Assembly: GCF_029144185.1 (NCBI RefSeq)
Contig: NZ_CP110232.1
Location: 1,240,001 to 1,304,000 of the forward strand
Reading direction: 5' to 3'
From: Vagococcus intermedius
GTDB lineage: Bacteria > Bacillota > Bacilli > Lactobacillales > Vagococcaceae
Length of the DNA: 64,000 nucleotides
The translations under genes and the position numbers were made by a program. The notes beneath the pieces are model-generated. The model was given only the letters and a program-made list of their open reading frames with translations, ran no database searches and had not been told where the DNA came from. Below are positions 1 to 64,000 of this stretch, one piece after another; position 1 is the first letter of the stretch; each line of letters begins with the position of its first letter.

Positions 1-303
1 TGATATCAACCCAACTAAGGTTCCGATTAAGGTTGAAGCTATCATGGCTAATATCCCTACTAACAATGAAATACGTCCCCCATAAATGACTCTTATAAAA
101 TAATCTCTACCAACTTCATCTGTTCCAAATATATGTTGCAAACTTGGTTGTGCTGATATATTTCCTACATCTGTCATGTTAGGATCAATTGGTATAAATG
201 GTGCGAATAGAGCTAACAATAATAGCAGGCTCAAAAAAACAATTGAAATAAAGTATCTTGGTTGATTTTTTAATACACGACGCCACTTTGTGTCTTTCCA
301 CAT
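1..303 (-). CDS. Peptide/nickel ABC transporter permease, OppC/DppC type (N-terminal part)
   Basis: The first 101 codons are present; the gene runs off the left edge. It would be an inner permease subunit of an oligopeptide, dipeptide or nickel importer. The translation opens MWKDTKWRRVLKNQP, then one hydrophobic segment (about residues 17-37), then a periphery with GTDEVGRDYFIRVIYGG followed by RISLLVG, the conserved entry motif of the OppC/DppC/NikC family. The ATG overlaps the TAA of the upstream permease gene by one base (TAATG), so the two subunits are translationally coupled. Substrate cannot be told from this fragment. Confidence 0.88.
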   Translation of the reverse strand, partial: MWKDTKWRRVLKNQPRYFISIVFLSLLLLLALFAPFIPIDPNMTDVGNISAQPSLQHIFGTDEVGRDYFIRVIYGGRISLLVGILAMIASTLIGTLVGLIS

Positions 304-1262
304 TATTTAGTCCCCCTTTGATTGATTCTTGGGTCAATTATTGTATAAAGAACATCAGATAATAAGTTACCAAGAATAACTAAGGTTGCAGACAGTAACA
401 TAACTGCCATAATTACAGGATAGTCTAATCCTTTAGTAGCTGTCATTAAAAACGGTCCGATACCTGGCCAGCCAAAGATACTTTCTGTAATGATGGCGCC
501 AGTTACTAGCATGGGTAACGCCAAACCAATTTGAGTGACGATTGGTAAAAGGACATTTTTACTGATATGTTTCATAAATATTTCTTTTTTACTTGCCCCA
601 AAAGATTGTTGAACCATCACATAATCCTCAGATAATTGAGAAAATGTTGAGGAGCGGACGTATCTTGTTAGATCAGGAAAAAAAGCGACTACAAGAACAA
701 AATAAGGCATAATAAAATGTTTGAAAAAATCAATAAATGACCCCTCTTGCCCTACTGTATGCATGCCAATAATTGGCAGTAAATTTAGACGATAACCAAA
801 TAAATAAATCATAAGCATAGCAAACCAAAAAGTTGGCATTGAGATACCAATGGAACAGATACCATCAATCAAGCGATCAATAACTTTGCCTTTATTTGCT
901 CCTGCCAGTAGTCCTAAACTAACCGCAATGATTAGTGCGGTTAAATAAGCAGGTAAAATAAGTTTAATTGTGTTAGGAATACGGGTTAGTAACTCTGAGC
1001 TAATACTTTGTTGCGTTACTAATGAATAACCTAAATCTCCACTTAAAATATTTTTCAACCATAAAACATATTGCACCAAAAATGATTGATCCAAACCATA
1101 ACGTTGCCGTAAAAGATCAATTGCTTCCTGGGACATATTTGGTGTCGTAATTGCATCAATAGCATCATATGGTGCTAAATGTATCATAAAAAAAACAATA
1201 AATGATACGATTAATAACATTGGAATCACTTGTAATATCCTTCTAGTAATATACTTTACCAT
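303..1262 (-). CDS. Peptide/nickel ABC transporter permease, OppB/DppB type
   Basis: A 319-residue integral membrane permease that would pair with the OppC-type subunit downstream. It begins MVKYITRRILQVIPMLLIV, the typical OppB/DppB/NikB N-terminus, and has about six membrane segments and a C-terminal EAA-type loop (GASKKEIFMKHI). A longer frame opens upstream at 1298, but that start lies inside a terminator hairpin; the ATG at 1262 follows AAGGATG and matches the family start. It lies between the substrate-binding lipoprotein and the second permease gene. The family covers dipeptides, oligopeptides and nickel, and the exact substrate is unknown. Confidence 0.9.
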   Translation of the reverse strand: MVKYITRRILQVIPMLLIVSFIVFFMIHLAPYDAIDAITTPNMSQEAIDLLRQRYGLDQSFLVQYVLWLKNILSGDLGYSLVTQQSISSELLTRIPNTIKLILPAYLTALIIAVSLGLLAGANKGKVIDRLIDGICSIGISMPTFWFAMLMIYLFGYRLNLLPIIGMHTVGQEGSFIDFFKHFIMPYFVLVVAFFPDLTRYVRSSTFSQLSEDYVMVQQSFGASKKEIFMKHISKNVLLPIVTQIGLALPMLVTGAIITESIFGWPGIGPFLMTATKGLDYPVIMAVMLLSATLVILGNLLSDVLYTIIDPRINQRGTK

Positions 1263-1280
1263 GTTAACACATCCTTTTTT

Positions 1281-1327
1281 TAAATAAAAAAGCTTCACAA
1301 AATGCTCTAGGCTAAATTGTGAAGCTT
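1281..1327 (-). terminator. Intercistronic terminator between binding protein and permease genes
   Basis: Perfect 11-bp inverted repeat AAGCTTCACAA / TTGTGAAGCTT (1290-1300 and 1317-1327) followed on the minus strand by a T-rich run. It sits inside the operon, so it probably lets only part of the transcription continue into the permease genes and gives more binding protein than permease. Confidence 0.8.
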
Positions 1328-1360
1328 AAATTTATTAACAGTTAAATCTTAAGTCACTGT

Positions 1361-2926
1361 TTATTTAATTTTGATTTTGGATAGGTCTTCAAAGGTATAA
1401 ATTGGGACTAAACCTGATTCCTTAATGCCCTCTATCCGATTATTGACAGCTAAAACCTTCCGACTATCGACAATCGGATAGATAACTGCTTCATCCATTA
1501 GCTCTTTTTGTAAATTTTCATAAATGATATGGCGTTTTGCTTCATCTAACTCTATGGCGCCTTGGTTGAATAAGTCATCAACCTTTTTATTAGCATAATG
1601 GAAATAGTTTGCCGAACCATCTGATTTAAATAGTGAGGTATATAAATCTGGATCTGTTCCCATAATATAACCACCGATAAACAAGTCATATTTTGTTGTA
1701 TCTGATTTTTTTAGCTCAGCAAACATTGCTGTCCCATCACCACCAGCTAATTCGACTGTAATACCCACTTGCTGTAATTGCTGTTGCATTAAAGTAGCTT
1801 GTAAAGTTTGAATAGGATCATCTGAAGCAAATGCTAAATTTAATTTTAAATCTTTTGCATCAGCTTCACCTAATAAAGTCTTAGCTTTAGTTATATCTGT
1901 TTCATACTTTTCAACTTTGTCAGAATAAAAAGGGTTGTTAGGTGGTAAAAATGAATAGGCATTTTCATAATATTTATCTGACAAGTAAGCAGCTTTATTT
2001 AAATCATCTTTATTTAGAGCATAAAAAATAGCTTGCCTTACTTTGACATCCTTTAATTTTTCTGAATTGTTATTTAAACCTAAGTAACCGACACGATTTT
2101 CACTATATTCATACGTATCTAGCTTAGTCCCATCTAGATCTTTAATATTGTTTGGAGAAATATATGAGGCATCTACCTCACCTTTTTGCAACGCGACTTT
2201 TGTAGTATCCGCACTACTGATGATTCTTAAATTCACCTTAGGAACGGTTGCTTTATTACCATAGTAAGTTTCATTAGCACTAAATTGTAAATATTCACCA
2301 CGTTGATACTTATCTAATTTATAAGGTCCAGTTCCAACTGGTTCTCCTTTTAACTCGCTACCAGAAAAATCCCCTTCTTTTTTAAAAATATGCTCTGGAA
2401 TAATATAAGTTTCTGTCGCTATATTATTGATAGCCGCAGCATTTGCTGAGGGTAAGTTAAATTTAACTGTATGTTCGTCAAGTTTCTCGGCTTTGATCGG
2501 CTTGTCATCAATCCATAGCGTATCAGCTCCGCCATTCTCTTTTTTCACTTTCTGTTCATAAGTAAAGACAACATCATCCGCTGTAAAGGGTTGCCCATCT
2601 GACCACTTAACATTTTCTTTTAATTCAACGACTAAAGCTTTACCTTTGTCTGTAGGTTCAAGCTTTTCTGCTAATTCCATCTTTTGTGTTCCGTCGCCTT
2701 CAACTCTCACTAACGGTGAATAAATCATGTTCGTCACAGTTAATCCCCAGCGATCACTTACATTGATTGGGTTTAGAGACGTTGGGTCTCCATTAATAGC
2801 ATAGGTAAACGTATCTTTATCTGTTACCTGTGCTTTATCTGATTTCTCAGATTTCTGATTGGTAGAACACCCCCCCAACACCAAAGCTCCTAACATTAGT
2901 ATAGGGATAATCTTTTTCTTTTCCAT
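1361..2926 (-). CDS. Peptide/nickel ABC transporter substrate-binding lipoprotein (SBP family 5)
   Basis: A 521-residue extracellular solute-binding protein anchored as a lipoprotein. The signal peptide ends in lipobox LGGC (Cys about residue 20). The mature part carries family-5 landmarks: LNPINVSDRWG near the N-terminus, a WSDGQPFTADDVVFTYE motif around residue 110, and GTGPYKLDKY around 200. Length is normal for OppA/DppA/NikA proteins. The ATG at 2926 has AGGAGA at good spacing; a TTG one codon earlier is too close. It is the first gene of the importer operon, with a promoter 70-100 bases upstream. Ligand could be peptide, nickel or another metal complex. Confidence 0.92.
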   Translation of the reverse strand: MEKKKIIPILMLGALVLGGCSTNQKSEKSDKAQVTDKDTFTYAINGDPTSLNPINVSDRWGLTVTNMIYSPLVRVEGDGTQKMELAEKLEPTDKGKALVVELKENVKWSDGQPFTADDVVFTYEQKVKKENGGADTLWIDDKPIKAEKLDEHTVKFNLPSANAAAINNIATETYIIPEHIFKKEGDFSGSELKGEPVGTGPYKLDKYQRGEYLQFSANETYYGNKATVPKVNLRIISSADTTKVALQKGEVDASYISPNNIKDLDGTKLDTYEYSENRVGYLGLNNNSEKLKDVKVRQAIFYALNKDDLNKAAYLSDKYYENAYSFLPPNNPFYSDKVEKYETDITKAKTLLGEADAKDLKLNLAFASDDPIQTLQATLMQQQLQQVGITVELAGGDGTAMFAELKKSDTTKYDLFIGGYIMGTDPDLYTSLFKSDGSANYFHYANKKVDDLFNQGAIELDEAKRHIIYENLQKELMDEAVIYPIVDSRKVLAVNNRIEGIKESGLVPIYTFEDLSKIKIK

Positions 2927-2996
2927 CAAATCTCCTACTTTCTAGATGATCAATTGATTTAAAGGATCTTTTAATCATTTTATTATAATAGACCTC

Positions 2997-3026
2997 AGTA
3001 TAACTGACTCTTAATTGCTACGTCAA
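2997..3026 (-). promoter_or_regulatory. Predicted sigma-A promoter of the ABC importer operon
   Basis: On the minus strand TTGACG (3021-3026), 18 bases, TATACT (2997-3002), followed by a leader of about 65 bases to the binding-protein start. Apart from this promoter and the terminator at 3223-3272 nothing else was recognised in the 2927-3273 gap. Confidence 0.55.
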
Positions 3027-3222
3027 TTAATTAGGTGCTATTTGCTTACAAAATGTCAGAAAAATTATATAAGAGCTATAAAGCACTCTTTTTATGATTA
3101 AACCAGAGGTTTAAAACGTTTTTATCAAGAGGACCGGCGATATTATCAGAGTTAATTTTCTTATAAATACAATTATTGCTTTTGAAAAAAACATTAAAAA
3201 ATAATGAGTTAAATTACGAATA

Positions 3223-3272
3223 AAAAAGATAGCTATGCCACTTATCACGTTCAGTCGCATAACTATCTTTTT
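3223..3272 (-). terminator. Terminator of the gluconate operon
   Basis: Inverted repeat AAAAAGATAG-C-TATGC / GCATA-A-CTATCTTTTT with one mismatch, directly after the gluconate permease stop codon. A and T runs flank both sides, so it may work in both directions. Confidence 0.8.
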
Positions 3273-3273
3273 A

Positions 3274-4623
3274 TTAAACAATTAGATTTAATATTAATGC
3301 TCCCGCTAAACCAACAACAGAAATAATTGATTCTAACATCGTCCAAGTGGCAAAAGTTTCTTTAATAGAGAGGTTGAAGTACTCCTTAAACATCCAAAAT
3401 CCAGCATCATTAACATGGGAAGCAATTAAACTCCCAGCTCCTGTTGCAATAACCATTAAAGCTGGATTGGTCCCTGTAGCGGTCATTAAAGGTGCTACTA
3501 AACCAGCTGCTGTTAAAGCAGCTACTGTCGCTGAACCGAGACAGACACGTAAAACTGCTGCGATTAGCCAACCTAAAATCAATGGCGATAAGCTAGAACC
3601 AACAAATAAACCAGCTACATAGTCACCTACTCCACCATCGATTAGCACTTGTTTGAATGCTCCGCCACCGCCTATAATCAATAACATCATGGCGATTTGT
3701 TTGATTGCATCTTCAGCAGATTTCATAATCGTTGTCATTTTTTGCTGACGTCTAATTCCCATAGTATAAATAGCAAATAATAAGGAAAGCAACATGGCCA
3801 TACCTGGCGTTCCAAGAAAAGCAATTACTTGATCTAACATCGGTGACTCTTCTGTTATTTTCCTACCAATTGCTAATTCGTAAGCGGTTGCAAGAGCCAT
3901 TAAAATAACTGGAAATAAAGAAGTAAGCGTACTTATACCAAAACTAGGTGTCTCTTCTAATTTAAATACTTTTTGTTTGCCTAGCGCGGTGATATTTCCT
4001 TGTTGTGAAAAGGCAGCTGGAACCAACTTTTGAGCGATTTTTGTATAGAGTGGCCCGGCGATAATACTTGTGGGAACCGCTATCACAAATCCATAAACTA
4101 ATACCATCCCAATATTAGCGTCATAAATTCCTGAAATTGCTGTTGGAGCAGGATGAGGTGGTAAAAAACCATGTGTTACTGATAAAGCCGCTGCCATAGG
4201 GATTCCTAAGTACAAAATAGAAACCCCTAACTCGCTAGCAATTGTGAAGATGATTGGTATCAACAAAACTAAGCCAACTTCAAAAAATAAAGCGATCCCA
4301 ATAATAAACGATGCCACCAATACAGCTAGCTGTATTCGTTTTTTACCAAATTTACTGATTAAGGTTGTCGATATGCGATAAGCTCCACCCGCATCAGCTA
4401 CCAACCGACCTAAAATAGCACCAAAACCAAAAACTAGTGCTAAATGTCCTAATTGACCGCCAATACCATTTTCAATCGTAGTGATTATTTGAGTCAAAGG
4501 CATTCCTAATCCTATAGCAACTACTAATGAGACAATAACTAGTGAAACAAAAGTATTTAATTTAACCTTCATAATTAAAAATAATAATAGCAATATACCT
4601 ATACCAACAATGATTAACTCCAT
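3274..4623 (-). CDS. gntP: Gluconate:H+ symporter, GntP family
   Basis: A 449-residue membrane protein with about 12 hydrophobic segments, of the GntP family that imports gluconate or related sugar acids with protons. Family features include the early LALVFGFGAILGRLVADAGG stretch and the HGFLPPHPAP motif near residue 150, typical of GntP/GntT permeases. It starts 17 bases after the gluconate kinase gene and shares its promoter, which supports gluconate as the substrate. Imported gluconate would be phosphorylated by the kinase and enter the pentose phosphate route. A terminator follows directly. Confidence 0.92.
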   Translation of the reverse strand: MELIIVGIGILLLLFLIMKVKLNTFVSLVIVSLVVAIGLGMPLTQIITTIENGIGGQLGHLALVFGFGAILGRLVADAGGAYRISTTLISKFGKKRIQLAVLVASFIIGIALFFEVGLVLLIPIIFTIASELGVSILYLGIPMAAALSVTHGFLPPHPAPTAISGIYDANIGMVLVYGFVIAVPTSIIAGPLYTKIAQKLVPAAFSQQGNITALGKQKVFKLEETPSFGISTLTSLFPVILMALATAYELAIGRKITEESPMLDQVIAFLGTPGMAMLLSLLFAIYTMGIRRQQKMTTIMKSAEDAIKQIAMMLLIIGGGGAFKQVLIDGGVGDYVAGLFVGSSLSPLILGWLIAAVLRVCLGSATVAALTAAGLVAPLMTATGTNPALMVIATGAGSLIASHVNDAGFWMFKEYFNLSIKETFATWTMLESIISVVGLAGALILNLIV

Positions 4624-4640
4624 TTTATTGACCCTCCATT

Positions 4641-6188
4641 TTATTCATGACTTCCATGTTTTCGTTGAAATGCTGAGATGGCTGAAAATTCTTCCTGTAA
4701 TAAGCGTGATGATCTAATGAAAATAGGAAATAATTCGCGATAAATCCCATAATTGTCCTCATTAGGGATATGTTTTTTTGTAACACCTACCATCTTGTCT
4801 ACCTCAGTTAAATCGGCGATTAAACCTAAACTCTTCATCCCTATTACAGCTGCCCCTAGACAAGAACTCTCATAACTTTCAGGGATCGTTACTTCTTGTT
4901 CAAAAATATCTGCTAAAAGTTGTCTCCATAACGCTGAGCGTGCAAACCCACCTGTTGCTTGGATTTTTTCTGGTCGTCCTACTAATTCTTCGAGAATTAA
5001 CATCACAGAATACAAGTTAAATACAATTCCTTCTAAGGAAGAACGTACCATATGTGCTCTAGTGTGACGTGTAGTTAATCCGATAAATGATCCCTTCGCA
5101 TTGGCATCCCAAAGAGGTGCTCTTTCTCCACCTAAATAAGGATGGAAGAGTAAACCTTCCGATCCAGCCGGGATTTTTTCAGCAATTTGGGTCAAGATTT
5201 CATAACTATCTACTTGCATCTGTTCAGCTGTTATTTTTTCTGGAGCAAACAATTGATCTCTCACCCACCGGAAAACAATTCCACCATTATTAACAGGCCC
5301 ACCGACTACCCATTTGTCACGTGTCAATGCATAACAGAAGGTTCTACCTTTAACATCTGTTACAGGTTTATCTGTCACCATTCGTACAGCCCCGCTTGTC
5401 CCAATTGTTAAAGCAAGTGTCTTACCATCAATAGCATTTACTCCTAAATTAGATAAACAGCCATCACTAGCTCCTATAACAAAAGGAACCGTTTCAGGCA
5501 AACCAATTACCTCAGCATATGATTTGTTTAAACCTCTTATTTGTTCAGTTGTATCAACTAATTCAGACAATTGATCCTCATGTAAACCGAGCTTTTCTAA
5601 TATTTTATTATCCCATGATAATGTCTGATTATTAAATAAACCAGTTGCTGAGGCGATCGAAATATCCACCTTGAATTGGTTAAACAACTTAAAAAAGACA
5701 TATTCTTTAATACCGATAAAATGCGCTGTTTGTGCATATAAATCTGGTTGTGTTTCTTTTAACCACAGCATCTTTGATAATGGAGACATAGGATGAATAG
5801 GCGTCCCTGTCCGATGATAGATGGCTAATCCTTCTGCGCTATCTTTTAAATTATCTGCTTGCTTGTAACTACGATTATCAGCCCATGTCAGACAACGTGT
5901 TAATAGTTGGTTCTGATCATCCAATAAAATCAAGCTATGCATCGCACTAGAAAAAGCAACACCTGAAATCAACTCTTTTTCTTCGCCTGATAGTCTGATA
6001 ACTTCTGTTAAAACATCAATTACCGTTTCGAAAATTTCATCAGGATCTTGTTCTGCCATATCTGGTATCTCTTGATATAAGGGGTATCCTTTATTAGCAG
6101 ATGCTTTCACCGTTCCTTTTACATCGTATAGTACAGCTTTAGTGCTAGTTGTTCCTATATCTACACCTATCATGAGCTTGTTCTTCAT
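4641..6188 (-). CDS. gntK: Gluconokinase, FGGY carbohydrate kinase family
   Basis: A 515-residue FGGY kinase expected to convert gluconate to 6-phosphogluconate in the cytoplasm. The N-terminus MIGVDIGTTSTKAVLYD is the first phosphate-binding loop; GASDGCLSNLG and LALTIGTSGAVR are the second-domain nucleotide motifs, and ATGGFARSALWRQLLAD near residue 410 is the FGGY C-terminal signature. Xylulose, glycerol and gluconate kinases share this fold. The neighbouring GntP permease and FCD-type regulator make gluconate the best guess. The start has a good AGGAGGAAGG site. Confidence 0.9.
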   Translation of the reverse strand: MKNKLMIGVDIGTTSTKAVLYDVKGTVKASANKGYPLYQEIPDMAEQDPDEIFETVIDVLTEVIRLSGEEKELISGVAFSSAMHSLILLDDQNQLLTRCLTWADNRSYKQADNLKDSAEGLAIYHRTGTPIHPMSPLSKMLWLKETQPDLYAQTAHFIGIKEYVFFKLFNQFKVDISIASATGLFNNQTLSWDNKILEKLGLHEDQLSELVDTTEQIRGLNKSYAEVIGLPETVPFVIGASDGCLSNLGVNAIDGKTLALTIGTSGAVRMVTDKPVTDVKGRTFCYALTRDKWVVGGPVNNGGIVFRWVRDQLFAPEKITAEQMQVDSYEILTQIAEKIPAGSEGLLFHPYLGGERAPLWDANAKGSFIGLTTRHTRAHMVRSSLEGIVFNLYSVMLILEELVGRPEKIQATGGFARSALWRQLLADIFEQEVTIPESYESSCLGAAVIGMKSLGLIADLTEVDKMVGVTKKHIPNEDNYGIYRELFPIFIRSSRLLQEEFSAISAFQRKHGSHE

Positions 6189-6238
6189 TAAATCCTTCCT
6201 CCTGTTACGTAATTAAATTTTATACTATCATACAGCAA

Positions 6239-6251
6239 GACGTATGACGTC
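6239..6251. promoter_or_regulatory. Candidate GntR operator before gntK
   Basis: Perfect palindrome GACGT-ATG-ACGTC just downstream of the predicted transcription start of gntKP; a wider imperfect dyad CATAC/GTATG overlaps it. Its position suits repression by the GntR-family protein encoded upstream. Inference from position and symmetry only. Confidence 0.5.
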
Positions 6252-6266
6252 GTATCTCTAAAGAGA

Positions 6267-6295
6267 ATGATAACGCTTCCTAACTGATTAGTCAA
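6267..6295 (-). promoter_or_regulatory. Promoter of gntKP with overlapping cre box
   Basis: Minus-strand TTGACT (6290-6295), 17 bases, TATCAT (6267-6272). A CcpA-type catabolite-responsive element, TGATAACGCTTCCT on the plus strand (6268-6281), covers the -10 region, so carbon catabolite repression of gluconate use is likely. Confidence 0.6.
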
Positions 6296-6299
6296 TATA

Positions 6300-6336
6300 A
6301 AAAACAGCCTCTTTATATAAAGAGGCTGTTTTTTAT
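6300..6336 (-). terminator. Terminator of gntR
   Basis: A perfect hairpin ACAGCCTCTTTA / TAAAGAGGCTGT flanked by A and T runs. It overlaps the gntR stop codon and separates gntR from the gntKP promoter. Confidence 0.85.
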
Positions 6337-7016
6337 ATTGATAGTTCTTTTTTATTATATTGTAAATGTTGATACATTGCTTCTTTTGCCGCTTCTGAAT
6401 TCCCAGATTTTATCGCGTCAATTATTTTTCGATGCGTTTCAATTGTTTCTTCTTTCAAACTTCGATGAGTTAAATCAATAAATAAAGAGATAGCACTTTG
6501 AATAATGGGAATCAAACTAGGAACAACAAGATTTTTACTGGCCTTAGCAATCAACGTATGAAACTCAATATCCTTCTCCTCATGATTTTTATTATTTTGA
6601 ATTAAATATTCAATCTCTAGACATAATTTCTCCATCTCAATAATCTCATCATTAGTCGCATACTGGGCAGCTAAGGCAGATATATTAGGTTCCACCATTA
6701 ACCTAACTTCCATTAGATCATGACTCAATTTTTTTTTATCTGTTATAAAAGTTAAGCCTAAAGGATCCTCAGTTAAGCCAGGGTTATCTGAGACAAAAGT
6801 TCCTAAACCTCGTTTTATAACTACAACATTTCTAGCAGCCAATAGCTTGATTGCTTCACGAATCGTCCCTCTACCGACATCTAATTTACTAGCTAAGTCA
6901 AATTCATTAGGTAGCTGATCTCCTACTTGATATTCTTTAGTCATAATCAATTCTTCAAGTTGTTTCGCTACTTGTTGGGCTAATGATTGATTTAATTTTT
7001 CTTCTTGTTTCAACAT
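6333..7016 (-). CDS. gntR: GntR-family regulator, FadR/FCD subfamily; likely gluconate repressor
   Basis: A 227-residue transcription factor. The winged helix N-terminus (about residues 10-75) contains EFDLASKLDVGRGTIREAIKLL followed by RGLGTFVSD, the classic GntR DNA-binding signature. The C-terminal FCD ligand domain (about 90-220) carries the helical metal/sugar-acid pocket, with VRLMVEPNISALAA and EFHTLIAKASKN giving the expected Asp/His-type positions. It is transcribed toward gntKP but separated by a terminator. Family members in this position sense gluconate; that is inferred from context. Confidence 0.85.
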   Translation of the reverse strand: MLKQEEKLNQSLAQQVAKQLEELIMTKEYQVGDQLPNEFDLASKLDVGRGTIREAIKLLAARNVVVIKRGLGTFVSDNPGLTEDPLGLTFITDKKKLSHDLMEVRLMVEPNISALAAQYATNDEIIEMEKLCLEIEYLIQNNKNHEEKDIEFHTLIAKASKNLVVPSLIPIIQSAISLFIDLTHRSLKEETIETHRKIIDAIKSGNSEAAKEAMYQHLQYNKKELSI

Positions 7017-7064
7017 TATAACTACTCACCTCATTTTTAGTACTCACGCTCTATAATAAAATAA

Positions 7065-7091
7065 CCTCTGCAGTTGAGCGGACTACAGAGG
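7065..7091 (-). promoter_or_regulatory. Hairpin in the gntR leader
   Basis: Inverted repeat CCTCTGCAG ... CTACAGAGG about 50 bases before the gntR start, followed on the minus strand by TTATTTTATT. It could be an attenuator or an operator. The rest of the 7017-7343 gap holds the divergent promoter sequences of gntR and the Mga-like gene and nothing else recognised. Confidence 0.4.
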
Positions 7092-7343
7092 AGATAGAAA
7101 AATCTTGGATTATTATGAATCTTACATATAGTTTAACAAAAATATAAAGCCCTTTCTATATAGATTGATGGTTGTAAACAATTTGTAATATATCTTAAAA
7201 ACAAGCTAAGTATTTAACTGATTAGCTATTATGTGGTTATTTTTATTGAAATAATCGTTTTCATAAGACACTTGCTTTAGCTTTTATATATAGTATAATA
7301 TTGTAATGATTACAATTATCAAAAAAGAAATCGAGGGTTTTTC

Positions 7344-8885
7344 ATGCTGATTAACTTATTCTTGAAAAAAAATGAAATCCGGCTTATCTTAATTTTAGCT
7401 AACTTATCTTACGATAAACCAATGTCTAAAACTAAGCTTTGTACGATGTTAAAAATTAATCCATCTTCATTAAATAGAGATCTATTGGCCTTGCATGCTT
7501 TTTTAACCAATCAAGTTATTTACGACTTACCGAAATTAACTATTGTGGATAATCACATATTGTTAGAAAAAAAAGCAACCTATATTAATAAAAATACATT
7601 GCTCACCCTTTTATTAAAAGAGTTACTTCTCGACTCTTTTGTATTTCAGATTATTGACACCGTTGTTAGAAATAAGAGTGTTTCTGCACTTGAAGTTTCC
7701 GATAACATTTCTATTTCTTTAAGCTATTTAAATCAATCACTTACAAGCTTAAATAAATTTTTAAGTCCCTATAAAATCAGAATACGAAACAAACAAAACC
7801 AACTTGAAATCATAGGTGCTTTAGAACATGTCTTTTTTTTCTCTTACTTGTTTATTGAAATGAGTAACAAACTTTTTGAAGAAAAACGGGAAAAAATTAT
7901 TTTTGAAAAAGTTCCAATAGCGACATTTTTACATAAACCTGAGATGATTAGCATGAATTCACGGGAAATGTATCAATTTAATACATTTATAAAATTAGTT
8001 CAGCTTTATGAACTAGAGTTCAATCAATTTACTTTAGACAATCCAGATATTGAACAAGCTATATCTGATTATACTGATAATGTCTATTTTTTTAACTCTA
8101 AAATGAATGATTCCATCAGAAATCAAGAGGCCTGTAATTTTCTGAATTTTCTATCTAGTATTTTATACGCACCTATCAATCATCGTCGTTTTCATTTGGA
8201 ACCTTTTGAAAAAATGAAAGTAGAAAAAACAAATTTCATGGGTGAAACATTGAAACTTAGTGCCTTTCTCTTGACTTATGTTCCCTTTATTTCAGAGGAA
8301 GAAACAAAATTAATAGAGTATGCCACTTATCTATATGGGTTGTATCTATCTATTTTTGGTGTTAATATATATGAATTATTTGACCCTACTTTTTTAATTA
8401 AGCAATCAACTTCAGCCGCTCAAAAAACATTTCCAACTATTACGTTACCGGATACCTTTGAAAAAAATGCTGATCATTCTGAGCGATTTGATGAAAATAG
8501 TCTACTTTATCCTATCTACCTCAAGCATTCTCTTCTTTTTTCTGAATTAATTACTTATTTACATAGAAAAGAACTCGCTACCTCGCTCTCTATTGTCTTA
8601 TATTTTCCTGACAATCCAGCATTTCAATATTATTTAACACAACGGTTGTCACAGATTTTTCAAGCTGATACATTTACGTTGACACAAGACACATCTCAAG
8701 CTGATATTATCGTCTCTGATCAATTTCATTTTAATAATACTTATCAATATTTTTATTATTTTCCAGATCCCAAATCGGAGACCTTACTAATTGATCTTTG
8801 TCACTTTATCTCTAAAACATATCTGACAATCATCTATGAAAAAGGGCATCAAAACATCGCCTTATTAAATCATTCTATGATCTAA
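7344..8885 (+). CDS. Mga-like helix-turn-helix transcriptional regulator
   Basis: A 513-residue protein resembling the Mga/AtxA/PRD-containing regulator group. The N-terminal third has two winged helix-turn-helix segments (MSKTKLCTMLKINPSSLNRDL at about 27-47 and VSALEVSDNISISLSYLNQSL at about 110-130). The middle is helical, like PTS regulatory domains, and the C-terminal end (about 400-513) resembles a EIIB-like fold with VSDQFHFNNTYQYFYY. Such proteins regulate surface or carbohydrate genes in Lactobacillales. The gene stands alone with SD GAGGG before ATG and its own terminator; targets are unknown. Confidence 0.7.
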   Translation: MLINLFLKKNEIRLILILANLSYDKPMSKTKLCTMLKINPSSLNRDLLALHAFLTNQVIYDLPKLTIVDNHILLEKKATYINKNTLLTLLLKELLLDSFVFQIIDTVVRNKSVSALEVSDNISISLSYLNQSLTSLNKFLSPYKIRIRNKQNQLEIIGALEHVFFFSYLFIEMSNKLFEEKREKIIFEKVPIATFLHKPEMISMNSREMYQFNTFIKLVQLYELEFNQFTLDNPDIEQAISDYTDNVYFFNSKMNDSIRNQEACNFLNFLSSILYAPINHRRFHLEPFEKMKVEKTNFMGETLKLSAFLLTYVPFISEEETKLIEYATYLYGLYLSIFGVNIYELFDPTFLIKQSTSAAQKTFPTITLPDTFEKNADHSERFDENSLLYPIYLKHSLLFSELITYLHRKELATSLSIVLYFPDNPAFQYYLTQRLSQIFQADTFTLTQDTSQADIIVSDQFHFNNTYQYFYYFPDPKSETLLIDLCHFISKTYLTIIYEKGHQNIALLNHSMI

Positions 8886-8887
8886 TA

Positions 8888-8928
8888 AAAAAAAACCTCC
8901 TTAATGAAATAAGGAGGCTTTTTTTTAT
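8888..8928. terminator. Bidirectional terminator after the Mga-like gene
   Basis: Hairpin AAGCCTCC.. type, stem ACCTCCTTA / TAAGGAGGC with A and T runs on either side; ends the plus-strand regulator gene. Confidence 0.85.
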
Positions 8929-9015
8929 TAAACTATTTTTGAAATTTCTATTTGTTAAAATTAACCTTTTTATCCCGAGAATTTTGGTCATTTCCATGTT
9001 TGAATCAGGATATCT

Positions 9016-10434
9016 TTAAGTTAATCCCGCTAGTAATTTTTGCCACTTTGCTAGAATCAACTCTTCTGAATAATTTTCAGCTTGTTTAAGACATGCTTCC
9101 TCAACAACTTGATAAGCAGCTGGACAATCTTTATAAATAGAAATAAATTCCACCATAGCCCGACCGATTAATTCATAATTCCCTTCTGGAGCTAGAAAAC
9201 CAGTTTCACCACTTTTAATAATTTCACTCGGTCCATACTTAATAGCATAGGCAAATGCTGGACAACCATTTTGAAGACTCTCCAAATAAGTCAAACCAAA
9301 GCCTTCGCGATTACTCAAGTTAATACAACATAAAGCAGACCTAAATATCTCACTGATGTTAGTAATAAAGCCATGAAAAAAGACCCGATTTTCTAAGCCT
9401 AACTCCTTGACTAAGGCTACTAATTGATGATAATAATTACAATTTTTATTCGTTCCATAAATATTCAAATTAACGTCGTCATAATACAAAGTTACTTTAT
9501 GAAATGCCTTGATCGCGTCCTCTAAATTTTTATCAGGATCTGTTCTGCTCAACATAACAATATCCTGACGGTTTCGCCCATAAATAAAAGGGGTACTAAC
9601 TGGTAGAAGGAAGTGCCCGATTGTTTCTAATGGGAGTTCATATGGCAAACGTTCTTGAATATCTGTTTTTTGTTGTTCAGTTAGTACGACTATTTTTTGA
9701 TAGATTTGTGGAGATTGCGTTAATACAATTCCGTAAACATAGGCGAAACGTCCAATCTGGGAATTTTGATGTGGCATTAGATGCGAGCTATGAAACTGAG
9801 CAATTAGGTTATAGTGGGGAAAGCTCTTAAACAAATAATTATATTTATTTACACGATCAACAATAAATAAGCCATTTTCTCCATCAAACCATCTTCTTAA
9901 CCACTCTAATTTAAGCGCTGCTTCATTATGGAATATTTTTTTGACGACGGGTTGCTCTTGATCATATAGATAGGTTTTAGTCGGACTTAATCTATTAGTA
10001 GGGTGTTCAAAAAAGAAAGTAGCGGCTAAATACCCCTGAATATGATACAGGTCTATCTTATATAAGCGACCGTCCTTAACATATTTGATTAAAGATAATG
10101 TTCCGTCAGAAAATGTTATTCTATCAATACTTAGATTATCTTGTTTAGTTATATTATGTTGTAATGTACCAGTAAATTTATCCATTAAATCAGAAGTTGT
10201 AATTCCTTGAAAATCAAGATACATATTTTTAAATTTTAGTTGAGGATGAAAAATCTCTTTGTCAATTAGCATTTTTCGTATGTTTAAACTATCCGTTGAT
10301 AAACTGTCATTGGTAATAGTTGGAATAATCCCACCTTTCTCAATGAATAATTTTGCTCGTCTTAGTACAGAAATTTCTAATCCGGCCATTTTTGAACTCA
10401 ATGCCGCCACCATGAAATATAATGGTCTATCCAT
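9016..10434 (-). CDS. Glycosyltransferase family 4, teichoic-acid glucosyltransferase-like
   Basis: A 472-residue GT-B glycosyltransferase. The N-terminal part (about 1-200) with beta-rich segments such as LYKIDLYHIQGYLAATFFF resembles the DUF1975 region of TarM and GtfA proteins. The C-terminal part has the GT4 donor site: MLSRTDPDKNLEDAI around 300, and EGFGLTYLESLQNG around 380, an EX7E motif. No signal peptide, so it acts in the cytoplasm or at the membrane face. It may add glucose or GlcNAc to poly(polyol phosphate) teichoic acid or to a surface protein. It follows the 10451 gene by 16 bases, suggesting a functional pair. Confidence 0.75.
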   Translation of the reverse strand: MDRPLYFMVAALSSKMAGLEISVLRRAKLFIEKGGIIPTITNDSLSTDSLNIRKMLIDKEIFHPQLKFKNMYLDFQGITTSDLMDKFTGTLQHNITKQDNLSIDRITFSDGTLSLIKYVKDGRLYKIDLYHIQGYLAATFFFEHPTNRLSPTKTYLYDQEQPVVKKIFHNEAALKLEWLRRWFDGENGLFIVDRVNKYNYLFKSFPHYNLIAQFHSSHLMPHQNSQIGRFAYVYGIVLTQSPQIYQKIVVLTEQQKTDIQERLPYELPLETIGHFLLPVSTPFIYGRNRQDIVMLSRTDPDKNLEDAIKAFHKVTLYYDDVNLNIYGTNKNCNYYHQLVALVKELGLENRVFFHGFITNISEIFRSALCCINLSNREGFGLTYLESLQNGCPAFAYAIKYGPSEIIKSGETGFLAPEGNYELIGRAMVEFISIYKDCPAAYQVVEEACLKQAENYSEELILAKWQKLLAGLT

Positions 10435-10450
10435 TTTTAAATTGCCTCCT

Positions 10451-11068
10451 TTATAAAATAACTACCGGTATATCTGTTGTCTCTTTTACGTTAAAATTAG
10501 CATTGAGTAACCAATTTTTTTGAATAACTTCCAAATTTGCGACTATATTATTAACCTGATCATAAAATAAATTGGCTTCTTTTAGATGAGTTAAGACTGG
10601 AATTCCAGCTTGAAAATAATTATCCTCATTTTCTTCAATCGTCTTAAAAAGAATCCCCTTCGATAATAACTCTGTCCTAATTAATTTCCCTCTATTTAGA
10701 TGGTCTACTTTGATAAGCTGATTATCCATCTTACGAACTAAGGCTTTTTGGACCAGACGTTGGACATCATCATAAATATCATACAAGATAGTTTGATCCG
10801 TTTGTTCTATGACATCGTAACAATATGTTCTATCGAATTCTAAAAATTTAGGAGCTTTGATAACTTCTTCTCCAAAATAAAAAGAAATAATCTGTATCGC
10901 ATTCAATGAGGATAATTGTTTGCTTATATTGGCTTTAGCTTTTTCATAACTTTCAATATTATCGCTATCTATTGTAAAAATAGTTAAATCAGTTATTTTT
11001 TCTTCCGTTAAGTTTTTTTGAATATGTTCTGTCATCTTTAACTCTTTTAAAAAAATGGTCTTCTTCAA
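10451..11068 (-). CDS. Unknown protein paired with the glycosyltransferase
   Basis: A 205-residue soluble protein with no signal peptide or membrane helix. TTG start with AAGGAGG eight bases upstream. The sequence is rich in Ile, Glu and Asn, and the C-terminal half (GKLIRTELLSKGILFKTIEEN, then HLKEANLFYDQVNN) looks alpha/beta. It sits 16 bases upstream of the glycosyltransferase and probably shares its transcript. By analogy with two-protein systems such as GtfA/GtfB it could be an accessory or acceptor-binding subunit, but I do not recognise the family. Confidence 0.65.
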   Translation of the reverse strand: MKKTIFLKELKMTEHIQKNLTEEKITDLTIFTIDSDNIESYEKAKANISKQLSSLNAIQIISFYFGEEVIKAPKFLEFDRTYCYDVIEQTDQTILYDIYDDVQRLVQKALVRKMDNQLIKVDHLNRGKLIRTELLSKGILFKTIEENEDNYFQAGIPVLTHLKEANLFYDQVNNIVANLEVIQKNWLLNANFNVKETTDIPVVIL

Positions 11069-11174
11069 AATTAAGCCTCCTTCTAAAAAAAATTACTTAC
11101 TTATTAGTTATAATAACAATAATTTGTTTGTTGGAATTATCTTATTTTTTTAAAAATAAGATAATTGGATAATA

Positions 11175-11207
11175 AAAAAACAGATGAAATGATTCATCTG
11201 TTTTTAT
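11175..11207 (-). terminator. Terminator of the ABC/YtrA operon
   Basis: Hairpin AAAAACAGATGA / TCATCTGTTTTT overlapping the stop of the ABC permease gene; T run on the minus strand. Confidence 0.85.
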
Positions 11208-12403
11208 TTATTAAAACCTAATAAATGAGAACTTATTTTTAACTGACGGTAGACTAATAATTGAGAAATAACATAGGATACTACTAGACTAATTAATAAT
11301 TTGATACAAAAGTAAGTTGGGCTAAAGGTGACATTCGTCATATACATATAGCGACTCACCCCTGTTACGGAAACCGTAAAAGTAATATAAGTTACTAACA
11401 AAATAACAGTCGGCTTTCTTAAAAAACTAAAAGCTAAATACTCACCATTATGTGTCAAATCTTGCTTATTAAACAAACTAAAAGAAATAACTAGCATAAT
11501 CAAGCTAATAACTACACTCAACAATAACAATTTCCAATTAAATTGATACCCTTGATAGATTTCCTCAACTCTCATTAAAAAAGTACGACTATTTAAAGCG
11601 TCTTCAAGCTTTCTCCCTAATAGTTCATACCTTACGACAGCCACTAATTCAGTTAGAGCATTATTTAGAAATAGTAAAGAGAACCAAAATAAACTGATGG
11701 TTAAAAGACCAGTCACCCACTCTGCCAATACTATCCCTGCTAAACAACTTGTAAGATACACAGTTACCGTCAAGATGCTACTTGCCAACACACCTAGTAG
11801 CGCCTGTCCCATATCAACTTTGAAATATTCCATTGGAATTTGCCACCATAGGTTCAATAAGGCAATCGTTTTGGCAGCTATAACCACAATAAAAAATCCA
11901 CCACCGATAAGTATTAACTTAGTTTTAAAAATATCGCCTCTTTTGAACCTAGAACTAAATAATAAGGTATTAAATCCAGTCTTGTAGTCTAAGAAAAAAG
12001 TTAAAAAGCCAACGACGATTGCACAGACAAGGTATACGGTAATATTCTGACTAAAGTAAATGTAACCATTCCCACTACCATATATTTCATTAGTTAAATA
12101 AAATTGCAGTTGATGGTCACGAAATTCTTTAAAATCTTTAGTGTACGTTTCCTTTTTTCCCTCCCCATGATATAACATGACCTCTCCTGGATGTTTTTCT
12201 TCCGGACTGGTGTCTGCTTTTGAGTACTTGATTTGTTCTTCAAAAGTATTTTTTGCCACTTTTTCATTATGATACTCTGCTTGCCAATTTTTAACACCAG
12301 TCTGTGAATTCATCACAGCAAATCCAAGTACTAAAGCTAGCATCAAAAGCAGATAAATTTTATAACGTTGCCATAGAATAGCTAGTAGTTCACGATTAAT
12401 CAT
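11204..12403 (-). CDS. ABC transporter permease, YtrC/D-like
   Basis: A 399-residue membrane protein with an N-terminal membrane segment, a soluble extracytoplasmic region of roughly 90 residues (about 35-120), and six or more further hydrophobic segments. No nucleotide-binding motif. It is the membrane partner of the ATPase encoded immediately upstream; their genes overlap by four bases (ATGA). The operon plan, GntR regulator - ATPase - permease, resembles ytr-type systems that respond to cell-wall-active agents in Bacillus. Function here is inferred from that plan. Confidence 0.75.
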   Translation of the reverse strand: MINRELLAILWQRYKIYLLLMLALVLGFAVMNSQTGVKNWQAEYHNEKVAKNTFEEQIKYSKADTSPEEKHPGEVMLYHGEGKKETYTKDFKEFRDHQLQFYLTNEIYGSGNGYIYFSQNITVYLVCAIVVGFLTFFLDYKTGFNTLLFSSRFKRGDIFKTKLILIGGGFFIVVIAAKTIALLNLWWQIPMEYFKVDMGQALLGVLASSILTVTVYLTSCLAGIVLAEWVTGLLTISLFWFSLLFLNNALTELVAVVRYELLGRKLEDALNSRTFLMRVEEIYQGYQFNWKLLLLSVVISLIMLVISFSLFNKQDLTHNGEYLAFSFLRKPTVILLVTYITFTVSVTGVSRYMYMTNVTFSPTYFCIKLLISLVVSYVISQLLVYRQLKISSHLLGFNK

Positions 12404-13311
12404 ACTTGATTCCCCCTTATAAAGTCATCGTCTGAAATAAATATTTCTTCATCTGCCAAATCGGCTCTAAATAAATCTTCCAATAAAACTGGTAATTTTT
12501 CCATAACAATTGGTCTTAACGCTCGTAATTCCTTATCTAGTTCAGGAGAATAAGGATTAAATATACCTACAATAACCCTACCTTGTACGTCAATTACTTT
12601 GGCATGATCCCTTACCAGTTTTGGTAATGTATTTTCTTTAAATACCAACTGTAACTTAACCGCCTCTGAACGCAGTTCCTCAAGGTGATATTCTTTAGTA
12701 ATTGTTTGATCTTTTAAAAACAAAACTCGGTCAATAAGTTGCTCTAACTCCACTAAATTATGAGAAGAAATTAAAATAGGACGCTGATTTAAGCTGACCT
12801 CATTTAAAACTAACTGGATTGCCTGTTTTTTTATAAGAACATCTAAGCCGTCAAAAGGTTCATCTAATAAAAGATAATTAGCACCACTTGAAATAGCCAA
12901 GATAATCATCAGCAATCCTTTCATCCCTTTAGATAAACGTTTGAATACTACTTGCTCTGGTAGACGATGCTTTTTTATTAAGCCAAAAAACTTTTCTGAA
13001 TCAAACCCTAAATATAATTTTTTATAGTAAGATGCTATTCTATTTACAGTTAAATTTGCTAAAAAATTATATTGATTATCTAAATAAAAGATTTCTTCAT
13101 AATTTAAGCATTCTTTTTTTAAAGACGTACCATTAATTATCACTTCACCAGAGTCTTCTTGATAGTGATTGGCAATAGTTCTAAAGAGTGTTGTTTTACC
13201 AGTTCCATTTCGACCTACTAACCCGACAATTTCCCCTCGATTGAGAGTGAAATTAATATCTGAAATAATCTCTTGATGATTAATTATCTTCGCTAGATTT
13301 TTTACTTCCAT
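12400..13311 (-). CDS. ABC transporter ATP-binding protein, YtrB-like
   Basis: A 303-residue ATPase. Walker A is GLVGRNGTGKTTLF (about 33-46), the signature loop is the degenerate RLSKGMKGLL (about 125), Walker B is YLLLDEPFDGLD (about 147-158) and the switch His lies in ILISSHNL. The signature is KGMKG rather than SGGQ, as is frequent in YtrB/EcsA-type exporters. The ATG at 13311 follows GGAGGAAA and lies inside the regulator gene, overlapping its end by 32 bases, so the two are translationally coupled. Confidence 0.88.
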   Translation of the reverse strand: MEVKNLAKIINHQEIISDINFTLNRGEIVGLVGRNGTGKTTLFRTIANHYQEDSGEVIINGTSLKKECLNYEEIFYLDNQYNFLANLTVNRIASYYKKLYLGFDSEKFFGLIKKHRLPEQVVFKRLSKGMKGLLMIILAISSGANYLLLDEPFDGLDVLIKKQAIQLVLNEVSLNQRPILISSHNLVELEQLIDRVLFLKDQTITKEYHLEELRSEAVKLQLVFKENTLPKLVRDHAKVIDVQGRVIVGIFNPYSPELDKELRALRPIVMEKLPVLLEDLFRADLADEEIFISDDDFIRGNQV

Positions 13312-13693
13312 CGCTATTTCCTCCTAACCCTTCACTTATCTCAGCCAACCATGATTGCAATTCAGGTAAACTGACATTCAGATAGCTTGCTTCAATTACT
13401 ATTTTTTCTAACGCTTCTTTTAATTTTCCAACTTGCTGTTCATTTCTATAATGTCTTTGTTGTTTATCACTAACAAATGTCCCCTTTCCTCGAACCGTAA
13501 CGATGACACCTTCCGATTCTAAGGTTTTATAGGCTTTACTTACAGTATTAGGATTAAGCATTAGGACACTAGCCATTTCCCTAACCGACAGTAACTTATC
13601 TCCTGGCTGAAAAATCCCCTGAACAATATCTTCTTTTATACCTAATACAACCTGTTCGTAAAAAGGATAAGGACTATTTTTATTGATAATCAT
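13280..13693 (-). CDS. GntR-family repressor, YtrA subfamily
   Basis: A 137-residue regulator with an N-terminal winged helix (PFYEQVVLGIKEDIVQGIF, then SVREMASVLMLNPNTVSKAY and RGKGTFVSD) and a short C-terminal dimer helix. The short form is typical of YtrA proteins, which repress their own ABC transporter operon. ATG at 13693 is preceded by GGAGGTG, so the longer frame starting at 13735 is not used. A YtrA-like operator lies 27 bases upstream. Confidence 0.88.
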   Translation of the reverse strand: MIINKNSPYPFYEQVVLGIKEDIVQGIFQPGDKLLSVREMASVLMLNPNTVSKAYKTLESEGVIVTVRGKGTFVSDKQQRHYRNEQQVGKLKEALEKIVIEASYLNVSLPELQSWLAEISEGLGGNSDGSKKSSEDN

Positions 13694-13719
13694 GTTGCAC
13701 CTCCATTCAACTGTTCTAC

Positions 13720-13735
13720 GTGTATTAGTATACAC
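13720..13735. promoter_or_regulatory. YtrA-type operator
   Basis: Perfect dyad GTGTAT-TAGT-ATACAC, continuing into ACAGTACACT, in the promoter region of the GntR/ABC operon. It resembles the TACACT-containing inverted repeats bound by YtrA-family proteins, so autorepression is likely. Confidence 0.6.
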
Positions 13736-13772
13736 AGTACACTTTGTTTTGTAAAGCCTATTTGCAAAATAA

Positions 13773-13803
13773 AAAAAGTAGCGGACTAGCTACTCTTTTT
13801 TAT
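13773..13803 (-). terminator. Terminator after the 13817 gene
   Basis: Hairpin AAGTAGC / GCTACT with A and T runs, just below the stop codon at 13817. Confidence 0.7.
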
Positions 13804-13816
13804 GATAATAGTTAAT

Positions 13817-14134
13817 TTATCTATGGTGTATCATTCCCCTAAGACCATGTTTAACTGTTAAAATAGGGTGTTTTAAAATCATTTTAGGTCCAGAAAATCT
13901 CATGATTTTTTTCATCTGTTCACGGTAATTTTCTTGATAACAATGAATAGGACATCTTTGGCAGGTTGTTTTCGATTCGCCAAATCGGCAATATTCCAAG
14001 CGTTTTTTGGCGTAACTTAACATTCTTTTTTCAGAAATAGGAGCGGAATTTTCTGTTTTATGATAATATGTTTTAATCATTACCTCAATCAGTTGAATCT
14101 CTTCGCTAATAATTGGTCCGGTATTCTTGTTCAT
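13817..14134 (-). CDS. Nitrous oxide-stimulated promoter family protein
   Basis: A 105-residue soluble protein that looks like the family named for a nitrous oxide-stimulated promoter. It keeps the compact set of Cys residues seen in that family (RLEYCRFGESKTTCQRCPIHCYQ, about 48-70) followed by REQMKKIMRFSGPKM and a basic HPILTVKHGLRGM tail. The four Cys suggest a small metal or iron-sulfur site. Biochemical role is unknown in the family. Single gene with terminators on both sides. Confidence 0.75.
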   Translation of the reverse strand: MNKNTGPIISEEIQLIEVMIKTYYHKTENSAPISEKRMLSYAKKRLEYCRFGESKTTCQRCPIHCYQENYREQMKKIMRFSGPKMILKHPILTVKHGLRGMIHHR

Positions 14135-14193
14135 TGAAGTCTCCTTTTTATCAAACGTTGTTTTATTGTTTAGTTTATCACAAAATAGATTTC

Positions 14194-14236
14194 AAAAAAA
14201 CCTGACTAGTTGATAAAAACTAGTCAGGTTTTTTTT
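14194..14236. terminator. Bidirectional terminator upstream of the 13817 gene
   Basis: Hairpin ACCTGACTAGT / ACTAGTCAGGT with A7 and T8 tails; ends the YfbR-like gene on the minus strand. Confidence 0.88.
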
Positions 14237-14239
14237 AAT

Positions 14240-14881
14240 TTAACACTCGTCGATGGCACGATTTAACGCCATTAAAAATTCAGCTTTTCCATAAAAATCT
14301 GGTTTCAATAACTCTGGAAAAATTTCAGCAAAGAAGTAACGGACCGAAGCACAGTGTTGGTGCTTTTTGATTGTTTTGACGCCTTCAATAAACATCTCTT
14401 TAAAAGCTTGTTCGGGATTTCCTTTGACAATTTCTTCAAATGACTCGTATAGTAAATCTATCTTGTCGGACACGGCTAAGATTTCACCCTCTAAAGAATT
14501 GTCCTTACCATCAGCTAAACGTCTACGAAAAATATCTTGAAATTCATCTGGAATCTCTAAGTTGATAAATTCATCCGTCATTTTTTCTTCAACAGTTTGT
14601 AACATACCACGTAATTCTTTGTTAGCATATTTAACCGGTGTTTTAATATCACCAATAAATCGCTCAGTATAATCATGATTTAGTGATTTTTCATAAAGAC
14701 TTTTCCAATCAATTGTTTCACCATTTAATTCTTCAATATCACCTAATACTTGTGCAATTGAAGCAACACGGAATGAATGAGCTGCAACTGTATGCTTGGT
14801 ATATTTAAAGTGCCCTGGTGCACGTACGATTGTTTCAAGGTTATTTAAACCTAACAGATATTCATTTAATCCCATCTTCAT
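14240..14881 (-). CDS. HD-domain 5'-deoxynucleotidase, YfbR-like
   Basis: A 213-residue HD-superfamily phosphohydrolase. Metal ligands are visible as H35 in VAAHSFRVA, the HD pair in KSLNHDYTERF (about 69-70) and an Asp in LAVSDKIDLLYE (about 137). YfbR enzymes dephosphorylate deoxynucleoside 5'-monophosphates and help balance dNTP pools. Start ATG or the GTG-like context two codons later cannot be separated with certainty. Single gene. Confidence 0.8.
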   Translation of the reverse strand: MKMGLNEYLLGLNNLETIVRAPGHFKYTKHTVAAHSFRVASIAQVLGDIEELNGETIDWKSLYEKSLNHDYTERFIGDIKTPVKYANKELRGMLQTVEEKMTDEFINLEIPDEFQDIFRRRLADGKDNSLEGEILAVSDKIDLLYESFEEIVKGNPEQAFKEMFIEGVKTIKKHQHCASVRYFFAEIFPELLKPDFYGKAEFLMALNRAIDEC

Positions 14882-14972
14882 TCCCCCTACTAATTTTTAT
14901 TATCATACCATTATATTCATAATAGTCAACTAATAACCTGTTAAGTGAACTTAGCTGACATCATTTAACCAT

Positions 14973-16973
14973 TCATTTTAATGTTTCGGCTACATTTAAA
15001 TTCAAACTAACCGCTGATTCGTTATCTTTGTGGTCTTCTACCATCGAAACAAGTAGCTTATCTGGATTCTCTGGGTTGAAAGCAAAAACGAAACTATTTT
15101 CAATTCCTTTAGTATCTTGCTTCTCTTTGATTTCAGCTGTTCCTGTTTTAGCTGCTAATCCTAAACCTAGTTGATCAAATTCATGGGCTGTCCCTTGGGG
15201 ATCAGAAACGACTTGTTTTAACGATTCTGTCACTTTTTCAGCTGTTTTTTTAGAAATGACTGCAGGTAATTCTTTTGTTTTGTCTTTTACTAATAATTTA
15301 GGTTCGGACAATTTTCCTTCGTTGGCAAATACACTATACATACTTGCCTGTTGGATGGGATTGATTAATAACTGGCCTTGTCCGTACGCTGTATCCGCCA
15401 ACAAAATATCATTTTCAAATTTGGTTGTATTTGAAATTTGAGCAGGTTGCATCTCAATCGGAACATTTAGTTTTTTACCAAAAATAAAGCGGTTCAATCC
15501 TTGTCTAAACGTTGCTTCTCCCATTTCCAAGCCTTCTTGAGCGAAATAAATATTATCCGAATGAACAAGTGCTTGTGTCATATTAACCTCAGGAGTCTCT
15601 GTAACTCGTGTTACCCAATAATCACCCCAAGAGGCATCTTTTTGCCACTTCAAACCAGAAATAGTTCGCGTTTTAGATGGTGTCGTAATGCTAGCATCTA
15701 AACCAATTGCTGCAGTGATTGCTTTAAAGGTTGAACCAGGGGCATAACCTGTTGCAAAGCGAGCTAAAAATGGTTTATCTGGATTACTCGCGTATTTTTC
15801 ATATTCTTCTGAACTAATCCCATTTGCTAGCTTATTAGGATTAAACGATGGTGAACTGACCAAGCTTAAAAGACTACCATCTTGAGGATTCATGACAACC
15901 GTTGCCCCTTTATTCTCTTTTAAAGCCTTATAAGCCGTCTGCTGTAAATCCGAATCTAGTGTTGTTTCAATGTCTTGACCATCACTCTTTTTCTTTTCTA
16001 CTAATACTTTCTTTTCCTTACCATTTGTGGCAACAATTGCGATTTTACCGCCTAGTTGTCCTCGTAGATTTTCATCGAAGCGATACTCTAACCCCGCTTT
16101 ACCAATTAGGCCATTCGGATCTAAATTTGGTTTATCTTTAAGATCTTCCGCCGTGACGTTTCCAGTGTAACCAATTAATTGGGCTGAAGCCTCCTTAGTT
16201 GGATAATAACGAACCTCTTTTTGCACAATCGAGACACCTTTTAAGTTTGTCAATTCTTCCAAATCAACATCTGTATCAACTAGTGTTTTGAATGGTACAA
16301 ACATCTCTGGTTGTACCCAGTCAGCTGTTAATTTTTCTTTTATATCCTCGACCGACATCTCAATTAGAATACTTAATCTAGCTATAGTCTCTTCTTGACT
16401 TTCACTATCTGTCATTAAACCTGGTGTCACTCCGACTTGAGGCACTTCTTTATTTGTAGCCAATGGCTTACCAGTGCTATCTAATATATCACCACGTTTT
16501 GGTGTCATTTCAGTCAATCTGATTTGATCTTTTTTAATCATTCCAGGAAAAATCAAATCAGGACGCCAATTGATTTTATAGCTACCTTTCACCTTAGTTA
16601 ACTCAGCTTCATAAGATTGTTTTTTTAACTTACCTAATGGGGATGTCATCGTTAAATTATAGTGTAACTGACGTTTTCCGTCTTTTTTATCCACTGTTAC
16701 TTGACTGGCTTTAACTTTATTAATTTCTAAGTCAGAAAAAACAGTCTCATATCGTTTAATTAACTCATCTTTAGTATAGCCAGCTTCTTTTAACGAGGAA
16801 GTTGTAAGATAGTTTGATAGCTTTTTGTAATTTTGTTTTTCTAAAGTAGTGATAAATTCGTCTGCTACTTTTTGAGGCTTCATTTGATTTTGAACGTACC
16901 AAATCCCACCGCCTATAAGACCTAAAACGCTAACGATACTCCCCAATAACATTCCATTTTTTTTACTTATCAT
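14973..16973 (-). CDS. Class B penicillin-binding protein, low-affinity PBP5/PBP4-like
   Basis: A 666-residue membrane-anchored transpeptidase that cross-links peptidoglycan outside the cell. Order: one N-terminal membrane helix (about 9-27), a MecA-N/NTF2-like domain (about 30-145), a PBP dimer region (155-330) and the transpeptidase domain. Catalytic motifs are STFK at 414-417, SDN at 472-474 and KTG at 609-611. Length and domain order match enterococcal PBP5/PBP4 and PBP2a, which keep activity in the presence of beta-lactams. Unlike E. faecium pbp5 there is no psr or ftsW neighbour. Actual affinity cannot be read from sequence. Confidence 0.88.
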   Translation of the reverse strand: MISKKNGMLLGSIVSVLGLIGGGIWYVQNQMKPQKVADEFITTLEKQNYKKLSNYLTTSSLKEAGYTKDELIKRYETVFSDLEINKVKASQVTVDKKDGKRQLHYNLTMTSPLGKLKKQSYEAELTKVKGSYKINWRPDLIFPGMIKKDQIRLTEMTPKRGDILDSTGKPLATNKEVPQVGVTPGLMTDSESQEETIARLSILIEMSVEDIKEKLTADWVQPEMFVPFKTLVDTDVDLEELTNLKGVSIVQKEVRYYPTKEASAQLIGYTGNVTAEDLKDKPNLDPNGLIGKAGLEYRFDENLRGQLGGKIAIVATNGKEKKVLVEKKKSDGQDIETTLDSDLQQTAYKALKENKGATVVMNPQDGSLLSLVSSPSFNPNKLANGISSEEYEKYASNPDKPFLARFATGYAPGSTFKAITAAIGLDASITTPSKTRTISGLKWQKDASWGDYWVTRVTETPEVNMTQALVHSDNIYFAQEGLEMGEATFRQGLNRFIFGKKLNVPIEMQPAQISNTTKFENDILLADTAYGQGQLLINPIQQASMYSVFANEGKLSEPKLLVKDKTKELPAVISKKTAEKVTESLKQVVSDPQGTAHEFDQLGLGLAAKTGTAEIKEKQDTKGIENSFVFAFNPENPDKLLVSMVEDHKDNESAVSLNLNVAETLK

Positions 16974-17154
16974 TATATTTCTCCTAAGATATTTTAGTTT
17001 TATCTACTAGCTTTTTGCAATTATAACTCAAAGGTCAGTCTTAATTTTAACCCCCATGAGAATAAAAGTGAACTAAAAAAGTATCAGTTAGTTTATATCA
17101 CACTAACTACTTTATTATACCACTCTCTTAGTATTTTTATATCGTCATCATTCA

Positions 17155-17201
17155 GAAAAAACAGTGAATAACTACCTATTAAGTTAGTTATTCACTGTTT
17201 T
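17155..17201 (-). terminator. Terminator of the GNAT gene
   Basis: Hairpin AACAGTGAATAACTA / TAGTTATTCACTGTT with flanking A and T runs, between the GNAT gene and the PBP promoter region. Confidence 0.85.
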
Positions 17202-17204
17202 GTG

Positions 17205-18014
17205 TTAGAGATTTTTTAGCAATTGCAACTGAACTAATTCCTCCGTAATATTTAGACGCGTCAACTCTGTTGCTAACGGCGTCGCCAAATCAACATTACT
17301 CCAAGAACAATTAATTTCACCGTATTTTTTATATAAAGCACTTATCACACTTGAAAGATTTTCGATATTTTTTAATTGCAGTTGTCGAATTACAATCCCC
17401 TGTACACCTTCATTTGAAAGGGATTCTTGATAGCCAATAATGCCTATTGTTTCATCCTTATCACAAATTTGTTCAATAATTTGGCAAAAAGTAAATCTGT
17501 TTTGCCAAGGTGTTGTATCTGGTTCACTGACTGCTTGAGATGGACAAAAAACTAAAGCTTCTTCGGTTAGATTTAGCAATGGTGCTTGATAAAATCCTAA
17601 AGTAGTCAGTGGGATATAGCCCACCCCTAAATAAAGCTCCCTAGCACGATCATTTGATTTAATCACTTCAAATTTAATTTGATCGACACCTTTTTCTTTT
17701 GCCTCTTCTTCCATTTTAGCCAATAATTTTTGAGCCACACCTTGTTTTCTAAAACTTGGAATGACACCCATGCCACCCACCCAAGCTATATGTTGCTCAT
17801 TAAAAACTTTAGAACCTGTTAATAGTATCCCAATTGGTTGATTTTCATCAGAAATAGCAATTAAAGAATCCTCAGGTGATAAACCGAAACTTTTCAGACG
17901 ATTATTTAACCCCTCTACTGTCATTTGGATAGGAATACTATAATCTAAAAAAGCTTCATTCCATAATGCTGTTACTTTTTGATTATCTAGTTCTTTATAT
18001 CTAATTATTTTCAT
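17205..18014 (-). CDS. GNAT-family N-acetyltransferase
   Basis: A 269-residue cytoplasmic protein. The N-terminal half is a GNAT fold with acetyl-CoA motif A, VIPSFRKQGVAQKLL (about 88-102), and a motif B region with NDRARELYLGVGYIP. The C-terminal 120 residues resemble a second, weaker GNAT-like domain that includes IRQLQLKNIENLSSVI. The substrate is unknown. Single gene; SD is modest. Confidence 0.8.
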   Translation of the reverse strand: MKIIRYKELDNQKVTALWNEAFLDYSIPIQMTVEGLNNRLKSFGLSPEDSLIAISDENQPIGILLTGSKVFNEQHIAWVGGMGVIPSFRKQGVAQKLLAKMEEEAKEKGVDQIKFEVIKSNDRARELYLGVGYIPLTTLGFYQAPLLNLTEEALVFCPSQAVSEPDTTPWQNRFTFCQIIEQICDKDETIGIIGYQESLSNEGVQGIVIRQLQLKNIENLSSVISALYKKYGEINCSWSNVDLATPLATELTRLNITEELVQLQLLKNL

Positions 18015-18129
18015 TTTAAGCCCACCTTTTAATTATTTTATAAAATAGTATTGACTTTACTCTGTCCTATTAATAGTAATCTAATTGAAATGAAATGTAA
18101 ATTGATTCAAATAATATATATATAATAAA

Positions 18130-18169
18130 AGTGCACAACATCACATGTAATTATTATGTTACGTGCACT
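18130..18169. promoter_or_regulatory. Inverted repeat upstream of dhaT
   Basis: AGTGCAC (18130-18136) and GTGCACT (18163-18169) with inner partial pairing AACAT/ATGTT. It lies about 180 bases before dhaT in the 18015-18346 gap and may be an operator or the end of another transcript. A plausible dhaT promoter, TTCAAA then TATAAA near 18270-18295, lies downstream of it. Confidence 0.4.
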
Positions 18170-18346
18170 AATTGCCGTTTTGTATGTTTTTATCTTTTTT
18201 TAAACAGATAAAAGCGAATTCTCTCATTAAAAACTATACAAATATAGATATCTGTCCGTTCATTTATTTTCAAAATAAGCGTATTATAAAAGTAGAGTTA
18301 AAGAATCTGATTAACTACTAGAAAATTTCAGAAATGAGGAATTAAC

Positions 18347-19507
18347 ATGCGTTATTTTGATTATTTTTTACCTAATGTAAACTTTTTTGGACCAAAATCG
18401 GTTGAAGTGATTGGTGAACGTGTTGAATTACTAGGGGTTAAGAAAGCATTGATCGTAACCGATACTTTTTTAAGAACGTTACCTGATGGACCAGTCGAAC
18501 AAGTTGAAAAGCATTTAAAAGCTAAAAATATTGATTATGTCTTCTATGATGGTGTAGAACCTAACCCCAAAATTGCGAACTGTTTAGATGGGTTAAAAGT
18601 ATATACAAAAAATAATTGTGATTCTATTATTACTGTAGGTGGCGGTTCAGCACATGATTGTGGTAAAGGAATTGGTATTGCTGCTACTCACGATAAACCG
18701 TTAACTGAATTAGCTGGTATTGAAACATTAGAAAATCCGCTACCTCCAATTGTTGCTGTTAATACGACAGCCGGTACGGCAAGTGAAATTACTCGTCATT
18801 GTGTGTTAACTAACTCAGATACTCATTTGAAATTTGTGATTGTTAGCTGGCGCAATGTCCCTGTCGTTTCAATCAATGATCCCTTATTAATGTTAGATAT
18901 CCCAGCAGGACTGACAGCTGCAACAGGTATGGATGCCTTGACTCATGCGGTTGAATCATATGTATCAAAAAATGCAAATCCTGTAACAGATGCTGCGGCA
19001 ATTCAAGCAATTAAATTAATCAGTACTAATTTGCGTCAAGCTGTGGCCAATGGGCATAATGTGGAAGCACGTGAAAATATGGCCTATGCCTCATTATTAG
19101 CAGGTATGGCCTTCAATAATGCAGATCTCGGCTACGTCCATGCCATGGCACATCAATTAGGTGGCCAATACGATATGGCACATGGCGTTGCCAATGCTAT
19201 TTTATTACCCACTGTTGAAGAATACAACATGATTTCTAACTTAGATAAATTTGCTGATATTGCACGTTTTATGGGTGAAGACGTTACAGGCTTATCACAA
19301 CGTGATGCAGCGGTATTAGCAATCCAAGCTATGAGAACTTTAGCAACGGATGTCGGAATTCCTGCTACCCTTAAAGAAATGAATGTCAAACGTGAAGATT
19401 TTGATTTGATGGCAACAAATGCTCTAAATGATGGGAATGCTTTCAGTAACCCTCGTCAAGGAAATAAAGCTGATATTATTAAACTATTTGAACAAGCCTA
19501 CGAATAA
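18347..19507 (+). CDS. dhaT: 1,3-propanediol dehydrogenase (iron-containing alcohol dehydrogenase)
   Basis: A 386-residue type III alcohol dehydrogenase that would reduce 3-hydroxypropionaldehyde to 1,3-propanediol with NADH. It closely matches DhaT along its length: FDYFLPNVNFFGP at the start, VGGGSAHDCGKGIGIAATH (NAD-binding, about 97-115), VNTTAGTASEITRHC (about 143-157), and metal-site His residues in GYVHAMAHQLGG and YDMAHGVANA. It is a separate plus-strand unit beside the Pdu locus and suggests that the dehydratase acts on glycerol. PduQ in the locus is a second aldehyde reductase. Confidence 0.92.
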   Translation: MRYFDYFLPNVNFFGPKSVEVIGERVELLGVKKALIVTDTFLRTLPDGPVEQVEKHLKAKNIDYVFYDGVEPNPKIANCLDGLKVYTKNNCDSIITVGGGSAHDCGKGIGIAATHDKPLTELAGIETLENPLPPIVAVNTTAGTASEITRHCVLTNSDTHLKFVIVSWRNVPVVSINDPLLMLDIPAGLTAATGMDALTHAVESYVSKNANPVTDAAAIQAIKLISTNLRQAVANGHNVEARENMAYASLLAGMAFNNADLGYVHAMAHQLGGQYDMAHGVANAILLPTVEEYNMISNLDKFADIARFMGEDVTGLSQRDAAVLAIQAMRTLATDVGIPATLKEMNVKREDFDLMATNALNDGNAFSNPRQGNKADIIKLFEQAYE

Positions 19508-19508
19508 A

Positions 19509-19553
19509 ACCAAAAGAACTTGTAGCTATAGCTACAAGTTCTTTTGGTTTTTT
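19509..19553. terminator. Bidirectional terminator between dhaT and the 19532 gene
   Basis: An almost perfect 40-bp palindrome centred on GTAGCTATAGCTAC with T run on plus and A/T run on minus strand. It overlaps the 3' end of the convergent 19532 gene. Confidence 0.9.
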
Positions 19554-19825
19554 CTTATCATGGATTGCTTTGATTTCGACAATAACATTGAGATTAACTG
19601 ATATTCTTTTTGGACTAGTAATACTTGTTCCTGAACATCAATAGGTATTGACTTATTATCTCTTCTCTTGATCTCTTCTAATTCTAATTTGGTAATGGCA
19701 AGTGATTCAATAGCCTCTTCATAGGCAAAAAGACCTATTAAATCTAACACATCAACTAATCGAGCTTGATTGATTTTAAGACACGTCAAAATATTGGGTT
19801 CTAAATCGTTATAATTATTTTCCAT
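19532..19825 (-). CDS. Small unknown protein
   Basis: A 97-residue, mostly helical soluble protein, with Leu, Ile and charged residues, and a basic C-terminus (SKSKQSMIRKNQKNL). It has no signal peptide and no motif I recognise. A strong promoter about 125 bases upstream indicates it is expressed. It converges on dhaT and shares its terminator. No function is proposed. Confidence 0.6.
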   Translation of the reverse strand: MENNYNDLEPNILTCLKINQARLVDVLDLIGLFAYEEAIESLAITKLELEEIKRRDNKSIPIDVQEQVLLVQKEYQLISMLLSKSKQSMIRKNQKNL

Positions 19826-19957
19826 AACTACCCCGTTCTTTCTCTCTTGCTACGCTAGCTTGACTTTTTCCCTAAACCCTAATAACCGCTTGGCTTAATA
19901 AAAATGATTTTTAAGTATCAATTTGATTTTTTATAGTAGTATCTTACTGTTGAGGCT

Positions 19958-19987
19958 ATTATAGTAACCCTGTAAGTAAATAGTCAA
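19958..19987 (-). promoter_or_regulatory. Strong promoter of the 19532 gene
   Basis: Minus-strand TTGACT (19982-19987), 18 bases, TATAAT (19958-19963), giving a leader of roughly 125 bases. The rest of the 19826-20172 gap shows no gene. Confidence 0.7.
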
Positions 19988-20132
19988 GAACTATTATCTA
20001 AGTTCAAGGTTAAATAACATTTATCCTAATGAAGTTAAACTAACCTCTGAAAATCACAGGACATCATACTCTTACTTAAGTTATAGAATAACTATTCATA
20101 TAACCCAACCTGGTTTATTTATTAAAAAATAA

Positions 20133-20170
20133 AAAACAGGCAGGTACAAAAACGACCTAACTGTTTTTTT
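20133..20170 (-). terminator. Probable terminator of the 20173 gene
   Basis: Interrupted hairpin AAAACAG-AGGT / ACCT-CTGTTTT just below the gene's stop codon. Confidence 0.55.
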
Positions 20171-20172
20171 AA

Positions 20173-20700
20173 TTAAAGCATGATTTCAATCACATGATAA
20201 AAGCCTTTTTTAACCTCTATATCATCAGACATCGCCACAATTAAATGTTTGCCCTTACGATCACTCGGAAAAGCGATTGCCTGAGTTTGTTTTGGCAATA
20301 AATGCTGATTAATAACTTCAGCCTCACCGATCAATTCTAAGTTATCAGCACTTAACTCTCCAAAATTTTGCCAATTATTTTTAGTCATGTAATAACTCCA
20401 TACCACTTTATGTTCAGAGGTTTCCTCAGCTGTTGATATCACATTATGTAATTTATTTTGGACTTCCTTTTCGATGTTTCTTGTCTTTTCTCTGGCAATC
20501 TCTTCCTGACTTTCACTAACTGTCATACTTTCTAACACTAAGTTTGATTGAATCTCTAAAGCATCTATGTTTTTAGAAATTTGTTTGTGATTTTTCTCTT
20601 CCAAATACAACCAAATACTCTGATTAGAAGAGGGTTCATAAATTGTTGCTTCCACTGGCCGTTTCTCTTGTGCGGTATTTGTATAACTCTTTTCTTGCAT
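20173..20700 (-). CDS. Unknown protein
   Basis: A 175-residue soluble acidic protein. The ATG has GGAGA upstream. The middle (about 40-95) is predicted helical with many Glu, Lys and Ser residues; the C-terminal third (SADNLELIGEAEVINQHLL, then HLIVAMSDDIEVKKGFYHV) looks beta-rich. No signal peptide or recognised domain. An extended -10 motif, TGCTATAAT, lies about 65 bases upstream. It lies between dhaT and the pdu genes, but nothing ties it to them. Confidence 0.6.
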   Translation of the reverse strand: MQEKSYTNTAQEKRPVEATIYEPSSNQSIWLYLEEKNHKQISKNIDALEIQSNLVLESMTVSESQEEIAREKTRNIEKEVQNKLHNVISTAEETSEHKVVWSYYMTKNNWQNFGELSADNLELIGEAEVINQHLLPKQTQAIAFPSDRKGKHLIVAMSDDIEVKKGFYHVIEIML

Positions 20701-20764
20701 TACTCTGTCTCCTTCAACCTATCGTTATTTATCTACAAGTAAGATAAATGACATAACACTTTCA

Positions 20765-20772
20765 ATTATAGC
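20765..20772 (-). promoter_or_regulatory. Extended -10 promoter element of the 20173 gene
   Basis: TGCTATAAT on the minus strand without a clear -35 box. Apart from this and the terminator at 21043-21079, the 20701-21081 gap is AT-rich and shows no gene. Confidence 0.4.
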
Positions 20773-21042
20773 ATCTTTATCTTTATATATGTTATTTTAT
20801 TAACCTATTTTACATTAATCATTAAAAAAAAGCATACTGTAATTTATTCATTTCACCTAGTTTATAAGAGATTATTGATAATAAAAGAGACTATTTAGAG
20901 CAGAAATAAAAATAAGCTAATTCTGACTGTTCTTTTAATCTAGCATAGAAAAATATAATATTTTTTATACTGAATTAAAAAACAGTCCATTTATCTAAGT
21001 ATTATGTATTATTTTTCAGCATATCTCTATTATTTTCTAATC

Positions 21043-21079
21043 AAAAAGCAACTTGGTAGAAGATACCAAGCTGCTTTTT
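21043..21079 (-). terminator. Terminator of pduST
   Basis: Hairpin AAAAGCA-CTTGGTA / TACCAAG-TGCTTTT directly after the pduT stop, T run on the minus strand. Confidence 0.85.
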
Positions 21080-21081
21080 GA

Positions 21082-21642
21082 TTAAAAGACTAAACTGTTT
21101 ACTAACTCAGGACACGGGTTGGCCAGAACGATATGATTGATGATCATCGCTTCTTCCTTAGCTCCTTCAACACCAGCTTCAACTGCGGCTCTGACAGCAT
21201 CAACATCACCTGTAAGAACCACAAATGATTTACCAGCAATTCCTGTACCCAACTGTAAACTTATTAAATCGACATTGGCTGCTTTGACTGCATAATCAGC
21301 GGCGATAATTGAGCCTGCTGCTGAATAATACTCAATAGCCCCTATAGCAGATGAGTTATCTGGTATATGAGTCATATTAATAGCTGTAATAACTTTAGGA
21401 TCAATTCTTGGAATTGTAAGCTTACCAACCACATGCATTCCCCCAATACGAGACCCTTCCTCAATTGCCCGTTGAATAGAATCTACACGACCGGAAATAA
21501 TAATATAATACTTACCCGGACAGCTTGCTTTAGCAGAGATTAACTGACAATCCGCTGCTTTTAGCATAAAGTCTACTGCTTCAATTCCTTTTGCAATACT
21601 ATTTAATTCCAAAAATCCTAGCGTATCAATATTGTTACTCAT
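21082..21642 (-). CDS. pduT: Microcompartment shell protein PduT (tandem BMC domains)
   Basis: A 186-residue trimeric shell protein with two BMC domains (about 4-88 and 97-180). Motifs TLGFLELNSIAKGIEAVDFML and SAIGAIEYYSAAGSII open the domains. In Salmonella and Citrobacter PduT, Cys108 in the second domain binds a [4Fe-4S] cluster at the central pore. By my alignment the equivalent residue here is Ser111 in SAAGSIIAAD, so that ligand seems absent. Cys41 in SCPGKYY is conserved but not the cluster ligand. It follows pduS with a one-base overlap, matching the known PduS-PduT electron-transfer pairing. Confidence 0.92.
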   Translation of the reverse strand: MSNNIDTLGFLELNSIAKGIEAVDFMLKAADCQLISAKASCPGKYYIIISGRVDSIQRAIEEGSRIGGMHVVGKLTIPRIDPKVITAINMTHIPDNSSAIGAIEYYSAAGSIIAADYAVKAANVDLISLQLGTGIAGKSFVVLTGDVDAVRAAVEAGVEGAKEEAMIINHIVLANPCPELVNSLVF

Positions 21643-22997
21643 TATACTGCCACATCCTTTTTAATATGAATTAGTTGCTCGCCAACTGATTGAACTGTTC
21701 CTGTAATACTAGCATGAATTGGGGCACCTAATTGCTCATCTGATAACGTGGCAATGACATCCCCACTCATAACTTTTTGACCTTTTTCAACAATAGGCTG
21801 ACAAGGTGCGCCAATATGCATTTTTAAAGGAATAAAGACTTCTTCAGATTCGTACTCCATCATCTCATCGAATTTATAATTGACATACTTTTCTAAGCCC
21901 ATTTTTAATAAAATATTTTTAGGTGGCGTCTTAGCATATTCTCGCATTGGCTTAGGTACTAATTCTTCCCCATTGTATTTATAACGAATGCCTTTTTCAG
22001 CTAAACGATTTTTGACATAGATATTAACCTGACGTGGCGATAAAGACATCGGACAGGCAATCACCTCACAAATACCACACTCACAACATAAAATAGCCTG
22101 TTTCCAAACCGGATCATCGTCAATATCATCCGGAACATCTGTTAAAGAAAGATGTCGCATCACTTGGTGAGGATGTAACGGTATCCCAATTTGATAACGC
22201 GGGCATAAATCAGTACAAAGAGTACACTGGATACACGATGATTTCGCTTGATTGATAATTTGACTAATTTGTCTTTCATGCAAGCTATATAGATACTCTT
22301 TTTCTTCTAATACAATAATACCAGAGGTAGTTTTAGTCACTACTTGATCATCAAAATTATTATGATTGCCAATTTTCCCCATCATAGGTCCGCCATTTAA
22401 AAAGATGAATTGTGTCAATGGCGTGCCGCCTGCTAGTTCTAAACATTTGGTAAATGAAGTCCCGATTGGTACGGAGATTAATTTAGGTTCATTAACTTCT
22501 CCTGTAATAGTTAGGAGTTTGTGAGTCAAAGGCTTATCTAAAATCATCGCTTCATAAACATTTAACATCGTTGTTATGTTTGAAACGACACAACCTACTT
22601 GTAATGGAATACCCCCTGGTGGAACTGTTCGCCCTGTTACTTCATAGACAATTACTTGTTCATCACCTGCTGGATAAAAATTCCCCATTTTAAAAATGGT
22701 TATGTTAGCATTTAATTCACTAATAGCTGCTTCTAAAGCCGCGATTTCTTCATGATAATGTCCTTTCGTAGCGATTACAACATTTTCTGCTTGAACCAAC
22801 TCTCCCACACTAGTAATTGCTTCAATACATTTTTTAGCATGATTTTTCATCACATAATGATCTGTTTTCAATAACGGTTCACATTCAGCCGCATTAATAA
22901 TAAAATATTCAGCTTGGGCATTTAATTTTTTTGCGGTTGGAAAACCGGCACCTCCAGCTCCAACTATTCCTGAGTTGTGAATTTTTTCTAATAACAT
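21642..22997 (-). CDS. pduS: Cobalamin reductase PduS (RnfC-like flavo-iron-sulfur protein)
   Basis: A 451-residue electron carrier that reduces cob(III)alamin or cob(II)alamin inside or at the shell so that PduO can adenosylate it. N-terminal GIVGAGGAGFPTAKK (about 10-24) is the NADH/FMN-binding glycine loop of the RnfC/Nuo51 fold. Two [4Fe-4S] motifs follow: Cys at 255, 258, 261 and 265, then Cys at 304/305, 307, 310 and 315. A C-terminal barrel-sandwich region resembles the RnfC end. pduS and pduT form their own transcription unit downstream of the main operon. Confidence 0.93.
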   Translation of the reverse strand: MLLEKIHNSGIVGAGGAGFPTAKKLNAQAEYFIINAAECEPLLKTDHYVMKNHAKKCIEAITSVGELVQAENVVIATKGHYHEEIAALEAAISELNANITIFKMGNFYPAGDEQVIVYEVTGRTVPPGGIPLQVGCVVSNITTMLNVYEAMILDKPLTHKLLTITGEVNEPKLISVPIGTSFTKCLELAGGTPLTQFIFLNGGPMMGKIGNHNNFDDQVVTKTTSGIIVLEEKEYLYSLHERQISQIINQAKSSCIQCTLCTDLCPRYQIGIPLHPHQVMRHLSLTDVPDDIDDDPVWKQAILCCECGICEVIACPMSLSPRQVNIYVKNRLAEKGIRYKYNGEELVPKPMREYAKTPPKNILLKMGLEKYVNYKFDEMMEYESEEVFIPLKMHIGAPCQPIVEKGQKVMSGDVIATLSDEQLGAPIHASITGTVQSVGEQLIHIKKDVAV

Positions 22998-23060
22998 GAG
23001 TTCACCTACATTTCTTATTTTTTTCTATATATAACTGTAATAGACGTCATTGTCTCCTAT

Positions 23061-23089
23061 ATTGTAAGCTCTTTCACTCTTCTTTGCAA
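23061..23089 (-). promoter_or_regulatory. Promoter of pduST
   Basis: Minus-strand TTGCAA (23084-23089), 17 bases, TACAAT (23061-23066), about 65 bases before pduS. With the terminator at 23214-23262 it makes pduST separately transcribed. No further gene in 22998-23366. Confidence 0.6.
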
Positions 23090-23213
23090 TATTTTTTTAC
23101 TAGCAAACAGCTAACTTTGTGAAAAAAATATTTTTCATAATAAGTTAGTTATTTAATTAAACTAGCCATTTTTCTCTATATAAATCTGAAGAAGCAGATA
23201 TTTTTTTAATAAA

Positions 23214-23262
23214 ATAGCGATAGTTAAACTTTCTTTGGCAGAAGAAAAGTTAACTATCGCTG
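23214..23262 (-). terminator. Terminator of the main pdu operon after ackA
   Basis: Long hairpin GCGATAGTTAA..CTTT / AAAG..TTAACTATCGC followed on the minus strand by TATTTTATT; about 100 bases after the acetate kinase stop. Confidence 0.75.
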
Positions 23263-23366
23263 ACTTGTTATAATTATTTTATTTATTTTCTAGGAGAATT
23301 GATTTGTATCATCGTTATTAAAACAAACGCTGATTATGAAAACGTACGATAAGTTATTTTCTTATT

Positions 23367-24539
23367 TTATAAAGCGGCAATACGTATCACATCACGTGCG
23401 ATAATTACCTCTTCGTCTGTTGGTATTACTAAAACTTTCACTTTACTATCAGCTGCTTCAATCGAAAGACTATCTGTTGCATTTTTAGCCTCATCAATTT
23501 TAACACCTAGATACGTTAGAGAATCACAGACAGCTTTTCGTAAGCGATCAGAATGTTCTCCCACACCTGCTGTGAAAACTAACGTATCCAAACCATTCAA
23601 ATCAGCCGCATAGGAACCAACATATTGAATAATACGACGAGCAAAAACAGTCAAGGCCATTTCAGCTTGTTTATTACCCGCATCTGCTGCTTCTTCTACG
23701 TCACGATAGTCATTTGAAATACCTGAAAGACCTAATAAACCTGATTCTTTATTCATTAAATCTTTGATTTCTTGTGAGTTTAGACCTTCTTGTTCTTGGA
23801 TAAATGGTAAGATCTGTGGATCTAAATCACCGGTTCTAGTCCCCATCACAAGCCCTGCTAGAGGGGTAAAGCCCATTGACGTATTGATTGACTTACCATC
23901 TTTAATAGCTGCAATACTACCGCCACTCCCCACATGACACGTAATCACTTTACTAGCTGCAGGATTGATTTTTTTAGCTTCTTCAGAAACATATTGATGG
24001 CTTGGTCCGTGGAAACCATAACGACGAATACCATAGTTTACATAATATTTATATGGTAAAGCGTACATGTGGAATTCTTCCGGAATCGTTTGATGGAAAG
24101 ATGTATCAAAAATAGCAACTTGTTTCGCATGTGGCAAAACTGCTTTAAATGAACGTATCCCGATTAAGTTTACCGGATTATGTAAAGGGGATAAGGTACT
24201 TAGTTCGTCAATGTGCTGCTCGACTTGTTCGTCAATTAAGGTCGCATCTTGATAATAAGTCCCACCATGTGAAATACGGTGTCCTACACCTGAAATATCA
24301 TCATATGACTCAATGATATTCTGCTCAGTTAAGGTATCTAATAATAAATGTACCGCCGCTTGATGATCTTTAATGGGCATTGTTTGGCTAGTTTTGCCAT
24401 TGTATTTATATGAAAATACAGCTTCATCTGATCCGATACGCTCGATTGCCCCTTCAGTTATTACTTCTTCTTGGGGCATTATGAATAATTTGAATTTCAG
24501 AGAAGAGCTCCCCGAGTTAATTGCCATTACTTTCGTCAT
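23367..24539 (-). CDS. ackA: Acetate/propionate kinase (PduW role)
   Basis: A 390-residue ASKHA kinase that converts acyl phosphate and ADP to acid and ATP. Motifs: NSGSSSLKFKL near the N-terminus, GHRISHGG (about 87-94), CHVGSGGSI and the FTAGVGEHS segment near residue 320. As the last gene of the pdu operon it would finish the PduP-PduL-kinase route from propionyl- or 3-hydroxypropionyl-CoA and give the pathway its ATP. ATG at 24539 follows AGAGGAAAA; an in-frame start 18 bases earlier is less good. The enzyme lacks a recognisable encapsulation helix and probably works in the cytoplasm. Confidence 0.93.
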   Translation of the reverse strand: MTKVMAINSGSSSLKFKLFIMPQEEVITEGAIERIGSDEAVFSYKYNGKTSQTMPIKDHQAAVHLLLDTLTEQNIIESYDDISGVGHRISHGGTYYQDATLIDEQVEQHIDELSTLSPLHNPVNLIGIRSFKAVLPHAKQVAIFDTSFHQTIPEEFHMYALPYKYYVNYGIRRYGFHGPSHQYVSEEAKKINPAASKVITCHVGSGGSIAAIKDGKSINTSMGFTPLAGLVMGTRTGDLDPQILPFIQEQEGLNSQEIKDLMNKESGLLGLSGISNDYRDVEEAADAGNKQAEMALTVFARRIIQYVGSYAADLNGLDTLVFTAGVGEHSDRLRKAVCDSLTYLGVKIDEAKNATDSLSIEAADSKVKVLVIPTDEEVIIARDVIRIAAL

Positions 24540-24569
24540 GATTTTTCCTCTTTTCACTTAAAACTTAAA

Positions 24570-25271
24570 TTAGAAAATACTAAAGATTAGAGTAGCTAAC
24601 ATTGCGCCACAAATTGGACCAACGATTGGAACCCAAGCATATGCCATATTAGCATCGCTCTTATTAGGAATTGGTAAAATAGCATAAGCTAAACGTGGTG
24701 CAAAATCACGAAATGGATTTAAAGCGTAACCCGTTGTTGAACCTAAAGCTAAACCGACTGATGTGATAACTAAACCAACTATCAACGGTTTTAAACCGTC
24801 CGTAAAATCACCTAAGTTTAACATGATGTAAACAAAGAAGAATGTTGCAATAAACTCACCTAAAAAGTTAAATAATTTATTAGGAATCGCGCCACCACTT
24901 GCGAAAACACCCACTGTGTTCCCCTCTTCTGGTGTTGTTTCTTTAAAGTGAGGGTAGTAATGAATAGCAATAATCACTGCTCCTAAAAAGGCGCCGATAA
25001 ATTGTGCCACTAGATACCCCAATACTTTACTTGCTGGGAATAACCCAAAGGCTGCTGAAGATAATGTTACCGCTGGATTTAAATGTCCTGCTGCTCCTAA
25101 GAAACTTGAAACATAGACACCAAAGGCGACAGATAGTCCCCAACCAAAACAGATATATAACCAACCTGAATTTTTACCATATGCTTTGTTTAAATTGACA
25201 CTGGCTGTTAACCCAACCCCTAAAACGATTATAATCACTGTTCCTATAAATTCACCGAAATATTCTTGCAT
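24570..25271 (-). CDS. pduF: Glycerol/propanediol uptake facilitator (aquaglyceroporin)
   Basis: A 233-residue MIP-family channel with six membrane helices that would let glycerol or 1,2-propanediol diffuse into the cell. The first NPA motif is intact (GHLNPAVT, about 63-70). The second is NPF (YALNPFRD, about 185-192), with Phe in place of Ala, while the selectivity-filter Arg is kept. It lies between pduQ and ackA in the pdu operon, which supports a substrate role rather than general glycerol metabolism. Selectivity between the two diols cannot be inferred. Confidence 0.9.
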   Translation of the reverse strand: MQEYFGEFIGTVIIIVLGVGLTASVNLNKAYGKNSGWLYICFGWGLSVAFGVYVSSFLGAAGHLNPAVTLSSAAFGLFPASKVLGYLVAQFIGAFLGAVIIAIHYYPHFKETTPEEGNTVGVFASGGAIPNKLFNFLGEFIATFFFVYIMLNLGDFTDGLKPLIVGLVITSVGLALGSTTGYALNPFRDFAPRLAYAILPIPNKSDANMAYAWVPIVGPICGAMLATLIFSIF

Positions 25272-25285
25272 AAATAGACTCCTTA

Positions 25286-26410
25286 TTATTTAATTATAGA
25301 CTCAACAATGTGAGCTAATTCTTGATTTGTTGGTACAACTGGATTTCCTGGAAATGTACCATCTTCACGAGCATGTGAAACGATCCATTCCATATTTTCA
25401 CGAACGTCTGATTCAGAAATGCCAAATTCTTTTAAAGTTTTCGGACATTTCATCGCTTTCATCATAGTAAAAATTTGTTTTTGTAGTCGTTTAATTAAGA
25501 CTTGATCATTGGTACTAAATGATGCTGAGGCCAAGTCAGTTTTTCCAATAGCAGCGGCGTATTTAGCAGCAACTTGTTTATCACGTGCATTAAATTCAAC
25601 AACGTAAGGGAGCAACATTGCATTTGCTAAACCGTGTGGGACATGAAATTTAGCACCAATTTGGTGAGCTAGAGAGTGACAAATACCTAAGCCAGCTGTA
25701 TTAAATGCTAAACCAGCAGCACATGAAGCATCATGAATTTTATGACGTAAGTCAAAATCTGTACCATGCTGATACGTCTCTACTAAATGAGCAATAATAA
25801 CTTGAATTGATTTTTCTGCTAAGGCATCTGTATACAAATTAGCATCATTGGCTACTAGTGATTCTAAGGCATGCGTTAACACATCTAATCCAGAAAAAGC
25901 TGTTACGCTATTTGGTGCACTCATCACTAAAGTTGGATCTAAAATAGCAATATCTGGAATTAAATGATCCTTAATAATTGGGAATTTCACACCATTTTTA
26001 GTATCTGAGACTACTGCTGTATTTGTAACTTCTGACCCTGTCCCGCTAGTCGTTGGAATGGCGACAAAATTTCCCACCTTTTGATTTGTTAATTTTTCGC
26101 CAAAAAAGCGAATGGCTTTGGCTGTATCAATCGCTGATCCCCCACCAACTGCAATAATCACTGACGGTTGAACCTCTTGATAGACCTCAACCCCACTCAT
26201 GATATTTTCTAGCGGTGGATCTGGTTTAATGTCAGAAAATAATCTTACTTGATTGGTACTAGCAAGTTGATCACAGATGATATTCAAACTGTCAGTACCA
26301 GGCAAGAATGAATCACAAACCATTAAAATACGCGCATTTTGGATATCTCCTAGAACCGACAGACTGTCGGCTCCAGAATATATTTTTGTAGGAACAACCA
26401 ATTTTTCCAT
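25286..26410 (-). CDS. pduQ: Propanol dehydrogenase PduQ (iron-containing alcohol dehydrogenase)
   Basis: A 374-residue type III alcohol dehydrogenase that reduces propionaldehyde or 3-hydroxypropionaldehyde to the alcohol and regenerates NAD inside the shell. NAD-binding VGGGSAIDTAKAIRFFG (about 88-104), PTTSGTGSEVTNTAV (about 120-135) and metal-site His residues in CHSLAHQIGAKFHVPHG are present. ATG at 26410 has GGAGAG; a TTG start 15 bases upstream is poorly spaced. Three bases follow the PduP stop. DhaT at 18347 is a paralogue with an overlapping reaction. Confidence 0.93.
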   Translation of the reverse strand: MEKLVVPTKIYSGADSLSVLGDIQNARILMVCDSFLPGTDSLNIICDQLASTNQVRLFSDIKPDPPLENIMSGVEVYQEVQPSVIIAVGGGSAIDTAKAIRFFGEKLTNQKVGNFVAIPTTSGTGSEVTNTAVVSDTKNGVKFPIIKDHLIPDIAILDPTLVMSAPNSVTAFSGLDVLTHALESLVANDANLYTDALAEKSIQVIIAHLVETYQHGTDFDLRHKIHDASCAAGLAFNTAGLGICHSLAHQIGAKFHVPHGLANAMLLPYVVEFNARDKQVAAKYAAAIGKTDLASASFSTNDQVLIKRLQKQIFTMMKAMKCPKTLKEFGISESDVRENMEWIVSHAREDGTFPGNPVVPTNQELAHIVESIIK

Positions 26411-26412
26411 TA

Positions 26413-27816
26413 TTAATCTCTCCAAACTCTCATTGAAAATCCTTGAGGTGAATTTAAACGACGACGACGAGTAAATGTTTTCGCAGTAGTTGTTCCTTCA
26501 CCAGTTGGTGTTGAAATTGTTAAAGCTGAAGCGCCGGTGAAGCCAACCCCTGTTCCGGCAAATGTAGGACCATTGACCACAAAGATAGACGTATTCATAC
26601 GATGAGCTGCTTTATTAATATGTTTTAAATCACCTGAATGGATAGATGAGGTATGATGGTTACCACCTTCTGCTTCAAGAGCGATTTGTAACATATCATC
26701 AAAATCTTTCGCACAAACAACTGGGACAATTGGCATCAACATTTCTTTTTCAACAAATGGATGATCTTTTGCTGTTTCCATAATGATTAGATTTGGTTTA
26801 CCTGTATAGCTAATCTTAGCTTCATCTAAAATATAAGTAGCGTCTTTACCGATAAATTGACGACTAGGTGTGCCATTTTCACGTAAAGTTAAAGCTAATA
26901 AAGCATCGATATCTTTTTGAGCTGTTAGTAAGAAAGCTCCTTCTGCTTGCATTAAACGAATTAAGTCATCTTTTACGCATTGAACAGCGATCACTTCTTT
27001 TTCAGCTGTACATAAGATATTGTTATCAAAAGCAGCTGATTCAACAATATTACGCGCTGCTAAAGCTACGTCTGCTGAAGCATCAACCATAGCTGGTGGG
27101 TTACCAGCACCGGCACCAATTGCTTTTTTACCGCTAATCATCGCTTGATGAACCACACCAGGACCACCTGTTACAACTAGTGCATCAATATCTTTATGTG
27201 CCATCATTTCTTGAGCAGCTTCAATTGATGGTTTTTCAATTGTTACAACTAAATTTTCTAATTTAACCGCATCGTAGATAAATTCATTCACTTTTTCGAC
27301 TGCCCAACGTGAAATGTTTTTAGCTCCTGGATGAACACTAAAGTAAACTGTGTTCCCACCAGCTAACATCATAATAGCGTTGGCAATAACTGTTTCAACT
27401 GGGTTAGTACTTGGTGTCACCGCACCAATCACACCATAAGGTGCATACTCATACATGATTAATCCGCCATCACCTGTTTGAATTTCTGATGTTAAATCTT
27501 CAGTTCCTGGTGTGTTGAATAAAGCATTTTCTAATTTTAAAACCTTAGCATCAGCTGTACCCATTCCAGTTTCTTTTAAAATTTCTTCAGCAATATAATC
27601 TAATGAACCTGCGAAACCATCTTTGATTGCATCAATGACTTTGTTACGAGTTTCGATTGAACAATCCACAAAGATTTCTTGGGCTTTTTTAGCGGCACCA
27701 ACAGCTTCATCAACCGTTTTGAATACCCCTTTATTGCCTGAAGCTGATGTTGATGCTTCTTTACTTCCTAATTCTTCTGATAAAATTTTTCTGATTTGTT
27801 CTTCTAAAGTTGACAT
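26413..27816 (-). CDS. pduP: CoA-acylating propionaldehyde dehydrogenase PduP
   Basis: A 467-residue aldehyde dehydrogenase that turns propionaldehyde or 3-hydroxypropionaldehyde plus CoA and NAD into acyl-CoA. The N-terminus, MSTLEEQIRKILSEEL, is the amphipathic encapsulation helix that targets PduP to the microcompartment. The catalytic Cys is C269 in DNNILCTAEKEV; the cofactor site includes VTGGPGVV (about 215-222). Length fits the family. In the pathway it feeds PduL. Confidence 0.95.
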   Translation of the reverse strand: MSTLEEQIRKILSEELGSKEASTSASGNKGVFKTVDEAVGAAKKAQEIFVDCSIETRNKVIDAIKDGFAGSLDYIAEEILKETGMGTADAKVLKLENALFNTPGTEDLTSEIQTGDGGLIMYEYAPYGVIGAVTPSTNPVETVIANAIMMLAGGNTVYFSVHPGAKNISRWAVEKVNEFIYDAVKLENLVVTIEKPSIEAAQEMMAHKDIDALVVTGGPGVVHQAMISGKKAIGAGAGNPPAMVDASADVALAARNIVESAAFDNNILCTAEKEVIAVQCVKDDLIRLMQAEGAFLLTAQKDIDALLALTLRENGTPSRQFIGKDATYILDEAKISYTGKPNLIIMETAKDHPFVEKEMLMPIVPVVCAKDFDDMLQIALEAEGGNHHTSSIHSGDLKHINKAAHRMNTSIFVVNGPTFAGTGVGFTGASALTISTPTGEGTTTAKTFTRRRRLNSPQGFSMRVWRD

Positions 27817-27820
27817 AATG

Positions 27821-28291
27821 TTATTCTCCTTTTAATAAAGCTGCCACAGCAGTTTCACAAATTAATTGGTCTTCTGATACTAAGCCACCGCTGACACCAA
27901 TTGCCCCAATGATTTGCTCTTCATAAATGATTGGTAACCCACCAGCAAAAGTGACTAAGTCACCCGCCATCATTGTTTCGATTTGATATAAATCGCCACC
28001 AGGTTGTGTCTCTTTGTTTAAATCTTTTGTTGGAGCTTGCATTAATAAAGCCGAATTAGCTTTTTTAGGTGCTAATGTTAAACTCACTAATTTAGCTTCA
28101 GGCATCCGATAAAGCATACGGGCATTTCCTGCTACATCACTGATACAAATAGTAACAGGTACCTTTATTTCACGAGCTTTAGCTTCTGCTACGTCAATCA
28201 CACGCATTAGATTTTCTTTTGAAAATAGAACGTCAGCATGAACCATTTTAATCGCTTTTTCAATTGCTTCATTTAGGACATCATTTCCCAT
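27821..28291 (-). CDS. GlcG/HbpS-type heme-binding protein, separate PduO C-terminal-like domain
   Basis: A 156-residue GlcG/HbpS-fold protein. In Salmonella PduO this domain is the C-terminal half of one polypeptide; here it is a separate gene overlapping the end of pduO by 11 bases. ATG at 28291 follows AGGAGG; an upstream frame extension is not used. The family motif MPEAKLVSLTLAPKKANSAL, then FAGGLPIIYEEQIIGAIGVSGG, is clear. In Salmonella the domain binds heme and corrinoid; its role here, perhaps with adenosyltransferase, is inferred from position. Confidence 0.85.
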   Translation of the reverse strand: MGNDVLNEAIEKAIKMVHADVLFSKENLMRVIDVAEAKAREIKVPVTICISDVAGNARMLYRMPEAKLVSLTLAPKKANSALLMQAPTKDLNKETQPGGDLYQIETMMAGDLVTFAGGLPIIYEEQIIGAIGVSGGLVSEDQLICETAVAALLKGE

Positions 28292-28874
28292 TAACTTCAG
28301 CCTCCTGTTGTAAATAGCGTTGAATAATTTCATCAATTCTTTTTTCTTCTTTGTCATGATAATCTTCATCACGAGCTAGAATATACATACAATCAGATAA
28401 GCGATTGACATATTTTAATAACTCTGGACGAATTACTATACCTTGCTCTTCAGAAAGACGGACCAACATTCGTTCACCACGCCGACAGACAGATCTTGCT
28501 AAATGTAAATGTGAGCCTGCCAAACTTGAACCTGGTAAGATAAATGTCGTAATAGCCGGTAATTTCTTAGTATAATTATCAATAACTAATTCTAATTCCT
28601 TAATATCAGTTTCTGAAATCTGTTGACTTTTATCTGAAAATTTTGTTTCATCCACTGTGGCAATTTCACCAGCCAATTGAAACATTTTATATTGAATTTT
28701 CACAAGTAACTGTTTATTTTCATCACATTGACAGAATTTTTCTGCCACACTAATAAATGAATTACATTCATCAAAAGTCCCGTAAGTATCGACACGATCA
28801 GAATATTTTTTGACACGTTGGCCATCAAATAAACTTGTTGTGCCTTTATCTCCGGTTTTTGTATAAATCGCCAT
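28281..28874 (-). CDS. pduO: ATP:cob(I)alamin adenosyltransferase PduO (N-terminal domain only)
   Basis: A 197-residue PduO-type adenosyltransferase that makes the adenosylcobalamin cofactor of PduCDE. The start MAIYTKTGDKGTTSLFDGQ carries the ATP-binding TKTGDKGTT motif; VDTYGTFDECNSFISVA and SVCRRGERMLVRLSEEQ complete the active site. It contains the transferase domain only; the GlcG-like half is the next gene. It would work with PduS and the reactivase PduGH. Confidence 0.93.
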   Translation of the reverse strand: MAIYTKTGDKGTTSLFDGQRVKKYSDRVDTYGTFDECNSFISVAEKFCQCDENKQLLVKIQYKMFQLAGEIATVDETKFSDKSQQISETDIKELELVIDNYTKKLPAITTFILPGSSLAGSHLHLARSVCRRGERMLVRLSEEQGIVIRPELLKYVNRLSDCMYILARDEDYHDKEEKRIDEIIQRYLQQEAEVNGK

Positions 28875-28886
28875 AATATCACGTCC

Positions 28887-29159
28887 TTATTTGTTAAAAC
28901 GATCGATAATGCCGACGATGGAACAATCAACCACATCACGTTCGCTAGGGTTATCTCGGTTTGTTTTTCTTGCGCCGGCACCTTTAACTAGTAGAACAAA
29001 TTCACCAATGCCCGCACCAACGGTATCAGCTGCAACTTCTTCATAACGAATTGGGTCACATTCACTGTTAACTTGTTGTACAATCATTAGCTTTCGTCCA
29101 ACTAACGAGGAATCTTTTTGACTCGCTTCGATACTTCCGACTACTCGCCCCATATACAT
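28887..29159 (-). CDS. pduN: Microcompartment vertex protein PduN (EutN/CcmL family)
   Basis: A 90-residue pentameric shell protein that closes the vertices of the polyhedron. It starts MYMGRVVGSIEASQKDSSLVG and contains GAGIGEFVLLVKGAGAR, both typical of BMV proteins. It overlaps the end of pduM by 19 bases, so the two are coupled. Confidence 0.93.
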   Translation of the reverse strand: MYMGRVVGSIEASQKDSSLVGRKLMIVQQVNSECDPIRYEEVAADTVGAGIGEFVLLVKGAGARKTNRDNPSERDVVDCSIVGIIDRFNK

Positions 29160-29656
29160 GTCTCATCGATCCTTTCTACAATCCCTATCCCTCTTTTTTG
29201 TACTTGAAAACTTGCTTCATCTGTTAGCTTTTGTTTGCTAGTCTTAACTAAAATACTTGATTCAAAAAGTGTTAAGATTTCTTCTCTTTTTATAATGGCA
29301 GTTGTTAAGGCTATTACTTTTCGATTGTCAATTTCTAGCATAATCGGCCACGCTGTTAGCATCTTCCAAGGAACAAATAATAAAGTTTGATGATTGATTT
29401 TAAAAGAAAATGTCACCTGATAGGATAGTCCTGTTAGAATCCAAGCTACCCAAGGATTATCTTTCTTAAAATAAAATAAGTCATGAATCAATGATACTGG
29501 GACTTGTTCTAAAACTACCTGCTGATTATCAAAAAATAGCGTTGTTTCAGGTGCTTTTTTCTCAGTAAAATTCTCTTGGCAAGAAAGTGTTACTTGACTC
29601 GTTTGCCTTTGAGCTAACTTTTGGGTAATTAGTTTGATTAGTTCTGTTTCATTCAT
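29141..29656 (-). CDS. pduM: Microcompartment protein PduM
   Basis: A 171-residue protein of the PduM family, which is needed for proper shell assembly in Salmonella although its exact function is unknown. The N-terminal ETELIKLITQKLAQ is an amphipathic helix like an encapsulation peptide. The C-terminal part has KRGIGIVERIDETCIWG. Its position between the eutJ-like gene and pduN matches other pdu operons. Sequence is poorly conserved in this family, so recognition leans on context as well. Confidence 0.82.
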   Translation of the reverse strand: MNETELIKLITQKLAQRQTSQVTLSCQENFTEKKAPETTLFFDNQQVVLEQVPVSLIHDLFYFKKDNPWVAWILTGLSYQVTFSFKINHQTLLFVPWKMLTAWPIMLEIDNRKVIALTTAIIKREEILTLFESSILVKTSKQKLTDEASFQVQKRGIGIVERIDETCIWGE

Positions 29657-30491
29657 CTAACTCCCCCTGATCATACATGGCAATTCCTAAAGGCGTTACA
29701 AATTGTGGAAAGTGAGGACCAACTACTGGGCGTTTCATGACTTTAGTAAATGTAGGGATAAAATCAGTGAAATTGGTTGCCCCACCTACCAAAAGAACTG
29801 GGTCCTCCTCTTTAGCTACCACGTATTGTTTAGAAATACTTGCCATTTTTTCAGCAACTGGACGAATCACACCGAAGATTTCTTTTTCATTCGGTGCTTC
29901 CCGCTTAAGAAGTTCCGCCTCATCTACCGTGATACCTTTAGCACCAGCTAGGACAAGTGACATATGAAAGCCGCCAGTTGGTTCATCAAAAACTGATAAT
30001 TGTTGGCCATCTTGGAAGTTACTAATCCCAGTTGTACCACCCCCAACATCGATGACACTGCCGTCATCTAGATGTAAAAATTTAGCTGCTGCCGTTGGTT
30101 CATCCACAATTGCTTGCGGAATAAAACCGGCATCACCGATAACGTTGGCGACTATTTTTTGACTATTTTCACCTGTTCCAGGTGGAATCGCTCCGCTTGC
30201 GCTTAGCAACTCTACTCCTAAAACTTCTTCAGCTTGCGCTTTTAGTTTCTTTAAAATTTGAACAGATTCAATGTAATTCACCACAATACCATCACGAACG
30301 ACATCAGCATATTGGAAATTACCATAGATAGGATTATCTTCATGATCTAAAACAGCCAAAACGATGGAGGATGTTCCTAAATCGACTCCGACTTTTAGTT
30401 TTTCACCTTCAGACACTTTCCGCGCCGCTTGATTTTTTTTGACGAGCTGTGCAAATTCATCTAATAGTTGATTACTTACATTTAGATCCAT
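29649..30491 (-). CDS. EutJ-family actin/Hsp70-like ATPase
   Basis: A 280-residue ASKHA-fold protein. KVGVDLGTSSIVLAVLDH (about 32-49) is the phosphate-1 loop, AIVDEPTAAAKFL and IDVGGGTTGIS are the connect and phosphate-2 parts, and LLVGGATNF is near residue 235. This fits EutJ, a chaperone-like protein of ethanolamine loci that also occurs in Firmicute pdu operons. It may assist assembly of shell or enzymes; that is inferred from homology. It overlaps pduM by eight bases. Confidence 0.87.
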   Translation of the reverse strand: MDLNVSNQLLDEFAQLVKKNQAARKVSEGEKLKVGVDLGTSSIVLAVLDHEDNPIYGNFQYADVVRDGIVVNYIESVQILKKLKAQAEEVLGVELLSASGAIPPGTGENSQKIVANVIGDAGFIPQAIVDEPTAAAKFLHLDDGSVIDVGGGTTGISNFQDGQQLSVFDEPTGGFHMSLVLAGAKGITVDEAELLKREAPNEKEIFGVIRPVAEKMASISKQYVVAKEEDPVLLVGGATNFTDFIPTFTKVMKRPVVGPHFPQFVTPLGIAMYDQGELDE

Positions 30492-30502
30492 GATGACACT
30501 CC

Positions 30503-31126
30503 CTATTCTTTAATTAACCGACCGACTGTTCCTTTACCGACATTGGCCGCATTAGCTTCATCCGTATCGATATGCATTTCTAAAACAAATTTTGGATCAG
30601 GACGAACAATGACATCGTCAAAAATTGTTTTACGTTCTTCAGAAGCTATTTCAACTTTTACAACATCACCTTTTTTGACACCAAAGTTTTCTGCATCGCG
30701 ATCACTCATGTGGATATGACGTTTAGCTGCAATAGCTCCTTGAATTTGAACTTCACCATCTTTTGTTTTAACTGTAACAGTTGGCGTACCAGCTAAATCA
30801 CCTGACATTCTAATTGGGACATTAACACCAATTTGACGGGCTTCAGTTTTAGCTAACTCTACTTGTGAATGAGCACGACATGGACCTAAAATCCGAACTC
30901 GCTCAATATCACCTTTAGGGCCTTGGATCGTTACAGTTTGATTTGAAGCAAATTCACCGGGTTGTTTAAGCGGTACTTTTACTGTCATTTCTTGACCTGG
31001 GAATAAAACATCAAAATCTGCTTGACTCAAATGTATATGGTGGTTAGATACACCAATTGGGATCTTTGGTTGACTTTCTTCGGCAATGATTTTACGAATC
31101 AGTTGTCTTAGTTCTTCTTCATTCAT
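30503..31126 (-). CDS. pduL: Phosphate propanoyltransferase PduL
   Basis: A 207-residue enzyme converting acyl-CoA and phosphate to acyl phosphate, recycling CoA inside the shell. The N-terminal NEEELRQLIRKIIAEE is an encapsulation helix. Zinc-site His residues appear in VSNHHIHLSQAD (about 27-38) and AAKRHIHMSDRD, the two-barrel signature of PduL. The ATG at 31126 has TAGGA at correct spacing; an ATG nine bases upstream is too close to it. Works between PduP and AckA. Confidence 0.93.
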   Translation of the reverse strand: MNEEELRQLIRKIIAEESQPKIPIGVSNHHIHLSQADFDVLFPGQEMTVKVPLKQPGEFASNQTVTIQGPKGDIERVRILGPCRAHSQVELAKTEARQIGVNVPIRMSGDLAGTPTVTVKTKDGEVQIQGAIAAKRHIHMSDRDAENFGVKKGDVVKVEIASEERKTIFDDVIVRPDPKFVLEMHIDTDEANAANVGKGTVGRLIKE

Positions 31127-31163
31127 ATTATTCATCCTAACGAATTCACTTATTTTTTAATAC

Positions 31164-31439
31164 TTATTTTGTTGTTGGTAAAATTGTTTCAACATCTGTA
31201 TGAGGGCGAGGGATGACGTAAGCAGCATACACTTCGCCAACGCTTTCAGCTGCACTAGTGCCAGCATCAACAGCCGCTTTAACGGCACCAACATCACCAC
31301 GTACCATAACAGTTACTAAACCTGAACCAATTTTTTCTGTGCCAACAAGTGTCACGTTAGCCGCTTTAACCATTGCGTCCGCAGCTTCAATTGCGCCAAC
31401 TAATCCTTTAGTTTCGATCATTCCTAATGCGTTATTCAT
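31164..31439 (-). CDS. pduJ: Hexameric microcompartment shell protein PduJ
   Basis: A 91-residue single-BMC-domain protein that forms facet hexamers. [22 protein letters not shown] opens the BMC fold, and [21 protein letters not shown] carries the pore and helix regions. It is nearly the same length as PduA and may be its functional partner. ATG at 31439 follows GGAGGAA; the longer frame start is not used. The gap of 144 bases to pduK upstream is the largest in the operon. Confidence 0.93.
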
Positions 31440-31583
31440 AATAAATTCCTCCAATAAGATAGTTTTTTAAGTAAACGTATCGTTTTATTTGTACACAGTT
31501 CGTTTGATAACTTTGTTGCTATACCCCGCTATTTAACTAAAAGAGTTTAACTTTAACGCAGACGAGCTGTTTAAAAATAACCT

Positions 31584-32108
31584 TTACGATTTCTTAGGTT
31601 TTTTCTTTGTATTTGGTGCTTTTACCGCTTTTTTAACGGGTTCTGGTTTAGAAGTAGTCACTTTTTTAGTTATTCCAGGATCTACTTCTTTCTTAATACT
31701 TTCAGTTGCGACAACTTTATTAGTATCTGATTTTACTGTTTCAACTTTTTTAGGTGGAACAGCTTCTTTAGGTGCTACCGATTTTGCTGTCTCTGTTTTT
31801 TTTTCAACAGTTGGTTGGACTGTGACAGATTCTTTTTGTTCAACTAAAATGGCTTCTAACCCCTCTGCCACTCTTGGGATAACTAATGAAGCAACATATT
31901 TATCACTCATTTTTGCTGAGGCTACCCCTGATTCAACCGCTGCATTAACTGCCCCGACATCACCAATTACCTTCACAGCTAACCAACCTGACCCTTTGGC
32001 TTTTTCAATATCAAGAATTTCAACATTAGCTGTTTTAGCCATAACATCAGAAATATTAACCGCGCAGCCAAAACCGATTACTTCAATAATTCCTAAGGCT
32101 TTATTCAT
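31584..32108 (-). CDS. pduK: Shell protein PduK with long basic C-terminal tail
   Basis: A 174-residue protein: an N-terminal BMC domain (about 2-88, ALGIIEVIGFGCAVNISDVM) followed by a low-complexity tail of about 85 residues rich in Lys, Pro, Val and Thr, ending in PNTKKKPKKS. The tail has no Cys. PduK is a minor shell component; tails of this kind could bind cargo, nucleic acid or the cell envelope, which is inference. ATG at 32108 lies five bases after the pduH stop. Confidence 0.88.
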   Translation of the reverse strand: MNKALGIIEVIGFGCAVNISDVMAKTANVEILDIEKAKGSGWLAVKVIGDVGAVNAAVESGVASAKMSDKYVASLVIPRVAEGLEAILVEQKESVTVQPTVEKKTETAKSVAPKEAVPPKKVETVKSDTNKVVATESIKKEVDPGITKKVTTSKPEPVKKAVKAPNTKKKPKKS

Positions 32109-32113
32109 ATTAA

Positions 32114-32449
32114 TCACACTTCCTTCAACGTCTTAAAAGGAATTCCTTTTACAAGACGAGCGGCATTTGCCCCTAATTTCATTAATTCTTCTGGTTCAGT
32201 GCCGATTTGAAATAACGGCTCATCCTCAGGTAAGTTTTTATAATGTAACATTGCTTGATGGTCATCTAACACGATACCAACAGATAAAGGCGAACGAACA
32301 GCTAAGTCATAAGCCGCTGTTACCATGGTTGATTTGTTACAAGTCACAATTTCAAACGGCACTTCTTCCTCTTCAATTCCATATAAAATAGCATTGATAG
32401 GCGCTGTATCACTTAATTTTGCAAGATAAATCGTCGGATTCACACTCAT
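32114..32449 (-). CDS. pduH: Diol dehydratase reactivase small subunit PduH
   Basis: A 111-residue beta subunit of the ATP-dependent factor that exchanges damaged cobalamin in the dehydratase. It has AILYGIEEEEVPFEIV and a VGIVLDDHQAML stretch typical of DdrB/PduH. It lies four bases after pduG and works with it. Confidence 0.92.
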   Translation of the reverse strand: MSVNPTIYLAKLSDTAPINAILYGIEEEEVPFEIVTCNKSTMVTAAYDLAVRSPLSVGIVLDDHQAMLHYKNLPEDEPLFQIGTEPEELMKLGANAARLVKGIPFKTLKEV

Positions 32450-32453
32450 CTTC

Positions 32454-34286
32454 TTACGCCCCTTTCACTTCTTTGGCATAAGACAATATTAATCCTGTTG
32501 CGACCGCATTTCTTGGTCCTTCTACGCCACGAATATTACCGCGACCAGCGACTAAATTGTAATGCGATAAGGCATCGGTCACTAGTTGTGGCACTTCAAA
32601 ATCAAGTGCTGACCCTCCAACAATCACGACAAAAGGAATGTCTCGAATACTTCCGGTCGGACTGACATGAGCTAGTGCACGTAACGCATTCGTCACAAAT
32701 ACCCGTTTTTTGGCTGTTTGTCTAATCAATTTAATTTGCTCGATACTCAAATCACCCGGTACCGGCACATAGCCAGTTGGCGTAATCACAACTACCTTGG
32801 CAAAAATAGTTGCTGGTAAGGCTTTGTCAAAGAATTCAACAGTGCCATCTTCATGCCGAATATAGAAAAGACTATCGACCTTAGCAAGTGGATATTTTTT
32901 GATATCTTCAGCTAAATAATGGTCATTTAACCCTAATTCTGAATCGATAATCATCGTGACCATATCACCAGCACCTGCTAAGTGAATGGCTGTAATTTTA
33001 TCATGTTTATCAATAATTGAGGCATCCGTTGAGCCTGCCCCCAAATCGAGAATCGCTAGTGGTTGACTAGTCCCAGCTGTTGTTAATGCGCCTAATACTG
33101 CAGCTTCAGCTTCAGCACCACCAATTTCAACAGTGATTCCAAATTTGCTATAAATTTCGTCGGCAATCATCGACATCTGCAGATGGTCTGACTTCACCAT
33201 TGAAGCGATTCCTACTGCCTGTTCTAATGAAAATTCACCAGCGAGGCCACCTTTAACATCTAATGGAACAAACGTATCGATTGCTAACAAATCTTGAATA
33301 AAAATTTCGCTGAGTTGTTTTTCAGTTAAACCGGCCATTGTTTGGCGAACACGCTCTAACATGCCACCGATATTAGTCCCAGGCTCACCTGAAACATTAG
33401 CGATTGCTTTGAAACTTGACACAACTTTCATGATTTTTTCAGCACCTTGTGAAATTCCTACTTTTTCAGTTCGTCCGTCACCATTGACTAATAAACTTCC
33501 TGCAGGGATCACACGTGCTTTCACATCACCTTGTGGTGTTTTGATAACAACTGCTGAACGGTTACCAATTAAAGCTCTTGAAACTGGTACAATATTTTTC
33601 GTTTCATCAGGATTTAAACCAAAGACTGTCGCAACACCATATGGATTGGACAATTCTGAAATAACCTGACCTTTACCAGCGACTTCCACCGCTGCTAACA
33701 TGTTTTGTGGCACTTTATCAATAAAAGCAACCTCATCAACGATTGGAATTTTTTTCTCCAAGCGATTATGAATCAAGACACCATCGTCTCGTTGCAAGAT
33801 CGCTGCTGTTATCTTAAATCCTGTTTGCATGTACAAATTGATTAATTTAGCGGCATCATCAAAATCGATTTCTTTTGGAATAATGACAATATAAGGCGTT
33901 TCCTTATCTGTCTTACTATACAAATCTGTTAAAAGAACGGTTTTCCCAATTCCTAAGCCCTCGCCACCTGGTGTTTTTGGATCATGCCCAATCATCGTTG
34001 ATTCGGTAATGATCGTTTCTGTAATTGTTTCCATGGCCACATCGCCGATTACAGGTGTCGCTTCATTGATTCTAATCAGGTGAATGTCAGATGGACTAAG
34101 ATTAGTCTTGTTTAATAGGGTTGTAATGGCTTGTTCAATCCCAATTAAATTGCGTTTTGTTCCTTTAATACCAGTGGTCGCAGCGATGGCAGAATCAATA
34201 AATTCTACCTCACCTTGATCACTTACATTTGCTAAGGCTACTTCAGTTGAGGAATTACCAATGTCAACACCAATCACTTTTTTCAT
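32454..34286 (-). CDS. pduG: Diol dehydratase reactivase large subunit PduG
   Basis: A 610-residue ASKHA-like ATPase. KKVIGVDIGNSSTEVALA is the phosphate-1 loop, PGGEGLGIGKTVL (about 105) and ILDLGAGSTDASI (about 414) are further nucleotide motifs, as in DdrA/PduG. Together with PduH it removes inactive cyanocobalamin-like cofactor from PduCDE in an ATP-dependent way. Length matches the family. It is encoded between pduE and pduH. Confidence 0.95.
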   Translation of the reverse strand: MKKVIGVDIGNSSTEVALANVSDQGEVEFIDSAIAATTGIKGTKRNLIGIEQAITTLLNKTNLSPSDIHLIRINEATPVIGDVAMETITETIITESTMIGHDPKTPGGEGLGIGKTVLLTDLYSKTDKETPYIVIIPKEIDFDDAAKLINLYMQTGFKITAAILQRDDGVLIHNRLEKKIPIVDEVAFIDKVPQNMLAAVEVAGKGQVISELSNPYGVATVFGLNPDETKNIVPVSRALIGNRSAVVIKTPQGDVKARVIPAGSLLVNGDGRTEKVGISQGAEKIMKVVSSFKAIANVSGEPGTNIGGMLERVRQTMAGLTEKQLSEIFIQDLLAIDTFVPLDVKGGLAGEFSLEQAVGIASMVKSDHLQMSMIADEIYSKFGITVEIGGAEAEAAVLGALTTAGTSQPLAILDLGAGSTDASIIDKHDKITAIHLAGAGDMVTMIIDSELGLNDHYLAEDIKKYPLAKVDSLFYIRHEDGTVEFFDKALPATIFAKVVVITPTGYVPVPGDLSIEQIKLIRQTAKKRVFVTNALRALAHVSPTGSIRDIPFVVIVGGSALDFEVPQLVTDALSHYNLVAGRGNIRGVEGPRNAVATGLILSYAKEVKGA

Positions 34287-34302
34287 AGTGATCCTCCTCT
34301 AC

Positions 34303-34830
34303 TTAGTTATCACCTTTTAGTTTTTTACGTTGTTCATAAAATTCGGCCGCTTCTCTTACAAATTCCGCAGTGATAGTTGCGTTGTATTGTGTTTCTAATT
34401 CTTTGGCTAACTCTTCCAAATCTTGTTTACTTGAACGATAGGGTCTTAATTGACCATACATCTCTAATAAACGTTCATCGGGGATCGCTGTTAATTCTGC
34501 AGCACGTTGGAAATTTTGTTGAATCGCGCCTCGACCTGAATCTTCCGCAATTTGACCTTGATATTTCAAAGTTTCACGAGTAATACGCAAATCTTGACTG
34601 CTAACATTGCCTGATAACACCTCAGATAATGTGATTTCTTCCAATGATTTACCACTTGGTGATTTGATTGTATCGTTATGTTTTTCATATAGTGGATAAT
34701 CTTCACGTGACATCACTTTGGTATCAGTTGTTTGGGTAACTGAACCAATTGAAGTTGACGTTGCTGAAGTTTCTCCCATTTTAGTCATAATATTTTTAAT
34801 TAAATCATCTAATTCTGCCATTTTTGCCAC
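34303..34830 (-). CDS. pduE: Propanediol/glycerol dehydratase small subunit PduE
   Basis: A 175-residue gamma subunit of the B12-dependent dehydratase. N-terminal ELDDLIKNIMTKM is an amphipathic helix, similar to the PduD and PduP targeting helices, then a flexible segment and the conserved region DYPLYEKHNDTIKSPSGKSL. The C-terminal end FVREAAEFYEQRKKLK is typical. Forms the (alpha beta gamma)2 complex. Confidence 0.95.
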   Translation of the reverse strand: MAKMAELDDLIKNIMTKMGETSATSTSIGSVTQTTDTKVMSREDYPLYEKHNDTIKSPSGKSLEEITLSEVLSGNVSSQDLRITRETLKYQGQIAEDSGRGAIQQNFQRAAELTAIPDERLLEMYGQLRPYRSSKQDLEELAKELETQYNATITAEFVREAAEFYEQRKKLKGDN

Positions 34831-34833
34831 CCC

Positions 34834-35565
34834 TTAATCTTTCGTAAAATCGACTTGAATTTCTTCAGCCTGTTTACCAATGACCACGTATTTTGTTTCT
34901 TTGATATGCATTAATGCTGATTTTGCTTGATATGCAACACGTGACATTTGATCACTCACAGTTGGAACAGGATCTGGGGATTCACCTTTTGCATATTTTG
35001 CAGCATTTTTACCAATTGCTCGATAAGTGTCAAGCGTTAGCGTTGGTGCTTGAGGGAATAATTCTAAATTTGACAACGGTTCTAAATCTCTTTGGTGGAT
35101 AATACTTGTACCTTTAGATTGGATCGCAATTGCGACACCAGATCCTGATAAATGATCGCCTTCAACCCCAGCAAATGACACATCGGCTGTACGATACACT
35201 TTGATGATACGAGCTTTCAATCCTTCTTCTTCGATCCCAGCCACTGTTTGGCGTAAAATTTCTTTGTGAGGGATATTTAATAAGTTACTAGTCATTGCTT
35301 CGGCAAAACCTGGCGCAACTGCAATAATAACTTCATCTTTTGATGTACCTGCTTGAGCGGGACCAACATGTTTGAACCAAGCCACGTCTTTAATTGGCGT
35401 TGGCACATTTTTTGCAGCGGGGATTGTATCAGCAGAAATGATCGTCGTTGATTCATTTCTCATTGTTTCTTGGAACGTTACTGGTTGATCATCCATTGGC
35501 ATTTCTTTTAAGACATCTTGAATAATGGCACGTAGTAACTGTTCATTAATAGTAGTTTCAGACAT
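34834..35565 (-). CDS. pduD: Propanediol/glycerol dehydratase medium subunit PduD
   Basis: A 243-residue beta subunit. The N-terminal [17 protein letters not shown] is an encapsulation helix that targets the whole dehydratase to the shell interior. The core includes [16 protein letters not shown] and [17 protein letters not shown], part of the B12-binding half of the enzyme. Slightly longer than Salmonella PduD (224) because of the linker after the helix. Confidence 0.95.
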
Positions 35566-35584
35566 TTTTATTTCCTCCCTTTAA

Positions 35585-37249
35585 CTAAATTGAACGAGGG
35601 TCCATGGCCATTGGGATATCTTTAATACGTTCCCATTGTTCGCCTTCGACGCGATAGCCTGTTCCAGGTCCCATATAATCATTGCAGTCATTGACAGCTG
35701 AAATAACGTGCCAATTTTCATCAAACATTGCTGAGGTTTGTAAGAAATCACCAGCAATACGTTGTTTTAATAAATTCAAGACTTCTTGTGCGACATCTTG
35801 GAAGCCGCCTTCAGCAAGTGCTTTAACAACATCAACCCCTGTTAATTTACGATCAAGAATTTCTTGTGCCGCTTTCATATCTTCAACTAAATTACGATCC
35901 GGCATATCTTTAGAACCATGAGCATAAGTTGCTGCTTCAACTTCTTCATCTGTAATTTTTGGTAGACCCAACCCTTCAAATACTGCTTGAATAGCACGAG
36001 CTGCTTTATTCCGAATTTTGATTGTCTCTTCTTCAGTAACTGGGTAAACACCACCATCTACTTTCAAATCACGTTGGAAAACATTATAGTCATCAAAATC
36101 TTCAGCATCTGTATTTGAACCAGCAAACATATTGTCATAGTTTGGTACTGATGAATAGCCTGATGAAATGTAGTCTGTTCCTGGTAAGAATTGCATCATT
36201 AGACGTTCTGTACGACGCATATCTGAGTGTGAGAATGCTTGGTCGTTAGCAGAAGCTACTTCTAGGTCCATCATTGTACAAATTAAGTTTTCAGCTAACA
36301 CACCACGTATACCAGAAGGGACACTACCTGGTATACCAATACAGCTAACACCTCCATTTTGTAACCCCTGTACCCCACTTGCTTTAGTAATGAAAATACA
36401 ACGAGCTTCTAAATAAAGCATTGATTTACCTTCGGCATAACCCATCATAACTTCTGAACCTGAACCTGAAGTAAAGCGCATTTTCAATCCGCGTGAGGCA
36501 TAACATGACGCTAAGAACCCTTTAGACCACGGTGTATCATCACCATCAGTAAATACAGGATCAGTCCCATAAACTGAAATTGTTTCCGCATAAGCAGTAA
36601 AACCGCGCATTCCTAAATCAAGTTCTAAAGCTTCTTCAACTGAACATTGCGTTAAAACACCCGGACGTCCAACTTGTGATCCAACCATAATCGAAATGGC
36701 ATTTAGAGGGGCATAACGTGCCACCGCAACCGTTGTTTCTTGTTCTGCAAAGCCACGCAACGCTCCTTCTGCTGCATCTGCTGCAATTTGAACTGGATTA
36801 TCACGTAAATTAGTAACATGTGATTGAGTTGCTGGACGACGACGTGGACGCATTTTTTGCATTGCCATCATCATTTCAACAACGTTCATTTGACTCACTA
36901 CTTCAACTGTTTTAGCTGGCGTCATTGAAGTTGTCAAATCAATGATTTCTTCACGTGAGACATTGGGATCACATAACATTCTTGCTAGTAAGACCGAATC
37001 CATAGCTAACACTTTTTCAGCGTTATCTTTATCAATCCCATGAGAGGCAATATAGTTATCAATCAAGTCAAAATCTTCACGTTTTTTACCATCTAATTCA
37101 GTAATGATGCCGTTTTCAATTTTAATACTAGGTTTAGGATCATTTGGACTTTCCATTGCGATAAATCCTTCATCGATCCACTCTTTAACAAATCCATCTT
37201 CGTGGATTGGGCGTTTTTCTAATGCTTCAAAACGTTTTGAACGTTTCAT
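35585..37249 (-). CDS. pduC: Propanediol/glycerol dehydratase large subunit PduC
   Basis: A 554-residue catalytic alpha subunit, the same length as characterised PduC. It has a TIM barrel with substrate and cobalamin contacts; FTSGSGSEVMMGYAEG and QNGGVSCIGIPGSVPSGIR (about 285-330) are strongly conserved. With PduD and PduE and adenosylcobalamin it converts 1,2-propanediol to propionaldehyde, or glycerol to 3-hydroxypropionaldehyde. Substrate preference cannot be read from sequence by eye. Confidence 0.97.
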   Translation of the reverse strand: MKRSKRFEALEKRPIHEDGFVKEWIDEGFIAMESPNDPKPSIKIENGIITELDGKKREDFDLIDNYIASHGIDKDNAEKVLAMDSVLLARMLCDPNVSREEIIDLTTSMTPAKTVEVVSQMNVVEMMMAMQKMRPRRRPATQSHVTNLRDNPVQIAADAAEGALRGFAEQETTVAVARYAPLNAISIMVGSQVGRPGVLTQCSVEEALELDLGMRGFTAYAETISVYGTDPVFTDGDDTPWSKGFLASCYASRGLKMRFTSGSGSEVMMGYAEGKSMLYLEARCIFITKASGVQGLQNGGVSCIGIPGSVPSGIRGVLAENLICTMMDLEVASANDQAFSHSDMRRTERLMMQFLPGTDYISSGYSSVPNYDNMFAGSNTDAEDFDDYNVFQRDLKVDGGVYPVTEEETIKIRNKAARAIQAVFEGLGLPKITDEEVEAATYAHGSKDMPDRNLVEDMKAAQEILDRKLTGVDVVKALAEGGFQDVAQEVLNLLKQRIAGDFLQTSAMFDENWHVISAVNDCNDYMGPGTGYRVEGEQWERIKDIPMAMDPRSI

Positions 37250-37265
37250 AAGTTATTCCTCCTGA

Positions 37266-38081
37266 CTATTGTATGTATGAAGGGAAAGCACTTGTTGGTT
37301 CACTACCTAAAGTGTGTAATAAGTCTTTACCCGCTTCTCTTGCTGCGATAACAGCTTGTTTAACAGCTCCTGAATCACCTTTAATATGAATGGTTACTTC
37401 ATTTGAATATTTTTGTCCATTATTTGGAGAAGCATATGAAATAACTTCAACGTTAGCTGCTTTGACTGCTTTATCTGCCATCACAACACCTAAAGCAGCT
37501 GGAGCACCAGCAATTAAACCGTATGATTTGCCAACTTCTGCACCAAACGCTTCTTCTAAGGCATAACTTGCTCTTGCTGAATATTGTAATTCGATATGAC
37601 CTGCTTCATTGTCGTAAACATCGCCAAATGTGCGCTCAGTTTCTTTTAAGGTCACTTCTACAGCACGGCGAACATCTGAAACATCTTCACCACCAAAAAT
37701 AATTAAGACACCATGTCCTGCGCCACCTTTAGTATCACGTGGTAATTCCACACTTACGATTTCTGTATTAGTCGCTTTAACAGCATCATCGGCTGCCGTG
37801 ATTTGAGGACCAGCCCCAGTTCTTGCACCAACAATGCCGATTGAACGGTAATTTTTCTTTAGTTTCATTGCTTCACTTAAACGTGTATCAACATTAGCAA
37901 TAACCAGTCCGATTGTATCGCCAATTTCTGTTGTTCCTACAAACTCTGTTAGTGAACTCATTTTTTTATCCATCGATGTTTCCTCCTTTGTATCAGCTAT
38001 TACGTCATTAGGTACTGAAGGTGATGATGTTGCCATCAGACGTTCCATAATTTTTTTTACTACTTCTTCATCTGCTGCCAT
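37266..38081 (-). CDS. pduB: Shell protein PduB, with internal start for PduB'
   Basis: A 271-residue trimeric protein with two BMC domains. VVKKIMERLMATS at the N-terminus resembles an encapsulation helix; in Salmonella the PduB N-terminus links shell to enzyme core. The BMC part begins SSLTEFVGTTEIGDTIGLVI. An internal ATG at 37973 (codon 37) has a strong AAGGAGGA site (37981-37988), so a 235-residue PduB' lacking the helix should be made from the same gene. The same two-product arrangement is known in Salmonella. Confidence 0.95.
   Translation of the reverse strand: MAADEEVVKKIMERLMATSSPSVPNDVIADTKEETSMDKKMSSLTEFVGTTEIGDTIGLVIANVDTRLSEAMKLKKNYRSIGIVGARTGAGPQITAADDAVKATNTEIVSVELPRDTKGGAGHGVLIIFGGEDVSDVRRAVEVTLKETERTFGDVYDNEAGHIELQYSARASYALEEAFGAEVGKSYGLIAGAPAALGVVMADKAVKAANVEVISYASPNNGQKYSNEVTIHIKGDSGAVKQAVIAAREAGKDLLHTLGSEPTSAFPSYIQ
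37973..37988 (-). promoter_or_regulatory. Internal ribosome binding site and ATG for PduB'
   Basis: AAGGAGGA at 37981-37988, seven bases, then ATG at 37973-37971, in frame within pduB. Confidence 0.8.
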
Positions 38082-38083
38082 TA

Positions 38084-38368
38084 TTATTTACCACTTTGAC
38101 TTGGTAAAATTTTTTCAACATCTGTATGAGGTCTCGGAATAACATAATGAGAAAGAACTTCACCGATTGATTCTGCTGCGGCTACACCCGCATCAACTGC
38201 TGCCTTAACAGCACCAACGTCACCACGTACCATAACAGTGATAAGTCCTTGGCCGATTTTTTCTTGACCTACTAATGTAACGTTCGCTGCTTTTACCATT
38301 GCATCAGCTGCATCAATTGATGCAATTAAACCACGAGTTTCAATTAAGCCTAAAGCTTCTTGTTGCAT
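38084..38368 (-). CDS. pduA: Hexameric microcompartment shell protein PduA
   Basis: A 94-residue single-BMC-domain protein, first gene of the operon. [22 protein letters not shown] and [21 protein letters not shown] are typical. PduA hexamers form the facets and their central pore admits diol substrate. The ATG has AGGAGG. A hairpin and candidate regulator sites lie in the leader upstream. Confidence 0.95.
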
Positions 38369-38426
38369 AGCAATTCCTCCTGAATAAGTAAGTTATGTAT
38401 TTCTCTTGCATCCCTAGAATACAAAA

Positions 38427-38471
38427 AAAAACTATGACATTTTAGCCATAGCTTTTTTGTCATAGTTTTTT
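38427..38471 (-). terminator. Hairpin with T-run in the pduA leader (possible attenuator)
   Basis: ACTATGACA (38431-38439) and TGTCATAGT (38458-38466) form a 9-bp stem, extended by A/T runs; a nine-T run follows on the minus strand, about 60 bases before pduA. A shifted pairing through the internal CTATGGC is also possible. It could be an intrinsic attenuator of the pdu operon, or act for transcripts from the pocR side. Confidence 0.55.
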
Positions 38472-38486
38472 TTATCCCTGTTTTCA

Positions 38487-38523
38487 GACTATTTTGTTAT
38501 CGTTTTCTTTAACTGTTTGTTTT
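38487..38523. promoter_or_regulatory. Candidate PocR site and cre box before pduA
   Basis: GACTATTTTGTTATCG (38487-38502) matches sequences before the 39864 gene and pduU; a weaker copy AACTGTTTGTT follows 24 bases on (38511). A CcpA cre-like box TGTTATCGTTTTCT (38495-38508) overlaps the first copy, which would couple activation by PocR to catabolite repression. Inferred from sequence repetition. Confidence 0.5.
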
Positions 38524-38555
38524 TTAAACACAAATAAACCTATTTTATAGGCAGT

Positions 38556-38584
38556 TTGCACATCTTTTATTTTTTTAGTATACT
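38556..38584 (+). promoter_or_regulatory. Promoter of pocR
   Basis: TTGCAC (38556-38561), 17 bases, TATACT (38579-38584); leader of about 55 bases to the ATG. Confidence 0.65.
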
Positions 38585-38646
38585 TATTGAAATAAGGTAG
38601 ATATTTGTTATCGCTAAACAAATTTTTTAATAAGGAATGTGACTAT

Positions 38647-39654
38647 ATGGAAGATCATTTAGAATTTATTGAGCCTAACCAAAAGATTTTAGACAAATTA
38701 TTAAGCGAATTTACTGAAGCAACTGGATTGGCAACGATTTTAGTCGATACCCAAGGGATTGAGCTGACACCTGGCTATGGTTTCTCACCCTTTTGCCAAC
38801 TAATGAGAAATAATGAGGATACACGAAAATTATGTCAACATTGCGATATGTTCGGTGGTCGCAGTTCTATAAAAAATAAACAAACAACCCCTTACGTTTG
38901 CCATGCAGGATTAGTAGATTTTTCTTACCCTGTCACAATTGACAACCAATTAATTGGGTTTATTCTTTGCGGACAAACGCGTATTGAAGTAGCGCATCCT
39001 TTCCAAGAGATTATCAACGAAAAAACAGATTGGAAAAACGATCCTTTATTTGTCGAAGTCTATGAATCTATGCCTCTCACCACTCCTGAAAAAATCAAAG
39101 CCGGCAGTGAATTACTAACGATTATTATCAATTACTATCTGGCTGATATTATGAACACCTCACTTAAGGCTAATGTTGAATCTGCCACAAATTTACCAAA
39201 TTTCACTCAAACAGAACCTTCTATCAAAAAAGTTAAGCCGACTCAACCGAAAACGTCTTTAGAAATTGTTCGGAATATCGAACGCTTTGAACAGCGTTTA
39301 CCACAAATTGAACGACCGGAGATTAGCACAGCTATTAAGTATATCAACGACCATCTTAACGAGGTCATTACTCTCGATGAAGTTGCTGATTACGTCCACC
39401 TTTCTGGCTATTATTTTAGTAAATTATTTAAAAAAGAAGTTGGCATCACATTTATTGACTATATTAATGAGAAAAAAATTAGCCGTGCGATGATTCTATT
39501 GCAAGATTCAACTTGGTCTATTGACAGTATTGCCCATAGTCTTGGTTACTCTCAATCAAGTTATTTTAGTAAGTTATTTAAAAAAACCACTAAAATGTCG
39601 CCACGTGACTATCGCCAAATCATTCAAAAAGAAAAAGAAGCGTTCCGAGTATAA
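38647..39654 (+). CDS. pocR: PocR-type AraC-family activator of the pdu locus
   Basis: A 335-residue regulator. The N-terminal PocR sensory domain (about 5-165) has CQLMRNNEDTRKLCQHCDMFGG and YVCHAGLVDFSYPV with the usual Cys residues. The C-terminal 90 residues are two AraC helix-turn-helix motifs (LDEVADYVHLSGYYFSKLFKKEV and IDSIAHSLGYSQSSYFSKLFKK). It is divergent from pduA and in Salmonella and Listeria such proteins activate pdu in response to propanediol. ATG at 38647 follows AAGGA; a TTG start at 38605 is not supported. Its 3' end converges on a cobalamin riboswitch. Confidence 0.93.
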   Translation: MEDHLEFIEPNQKILDKLLSEFTEATGLATILVDTQGIELTPGYGFSPFCQLMRNNEDTRKLCQHCDMFGGRSSIKNKQTTPYVCHAGLVDFSYPVTIDNQLIGFILCGQTRIEVAHPFQEIINEKTDWKNDPLFVEVYESMPLTTPEKIKAGSELLTIIINYYLADIMNTSLKANVESATNLPNFTQTEPSIKKVKPTQPKTSLEIVRNIERFEQRLPQIERPEISTAIKYINDHLNEVITLDEVADYVHLSGYYFSKLFKKEVGITFIDYINEKKISRAMILLQDSTWSIDSIAHSLGYSQSSYFSKLFKKTTKMSPRDYRQIIQKEKEAFRV

Positions 39655-39672
39655 TCGGAACGCTTCTTTTTT
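39638..39672. terminator. Bidirectional terminator at the pocR 3' end
   Basis: Perfect 12-bp stem GAAGCGTTCCGA / TCGGAACGCTTC overlapping the pocR stop codon, T runs on both strands. It would stop pocR mRNA and could also stop antisense RNA coming from the riboswitch side. Confidence 0.9.
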
Positions 39673-39690
39673 AGTCTTTTAAATAGACAC

Positions 39691-39735
39691 TAAAAAAACG
39701 CCCGACTTTTTTACTCCCGAAAAAGTCCTGGCTGA
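39691..39735 (-). terminator. Terminator hairpin of the cobalamin riboswitch
   Basis: GACTTTTT / AAAAAGTC stem with GCC/GGC base pairs below it, followed on the minus strand by TTTTTTT (39692-39698). The 5' strand includes GCC that is also next to the aptamer end, so B12 binding could decide between the two folds. Confidence 0.7.
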
Positions 39736-39852
39736 AGTATCCTGACTTTGCTTCATCCGCCACAAATCCTTCCAACTTACGCCGTGGTTATTTGCTTTGT
39801 CCACAATACAGTTGCGGGTACAGTATCAGATTTTCACTGATTTCCTTCAAAC
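39736..39852 (-). promoter_or_regulatory. Cobalamin (B12) riboswitch, antisense orientation to pocR
   Basis: The minus strand reads GAAATCAGTGAAAATCTG, then TACCCGCAACTGT, a GGAAGG.. element and AGTCAGGATACTTC, matching the conserved core of adenosylcobalamin aptamers in order. The 5' part of the aptamer extends into the end of the 39864 gene. It points toward the pocR 3' end, with a terminator between. In Listeria monocytogenes a riboswitch in this position controls the pocR antisense RNA aspocR. No separate promoter was identified; it may be transcribed from the pduU/39864 unit. Confidence 0.85.
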
Positions 39853-39863
39853 ATATTATTCAA

Positions 39864-40946
39864 TTAATAAGATTCTCTAAAATAAAGTAACCTTAAATTT
39901 TCTGCTAATTGTTGACTAAATAGCTGAGGGTCTTCTTCAAGTAAATCAGCTAGTAAAAGATGTACTTCATTGGGTAAACGATCAGCTAGACTACTAATCC
40001 GACTAATGACAATCACTGGTAACTCGTAAGTGGCAAGTAGCTGCCTTAAATGTGTGTTACGATCTAAAATAATAAAATAATTAATAGCGCCTAGGTGCTC
40101 ACTGATATCTAAATAGTCTATCAAAGCCTCCAACTCATCTTCCACTCTCACTTGTTTGAAAAAGTTAAAGCAAGCAAAAGCCAAGCCATTTCCAGCACTC
40201 AGATGTTCGGGTTCTGGTGACACCTTTTTAAGAAGCTTATCTATTTCATTGACACAACTTGCTGTTTGTTTATCAAGTAGTTTAGCTATAGCAAAACTTG
40301 CGCCTGTCAATTCTTGATTTCTAATAGCCAAACCATGTTCACCGAAAAGTGGCCCAAAAGTTTTTGTGTCACTCCATATTTCATAATCACACTGTAACCA
40401 TTTAGAGTCTAATTTTTCATAAGAAAAACTTGCTATTTGTCCTATTTTACCACCTGTTATGTTGATTTGTCTACCATTATCTGCATAAAATATCACACCC
40501 AGAGACTCTAACATGCCTAAACCTAAGTCAGTTGCAATATTTTCGACATTTAAAAAGACAATATGTTCCGTGTTATTTTTAACTACCTTTTTTAGTAGCT
40601 CACCTAATCCGTGACTCGTACTCATAAGTGGTGCTCGTGCTAACGGTGGCACAGTCTTAGCACCTAAAACTGAGCCAACATCAATAAAAACTGTTTTTTT
40701 ATCAGTATCGTAGCCGTACAAGGCATCAACTGAAAATTTTAATGGGCCTTCTACCCTGGTAGAACGAAGTGACTGATTATGATAGTCCATCAACACTTGT
40801 AAATGACGTTCAAAATCTACCTCTGGTAACTGAAGGACTTCAGTATCTTTTGAAACGGCTTTCAAATCTAGTCGCATTTGTTCGATTAATTGATTATTGT
40901 CTCCTTGGTCTTCAACTAACGGGCTAACAGAATATACTTCTCGCAT
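39864..40946 (-). CDS. Divergent glycerate-kinase-like protein, probably not an active kinase
   Basis: A 360-residue soluble protein. By eye it aligns with type I glycerate kinase over most of its length: RVEGPLKFSVDALYGY, the stretch ARAPLMSTSHGLGELL (family form about RNPLxTTSYGTGELI), TDLGLGMLESLGVIF (family NDGGAGMLQALGVRF) and GNGLAFACFNFFKQV (family GAAGGLGFALLAF). The signature motifs are altered: the N-terminal ADGGEGT is PEVDFERH, the GIGGSATNDGG loop is LNVENIATDLG, and the TGEGRxDGQT segment is ILDRNTHLRQL. So catalysis seems lost and a sensing or regulatory role is possible. It is the second gene of the pduU unit; SD GGGGG precedes ATG. A role in the Pdu system is inferred from context. 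Confidence 0.7.
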   Translation of the reverse strand: MREVYSVSPLVEDQGDNNQLIEQMRLDLKAVSKDTEVLQLPEVDFERHLQVLMDYHNQSLRSTRVEGPLKFSVDALYGYDTDKKTVFIDVGSVLGAKTVPPLARAPLMSTSHGLGELLKKVVKNNTEHIVFLNVENIATDLGLGMLESLGVIFYADNGRQINITGGKIGQIASFSYEKLDSKWLQCDYEIWSDTKTFGPLFGEHGLAIRNQELTGASFAIAKLLDKQTASCVNEIDKLLKKVSPEPEHLSAGNGLAFACFNFFKQVRVEDELEALIDYLDISEHLGAINYFIILDRNTHLRQLLATYELPVIVISRISSLADRLPNEVHLLLADLLEEDPQLFSQQLAENLRLLYFRESY

Positions 40947-41026
40947 CTTTTTTTCCCCCTAACTATGTCCTCCCCCTTATTTTAACAAATTTATCACAGG
41001 CTGATATGCACTTTTTTGTTTACTTT

Positions 41027-41063
41027 CATAACTATTTTGTTATATCTTTCACATAACTATTTT
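41027..41063. repeat. Direct repeat, candidate PocR binding sites
   Basis: CATAACTATTTT occurs at 41027-41038 and 41052-41063, starts 25 bases apart, between pduU and the 39864 gene. The first copy continues GTTAT and so resembles the pduA-promoter motif. AraC-family dimers often bind such tandem sites. Confidence 0.5.
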
Positions 41064-41069
41064 AACGAC

Positions 41070-41426
41070 TTACGTCCGTGTGACAACAGCTGAAACAGAG
41101 AAGCCTAAAATTTTATTTAAACCGTCCAATACTGTATCTAAAGCTGACTCGATCGAACTCATATCTCCCATCAAAACAACGGAACCAGAAAAACGATCTA
41201 CAAATCCTATGTCAACGTTACTACTTTTAGTTGCCAAATCGACAGCTATAATTGACGCTTCGCTAGGAGTGATTGTTAAAATACCTAAAGAACTATGTTG
41301 ATTAGCTGGTAGCCCTAATTTTTCAAAAATTTCTGGTGTTGGACTAGCAATAATATGTGCTAATGTGACTTGTTTTCCGGGAACATACTCTTGAATCATG
41401 CGTTGTGTTTCTTCCATTATTTTCAC
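41070..41426 (-). CDS. pduU: Circularly permuted shell protein PduU/EutS
   Basis: A 118-residue BMC protein with the permuted order and N-terminal beta-barrel extension of PduU/Eut[21 protein letters not shown] (about 10-29) is nearly the EutS start, and [15 protein letters not shown] is conserved. It forms hexamers with a capped pore and is a minor shell component. It heads a short minus-strand unit upstream of the 39864 gene, separated from the main operon by pocR. No pduV was found beside it. Confidence 0.92.
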
Positions 41427-41465
41427 CTATCTCTGAAATTAATTTTTAATTTAGTTGATAAGTTA

Positions 41466-41511
41466 AGGCTACGCTTTCAGATAACCTATGTCAATCGATA
41501 ACAAAATTGTC
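41466..41511 (-). promoter_or_regulatory. pduU promoter with candidate PocR site
   Basis: Minus-strand GACAATTTTGTTATCG (41496-41511) directly abuts a -35 box TTGACA (41489-41494); the -10 at 17-base spacing is poor (TAGCCT, 41466-41471). A good -35, weak -10 and adjacent site suit activator control. Confidence 0.5.
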
Positions 41512-41529
41512 ATGATTAGCATAAAATAA

Positions 41530-41568
41530 AAAAAGCGACTCAGTAAAAAATACTAAGTCAATTTTTTA
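41530..41568 (-). terminator. Imperfect terminator-like hairpin upstream of pduU
   Basis: AGCGACTCAGTA / TACTAAGTC..T stem with A and T runs; may end the transcript of the decayed gene at 41666-42076. Confidence 0.5.
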
Positions 41569-41665
41569 TCAAAACCCTATTAAACTTACTTTTTTCTATC
41601 ATCTATCACATACTTCATAAGATGAAAATAGCTTTATTATCATTTAATTCAACAAAATTATCACA

Positions 41666-42076
41666 TTATTTATTAAGGAGGGTCATCACTTTTGTAGTTA
41701 ATAACCTACGACTTAGTCCAACAGTCATTACAAATATCGCGATTGCTCCACCAACGATAGTAGCTAATGTTTGAGTTAACTCAAATGTAATTATAACTGG
41801 CGTAAAAGAACTGATAACTTGAACTACTAAAACTACCAGAAAAGAATAAATAGCAACTAGGATTGCTAAAAATAAATAATGGCTCTTACCATTTTTTTAT
41901 TAAAATCCAGTGCTTGCAATATGCCGCTAAAACGATAACGTGCTGACTTGTTCCTTAATTACTAAAACAACCACTGTAAAAACACAAATAAATAAGATTA
42001 ATAAACTAATTAATTGAAATAGCTTAGTTATTTTATTAAAAGAGGAAGTCAATCGCGCCACTTCTTTATCAGCCAT
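41666..42076 (-). pseudogene. Decayed small membrane protein gene
   Basis: Opens with a good 49-codon frame MADKEVARLTSSFNKITKLF.. whose next part is a hydrophobic helix, then a stop at 41927. Coding-like sequence goes on in two other frames: GILQALDFNKKMVRAIIYF, and then FLAILVAIYSFLVVLVVQVI followed by IIGG-type membrane sequence ending at 41666. Rejoined it would be about 135 residues with three or four membrane helices. At least two frame breaks separate the parts. Original function is unknown. It occupies most of the gap between pduU and asnA. Confidence 0.6.
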
Positions 42077-42312
42077 TTCACTAATTATTCCTTTATATCT
42101 CCTTTACTAGTCATTACTAGTCATCAGACTGTTACTTGCTTTTATCACCTTAGCCTATTATCTTTTAAGTTATTTGACAAGTCTTAAAAATTGAAAGTTA
42201 TGTGAAAAAATAAATTGAAATTTCTTTGTTAATCTAGTCTCTACATTGGTAATGGCAACTTTCTAAAAATCAGACCTTAAATAAGTTTCAGTAAATTTCC
42301 AAGTTAAAAACA

Positions 42313-42340
42313 TTGATTTAACCCCATTTTATGGTAGTAT
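42313..42340 (+). promoter_or_regulatory. Probable promoter of asnA
   Basis: TTGATT (42313-42318), 16 bases, TAGTAT (42335-42340). It makes a start codon at 42339 impossible and supports ATG 42375. A second possible -35, TTGACA, lies near 42174. Confidence 0.45.
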
Positions 42341-42374
42341 GGTTAAAAATAGATTAGAAAGAAGTGTCTGTCCT

Positions 42375-43379
42375 ATGAGTAAAACTCAAATCCCCCCTCA
42401 TTATCACTCAAGTTTAAGTATTTATGAAACCCAAACCGCCATTGGTTTTATCAAACGATGTTTTGAAGAAGCCATGATTGGTAGTTTAAAATTAAAACGA
42501 GTTTCAGCTCCTCTTTTTGTTAATTCCCAATCAGGATTGAATGATAACCTAAGTGGGGTTGAACGACCAGTCCAATTTGATGTCCCTTCCCTAAACACTG
42601 ATGGTGAAGTTGTTCACTCACTGGCTAAATGGAAGCGAGTAGCTTTAAAACAATATGATTTTCATCCTGGAAATGGACTCTATGCCGATATGAACGCGAT
42701 TCGTCGTGACGAAACCTTGGATAACTTACATTCGATTTACGTCGATCAATGGGATTGGGAACGTGTTATCACTAAAGAGCAACGAACTCTCGATTATCTT
42801 AAAGAAGTCGTTCAAAGTTTGGTGAATGCAATGGCCGAAACGGCTAGTCGCTTACACACCAAATATCCTAGTATTACAACTAAAATTGAGACAGATATTG
42901 CGTTTATTACCAGTCAGGAATTAGAAAATCGTTATCCTGATTTAAACAGCAAAGAACGTGAACATGCCTTTGTTAAAGAACATCCAACAACCTTTATTTT
43001 GCAAATTGGCGATAAATTAACAAGTGGCTCTCCTCATGATCACCGTGCCCCTGACTATGATGATTGGGCTTTAAATGGGGATTTGTTATTTTGGCATGAG
43101 CCACTAAACTGTGCCATGGAACTATCAAGTATGGGGATTCGTGTGGACGAGCACTCGCTCTTAAAACAGTTAGAAAAAGCCAATGCAATGGAACGGCTGG
43201 ATTTTAAATTTCATCAACAAGTTGCTAAGAATAAACTCCCTTTAACGATCGGTGGAGGAATCGGTCAAAGTCGTATGTGCATGCTTTTATTAGAAAAAGC
43301 ACATATCGGTGAAGTTCAAGTCTCTCTTTGGGACGAGGAAACAATTGAGGCTTGTAAGAATAATATTTTCTTATTATAA
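42375..43379 (+). CDS. asnA: Aspartate-ammonia ligase (asparagine synthetase A)
   Basis: A 334-residue class II synthetase-like enzyme making asparagine from aspartate, ammonia and ATP. AsnA motifs DNLSGVERPVQFDV (about 57-70), KRVALKQYDF, GLYADMNAIRRDE and the C-terminal TIGGGIGQSRMCMLLL are present. ATG at 42375 fits the family N-terminus; its ribosome binding site is weak. It is a single gene ended by a terminator. No T-box leader was seen. Confidence 0.93.
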   Translation: MSKTQIPPHYHSSLSIYETQTAIGFIKRCFEEAMIGSLKLKRVSAPLFVNSQSGLNDNLSGVERPVQFDVPSLNTDGEVVHSLAKWKRVALKQYDFHPGNGLYADMNAIRRDETLDNLHSIYVDQWDWERVITKEQRTLDYLKEVVQSLVNAMAETASRLHTKYPSITTKIETDIAFITSQELENRYPDLNSKEREHAFVKEHPTTFILQIGDKLTSGSPHDHRAPDYDDWALNGDLLFWHEPLNCAMELSSMGIRVDEHSLLKQLEKANAMERLDFKFHQQVAKNKLPLTIGGGIGQSRMCMLLLEKAHIGEVQVSLWDEETIEACKNNIFLL

Positions 43380-43385
43380 AATAAT

Positions 43386-43427
43386 AAAAAGACACTGCGC
43401 CTTTATTAGTAGCAGTGTCTTTTTATT
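43386..43427. terminator. Bidirectional terminator between asnA and the 43434 gene
   Basis: Stem AAAAGACACTGC / GCAGTGTCTTTT with A and T tails on both strands. Confidence 0.88.
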
Positions 43428-43433
43428 ACAAGC

Positions 43434-44252
43434 CTAATAATCATCCATCTCATCAAAATCTTCTTGATATTGACCTTCATCATAACGATCTTCATCAAAA
43501 TTGTGATCGTACTCTTCTTCATCAAGACCAAGCAACTCTAAGTCAGATTCTTCTTCATCATGCTCTTCCTCATTCTCTTCATCTAACTCTGTGTTAGCTT
43601 TTTCGAAAGGTTGGATATATTTTAAATATTCAGATTGGATTTCACCTGACGTCTTCATATTTTGTGGCGTACTTTTAAGCGCCTCTTCTTCTGACATCCC
43701 TTCTACTTGTATTTTATAAAGAGTCGGCGTCATACCATAAGTATTTAAAAAGTCAGTCAAAGTAGAGGGATCCCTATTAATACTATCTTGAGAAGAATTA
43801 CTCTCTTCTGATGATTCCAACTGTTGAGCATGAAATTTATCTTGCGCTTCTTGCTCTCTCTTAGCACCCTCAGCTAATTCTTCAGGAGTCGCTTGATAAT
43901 AGATGGATTGTGGGTCAAGTGTTCTGGGATCAGCGGATACTGACTCTTGAGAGTCAGTCCCCTCTTCTGTTTCCCTTGCAGTTTCCTGAATAACTGTTTC
44001 TTTTTGAGGTTCTTCTTTCTCATTATCATTCGTTTTAATACCTTTTGATTTTGACTTAACCTCTGAATCCATTCTCACGTCACTACTATCTTTAGTATTT
44101 TTATTTTCTTTCATTTTATCATCAGTTGTTTTTTTCTTAACTCCTGAAGACTCTGAACTGATCGTCTTTTCCACTACCGAATCAAGGGACTGACGACAGC
44201 CACCTAAAGCTAGTGTTGTCATTAACAAACTAATAACTGCTAACTTTTTCAT
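43434..44252 (-). CDS. Acidic lipoprotein of unknown function
   Basis: A 272-residue secreted lipoprotein: signal peptide with lipobox LGGC (Cys about residue 19), a Ser/Lys/Glu-rich linker (about 25-105), a middle helical region with the repeated pattern ADPRTLDPQSIYY / NRDPSTLTDFLN, and a C-terminal 45 residues almost entirely Asp, Glu and Tyr. ATG at 44252 follows AAGGAG. The acidic tail could bind cations or basic wall components; no known domain is recognised. Confidence 0.75.
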   Translation of the reverse strand: MKKLAVISLLMTTLALGGCRQSLDSVVEKTISSESSGVKKKTTDDKMKENKNTKDSSDVRMDSEVKSKSKGIKTNDNEKEEPQKETVIQETARETEEGTDSQESVSADPRTLDPQSIYYQATPEELAEGAKREQEAQDKFHAQQLESSEESNSSQDSINRDPSTLTDFLNTYGMTPTLYKIQVEGMSEEEALKSTPQNMKTSGEIQSEYLKYIQPFEKANTELDEENEEEHDEEESDLELLGLDEEEYDHNFDEDRYDEGQYQEDFDEMDDY

Positions 44253-44303
44253 TGTCAACACTCCTTTTTATAAAACATTTATACCCTCATTGTATCGTAA
44301 CCA

Positions 44304-44335
44304 TTAAAAAAAGACTACTTAATTGTAGTCTTTAA
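44304..44335 (-). terminator. Terminator of the amino acid permease gene
   Basis: AAAGACTAC / GTAGTCTTT hairpin; on the minus strand a seven-T run follows. Confidence 0.75.
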
Positions 44336-44396
44336 CCATCACCTCTTACAGAACTTATTGATGATTCAATTTCTTATTGGTAAAAAACAGAATAAG

Positions 44397-45779
44397 CTAA
44401 TGAGACTCAAATTGTTTTATGTACCAGTCATTATATATTTTTAGAATAATTGGCAAGACAATATAGCCTGTTAACATGGAACCTATCGCATAAAAATTGA
44501 GATGGCTGTTACCTGTATCTGAAATAAGAGAGAACTGTCCCTGCCAATCAAATTTTAGTAATAAAAACAACGATGTTATAAAAGCTAACACAGGAATAAC
44601 CACATCCGTCAGATAATTTTTACTGACGTTTTGGAGAATAGCTTGTTTACTTTTCCCATGATAAAAACTCACAACTGCCATTGGTACTACTAAAAACTGA
44701 ATAAAGCGAGACACCGAACTAATAACCATAATACCTTTCATGTCATATTGGAAACTCATTGGGATTAAAATAGCTAAAATAGCGGTAATGATAAAAGCAA
44801 AGAGTGGCACACCTTTAGCATTTTTAGCTGCAAACTTACGCGGTAACTGTCCTTCTGAGGCAATTGCTTCGAAAACACGGGGCGTCCCAAAAGAAGCCGC
44901 AATATTAATTCCAAACATGGAGACCAAGGCACCGTACGTTATAATATTTTTAATCAAAGGATTGTCAAAAACGGCTGCTAAAACTACCACTTCTTTTGAG
45001 ACTACAATCGCACTTGGATTTATCATTAAGCCAATACCAATAATTCCAATATAAATAATTGCAATTATAATAATAGCTAAGGGGATTGCTCGTGGTAAAT
45101 TTTTTTCAGGATTTTCCATCTCTGAGGCTGCACTCGCTAAACTTTCAAACCCTGTAAAAGCATAAAATGCTGCCATGATAGCACCCGTCATCGTGGTTAA
45201 ATTCATCTTGATAGCTACCATAGTGTCAACTTCTGCTAAATGATTTTGACCTGTTTTCATAAAAATAACAAACCCTGCTAGAATCGCTACAACTAATGCT
45301 AAGACTTTCCCAATAGTAGAAATATTACTGAATAGTTTCAAAACATACGTCCCGGCTAAATTAATTCCTAATAATATTGCCATTAAAATAATAAAACCAA
45401 GCGTGACCTGTGAGGTACTGATATCGGTTGGACCATTAAGGATATTAACACTTGTTTTAACCACTGCTGTAGCCATGACACCCCAAGCAATCGAAGCAGC
45501 TACAAAACGAGTAATCCCTACATAAAAACCAACATTGTCACCAAAAGCTGCCTTGCTATATGCATAAGCTGCCCCATTTGTATTAACATATTTAGAAGCT
45601 GAGGCAAAGGTCACTGCTAAAATAATCGCAAAGAAAGCTGCAATCATATAAACCAGTGGTGTATAACTACCTGCTTTTAAAACAACTTCTTGCGGTGTTA
45701 AAAAGATCCCCGTCCCAATAATCGAATTTATGCCTAATAGAACAATGGACCAAAAACCAAACTTAACTGTCTTAGCCAT
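44397..45779 (-). CDS. APC-superfamily amino acid permease
   Basis: A 460-residue membrane protein with about 12 hydrophobic segments. The start KFGFWSIVLLGINSIIGTGIFLTP has the GIG..IF motif of APC transporters, and AFYAFTGFESLASAASEMENPEKNLPRA (about residues 204-231) is the conserved helix-6 loop. It likely moves a neutral, basic or amine-type amino acid; the next upstream gene, a C26 peptidase, suggests gamma-glutamyl compounds. Its ATG directly follows the stop of that gene (TAGATG), so both are coupled behind one leader. Confidence 0.9.
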   Translation of the reverse strand: MAKTVKFGFWSIVLLGINSIIGTGIFLTPQEVVLKAGSYTPLVYMIAAFFAIILAVTFASASKYVNTNGAAYAYSKAAFGDNVGFYVGITRFVAASIAWGVMATAVVKTSVNILNGPTDISTSQVTLGFIILMAILLGINLAGTYVLKLFSNISTIGKVLALVVAILAGFVIFMKTGQNHLAEVDTMVAIKMNLTTMTGAIMAAFYAFTGFESLASAASEMENPEKNLPRAIPLAIIIIAIIYIGIIGIGLMINPSAIVVSKEVVVLAAVFDNPLIKNIITYGALVSMFGINIAASFGTPRVFEAIASEGQLPRKFAAKNAKGVPLFAFIITAILAILIPMSFQYDMKGIMVISSVSRFIQFLVVPMAVVSFYHGKSKQAILQNVSKNYLTDVVIPVLAFITSLFLLLKFDWQGQFSLISDTGNSHLNFYAIGSMLTGYIVLPIILKIYNDWYIKQFESH

Positions 45780-46541
45780 CTAGCCAACCTCCTGTTGTTT
45801 CTTTTCCCTAACCGACTGAATAAATGACTTAAACAACGTTCGCATGTTAGGGGAAGTCGCTTGCATCATTTCAGGATGCCACTGGACTCCTACTTCCCAA
45901 AAATAGGTACTATTTTCAATACACTCAATCACACCATCAGCCGTTTTAGCCGTTACTTGAAAAGGCGTTCCAACATTTTTAATAACCTGATGATGAAATG
46001 AATTAATTTTAATTTGTGGTTGTTTTAAACTATTAAATAATTTGCTTTCTGGTAAAATTTCTAGCGTCTGAGTTGCTAAATCTGACCGATGACCTTGATT
46101 ATGTTTTAAAATAGTTGTACTGCTGGGTATATTAGATAAATCTTGATATAAGTCGCCACCATGATAGACATTTAATAACTGACAGCCTCGACAAATACCT
46201 AAAATACCTAGCTCGTTTTTTTCCGCTTCTGCTATCAATAATAACTCAAACTGATCACGTTCTGGAAAGATATCTCCTGTGTCTTGTGATACTTCTTCAC
46301 CATAATTCAAAGGTGACACATCATGCCCACCGGATAATATTAACCCATCTAACATCGCAACTTGTGCTTTAGTGACAGCTACATCCTCATTAAAAGGAAG
46401 CATTAAAGGGACGCCTCCAGCCGAAATAACAGAAGCTATGTAGTCATTGTTAACATATGAGCGTTTATAACCAGGAAACATTCCACCTTCATCAATAATT
46501 AAACTACCAGATATACCAATAATCGGTTTTATTTCCAACAT
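45780..46541 (-). CDS. Gamma-glutamyl hydrolase-type class I glutamine amidotransferase (peptidase C26)
   Basis: A 253-residue cytoplasmic enzyme of the PuuD/C26 group that hydrolyses gamma-glutamyl amide or amine bonds. Nucleophile elbow GICRGCQLLN (Cys117), and VGVQWHPEM gives the catalytic His and Glu. SGGHDVSP and FPERDQFELLL are family segments. In this class, substrates include gamma-glutamyl-GABA; the coupled amino acid permease may import the substrate or export the product. Preceded by a long structured leader with terminator. Confidence 0.88.
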   Translation of the reverse strand: MLEIKPIIGISGSLIIDEGGMFPGYKRSYVNNDYIASVISAGGVPLMLPFNEDVAVTKAQVAMLDGLILSGGHDVSPLNYGEEVSQDTGDIFPERDQFELLLIAEAEKNELGILGICRGCQLLNVYHGGDLYQDLSNIPSSTTILKHNQGHRSDLATQTLEILPESKLFNSLKQPQIKINSFHHQVIKNVGTPFQVTAKTADGVIECIENSTYFWEVGVQWHPEMMQATSPNMRTLFKSFIQSVREKKQQEVG

Positions 46542-46614
46542 AATGACCCCCTATTAAATATTAATCAATAGAAGCAAACAATAACAATACTTGTTTGCCT
46601 AGGATAAACAAAAA

Positions 46615-46644
46615 GAGGGAGAGGACAATAATGTCCCCTCCCTC
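46615..46644 (-). terminator. Terminator in the leader of the C26/permease operon
   Basis: A 13-bp stem GAGGGAGAGGACA / TGTCCCCTCCCTC with one mismatch that becomes a wobble on the minus strand, followed by CTTTTTG. It lies before the start codon, so it can act as a regulated attenuator. Confidence 0.8.
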
Positions 46645-46820
46645 TGACATAGCTACTCTAAATCATCGCCAAATAAACCGCTAAACAAAGAAAACGTTTA
46701 CAATTTATCTGATTAGTGTTAGCATTAACTATGGCACTGCTTAGTCATTGGGGACTAATCTTAACTCTCTAGTTGTTGTCGCATCTAGAGAGTGTCATAT
46801 TTTGTGTTTGCTTCTATCTG
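46645..46820 (-). promoter_or_regulatory. Structured 5' leader of unknown class (riboswitch candidate)
   Basis: About 175 nt between the promoter and the terminator. Stems visible on the minus strand: ACTCTCTAG / CTAGAGAGT, TTAGTC / GACTAA, GATTAGT / ACTAATC alternative to the latter, GTTA / TAAC, TAAAC / GTTTA, and a closing TGACA / TGTCA whose 3' strand abuts the terminator. A cre-like TGTAAACGTTTTCT lies inside. No known T-box, lysine, SAM, TPP or cobalamin core was found. Confidence 0.6.
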
Positions 46821-46825
46821 ACGCC

Positions 46826-46855
46826 ATTATAGGGATAATAAAGGCGAACAGTCAA
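46826..46855 (-). promoter_or_regulatory. Strong promoter of the C26/permease operon
   Basis: Minus-strand TTGACT (46850-46855), 18 bases, TATAAT (46826-46831). Confidence 0.75.
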
Positions 46856-46907
46856 GGATTATTTTCTTTTAAAAAGTTATAAATAACGCTATTAATCCTA
46901 TTTTTTT

Positions 46908-46979
46908 GTGTAGTGACTATCACTACACTTTGTTTAATAACTAAAAAAAATTATTTTCTTAATAATTAATTATTAAGAA
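46908..46979. repeat. Two palindromes between promoter and bgl terminator
   Basis: GTGTAGTGA-CTA-TCACTACAC is a perfect dyad at 46908-46928; at 46956-46979 a 24-base perfect palindrome is centred on AATTAATT. Neither has a proper T tail on the sense of a known gene. They may be operators, e.g. for the operon starting at 46826. No gene in the gap. Confidence 0.5.
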
Positions 46980-46980
46980 T

Positions 46981-47029
46981 AAAAACGTTCTAAAAAGAAA
47001 GGAATCCCCCTCTTTTTAGAACGTTTTCT
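46981..47029 (-). terminator. Terminator of the beta-glucosidase gene
   Basis: Stem AAAACGTTCTAAAAAGA / TCTTTTTAGAACGTTTT directly after the stop codon at 47035. Confidence 0.85.
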
Positions 47030-47034
47030 TTATA

Positions 47035-48468
<1,434 letters not shown>

Positions 48469-48500
48469 TTATATTTTTGATATAGTTTTAGTTGATATAG

Positions 48501-49397
48501 CTAAACTAGTTGCTCTTTTTCTAAGAAATTAGCCAAAGCACCTAATAAGTTTGCTTGGTTTCCTAGTTTTGACTGTCTAATTTGAGGCTTAATAAGTGGT
48601 ATTGGAAACTTACTAACTTCTTCTACCAGTTTTGCTTCAAGTGCGTCAATCAAGATAGTTTGCTGACTAACACCTCCACCAATAACGATTACCTCTGGAT
48701 CTAACATCGTTTGAATATTAAAAAGTTGCTGACTAATTTTTTTAGTATAGTCATCGAATAATTTAAGAGCTAACTCATTGCCTTCTTTGATTTTTTCAAA
48801 AAACTGTTCACCTGTAATGGGCTGATCACAACCACTTAGTTCTTGATAGTTTTTTATAAGCACTCTCACACTGCCTTGCATAGCAAAAAAATCATGGTAA
48901 GCACTTGTCATTGGATTCGTCCTAATAAAAGAAAATTCACCGGCTGATAAATTAGCACCTTTAACTAATTGGTTATTGATGATAATTCCACCACCAACAC
49001 CTGTTCCAAATACTAAGACTACACCATTTTCAATCCCTTGTAATTCACCAAACTGCTTTTCACCAATTGCTGAACACTTGCCATCATTTTCAATATGGAG
49101 AGGAATACCTGGTAAGCGATCACGAAATAATTGGCGGATATTAATATCCTCTAAATAAGTCAAGGCCCCACCGTGGACGATATGCCCTGTTTCAGAATCT
49201 AATAAACCTGGCATACTAATGGCCACACCGCTAATATTAGTGGCTCGCTCACTTGCTAACGTTTGAACTTTACTCAACAAACCTGATAAGCTATCTGGTG
49301 TTGGACAAGAGGCAACTTTTTCTAACTTGCCTTTTTCATCACTTTGAGCATATTTGATAGCTGTCCCACCAATATCAATACATAAATAATTTGCCAT
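48501..49397 (-). CDS. ROK-family beta-glucoside/glucose kinase (BglK-like)
   Basis: A 298-residue ROK kinase. CIDIGGTAIKYAQSDEKG and GVVLVFGTGVGGGIIINNQ are ATP-binding motifs, IENDGKCSAIGEKQFGE holds the catalytic Asp. The usual ROK zinc motif CxCGxxGCxE is missing, as in BglK proteins which phosphorylate intracellular cellobiose and other beta-glucosides. It lies upstream of the GH1 gene and diverges from the RpiR regulator. Glucose as substrate is the alternative. Confidence 0.85.
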   Translation of the reverse strand: MANYLCIDIGGTAIKYAQSDEKGKLEKVASCPTPDSLSGLLSKVQTLASERATNISGVAISMPGLLDSETGHIVHGGALTYLEDINIRQLFRDRLPGIPLHIENDGKCSAIGEKQFGELQGIENGVVLVFGTGVGGGIIINNQLVKGANLSAGEFSFIRTNPMTSAYHDFFAMQGSVRVLIKNYQELSGCDQPITGEQFFEKIKEGNELALKLFDDYTKKISQQLFNIQTMLDPEVIVIGGGVSQQTILIDALEAKLVEEVSKFPIPLIKPQIRQSKLGNQANLLGALANFLEKEQLV

Positions 49398-49427
49398 TCT
49401 ACTTCTCCTTTACTTGCTAATTACAAT

Positions 49428-49449
49428 CCTTTAATATACTAATTAAAGG
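49428..49449. promoter_or_regulatory. Inverted repeat between bglK-like and rpiR genes
   Basis: CCTTTAAT-ATACTA-ATTAAAGG, perfect 8-bp arms, in the 54-base divergent gap. The right arm contains the AAAGG of the rpiR ribosome site. It may be the operator of the RpiR protein, or an RNA hairpin hiding its ribosome site. Confidence 0.5.
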
Positions 49450-49451
49450 AG

Positions 49452-50213
49452 TTGATTGTTATTTTTACCATTGATGAACTTATTAAACTTAGTGAGCTTG
49501 ATGCTGAAATTGCCCAATATGTTATAAAAAATACCGAACAAGTTGCTTATATGCGCATTCGTGAATTAGCAAAAGCGACGCACGTCTCTCCTTCAAGCAT
49601 CGTTCGTTTTGTGAAACATATCGGCTTTGAAAGCTATCCGGAGTTTCGTCTACATGTTAGAAATCATTTAGAAGAAACCAAAACGATTATTGACACCACT
49701 ACTTATACGCAAACATTTGTTACAAATAATAGTTTAACACCCAATTTTGAACAAGCCTTATCGAATTTAACCACAAAGATTCGTCAAGCTGATTTGATTC
49801 ATTGTATAGGAATGGGCGCTTCTGGAGCAGTTGCAGAATACGCTTCCAAACATCTTGCAACTTTAGGATATCATAGTTTTGTTACCAAAGGTACCTATTT
49901 TCCTTACGCCATGCTAGACCAACACCCAGTTAATAATATAACGGAATTATGCTTATTTTTTTCTGTCTCTGGACATACCATTGAACTAATTCAAATGGCT
50001 GAAAAACTCAAAAACCAATCTAATATTACAACTGCCTGTATTACATCTAAACAAACCAGCAACTTAGCAAAACAGTGTGATTTAACTGTCCCATATGATA
50101 CGTCATACGATCGAATTCATTATCATGCTGACCTATCATCCCAGTTACCCGTTATCTTTATTATTGAAACTATCATAAAAAATTTAATTAGCACTCAAGC
50201 TAAAGATAACTAA
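49452..50213 (+). CDS. RpiR/MurR-family transcriptional regulator with SIS domain
   Basis: A 253-residue regulator: HTH_6 domain (about 1-75, YMRIRELAKATHVSPSSIVRFVKHIGF) and SIS sugar-phosphate domain (about 105-240, IHCIGMGASGAVAEYASKHLATLG, with FFSVSGHTIELI). It would sense a phosphorylated sugar and control the flanking beta-glucoside genes. The start is uncertain: TTG at 49452 touches AAAGGAG, too close; an ATT codon at 49461 has better spacing, and the next Met is well inside the HTH. Confidence 0.85.
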   Translation: MIVIFTIDELIKLSELDAEIAQYVIKNTEQVAYMRIRELAKATHVSPSSIVRFVKHIGFESYPEFRLHVRNHLEETKTIIDTTTYTQTFVTNNSLTPNFEQALSNLTTKIRQADLIHCIGMGASGAVAEYASKHLATLGYHSFVTKGTYFPYAMLDQHPVNNITELCLFFSVSGHTIELIQMAEKLKNQSNITTACITSKQTSNLAKQCDLTVPYDTSYDRIHYHADLSSQLPVIFIIETIIKNLISTQAKDN

Positions 50214-50238
50214 TAACGAACATAAGATAATTTAAAAA

Positions 50239-51573
50239 TTAAACAATTTTAGCTTCTTGTTCTTCTTTAACAGCTTGTTTATCCGCCACTCTAAAGAAGG
50301 GTAACCATAAAACAAAATTAATAACTAAGGAAACAGCAAAAATCACTAAATATTTCCAGCCCCCTTGTAAGCCCATTAAGATAGGTGCTGGTGTCGTCCA
50401 AGGGAGGGAAATCAAAGGATTCAACTCAGTAAAATTCAGAATATTGACTAATAGCCAAGTAGCTCCGCCCATTAGTATCGGCGATAGAATCATTGGTAAG
50501 AAAAAGACTGGATTTAACATTAAGGGCGTCCCAAAAACTAACGGTTCATTAACATTAAAAATACTTGGTGGCCCTGCTAATTTTAAGAGCTGTCTGTACC
50601 TTTCGCTCTTGGCCGTAAACATTGATAGTACTAAACCATACGTACTTCCCTGACCACCAAAACCATTCCCACAAACAAAGGCCACGACCATTGCTGTCAA
50701 GTAAGGGAGTGGTAAGCCATCACGATAGGCATTCATATTAGCTAAACTATTCGCCATCAAAACAGGCATCACGACACCGTAGATCATGTTAGGATGAATA
50801 CCGAAGAACCATAATAAATTCGCAATTGTAAAAATTGCAATGATCGCAATCGGAGATGCTGTTATGCTTTGAAGCGGCGCTTGAATTAAAGCAAAAACAA
50901 AAGTGAAGATACTTTCAAATGGCGTATAGCTAAAAGCTACTCGAATAACAAAAAAGACGGTAAAGATAATACCAGATAAAATCGCTGGACTTAAAGATTT
51001 TGACACATTTGTCGGAACAGAGTCTGGCATTTTAATTGTGATATTCTTTTCATTCAAATAACAATACATTTTAGCTGTTAAAAAACCTACCAGAATGGCA
51101 ACTAAAAGTCCCGTCCCCCCTGTATATAAAGATTGGTATGCTTCAACACTTTGCATCTCTGTTATCGTTGCCGAACCTGGAAATTCTGTCACAGCCTTTT
51201 CTAAGGCAGGCACTTCCAAACGTTGAGGCATGACAATAAAGAAACTAGCTATCGCTAAAAGTCCAGCAGACAGTGGGTTATATTTTTCATTCTTAGCATA
51301 AATATAGGCAAAATTAAATGCCACAAAAATTGAAATCAAATTAATCGTCCCGCCTAAAACTGCATCGAAATGTGGTTTTAGACCACTATTTTCTAAAAAG
51401 TTAATCCAAGCTGGAATTGGGAAATTACCCAAAATCATTAAAAAGGCTGCACCTAACGTGACAGGTGTCACTCGCATAAAAGCTTCTGATAAAGCGCTGA
51501 AAAATTTATTTTGATTCATCCAGTTGGCGATTGGTCCGATGTATTTTCCTAAAAAATCTTCTAATTTTTTCAT
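50239..51573 (-). CDS. celB: PTS cellobiose/beta-glucoside permease EIIC (lactose-cellobiose family)
   Basis: A 444-residue membrane protein of the Lac/Cel PTS EIIC family with ten or so membrane segments. KKLEDFLGKYIGPIANWMNQNKFF is the usual N-terminus; FNVNEPLVFGTPLMLNP (about 345-362) is the substrate-site signature, and GIHPNMIYG is conserved. It imports and phosphorylates the sugar together with EIIA and EIIB, which are not encoded here and must be elsewhere. It sits 17 bases after the second GH1 gene. Confidence 0.92.
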   Translation of the reverse strand: MKKLEDFLGKYIGPIANWMNQNKFFSALSEAFMRVTPVTLGAAFLMILGNFPIPAWINFLENSGLKPHFDAVLGGTINLISIFVAFNFAYIYAKNEKYNPLSAGLLAIASFFIVMPQRLEVPALEKAVTEFPGSATITEMQSVEAYQSLYTGGTGLLVAILVGFLTAKMYCYLNEKNITIKMPDSVPTNVSKSLSPAILSGIIFTVFFVIRVAFSYTPFESIFTFVFALIQAPLQSITASPIAIIAIFTIANLLWFFGIHPNMIYGVVMPVLMANSLANMNAYRDGLPLPYLTAMVVAFVCGNGFGGQGSTYGLVLSMFTAKSERYRQLLKLAGPPSIFNVNEPLVFGTPLMLNPVFFLPMILSPILMGGATWLLVNILNFTELNPLISLPWTTPAPILMGLQGGWKYLVIFAVSLVINFVLWLPFFRVADKQAVKEEQEAKIV

Positions 51574-51590
51574 GAAATAAAAACTCCTCT

Positions 51591-53054
<1,464 letters not shown>

Positions 53055-53078
53055 CTATAATTTTTATTGTTAATAACT

Positions 53079-53116
53079 ATCATAAACTAGAACGTTATTT
53101 TTTGTAAGCGTTTCAA
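53079..53116 (-). promoter_or_regulatory. Promoter of the GH1-celB unit with overlapping cre-like box
   Basis: Minus-strand TTACAA (53102-53107), 17 bases, TATGAT (53079-53084). TGTAAGCGTTTCAA (53103-53116) overlaps the -35 box and resembles a CcpA site. Confidence 0.55.
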
Positions 53117-53124
53117 GAATGTAG

Positions 53125-53169
53125 AAAAAAAAACCTACTTGGTACAAAGTGTACCAAATAAGCTTTTTC
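53125..53169. terminator. Terminator between the GH1 promoter and the dehydrogenase gene
   Basis: Stem CTTGGTAC / GTACCAAAT with flanking A and T runs; ends the gene or transcripts on either side. Confidence 0.65.
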
Positions 53170-53179
53170 TTCGAACTTA

Positions 53180-54130
53180 TTATTTTCCCTCAATGACACT
53201 ATTTTTTAACGGTCTATTATTTTTAAAATTCAATAAATTAGTTCGAGCCAATTCAACATAAAAATCAATCGTAGCTGGTAATTCAAATCCACCAGCAACA
53301 TGAGGCGTAATCAAAATATTCGATAAGTCCCAAGCACGATGTCCATCAGGAAGCGGCTCAGGTTCTGTGACATCTAGTATTGCACTAAAGCTTGGTGTAG
53401 CTTCTAAGTGGTTACAAAGGGCTTCTAGATCAACGACTGTTCCACGGGCCATATTTACTAAAATGGCATCTGACTTCATTTTTTTTAATAAATTTTCATC
53501 AATTAGATGATAATTGCTTGTCATAGCTGGGACACATAAAATTAAGACATCAATATCAGCTAACTTATCTGAAAAATTATCAATTGAACGAACTTCTGAC
53601 ACAAAAGGAAAGTCCTTCGTATCATTTTTATAAAAGCCAACAATCTCACTACCTAGTGCTGAAAAACGTTCGGCAATATTTTGTCCCAAATCACCTAGGC
53701 CTAAAATCCCCACTTTAGAACCATAGATTGATTTTATTTTTCCTTCTTTTTTCCACGTTCCTGCTAATTGGTTTTGATAATATAAATTTAGCTTACGCAT
53801 CATCATCATAGTCGTTTCCAGAGTATGTTCAGCTACTGTCAAGCCATAAGTCCCACGTGCATTGGTTAAACTTGTTTTTTCTGGTAGAACCCCTAGCGGA
53901 CTATAAAGTTCATAACCAGCACTACAAAGTTGAACCCATTTTAAATTTTTTAGTTTATCCCCGAGTTTTTCAGGAGGTAAATTCCCCCAAATAACGGTTG
54001 CTTGTTCAATATCAGCTGGTGTGACAGTTTTTTGAGTCCGAAATAAAAAATTATCTTTTGGAAACTGCTGAGTTAAGCTTTCCTCTCTTGCTAGTGTTAA
54101 GTCATCTAAAACTAAAATTGTTTCACTCAT
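53180..54130 (-). CDS. D-2-hydroxyacid dehydrogenase, NAD(P)-binding
   Basis: A 316-residue dehydrogenase. The Rossmann site is VGILGLGDLGQNIAE (about 139-153), and catalytic Arg, Glu and His are in MARGTVVD, LDVTEPEPL and TPHVAGG. It reduces a 2-oxoacid to a D-hydroxyacid or the reverse. The substrate is unknown. Single gene with terminator. Confidence 0.85.
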   Translation of the reverse strand: MSETILVLDDLTLAREESLTQQFPKDNFLFRTQKTVTPADIEQATVIWGNLPPEKLGDKLKNLKWVQLCSAGYELYSPLGVLPEKTSLTNARGTYGLTVAEHTLETTMMMMRKLNLYYQNQLAGTWKKEGKIKSIYGSKVGILGLGDLGQNIAERFSALGSEIVGFYKNDTKDFPFVSEVRSIDNFSDKLADIDVLILCVPAMTSNYHLIDENLLKKMKSDAILVNMARGTVVDLEALCNHLEATPSFSAILDVTEPEPLPDGHRAWDLSNILITPHVAGGFELPATIDFYVELARTNLLNFKNNRPLKNSVIEGK

Positions 54131-54332
54131 TTTCTACACTCCTATTCTAATAAACAACTACATTACTTATTCTATAATCTCACGATATTAGGACATAAGC
54201 AACTGAATAAACTTTTGTTTTGGGAACAGATTACGCTATTAAGAAATAAAACCTGCCACAAAACAAAAAAATAGGACATTATCTGATAATCTGTTATATA
54301 ATAATGATAATAACATTAAAGGAGATGATTTT

Positions 54333-54764
54333 TTGACATACGATGCTGAAGAAACGCTATATGGATTAAATCAAGCAGGTCAAAGTAGGGACACTTTCGC
54401 TAGTTTTTTACAACAGTTTATAACTGATAATACTATTAATCCTGGAGATAGTTTAGTAGAAATCTTTGAAGAATACATTACTGAAAGGGATGTTTACGAT
54501 TATACTGATGAAGAGTTAGCTGAGATGTATGACAACTTTGACTCTTCCACAGATAATGTTGCAAGCAGTGGCTTAACACTGACATTAGCAGAAGACAATG
54601 GCCTACATTTAAATCATTACTCAAGTGAACTCTGAAAGAAACAGGAGGACAAAGAGACAACAACTTTTGCTGCCTTTGATGAGTTTTATCACTTTTTAAA
54701 AGCTAAAAATTTATTTCAACCTAATGCTCCCTCAGCTGAAATAAATTTCCGAGATTTATTCTAA
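54333..54764 (+). pseudogene. Small unknown gene split by an in-frame TGA
   Basis: TTG start with AAAGGAG eight bases upstream. A 100-codon frame (ETLYGLNQAGQSRDTFASFL, then an acidic Asp/Glu-rich part) ends at TGA 54633-54635; without any frame change the coding-like sequence continues KKQEDKETTTFAAFDEFYHF to TAA at 54762, total 143 codons. A nonsense mutation is simplest; natural stop readthrough or two separate products are other options. Function unknown. Confidence 0.5.
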
Positions 54765-54855
54765 GTCAGAAGTATATTTGTCTTTTTTTCACAATATTCA
54801 AAAAAACTATGTGATTATAAGTCAATACTTTATTAGGTTCGCTATGAAATTAAAA

Positions 54856-54907
54856 TAAAAATTGACAAACGTCGTTAGATAACATAGGATGATTGTCAGT
54901 TTTTATT
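54856..54907 (+). terminator. Probable terminator after the 54333 gene
   Basis: AAAATTGACAA ... TTGTCAGTTTTT stem with a long loop. The 54765-55041 stretch otherwise shows no gene. Confidence 0.5.
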
Positions 54908-55041
54908 ACTATATAATAATCATTGACAGCTCCATTTTATTTTTTGATTAATTTTTAGAAACTGACCTATTCCAATTAGATTATCTGATACATTACTATC
55001 ACATGTTTTATTTGTGAACAAAAAGATATAACGAAAAGCGC

Positions 55042-55070
55042 TTGTCTTTTGAAATAATATCGTCTATCAT
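55042..55070 (+). promoter_or_regulatory. Promoter of the thiamine operon
   Basis: TTGTCT (55042-55047), 17 bases, TATCAT (55065-55070). Confidence 0.6.
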
Positions 55071-55097
55071 GAAGGCACATTCAAATAGTTTAATTAT

Positions 55098-55180
55098 TTG
55101 CAGGGGGACGTTAGTCGTTGAGAAGGTAAAACCTGACCCTTAGAACCTGTTGGTTGATACCAGCGTAGGGAGCAGATGTC
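55098..55180 (+). promoter_or_regulatory. TPP riboswitch (THI element)
   Basis: GGGGGACG..TTGAGAAGG..ACCTGACCCTTAGAACCTG..GATACCAGCGTAGGGAGC keeps the order of conserved THI-box blocks, with TTGAGA in place of CTGAGA. A terminator follows, so thiamine pyrophosphate should stop transcription. Confidence 0.92.
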
Positions 55181-55210
55181 ACTTTGTCATACACTAAATC
55201 CCTGACATTT

Positions 55211-55244
55211 AAGACATTCTTCCTAAGAGAAGAATGTCTTTTTT
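55211..55244 (+). terminator. Riboswitch-controlled terminator
   Basis: GACATTCTTC / GAAGAATGTC stem plus T8, between the aptamer and thiD. Confidence 0.9.
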
Positions 55245-55268
55245 TTATTGATAAAGGAGGAAATAGTG

Positions 55269-56081
55269 ATGAAGAAAGTTTTAAGTATTGCTGGTTCAGA
55301 TTGTAGTGGAGGTGCTGGCATCCAAGCAGATTTAAAAACATTTTCAGCACATGGCGTTTACGGAATGTCTGTCATCACATCTGTCGTAGCTGAAAATACG
55401 GTTCGTGTTATCTCTTATCAAGATATGACACCTGCTATCATTACCGAACAAATTAACGCAATTTTTGAAGATATTACACCTAATGCTATTAAAATAGGCA
55501 TGCTTTCCTGTGTTCCCACAATGATAGCCGTTACAAAAAGTTTGCAGAAATGGCAGCCAAAAAATGTGGTATTAGACCCTGTTATGTTTGCTAAAAATGG
55601 GATGGCTTTGATGGAGCCTTCAGCGATTGATACTTTGATTCAACAAGTCCTCCCCTTAGCAACCTTAGTGACACCCAATATTCCTGAGGCTGAAAAGATA
55701 TCAGGAAAAACTATTCGCTCCACCTCAGATATGGAAGAGGCGTGTCGTTTAATCTATCACACGTGTGCTTGTGCTGTTTTACTAAAAGGCGGCCACAAAG
55801 ATGGAGATGCAACCGATATTTTATTTGATGGTAAACAATTTTATTATTATACAAGTAAACGAATAGAAACTAAAAATACTCATGGGACAGGCTGTACCTT
55901 TTCTGCAGCTATTGCTTCACAACTAGCCTTAGGTTTGCCACTAAACTTAGCAGTAGCTGAAGCTAAAAATTATATAACTTTAGCAATCCAACACTCATTA
56001 GCGATTGGCTCTGGCCATGGTCCTACTCATCATTTTTATGATCTCTATCGCAATGGATTAGCGGAGGACAAAAATGACTAA
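55269..56081 (+). CDS. thiD: Hydroxymethylpyrimidine (phosphate) kinase ThiD
   Basis: A 270-residue ribokinase-like enzyme that phosphorylates HMP and HMP-P. KVLSIAGSDCSGGAGIQADLK, VLDPVMFAKNG and THGTGCTFSAAIASQLALG are the usual motifs. ATG at 55269 follows AAAGGAGG. First gene of thiDMEtenA under the TPP riboswitch; overlaps thiM by eight bases. Confidence 0.95.
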   Translation: MKKVLSIAGSDCSGGAGIQADLKTFSAHGVYGMSVITSVVAENTVRVISYQDMTPAIITEQINAIFEDITPNAIKIGMLSCVPTMIAVTKSLQKWQPKNVVLDPVMFAKNGMALMEPSAIDTLIQQVLPLATLVTPNIPEAEKISGKTIRSTSDMEEACRLIYHTCACAVLLKGGHKDGDATDILFDGKQFYYYTSKRIETKNTHGTGCTFSAAIASQLALGLPLNLAVAEAKNYITLAIQHSLAIGSGHGPTHHFYDLYRNGLAEDKND

Positions 56082-56913
56082 TAGCTATTTATTACTAGAA
56101 GTCAAGCAAACTTTAACCAATGTTCGGCTTCATCACCCTCTTGTGCATCATATTACCAACTATGTGACGGCTAATGATTGTGCTAATATCACCTTAGCGA
56201 TAGGCGCTTCACCTATTATGGCTGACGAGAAAATAGAAGTAGCTGATATTACCACATTATCACAAGCATTAGTCATCAACATTGGGACACTCAATCAAAA
56301 TAGTGCCGCTGCCATGTTGCTAGCTAGTAAAAAAGCCAACGACTTAGGAATCCCAATTATTTTAGACCCTGTAGGGGCTGGTATTTCTAGTTTTCGTAAC
56401 CAAACTTTAACTAGTCTACTACACGACATCCACTTTACTGTCATTAGAGGGAATTTATCAGAGATTAGCTACTTAGCGGGTTACAAGACACAGCCTAAAG
56501 GCGTTGATGCTACAAGCGACGACTGCATCTCTCAGCTAGACAAGCAAGAAATCGCTAGCTTACTTGCTAAGCGCTATCGGTGTGTTGTAGTCATTACAGG
56601 AAAAGTCGATGTTGTATCAGATGGATCTAAAACTTACTTGATAAAAAATGGGATTTCTGAGCTACAAAACATTACTGGTACGGGATGTATGCTTAGTTCC
56701 CTAGTTGCTAGCTGTTGTGGCGGTATGCCACAACAGCCATTGATAGCCACTTTAACCGCACTGCTGATTATGGGGGTTTGTGGAGAGCTAGCGGCTGAAA
56801 AACAGACAGGTCAAGGTTCGGCAAGTTTAAAAATACAGCTAATAGATAACGTGAATACCTTGTCCTATACTACTTTAAAGGAGCGTGGTCAAATTGAACA
56901 AACAATGCCTTGA
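56074..56913 (+). CDS. thiM: Hydroxyethylthiazole kinase ThiM
   Basis: A 279-residue ribokinase-like kinase that salvages the thiazole half of thiamine. PLVHHITNYVTANDCANI at the start, LDPVGAGISSFRN and NITGTGCMLSSLVASC (catalytic Cys-containing anion hole) are typical. Start after GGAGGAC. Confidence 0.95.
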   Translation: MTNSYLLLEVKQTLTNVRLHHPLVHHITNYVTANDCANITLAIGASPIMADEKIEVADITTLSQALVINIGTLNQNSAAAMLLASKKANDLGIPIILDPVGAGISSFRNQTLTSLLHDIHFTVIRGNLSEISYLAGYKTQPKGVDATSDDCISQLDKQEIASLLAKRYRCVVVITGKVDVVSDGSKTYLIKNGISELQNITGTGCMLSSLVASCCGGMPQQPLIATLTALLIMGVCGELAAEKQTGQGSASLKIQLIDNVNTLSYTTLKERGQIEQTMP

Positions 56914-57568
56914 CTATCGTCTTTACCTGGTAACTGATAGAACTCTCATGTCACAATCGAGTTTAATTGACACGATCTCTCAAGCAATAGATGGGGGTAT
57001 CACTATGTTACAATTGCGTGAAAAAAAACTAAGCTCACAAGCTTTTTTAGAAGAAGCGTTGGCCGTAAAAACGCTCGCCAAAGACAGACATATTCCTCTT
57101 ATTATCAATGACCGAGTTGATATCGCCCTAGCTTGTCAAGCTGACGGCGTACATATTGGACAAAATGATTTGCCTTTACCTGTCGTCCGAAGTTTAATCG
57201 GAGCTGATAAAATTATTGGCGTATCTGTCCAAACCTTAGATCAAGCGATTATAGCAGAAAAACAAGGAGCTGACTATTTGGGCGTGGGTGCCATGTTTCC
57301 AACTAAAACAAAAGAAGAAGCGATTATCGTCGATCACGAGACTCTCGCCAAAATTTGTCAAAATGTCTCCCTCCCGATCATCTTAATCGGAGGGATGACA
57401 CAACAAACTATTCCACTTTTCCAACACGAAAGAATTAATGGCTTTGCCATTGTTTCCGAGATTATGACAGCTACCGAAACATGTCATGTCACACAAAAAT
57501 ATCGACAGTTAATTGACCAACAACTATTAAATAAAAGAGGTGCAACATGTCCTTTTCTAGATCATTAA
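56894..57568 (+). CDS. thiE: Thiamine phosphate synthase ThiE
   Basis: A 224-residue TIM-barrel enzyme joining HMP-PP and thiazole phosphate. YLVTDRTLM, TMLQLREK, IINDRVDIALACQADGVHIGQ, and GVGAMFPTKTK are conserved. TTG at 56894 has AAAGGAG at good spacing; the GTG nine bases upstream is too close. It overlaps the thiM end by 20 bases and tenA by 22. Confidence 0.95.
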   Translation: MNKQCLDYRLYLVTDRTLMSQSSLIDTISQAIDGGITMLQLREKKLSSQAFLEEALAVKTLAKDRHIPLIINDRVDIALACQADGVHIGQNDLPLPVVRSLIGADKIIGVSVQTLDQAIIAEKQGADYLGVGAMFPTKTKEEAIIVDHETLAKICQNVSLPIILIGGMTQQTIPLFQHERINGFAIVSEIMTATETCHVTQKYRQLIDQQLLNKRGATCPFLDH

Positions 57569-58224
57569 AAAACAAAGCGCAGACAATTTGGGAAGCCGGT
57601 TATCACCATCCCTTCGTTCAAGAGTTAGGACAAGGGACATTAAAAAAAGAACGATTTCAATTTTACTTAAAACAAGATTATCTTTATTTACTTGACTATA
57701 CTAAAGTTTATGCTCTTGGTGCTGTCAAATGCAAAGACGAAGAACTCTTACAACGATTCGTTGAAATTCAACACAGTATTCTGACAACTGAATTAGCTCT
57801 CCATCGTCAGTACATGAAGCAGTTTGATATTGATTTTAACGAACTAAAAACAACACCCACCTCTTTGTTTAATCGCACTTACACTGCCAATATGCTCGCA
57901 GTTGGGCAGACTGGTGATTTAGCTGAAATTTTAGCTACTATTCTTCCCTGTGCTTGGACTTATTATGACTACGCTATGGGGTTAAAAGAAAAGTATGCCG
58001 ATCAACTTGAAGAAAATTTCTATAAATCTTGGATTGAAATGTACGCTAATGCTGATTTTTTAGAGTCATTTTCTTGGTTTTTTGATACCCTTGATACTTT
58101 GGTGGAAAATAAATCTGTTATCGAAAAACAACGAATTGAGGCTATTTTTACAGCAAGTGTTGAATTTGAATACCTTTTTTGGGAAATGTCTTACCAACAA
58201 AATTTAGGAATTTTGCATAAATAG
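57547..58224 (+). CDS. tenA: TenA-family aminopyrimidine aminohydrolase / thiaminase II
   Basis: A 225-residue helical enzyme that releases HMP from degraded thiamine. FYLKQDYLYLLDYTKVYALG and the Cys in LPCAWTYYDYA are conserved, along with EFEYLFWEM at the end. Last gene of the thiamine operon; fits salvage rather than full synthesis, as no thiC or thiG is present. Confidence 0.93.
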   Translation: MSFSRSLKNKAQTIWEAGYHHPFVQELGQGTLKKERFQFYLKQDYLYLLDYTKVYALGAVKCKDEELLQRFVEIQHSILTTELALHRQYMKQFDIDFNELKTTPTSLFNRTYTANMLAVGQTGDLAEILATILPCAWTYYDYAMGLKEKYADQLEENFYKSWIEMYANADFLESFSWFFDTLDTLVENKSVIEKQRIEAIFTASVEFEYLFWEMSYQQNLGILHK

Positions 58225-58263
58225 AAAGTAGGCTGACTTTAACTTCAAGTCAGCCTACTTTCA
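58225..58263 (+). terminator. Hairpin after tenA
   Basis: A perfect 16-bp stem GAAAGTAGGCTGACTT / AAGTCAGCCTACTTTC; T tail is weak (TTTC). Confidence 0.7.
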
Positions 58264-58282
58264 CCCATAATAATTGATATTA

Positions 58283-58936
58283 TTACGACTCACAATAGGT
58301 GTTTATCAACTTCCCTAAGACGTTCTGAGCCTCTTGATCTTTAGATTTTATTAGGTTTTCTTTTTCAGGTACTTCAACCAAGTTATCCTTTATTTTTTTT
58401 TTAAAACCACTGGTCGGCGTTAACTGTTCACCCGTTATTTTTACTAACTCATACACTATGCCGTTATCTCCTAATATATATTTACTGGCGGGCATAGTTT
58501 CATCCATATTTACCTCATAATCTACTTTCAAATCCCGATAATCAATTTCGGGATCATGACCAATTTGTCCATTAAGTGCTGTATAAAATACAACCCCCCC
58601 CATTGCATGTAACGGAAAATCATCCCATTTAGATTCATCGTTCTTGCTTACTAAAATTTTACCATCAGGAGTCTGGCCAAACCAATCTCCTATACTATGC
58701 TCTTCAGGTGAAAAAAAGATTGGCGTGACAGCTTGTTTGCTTTCTTCAGCACGAGTCACTGCCCAGTCATAAAATTTATCCGAGATAATTTTTTGTGCAT
58801 TATCACTCAGATTTGTTTTGGCTTTACAATTTTTTTCAACTAATTTAGTTGGATAAGTCATACTCCCCACTAAACTAGTACTTCCTATAAAAATGAATAG
58901 CGTAAGTATAGCGAATGTTATCGTAGTTTTTTTCAT
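58283..58936 (-). CDS. Secreted protein related to the second domain of the 59673 lipoprotein
   Basis: A 217-residue exported protein with an N-terminal hydrophobic signal (about 5-27) and no lipobox. It shares GDWFGQTPDGKILV, a GGVVFYTALNGQIGHD-type motif and SKYILGDNGIVYE with the C-terminal half of the 59673 protein, so the two are paralogous in that domain. ATG with AAGGAG. Function unknown; perhaps a lineage-specific surface or matrix protein. Confidence 0.75.
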   Translation of the reverse strand: MKKTTITFAILTLFIFIGSTSLVGSMTYPTKLVEKNCKAKTNLSDNAQKIISDKFYDWAVTRAEESKQAVTPIFFSPEEHSIGDWFGQTPDGKILVSKNDESKWDDFPLHAMGGVVFYTALNGQIGHDPEIDYRDLKVDYEVNMDETMPASKYILGDNGIVYELVKITGEQLTPTSGFKKKIKDNLVEVPEKENLIKSKDQEAQNVLGKLINTYCES

Positions 58937-59084
58937 ATAAAAACTCCTTGGTTACTATTTGGTAGGTATCTCTTAACTCTCTTTATCTTACTACAAGACC
59001 CTATCCACCCGAACTTCATATATTAACGAAAAAACAACTTTTAGAAAACAGATACGTTTAGTATGTCATTAGTTAGCCAACAAA

Positions 59085-59124
59085 AAAAGTTATCTTCTAC
59101 CTTAGTTAGTAGAAGATAACTTTT
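59085..59124 (-). terminator. Terminator of the 59135 gene
   Basis: A perfect 16-bp stem AAAAGTTATCTTCTAC / GTAGAAGATAACTTTT. Confidence 0.85.
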
Positions 59125-59134
59125 AAATATCTGA

Positions 59135-59599
59135 TTAAATACCTTTTTTACAACGTTTAATATTTTTTACCATTTGATGGACTGTGCCATTAACTTCTTT
59201 AACTTTTTGATAAGCATTATGATCCAATTCCAACACGCTTTTGATCATCTCCCGAACTTCTAAAACATCCGTTAGATTGTAATTTTTTTCGTAAACACCA
59301 ACATCAATCGATTCTAAGACGCGTTCAAAATGTTCGGCACTCATTTTAAAGCGAATTTCTATCTCATCTTTGACATAATTAGGATAACTCTCATCTACCT
59401 TCAGATAACGTGCAGAAGTTCCTAGCATTTCAGTATAGTGTTCAGCTAAAGAATCTGATTTGTCTTCATTTGAACGACGTCGTGCTTGCTTACGATCATA
59501 AAAAATACCCATTGCCCATAAGATAACACCTGCATAAACTGCAATTGATAAATCACGCAAGTACTCCCCCGATGTGAAAAACTTTTCCAACGTAAACAT
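59135..59599 (-). CDS. Unknown protein with one N-terminal membrane segment
   Basis: A 154-residue protein: hydrophobic helix about 14-33 (LSIAVYAGVILWAMGIFY), a basic cluster RKQARRRSNEDK, then a helical cytoplasmic domain ending in IKRCKKGI. ATG at 59599 follows GGGGGGAAG; the frame upstream is not used. No known family. Confidence 0.65.
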   Translation of the reverse strand: MFTLEKFFTSGEYLRDLSIAVYAGVILWAMGIFYDRKQARRRSNEDKSDSLAEHYTEMLGTSARYLKVDESYPNYVKDEIEIRFKMSAEHFERVLESIDVGVYEKNYNLTDVLEVREMIKSVLELDHNAYQKVKEVNGTVHQMVKNIKRCKKGI

Positions 59600-59672
59600 A
59601 CTCTTCCCCCCTAAGATAATAATCATGTCCGCTATTTTTAAGATTACTTGCTATTTAATCAAATAGCTCTAG

Positions 59673-60920
59673 TTAATCAGTCACTTCAGCAATCAATTCT
59701 TTTAGTTTGCTTTGAGCTGCTTGGTCTTCAGAAATAATAAAGTGTTCCTTACTTGGTATCTCACTAATAGTTCCTAAATCATCACATTCTATAAACCCTT
59801 CACCTGCTCCTAATAACTCTCCTGCTGGCTTTTTGTACTCATAGACTATCCCATTATCACCTAAAATATATTTACTTGAGGGGAACTCTGGGTCTAAATT
59901 TCTAGAATAACCCTCTGCAATCGAACTAGATAAAATTTTTTCATCATGTCCTGTAGTCCCATCTAGAGCAGTAAAGAATAACAGACCTCCAAGTGCTTCG
60001 ATAGGAAAACTTTCTTTTCCAGGATTCCCTTCATTTTGAACTAATATTTTTCCATCAGGTGTTTGACCGAACCAATCACCACTTCCACCTGATCCATGGT
60101 TAAAAAATAACGGACTACTTGCCATATTGCCTATTTTTGCTCGCTCAGTTGCCCAATCATAAAATCTTTGATTAATTTTTTCTTTTTCATGAGCAGAAAA
60201 AGAATGCCTCTCTGGGTTTGAAGTCTTAGACTGCTCGATACTTTTTTCTCTGCCATTACCCATTACAATTGCTTCAAAATTTTTCTTTAATTCATAATTT
60301 TCTGTCTCATTAAAATAGATTAAATTTTCATCATTTCCTTGATTTTGTGAGGTTATCAGAATCGTTGGCTTCCCATCTTTCAGAGTAAATAGATAAAGAT
60401 GAGCACCTTTTGGTGAATGAGACTCTATATCTGAAAAAATGGCGACTATGTTATACCCATCAAAACTTTCGCCATCTTTTGATAAGGTGACATCTATTGG
60501 GTTATTTTTAAAAGCAAAATTATTTTTAACAATATCTTGAGGGTAGTGATAACCATAATAATTAATGGTTTCTCCTAAAGGATACGCTTCTTGATAATCT
60601 TGTCCCATTTCGTCCCCCCACTGTCTCATGTAATCAGCTAATTTTTGTGATTTATGAGAATCCCAAAGTGGTCTGTGGGCGTACTTTTCTTTTTTTAAGT
60701 CTCTGTTCCGTTGAGAGTCAACATGTTTTGACGGGGTATGGTTTCTCTTGGATTTCTCATGTTTCAGACTATTTCTATGGTCCTTTTCAGGTTTCATTTC
60801 AGAAGACTGGTCTTCACTTTTTGGCGCTACCTGTTGAGATGTTTCTTCCACATACTCTTCTTTTTTACCACAGCCTATTAGAAAGAAAACACTTAATAAA
60901 ATTAACCACTTTTTTTTCAT
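59673..60920 (-). CDS. DUF4767-domain lipoprotein with a second unknown domain
   Basis: A 415-residue lipoprotein (lipobox LIGC, Cys about 17). After a charged linker comes a DUF4767 domain (about 80-210): PLWDSHKSQKLADYMRQWG, GYNIVAIFSD, LFTLKDGKPTILITSQNQGN. The C-terminal domain (about 240-415) with DWFGQTPDGKILV and SSKYILGDNGIVYE is shared with the 58283 protein. DUF4767 proteins are common in Enterococcus; function unknown. Confidence 0.82.
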   Translation of the reverse strand: MKKKWLILLSVFFLIGCGKKEEYVEETSQQVAPKSEDQSSEMKPEKDHRNSLKHEKSKRNHTPSKHVDSQRNRDLKKEKYAHRPLWDSHKSQKLADYMRQWGDEMGQDYQEAYPLGETINYYGYHYPQDIVKNNFAFKNNPIDVTLSKDGESFDGYNIVAIFSDIESHSPKGAHLYLFTLKDGKPTILITSQNQGNDENLIYFNETENYELKKNFEAIVMGNGREKSIEQSKTSNPERHSFSAHEKEKINQRFYDWATERAKIGNMASSPLFFNHGSGGSGDWFGQTPDGKILVQNEGNPGKESFPIEALGGLLFFTALDGTTGHDEKILSSSIAEGYSRNLDPEFPSSKYILGDNGIVYEYKKPAGELLGAGEGFIECDDLGTISEIPSKEHFIISEDQAAQSKLKELIAEVTD

Positions 60921-60994
60921 GCTTTTTTATCCTCCCTTAGTTTTCATTTTTTACTAGCAAGCCAATTCAGCTAAATAATCTATCGCCCCCTATC

Positions 60995-61037
60995 TAAAAA
61001 ACAAGAAAACGTTTAGATTAACTTAACGTTTTCTTGC
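60995..61037 (-). terminator. Terminator of the 61104 gene
   Basis: CAAGAAAACGTT / AACGTTTTCTTG with TTTTTT on the minus strand. Confidence 0.8.
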
Positions 61038-61103
61038 TGGTGCTGTTGTTTTAAATAACTTTACGGGATTAAGTAAATAGCTCGACTCGATCACTTGTTA
61101 AAA

Positions 61104-61286
61104 TTAGTCTTGTTTTAATAAAGCTACAATTTCATCGCGTTTGCTTGATAGTAAGCTTACGGTTTGATTTAATTCAGCTGCATACTCTGCGTTATGACTC
61201 GCTTCAGTTGCTTTTATTTCTGTTTCTAGTGATTCAATCGCTGTTTCAATTTCTTGTAGTTCAATTTGCAATTCTTTTTTTAACAT
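61104..61286 (-). CDS. Small coiled-coil protein
   Basis: A 60-residue helical protein (ELQIELQEIETAIESLETEI, then a second helix). AGGAGG precedes the ATG. No function proposed. Confidence 0.55.
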   Translation of the reverse strand: MLKKELQIELQEIETAIESLETEIKATEASHNAEYAAELNQTVSLLSSKRDEIVALLKQD

Positions 61287-61401
61287 AGTGGACTCCTCCT
61301 GTGTCTATCATGCCTAATTTAACTTTAAATCAGTGCTAGACGTTTTAATCTCATCTTTAGTTTACCATAAAAGTCGATTTTTTTGCTGTAAAAACTGTCA
61401 A

Positions 61402-61438
61402 TAATAAAAAAGAAACGCTCTAAAGCGTTTCTTTTTTA
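61402..61438 (-). terminator. Terminator after the 61518 gene remnant
   Basis: AAAGAAACGCT / AGCGTTTCTTT with T tails. Confidence 0.8.
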
Positions 61439-61517
61439 TTTTGGGTTAAATTAATGGAAAAAAATCAGAGTCTGTTTTATTATTATTTTTACATATGAAT
61501 TTATTATTGTTACCAAT

Positions 61518-61884
61518 CTAGCCGTTTAAACTGACAACTGTAGCTTTAACTAAACTTAGTAATGTGCCTAACATGTAAAGTTGTTCCTCATCCATCTCTA
61601 AATAATTAGTAGAATAAGCTTTTGTTAACTCAAATCGCAAGTCACTATTTTTATTACTTTCACGCGTTTATGAAATTATTTTCTTGATTTCGTATTTTTT
61701 TTAATTTTAAAACTTCCTTTGTTTGTTCCAAAATTTCTGATTTTTTCTCATAAATGGCAAGTTCCTTTTCCACATTTTCAATACTTTCTTTTTTTATGCG
61801 TTGGTAAACATTATTATCGTTATTAAGAGTAGTATAGTTGCCATAGGGAGACCACTCGTGTCTATTTAAAAAGTTTTGTATCAA
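61518..61884 (-). pseudogene. Small helical protein gene, probably frameshifted
   Basis: A 74-codon frame (VEKELAIYEKKSEILEQTKEV, then NQENNFINA) stops at 61660. In the next frame TRESNKNSDLRFELTKAYST continues through MDEEQLYMLGTLLSLV to a stop at 61518. Together they would make about 120 residues. Either a frameshifted gene or two unrelated small frames; function unknown. Confidence 0.4.
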
Positions 61885-62029
61885 AAATAACGATTATTTA
61901 ACAATATCTTAAGGCTAACTCTGAAAGTTGACCTTGTTATTTTTTCGGAGTATAGTAGCATTAATTATTTGCAAGCGATTTGTTAGTAAGTACGTCATAA
62001 CGACGCTTGTTTTGAAAGGATGTTTTTAA

Positions 62030-62449
62030 ATGACAATTAATCCTCAAGCAAAAAAAGCTATTAACACTGCTTGTGTAGCTGCAGCAGGTGTTTGTGCCTC
62101 ACCCATTCCTTTTTCTGATTCGGCTCTTTTGATTCCTATTCAAACAACCATGATTGCCGCAATTTATAAAGCCAATGACCAACAAATTTCTGAAGGGCTG
62201 ATTACTGGTGCTTTAAAAGCAACGGCTACAGCGGCAATTGGTAAAGGTGTCGCAGGTAACTTACTAAAATTCATACCTGGCGTTGGCACAGTTGTAGGGA
62301 CAGCAATTAATGCTAGTGTAGCAGTTGGTTTTACCAAATTACTTGGTAATGAAATTGCCAAAGCCTTAGAAAATCAATCATCTGAACGTAGTATTGATTT
62401 GATGGAAATGTTACATCTTATTAGTAAAAATTTCAAACCCAAAGCCTAA
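62030..62449 (+). CDS. DUF697-like small membrane-associated protein
   Basis: A 139-residue protein rich in Ala, Gly and Thr, with two glycine-rich helical stretches (AINTACVAAAGVCASPIPFSD at the start and GVAGNLLKFIPGVGTVVGTA in the middle). This resembles the DUF697/GTPase-associated family. ATG follows AAAGGATG. Role unknown; resistance or stress related functions are not established. Confidence 0.6.
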   Translation: MTINPQAKKAINTACVAAAGVCASPIPFSDSALLIPIQTTMIAAIYKANDQQISEGLITGALKATATAAIGKGVAGNLLKFIPGVGTVVGTAINASVAVGFTKLLGNEIAKALENQSSERSIDLMEMLHLISKNFKPKA

Positions 62450-62454
62450 TTTAA

Positions 62455-62495
62455 AAGACATTCTTCCTAAGTAGGAAGAGTGCCTTTTTTCTTTT
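62455..62495 (+). terminator. Terminator after the 62030 gene
   Basis: AAAGACATTCTTCCT / AGGAAGAGTGCCTTTT imperfect stem with T6. Confidence 0.75.
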
Positions 62496-62586
62496 TTATA
62501 AATCAAACTACTCCTTGAGACTGATTACTTTTTCAATACCTATGTTATACTAAGGTTAATTAAAAGTTATTTAAAGGAGGATTACT

Positions 62587-63189
62587 ATGAAAACACCTAC
62601 TAAATTTTTGACAGGTCTTATCACAGGTTTATCCGTTCTACTGTTAGCTGGTTGTCAAGGTAATACAAATGAAGATAAAGTGAAAAATGAAGATAACACT
62701 AAAACAACTGCTAAAGAAGATAAAGAAAAACAAGTTGCCACTTTGCCTCAAACAAATTTAGAAGACGTTATTAATCTATATGAAAAAAATTATCCTGATT
62801 CGGATATCAGCTCCATTCAAATAGAAAAAACACGAAATGACTGGGAAGTTGAAGTTGAAGGTTTAGATGATTCGAAAGAGTATAGTTTAAAACTTTTAGA
62901 TAGTTCTGATAAAATCATCAATCAGAAAGAAGAAAAGCTTGATCAAAATGAAGCTAATGGCGTCAAACGTGACACTGATAAGTTAAATTTATCTGAACTA
63001 GCTTCTCTTAAAGAAGTGACTAAACATGCCCAATCAGAAGTGCCTGATGGGCAACTTGATGAAATGGAATTAAGTCAAGACCTAGGAATTAACCACTGGT
63101 CTTTAAAAATATTAGACGGCCGCAAAGAAGTTGAAGTGAAAATTGATGCCCAAACTAATAAAGTCATTTCAGTTGAACAGGATGATTAA
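62587..63189 (+). CDS. PepSY-domain lipoprotein
   Basis: A 200-residue lipoprotein (lipobox LAGC, Cys about 22), a charged linker, and two PepSY-like domains: NLEDVINLYEKNYPDSDISSIQIE (about 57-80) with WEVEVEGLD, and SLKEVTKHAQ followed by HWSLKILDGRKEVEVKIDAQT. Typical of secreted PepSY modulators in Firmicutes. AAAGGAGG before ATG. Confidence 0.8.
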   Translation: MKTPTKFLTGLITGLSVLLLAGCQGNTNEDKVKNEDNTKTTAKEDKEKQVATLPQTNLEDVINLYEKNYPDSDISSIQIEKTRNDWEVEVEGLDDSKEYSLKLLDSSDKIINQKEEKLDQNEANGVKRDTDKLNLSELASLKEVTKHAQSEVPDGQLDEMELSQDLGINHWSLKILDGRKEVEVKIDAQTNKVISVEQDD

Positions 63190-63326
63190 ATCTTCCTAGA
63201 CTTATTAAATTTTATCAAGAATAAGATCTGTATCAAAATAACTACCTATTAAAAATTAATCTTGAAATCTCTTTCTTTACAGTCTTTTAATTGTTATAAT
63301 TTGTAACAATTAAAGGAGTGACAAAC

Positions 63327-63713
63327 ATGCAACTAAGTATTATTGCAAGTAGTTATTTAACCTATTCTTCCCACATATACCCAGATATACAAAAGACCGA
63401 TTTGTGGACGGATTATGATACCACTATTGCTGAAGAATTTGCCAAAGGTCAAGCTATCTATGTCGTCTATGATTGTTACGAAAAAGATACGCTCCGCCTT
63501 TCTCTTTGTAAAAGAAGTGAGACACCTACTGCGAATGCTGATTTTGATTTACTAACTCGACACTATCGAATTTTCTCAGTCGCTGAGTCTGTCTTAAATA
63601 CTTGGCATGAGATTTTAACTCTAGAGCATAGCAATGTATTAGCACGAGCTTATAAATTTGATGTCGTAAATTATAATAAAGATGGTGCACGACAAATTGA
63701 GATAAGTATTTAA
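63327..63713 (+). CDS. Unknown soluble protein
   Basis: A 128-residue protein of mixed alpha/beta character (QLSIIASSYLTYSSHIYPDIQ, then IYVVYDCYEKDTLRLSLCK). ATG at 63327 after AAAGGA with 9-base spacing; the GTG nine bases upstream is too close to it. No family recognised. Confidence 0.6.
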   Translation: MQLSIIASSYLTYSSHIYPDIQKTDLWTDYDTTIAEEFAKGQAIYVVYDCYEKDTLRLSLCKRSETPTANADFDLLTRHYRIFSVAESVLNTWHEILTLEHSNVLARAYKFDVVNYNKDGARQIEISI

Positions 63714-63719
63714 TAACTG

Positions 63720-63762
63720 AAAAAGCTTGATTCCATTCACTAAGATAGAATCAAGCTTTTTT
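63720..63762. terminator. Bidirectional terminator at 63720
   Basis: AAAAGCTTGATTC / GAATCAAGCTTTT; shared by the convergent genes at 63327 and 63761. Confidence 0.85.
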
Positions 63763-64000
63763 ATTTTTTATGTGAAAGGTATGTTTTGGTAAGATGTTTA
63801 GTTAAAGAGAGTCTAACCTTGTCCAACTCTTTTTTATAAGCCAGTGAGTCATTTTTAGGTGATTGATCATTGACAAATCGTCCCTTATTTTGAACTCCCC
63901 AAAATTTAGCTGTATCATCGTCAAATACTTTAAATGCTTTCATATAATTATCCCACATTTTATCATCTTGGCCTAATCCGTCACCGACATAGCCTTGACC
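63761..64000 (-). CDS. Unknown protein, C-terminal part (runs off the right edge)
   Basis: The last 79 codons are present: the reading frame is open to the window end, with GYVGDGLGQDDKMWDNYMK before the ORF's internal Met at 63958. The C-terminus is basic (SLTKHLTKTYLSHKK). No domain can be named. Confidence 0.6.
   Translation of the reverse strand, partial: GQGYVGDGLGQDDKMWDNYMKAFKVFDDDTAKFWGVQNKGRFVNDQSPKNDSLAYKKELDKVRLSLTKHLTKTYLSHKK

Follow-up and report, generated by a model that had tools for sequence, protein, structure and literature searches.

A cobalamin riboswitch antisense to pocR in Vagococcus intermedius appears to use the bidirectional terminator of pocR as its regulated terminator

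In a 64,000-nucleotide stretch of Vagococcus intermedius DNA (hereafter, the window), a cobalamin riboswitch is found that has no gene downstream of it in the sense orientation. What does such a riboswitch control, and where does its transcript end? The riboswitch is convergent with pocR, i.e., it is transcribed antisense to this regulatory gene, and pocR is itself divergent from an operon with genes for two BMC shell proteins, a diol dehydratase and a reactivase. The pduA gene lies beyond pocR on the same strand as the riboswitch, and a gene for a small PduU/EutS-type BMC protein is located upstream of the riboswitch, also on the riboswitch strand. The central elements are as follows.

38647-39654, plus strand: pocR, encoding a PocR sensory domain (PF10114, 8.7e-39) and an AraC-type HTH (1.1e-22).
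39864-40946, minus strand: glycerate-kinase-family gene (PF02595, 1e-32), directly upstream of the riboswitch.
About 39852-39731, minus strand: cobalamin riboswitch aptamer from P1 to P1', delimited by the RF00174 match and by compensatory changes in nine relatives.

A covariance-model scan of the window gave an RF00174 match at 39910-39713 on the minus strand, with 57.6 bits against a gathering threshold of 31.5 (E 1.1e-11). The motifs quoted in a preliminary description of this DNA are present, and its claim of a minus-strand cobalamin riboswitch by pocR is thereby borne out. The aptamer starts ~12 nt past the stop codon of the 39864 gene, and includes an L5 with CCCG as well as the B12 box CAGGATA (39744-39738). 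Its helices are kept across the nine relatives, where 15 of the 31 predicted pairs change on both sides; the aptamer is predicted to bind cobalamin. In the whole genome (2.3 Mb), three RF00174 matches exceed the cut-off and a fourth falls below it (30.6 bits; L004:1501-1631, equal to G000:C1:1562074-1562204, minus strand). The latter is flanked by iron-alcohol-dehydrogenase-like and adenosyltransferase-like genes, as identified from sequence only; the cluster looks like eut, and the position would correspond to that of EutX in the eut operon. The window also contains a TPP riboswitch (RF00059, 63.9 bits) at 55092-55188 on the plus strand, upstream of an ORF at 55248.

An antisense riboswitch was found beside every close pocR relative examined, namely nine distinct sequences from Vagococcus, Enterococcus and Loigolactobacillus that represent about six lineages after identical records were merged. 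Specifically, an RF00174 match lies on the opposite strand beyond pocR for 7/7 other close PocR proteins (68-72% identity), and the further carriers are Vagococcus fluvialis, V. humatus, three Enterococcus and Loigolactobacillus jiayinensis. The layout is thus conserved in related genomes, and to call it Listeria-like in another genus was correct. It had already been predicted by a 2023 survey, which reported the antisense layout for Vagococcus carniphilus as well as for further Listeria (PMC9943018); the V. carniphilus element is of the same kind and occupies the corresponding position in a related bacterium. In the passages of the survey that treat it, the V. carniphilus prediction is one of position only, with no expression platform or shared terminator described. 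RF00174 matches were absent from loci with other PocR-domain regulators (0/14), and wider sampling (families of 105 and 76 genomes, a class sample of 399 genomes, and plasmids) added no new members. The known arrangement was seen in fifteen Listeria genomes, in which the antisense path includes the Rfam family rliH. In V. humatus, CRISPR repeats (RF01335; L046:10915-11676) occur ~1.7 kb beyond the riboswitch, and FMN riboswitches (115-120 bits) were seen at most ~1 kb from other PocR-domain regulators in relatives (L065, L066 and L068).

We next consider what follows the aptamer, where the preliminary description had placed an adjacent terminator.

39700-39732, minus strand: P13 hairpin with L13 (P13b GCC/GGC, internal loop AG/G, P13a GACUUUUU/AAAAAGUC, L13 CGGGAGUA).

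This hairpin (39732-39700) is weak as a terminator, scoring -37 on a scale that combines hairpin and T-run on both strands, the values of which are relative since the d'Aubenton-Carafa-type implementation is our own. P13 as the riboswitch terminator was rejected on this basis, with scores of -37 or lower in those of the nine clade members where the hairpin was found at all. The loop of the hairpin reads UCGGG(A/G), that is, UCGGGA in the window, and CCGGGA in Loigolactobacillus. Its CGGG is complementary to the CCCG of L5 in 9/9 sequences, both motifs being invariant, so that this is complementarity only and not covariation. Given this complementarity, the hairpin directly behind the aptamer is better read as P13 with L13 than as a terminator. 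The P13b pairs vary on both sides between species (GCC/GGC, CAU/AUG, CAC/GUG and CGC/GCG); in L035, L038 and L048, the P13b helix is indistinct.

The nearest strong terminator on the antisense path is that of pocR.

39631-39672, core stem 39637-39666, both strands: T2, a bidirectional terminator located by consensus scan and terminator score.

T2 scored +28.8 in the antisense and +26.4 in the sense direction. The strong bidirectional terminator reported earlier is therefore real, but it straddles the pocR stop codon (39652-39654), which sits in the loop, and does not lie wholly inside pocR as had been stated. Its antisense 3' arm (39648-39637) coincides with the pocR codons E-A-F-R. In all nine clade members, T2 is strong in the antisense direction (-1 to +30, often higher than in the sense direction) and is the sole strong antisense terminator ahead of the pocR coding region; hairpin and T-run scoring revealed no separate intergenic terminator (T1) behind the aptamer in any of them. 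In Listeria, on the other hand, a hairpin of its own in the intergenic region, T1, serves as the B12 terminator (scores of -11 to +10 in six genomes). The pocR terminator there works well for sense transcription alone; on the antisense strand it is weak in 6/6, with scores that do not exceed -32 or with none found. Here, a single palindrome over the pocR stop codon takes both places, and we propose that it ends the pocR mRNA on the plus strand and serves as a B12-gated terminator on the minus strand.

A candidate antiterminator strand lies at the 3' edge of P13, followed by a connector that leads to T2.

39695-39705, minus strand: antiterminator strand UCGGGCGUUUU, consisting of the P13 3' edge and its flank, which pairs with 39666-39655.
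39672-39694, minus strand: connector, with a small hairpin that caps the antiterminator in free MFE folds of partial transcripts.

At and behind the P13 3' edge, the sequence is similar to one arm of the pocR terminator (the 3' arm) and can base-pair with the other (the 5' arm). The duplex of UCGGGCGUUUU with the T2 5' arm sequence GAAGCGUUCCGA in the window comprises 11 pairs and a single bulge, and the best duplex has -11.2 kcal/mol; the pairing extends over 11/11 positions in L039 and, via an A-tract, also in L038. When the 45 nt behind L13 were searched, the best duplex with the T2 5' arm was located at the P13 3' edge in 9/9 sequences. Using one sequence per lineage (six lineages), the pairing of each flank with its own terminator ranked first of 720 assignments, ahead of the 719 others, and the summed duplex energy was -72.5 vs. 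-39.2 +/- 4.7 in dinucleotide shuffles (0/2000 as low), where it should be noted that the hypothesis arose from the same sequences and that the lineages are few (about six, nine sequences). The single-species shuffle test was weak in L037 (0.17) and L038 (0.06). On these comparisons, the antiterminator covaries with the terminator arm across species. The connector varies among species in both its length and its sequence. The regulated-looking terminator and antiterminator between the aptamer and the pocR coding region thus involve the pocR terminator itself, and the comparative evidence indicates that the terminator regulated by the riboswitch is probably T2 itself, which the antiterminator would open without B12.

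Folding predictions were made for complete and partial transcripts. Transcripts cut after the T2 5' arm contained the antiterminator in the unconstrained MFE fold in 9/9 cases; full-length folds contained T2 in 9/9 and P13 in most. T2 is very stable, and the antiterminator would have to win during synthesis, which is beyond what energies can settle. In addition, the antiterminator overlaps P13a by 1-3 bases only, so that mutual exclusion of P13 and antiterminator would depend on P13b and the kissing loop.

If RNA polymerase passes T2, how far would it travel? Terminator scoring found no strong antisense terminator inside pocR; the next one lies beyond it.

38423-38458, minus strand: T3, an antisense terminator in the pocR-pduA gap (score +16.4).

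A strong antisense terminator is present between pocR and pduA in 9/9 clade members, and T3 is absent at L042, a pocR relative without the riboswitch that served as a single control. The corresponding gap in Listeria has an antisense hairpin of other sequence, with scores of -22 to +14 in six genomes. We propose that T3 is the 3' end of a long antisense RNA, and its conservation suggests that transcripts do cross pocR. The predicted antisense RNA would be ~1430 nt from aptamer to T3, and ~220 nt when stopped at T2. These lengths are close to those of Rli39/AspocR in Listeria monocytogenes, where the system is proven and the RNA is 230 nt with B12 and 1400 nt without (PMC8079631, reviewing Mellin 2013).

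Taken together, we consider it probable that the minus-strand riboswitch sets the extent of pocR antisense transcription, with pocR's own bidirectional terminator as the regulated terminator. With B12 bound, L5 and L13 would kiss and hold P13, and the P13 3' edge would be unavailable as antiterminator; the palindrome 39637-39666 would fold, and the antisense RNA would stop at the pocR 3' end. Without B12, pairing of the P13 3' edge (39705-39695) to 39666-39655, the T2 5' arm, would let RNA polymerase cross all of pocR to T3 before pduA. The long antisense RNA would then lower PocR, keeping B12-dependent propanediol use off when the cofactor is lacking. Since it is the antiterminator strand, rather than the terminator, with which P13 overlaps, a repressing type is expected, in which B12 stops the antisense RNA. 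What the analysis shows is the aptamer, P13 with L13, the shared terminator, the covarying antiterminator and T3; the binding, the switching itself, the transcript ends and the effect on PocR are what we infer.

A precedent for the switching step is the Priestia megaterium metE corrinoid riboswitch, where the scheme was proven by mutation and compensation (PMC10653944). As in our model, it has an L5-L13 kissing loop, the P13 3' side pairs with the terminator 5' side as antiterminator, and a structured region between P13 and terminator caps the antiterminator as the connector does in the folds predicted here (PMC10653944). It differs in being an ordinary sense-acting 5' leader, whose terminator belongs to the riboswitch alone; in an activating variant from the same work, the role of antiterminator falls to P13 itself (PMC10653944). 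Listeria AspocR shares with the present locus a cobalamin riboswitch convergent with pocR and an antisense terminator before pduA, as well as the order of aptamer, P13, antiterminator strand, connector hairpin and terminator (around T1, in most folds shown); the gene upstream of the riboswitch differs. An antisense-acting riboswitch that likewise sits where a gene or operon ends is the SAM riboswitch of Clostridium acetobutylicum ubiG, which has another ligand and another aptamer (PMC9943018, PMC7154746). The antisense position is thus already known, and switching through a shared terminator appears to be new: the locus appears to be an AspocR-type riboswitch with pocR's own bidirectional terminator as its regulated terminator.

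An alternative is that T2 merely insulates pocR. No antisense transcript would then pass it, and the riboswitch would yield short RNAs only, which would act in trans or by pairing at the pocR mRNA 3' end. That T2 is a strong antisense terminator throughout the clade would fit with this, and the preliminary description likewise saw the terminator as an obstacle that could lead to a short sRNA. EutX/Rli55 of Enterococcus and Listeria are known riboswitch-sRNAs, and resemble the present case in being B12 riboswitches without a gene behind them that are tied to a B12-dependent catabolic operon. These sRNAs sequester EutV by ANTAR hairpins. Rli55 and EutV/EutW have been described (PMC7677406). However, insulation would leave unexplained why the P13 flank matches and covaries with the terminator arm, and T3 would be purposeless if nothing crossed pocR. 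A trans-acting RNA would need a shared motif, but the connector is variable, and inspection by eye of the region behind the riboswitch in the nine sequences showed no conserved motif besides P13, the antiterminator and the terminators. Given the covarying antiterminator and the conserved T3, we regard insulation with short RNAs as unlikely and do not favour the reading of T2 as a block. A bidirectional terminator at pocR, in other words, need not mean insulation.

We then examined from where the antisense RNA could be transcribed. As previously proposed, no convincing promoter directly precedes the aptamer in the window, where matches are at chance level (17 vs. 12.1 +/- 3.4 expected). In the window and in three Enterococcus, no more than ~20 nt separate the aptamer from the glycerate-kinase-like gene's stop codon. 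This proximity, together with the chance-level promoter matches, makes it likely that the riboswitch is co-transcribed with that gene in these genomes. The suggestion that the 39864 transcript feeds the riboswitch is plausible in this genome; four relatives (L035-L038) instead have a dedicated promoter, TTGNNN-17 nt-TATAAT, directly before the aptamer. The 39864 protein is below the NCBIfam cut-off (113.7 of 168.45 bits). In the three Enterococcus, the glycerate-kinase-like gene follows an ECF-type transporter cluster, which may take up B12.

The same proximity, and the presence of a homologue of the 39864 gene near the riboswitch in 6/6 large loci examined, could also mean that the riboswitch acts from the 3' UTR of the glycerate-kinase-like mRNA, where it would govern the stability of this transcript or its 3' end. 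The separate promoters that intervene between gene and aptamer in the four relatives speak against this, as does Loigolactobacillus, where the pduU-like gene intervenes. Across the loci, the constant partner is pocR, and we judge a 3' UTR role to be distinctly improbable. A functionless, decayed remnant, left after loss of a downstream B12-regulated gene, would explain the missing sense-orientation gene and the aptamer score, which is 57.6 bits here vs. 107-124 in Listeria, but it is very improbable given the compensatory changes over several genera and the retention of L13, P13b and the antiterminator. Least credible of all is an excludon in which read-through enters pduA, on the same strand beyond pocR, and couples pocR antisense repression with pdu sense transcription, because a strong terminator precedes pduA on that strand in every clade member and the pdu genes would be expressed without B12.

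Returning to the preferred reading, in which the riboswitch gates antisense transcription through T2, we think it reasonably likely that one palindrome, made partly of the last pocR codons, is both the constitutive pocR mRNA end and the B12 gate on the antisense RNA, with the antiterminator coevolving with the 3' end of its target. An antisense riboswitch could accordingly do without a dedicated terminator, and the AspocR logic of Listeria would extend to Vagococcus, Enterococcus and Loigolactobacillus. A platform complementary to the 3' terminator of the facing gene is a feature to seek among the 292 antisense-acting riboswitches whose prediction the survey reports (PMC9943018).

Finally, we inspected the regions upstream of pduA, the 39864 gene and the pduU-like gene. 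The conserved T3 palindrome, GCTATGRC-N6-GTCATAGC followed by a T-run, is separated by a nearly constant ~9 nt from the TATACT box that precedes pduA, and because of this spacing T3 may also be part of the pduA promoter or a pduA operator. As a genome-wide operator, the palindrome was rejected, since its perfect form occurs once in the genome, here. The same regions contain candidate PocR boxes.

41031-41043, minus strand: candidate PocR box ATAACAAAATAGT, upstream of the 39864 gene.
38488-38500, minus strand: candidate PocR box ATAACAAAATAGT, in the pocR-pduA gap upstream of pduA.
41498-41510, plus strand: candidate PocR box ATAACAAAATTGT, upstream of the pduU-like gene.

Exact ATAACAAAATWGT sites, a motif spotted by eye in these regions, number three in the whole genome, a match number at control level, and all lie within the pocR/pduA/pduU region, a location that is striking. 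If ATAACAAAATWGT is indeed the box bound by PocR, the regulator would activate the transcription from which its antisense RNA arises, which would agree with the rise of AspocR on propanediol in Listeria (PMC8079631).

Follow-up and report, generated by a model that had tools for sequence, protein, structure and literature searches.

We begin with the question of what the structured leader ahead of a C26 peptidase/permease operon in Vagococcus intermedius is, and what it may respond to. The window, that is, the whole stretch of DNA analysed here, is 64,000 nt of contig NZ_CP110232.1 (assembly GCF_029144185.1, positions 1,240,001 to 1,304,000), and all positions given for the leader are within it. 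Every leader feature is carried by the minus strand: a promoter, a leader of about 175 nt, a strong terminator and then the peptidase and permease genes. The promoter, of the sigma-70 type (46826-46855, 11 of 12 consensus positions), has TTGACT (46855-46850) and TATAAT (46831-46826) with a spacer of 18 nt, just as an earlier sequence-only reading of this DNA described. The strong terminator which that reading placed ahead of the start codon is also present (46645-46614, 14 pairs and then a T tract). The start codon of the C26 peptidase gene, at 46541, is a further 70 nt past the terminator, with a Shine-Dalgarno-like AGGGGG at 46547-46552. Gene 1 (45780-46541) encodes a peptidase C26/class-I glutamine amidotransferase-like protein of 253 aa (PF07722, E 3.1e-66), which scores below the NCBIfam cut-off for gamma-glutamyl-GABA hydrolase; gene 2 (44397-45779) encodes an APC-type amino acid permease of 460 aa (PF13520, E 2.1e-44). 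Downstream of the permease lies an acidic lipoprotein-like ORF of 275 aa (43434-44261, minus strand) with no match in Pfam or NCBIfam.

The leader together with its terminator folds far more stably than shuffled sequences (z -6.75, with none of 200 shuffles as stable), and the leader without the terminator does so to a lesser degree (z -3.07, 2 of 200). The earlier reading could not match it to T-box, lysine, TPP, cobalamin and several other classes, and a search of the leader against Rfam 15 likewise gives a best E of only 0.21, under every gathering score. The leader is structured, has the layout of an attenuator and is negative in Rfam. The whole window yields only a TPP riboswitch (55092-55188, plus strand) and a cobalamin riboswitch (39713-39910, minus strand), both elsewhere and above their gathering scores.

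Does the leader have relatives? A DNA search finds parts of it again at other places of this genome and in other genomes of the genus, and these places share a layout that opens with a promoter and two hairpins, continues with TTGCCATAG and a long hairpin, and closes with CTATGTCA and the terminator. The Vagococcus paralogues have a promoter of the same type in the equivalent position, and the DNA match of the window leader to a paralogue (E 3.6e-9, 46 bases) provides support that is independent of covariance models. A covariance model of the 5' domain (R1) finds at least six copies in the window's genome, one of them degenerate, and at least five and at least six in two of the five genus mates; all copy numbers per genome are lower bounds. 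The copy at position 556361 of the window's genome is called degenerate because of its low score (35.6 bits with R1) and because no matching terminator is seen after it. The window leader itself scores 73.8 bits with R1 and 63.5 bits (E 9.7e-11) with a second model, R2, built from 116 R1 matches, both models including the window sequence. Over the order Lactobacillales, R1 matches 57 of 395 genomes and R2 matches 75 of 395, the latter in 17 of 80 genera including Vagococcus, Enterococcus and Listeria, with at least eight matches in the richest genomes. Samples of the class (Bacilli) and of the phylum give matches in 3 of 398 and 2 of 398 genomes; all of these are Lactobacillales, and the two samples therefore double as a specificity control. 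An exact scan for the core pattern returns eight stretches, from Enterococcus plantarum, E. raffinosus, E. avium, E. ureilyticus, Vagococcus proximus, V. fessus, V. salmoninarum and Listeria floridensis. BLAST finds a single plasmid record and a single phage record; the "Listeria phage" record, which carries no annotation, is left out.

Twelve further loci, searched against Rfam with E up to 0.5, have no match of the element near a gathering score, and the listings and abstracts of open-licence PMC papers contain no description of it that we could find. According to PMC7724050, a large number of long 5' UTRs in enterococci are still candidates for new regulatory elements. From the comparison of sequences we are confident of a new, apparently undescribed, multi-copy attenuator family, of which the window leader is probably a member. 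The copies vary in their surroundings. Some occur as tandem pairs about 300-450 bases apart (L149, L163, L161, L162, L127, L169). Orphan copies (L115, L117, L118, L126, L166, L079-L088) carry a promoter and a terminator of their own. Behind them comes noncoding sequence that is conserved and rich in repeats, such as CACTATAGG..CCTATAGTG, and that may belong to a longer noncoding RNA. In many of the Vagococcus loci L033-L043, a palindrome AAGGA-N6-TCCTTGAC, less clear in the window, overlaps the -35 box on its upstream side and is a possible operator.

The genes behind the copies bear on the ligand. The sequence-only reading, which missed the other copies in the genome, had proposed a gamma-glutamyl compound, GABA or the like from the two genes of the operon. 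As an idea for the whole family we reject this, because the copies stand before different genes and the leader is not consistently accompanied by the C26 operon: members lie ahead of PTS, ABC-sugar, arginine deiminase, LrgA, PdxA, KdgT, M20 peptidase and LXG toxin genes, and the best C26 relatives in the genus, 37% and 34% identical, are found in two of the five other genomes. Pfam was run on 30 proteins behind leaders, chosen by us from 119 loci, and 26 of them have a match. One type of downstream gene is catabolic, with PTS IIA/IIB/IIC, ABC sugar-binding proteins, beta-galactosidase, KdgT, PdxA, MFS, arginine deiminase, LrgA, M20 peptidase, a transketolase half and a SIS protein, and on E. 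faecium plasmids the element stands ahead of sugar ABC and GH2 operons. The other type consists of LXG, WXG100 and toxin-domain proteins (LXG/T7SS cassettes), where the element is found between genes of the toxin clusters.

We turn our attention to the structure that the copies share. The core consists of three helices, P1, P2 and P3, in which we are confident from their covariation. P1 joins segment A (TATGACAC, 46792-46799; family consensus GGCA) to segment B (GTGCCATAGTT, 46727-46737), whose TTGCC is nearly invariant in the family and whose alternative partner is segment C (AGCTATGTCA, 46645-46654), which adjoins the terminator and recurs in catabolic-type members. A copy in the window's genome before a cellobiose-type PTS (L033, G000:C1:1956480-1956602) is without the segment C and terminator part. 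P2 is the hairpin ACTCTCTAG..CTAGAGAGT (46793-46764), the 9-bp stem noted earlier, with an apical loop unlike the hexaloop of the family, and P3 is the hairpin TTAGTC-CCCAAT-GACTAA (46758-46741), likewise recognised before. A closing stem TGACA/TGTCA had been proposed as well; both sequences are present, but the comparison of homologues pairs TGACA with GTGCCATA (46737-46730), and P1 with segment B takes the place of that closing pair. Further down are a small hairpin P4 (GTTA-ATGC-TAAC, 46718-46729), whose covariation is judged by eye only, and a long hairpin P5 (ATCAGATAAATTGTAAACG ... TGTTTAGCGGTTTATTTGGCGAT, 46665-46713), suggested by folding.

The core stems covary strongly in homologues, where the earlier reading would have taken a lack of covarying stems as a refutation. 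In alignment A3 (116 matches from 98 sources, 109 distinct rows), whose fitting to a covariance model favours structure, 86% of the cells are paired over the 24 pairs of P1, P2 and P3. Changes on both sides of a pair occur in 369 cells of A3 against 120 in partner shuffles (0 of 500), which ignore relatedness, duplicates having been removed; the core covariation score drops at every slide of the partners. Thirteen columns that the model leaves unpaired are at least 90% conserved, including an A tract 5' of P1 and the bases that follow TTGCC, and the P2 loop in many members is a hexaloop with the ends C..A or T..G. A covarying sensor domain with conserved unpaired bases is what one expects of a riboswitch. 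It is quite possible, if short of probable, that the attenuator takes this finer form, with the P1-P2-P3 junction as an aptamer for a global carbon/energy signal whose ligand closes P3 (OFF). The compact three-way junction with its conserved unpaired columns, the P2 hexaloop kept in many members, a mutually exclusive expression platform, the many catabolic operons per genome and the absence of an adjacent regulator common to all copies speak for an aptamer, while the P3 loop, P4 and P5 are highly variable, the LXG toxin loci fit a sugar signal poorly, and the P2 loop motif is lost in the window copy.

The next question is whether an antiterminator exists that competes with the terminator. The 3' part of P3, usually CTGACCAAT, directly precedes CAAGTTGCC, and the 5' arm of the terminator usually holds the complementary ATTGGACAG. 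By eye, the two strands vary together: CTCACTAAT/ATTAGTGAG in the toxin-locus type, and CTGACTAATC/GATTAGACAG, TTGACCAAT/ATTGGACAA, TGTCTAATC/GGTTGGACA and CCTGTC/GACAGG in others. With a flexible register, the score is 15.32 for the strands paired as they occur and 13.30 when partners are swapped (0 of 2000; 79 distinct loci out of 109), and the two values become 16.26 and 13.97 (66 distinct) when 16 loci, picked by eye for a non-homologous-looking terminator call, are removed. These 16 come on top of 9 of 118 loci that have no terminator by the rule used. In a fixed register, 86 of 118 loci can be placed and 32, the window among them, are left out; here 319 of 423 cells are paired against 304 in shuffles (2 of 1000), and the covariation is modest (22 both-side changes against 14.7, 12 of 1000). 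Mutually exclusive antiterminator and terminator strands are conserved in homologues, more weakly so in the fixed register, and we are fairly confident, from the sequences, that the antiterminator exists in the family. In the window the canonical strands are lost, and a helix seen in this one sequence is predicted instead, between GTCCCC within P3 (46750-46755) and GGGGAC in the terminator 5' arm (46633-46638).

Folding of partial transcripts gives a picture of how the two structures could alternate. When the window transcript is cut before the terminator 3' arm, the predicted probability of GTCCCC/GGGGAC is 0.99. Among 23 hand-picked leaders, the window included, 18 have some antiterminator pair at 0.68 or above before the terminator 3' arm exists, in folds run without a shuffled control, and in five (L070, L102, L099, L181, L111) the antiterminator is not favoured. 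In the full transcripts the terminator is more probable than the antiterminator in all 23. Folds of this kind are expected of a co-transcriptional attenuator; as the terminator wins every full-length equilibrium fold, the ON state would need kinetics or a bound factor. One may ask if the terminator is simply constitutive or kinetic, the structured 5' part serving mainly as a small RNA or for mRNA stability rather than for sensing. Several copies in the genus of E. plantarum do have their own promoter and terminator with no close downstream gene, and the pairing P0 described below would protect a 5' end. We consider such a role unlikely, since the antiterminator is kept across the family, P0 requires read-through, and most other copies stand ahead of operons.

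P0, which the sequence-only reading missed, is a pairing of the 5' end of the RNA with sequence past the terminator. In the window its 5' strand GATAGAAGCAAACA (46805-46818) lies at or near the RNA 5' end and its 3' strand TGTTTGCTTCTAT (46568-46580) lies 3' of the terminator, giving the pairing GATAGAAGCAAA/TTTGCTTCTATT; V. salmoninarum has TTAAGCAAGTACGTT/AACGTGCTTGCTTAA and other members GTAGTAATAAATCCGA/TCGGATTTATTGCTGC. Over 73 distinct non-LXG loci, own partners give 25.3 against 19.7 for swapped ones (0 of 2000), and we are confident of the helix from this comparison. The LXG-type copies are without P0 (18.1 against 16.7, 41 of 2000, 19 distinct). Because the 3' strand lies beyond the terminator, P0 can form on read-through RNA only, and it probably clamps or protects the 5' end of the mRNA after read-through. 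The arms of P0 are also inverted repeats at the DNA level, and copies of the element are dispersed, some in tandem (L149, L163, L161, L162), as one would expect if they were a protein-DNA site or a mobile element with P0 as its terminal inverted repeats. That the element acts as DNA and not as RNA is nevertheless highly improbable: promoter and terminator are at fixed places, the inner helices covary with G-U allowed, and the LXG-type copies lack the supposed repeats.

How does the family compare with known systems? The S-box, L-box and T-box are transcription-attenuating leaders of Firmicutes. The new leaders resemble this kind in being 5' leaders with a sensor-like domain and an exclusive antiterminator and terminator before the start codon; they differ in having no Rfam match at or near threshold, in P0 past the terminator and in their use between genes of LXG clusters. 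The T-box itself is rejected, as its core AGGGTGGNACCGCG is no better matched in 119 leaders than in mono-shuffles, the best site in the window having six mismatches. EutV/ANTAR antitermination uses dual hairpins with an A1/G4 hexaloop rule. Measured against this general description, the new family is alike in its two successive hairpins, its hexaloop and its occurrence in Enterococcus and Listeria, and unlike in its loop letters, which differ from the A1/G4 rule, and in its long-range antiterminator. A Listeria sRNA, rli117 (RF02909), is also found near the element in an Enterococcus locus. It is a separate RNA, at 1900-2162 of the E. plantarum locus L069, where the element is at 1323-1397 and has no rli117 match; a second rli117-like stretch lies at 4191-4336 of that locus, and only the first is above the gathering score.

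The BglG/LicT/SacY type of attenuator, as represented by NagY of E. faecalis (PMC12502629), is alike in that an antiterminator overlaps a terminator before PTS genes, and some loci of the new family have a CAT domain next door. The RAT is one local hairpin, whereas the antiterminator strands of the new family are far apart. Searched as patterns, with no structure model of the RAT, the RAT 3' half and the NagY RAT core are no better matched in the 119 leaders than in shuffles, and a BglG/LicT attenuator with a local RAT hairpin is rejected on this pattern search. A CAT RNA-binding domain alone, with no PRD, is found by tblastn soon after the leader in 8 of the 119 loci, all of them Enterococcaceae: L070 (6670-6822, minus strand), L071, L111 (2001-2153, minus strand), L131, L140, L142, L143 and L182, with 51 aa in L070, L071 and L111. 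Such a solo CAT is possibly a single-domain antiterminator. Four multi-copy Vagococcus genomes (G000, G001, G003, G004) have no short CAT frame, every CAT-like match there being in a frame of 284-291 aa; the solo CAT is accordingly rejected for Vagococcus and is not the general factor of the family. These observations bear on a second finer form of the attenuator, in which an RNA-binding protein acts on P2/P3 or on the antiterminator. The alternating C..A and T..G ends of the P2 hexaloop resemble a protein site, and the solo CAT domains point the same way, while the 284-291 aa frames in Vagococcus and the failure of the classical RAT, NagY RAT and T-box motifs to exceed shuffles point against it. 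We regard protein dependence as possible and hold it tentatively.

There remains the relation to catabolite control. P5 of the window contains a perfect cre-like site, TGTAAACGTTTTCT (46689-46702, 13 of 13 positions of the motif as generally known), which is likely a CcpA site. Sites of at least 12 of 13 occur in 8 of 89 non-LXG loci, against 1.8% of shuffles, and in none of 29 LXG-type loci. CcpA control is by these counts plausible for some copies and is no feature of the family.

Combining this information, we propose that the window leader is, with good probability, a cis-acting transcription attenuator belonging to a new multi-copy RNA family. The nascent leader would fold P1, P2 and P3. 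The 3' part of P3 could then switch partner to the terminator 5' arm, which would make the antiterminator and exclude both P3 and the terminator; in the window version this pairing would be shifted to GTCCCC/GGGGAC. If P3 were held closed, e.g., by something bound at the P1-P2-P3 junction, the 5' arm would be free and the terminator would form (OFF); if P3 opened, the antiterminator would form and the operon would be transcribed (ON). After read-through, P0 would join the 5' end of the RNA to the sequence past the terminator. The direction of the switch, with closed P3 as OFF, is the one that we infer from this arrangement, while the trigger may be a metabolite, a protein or an RNA, carbon/energy status being a guess. 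Doubtful, and offered as a broader speculation, is the idea that a hitherto undescribed class of riboswitch-like RNAs responds to a single global carbon/energy signal and runs a scavenging regulon of enterococci and vagococci (sugar PTS/ABC uptake, arginine deiminase, LrgA, peptides, nucleosides). These RNAs would exert catabolite control beside CcpA, and LXG/T7SS loci would have co-opted them to gate toxin cassettes.

If the proposal is right, Enterococcus (with E. faecium plasmids among its sites), Listeria and Vagococcus harbour a structured regulatory RNA that has escaped notice although a genome can hold eight copies of it or more. The P0 clamp would be an unusual way of marking read-through transcripts, and one RNA signal would link nutrient scavenging with interbacterial toxins.
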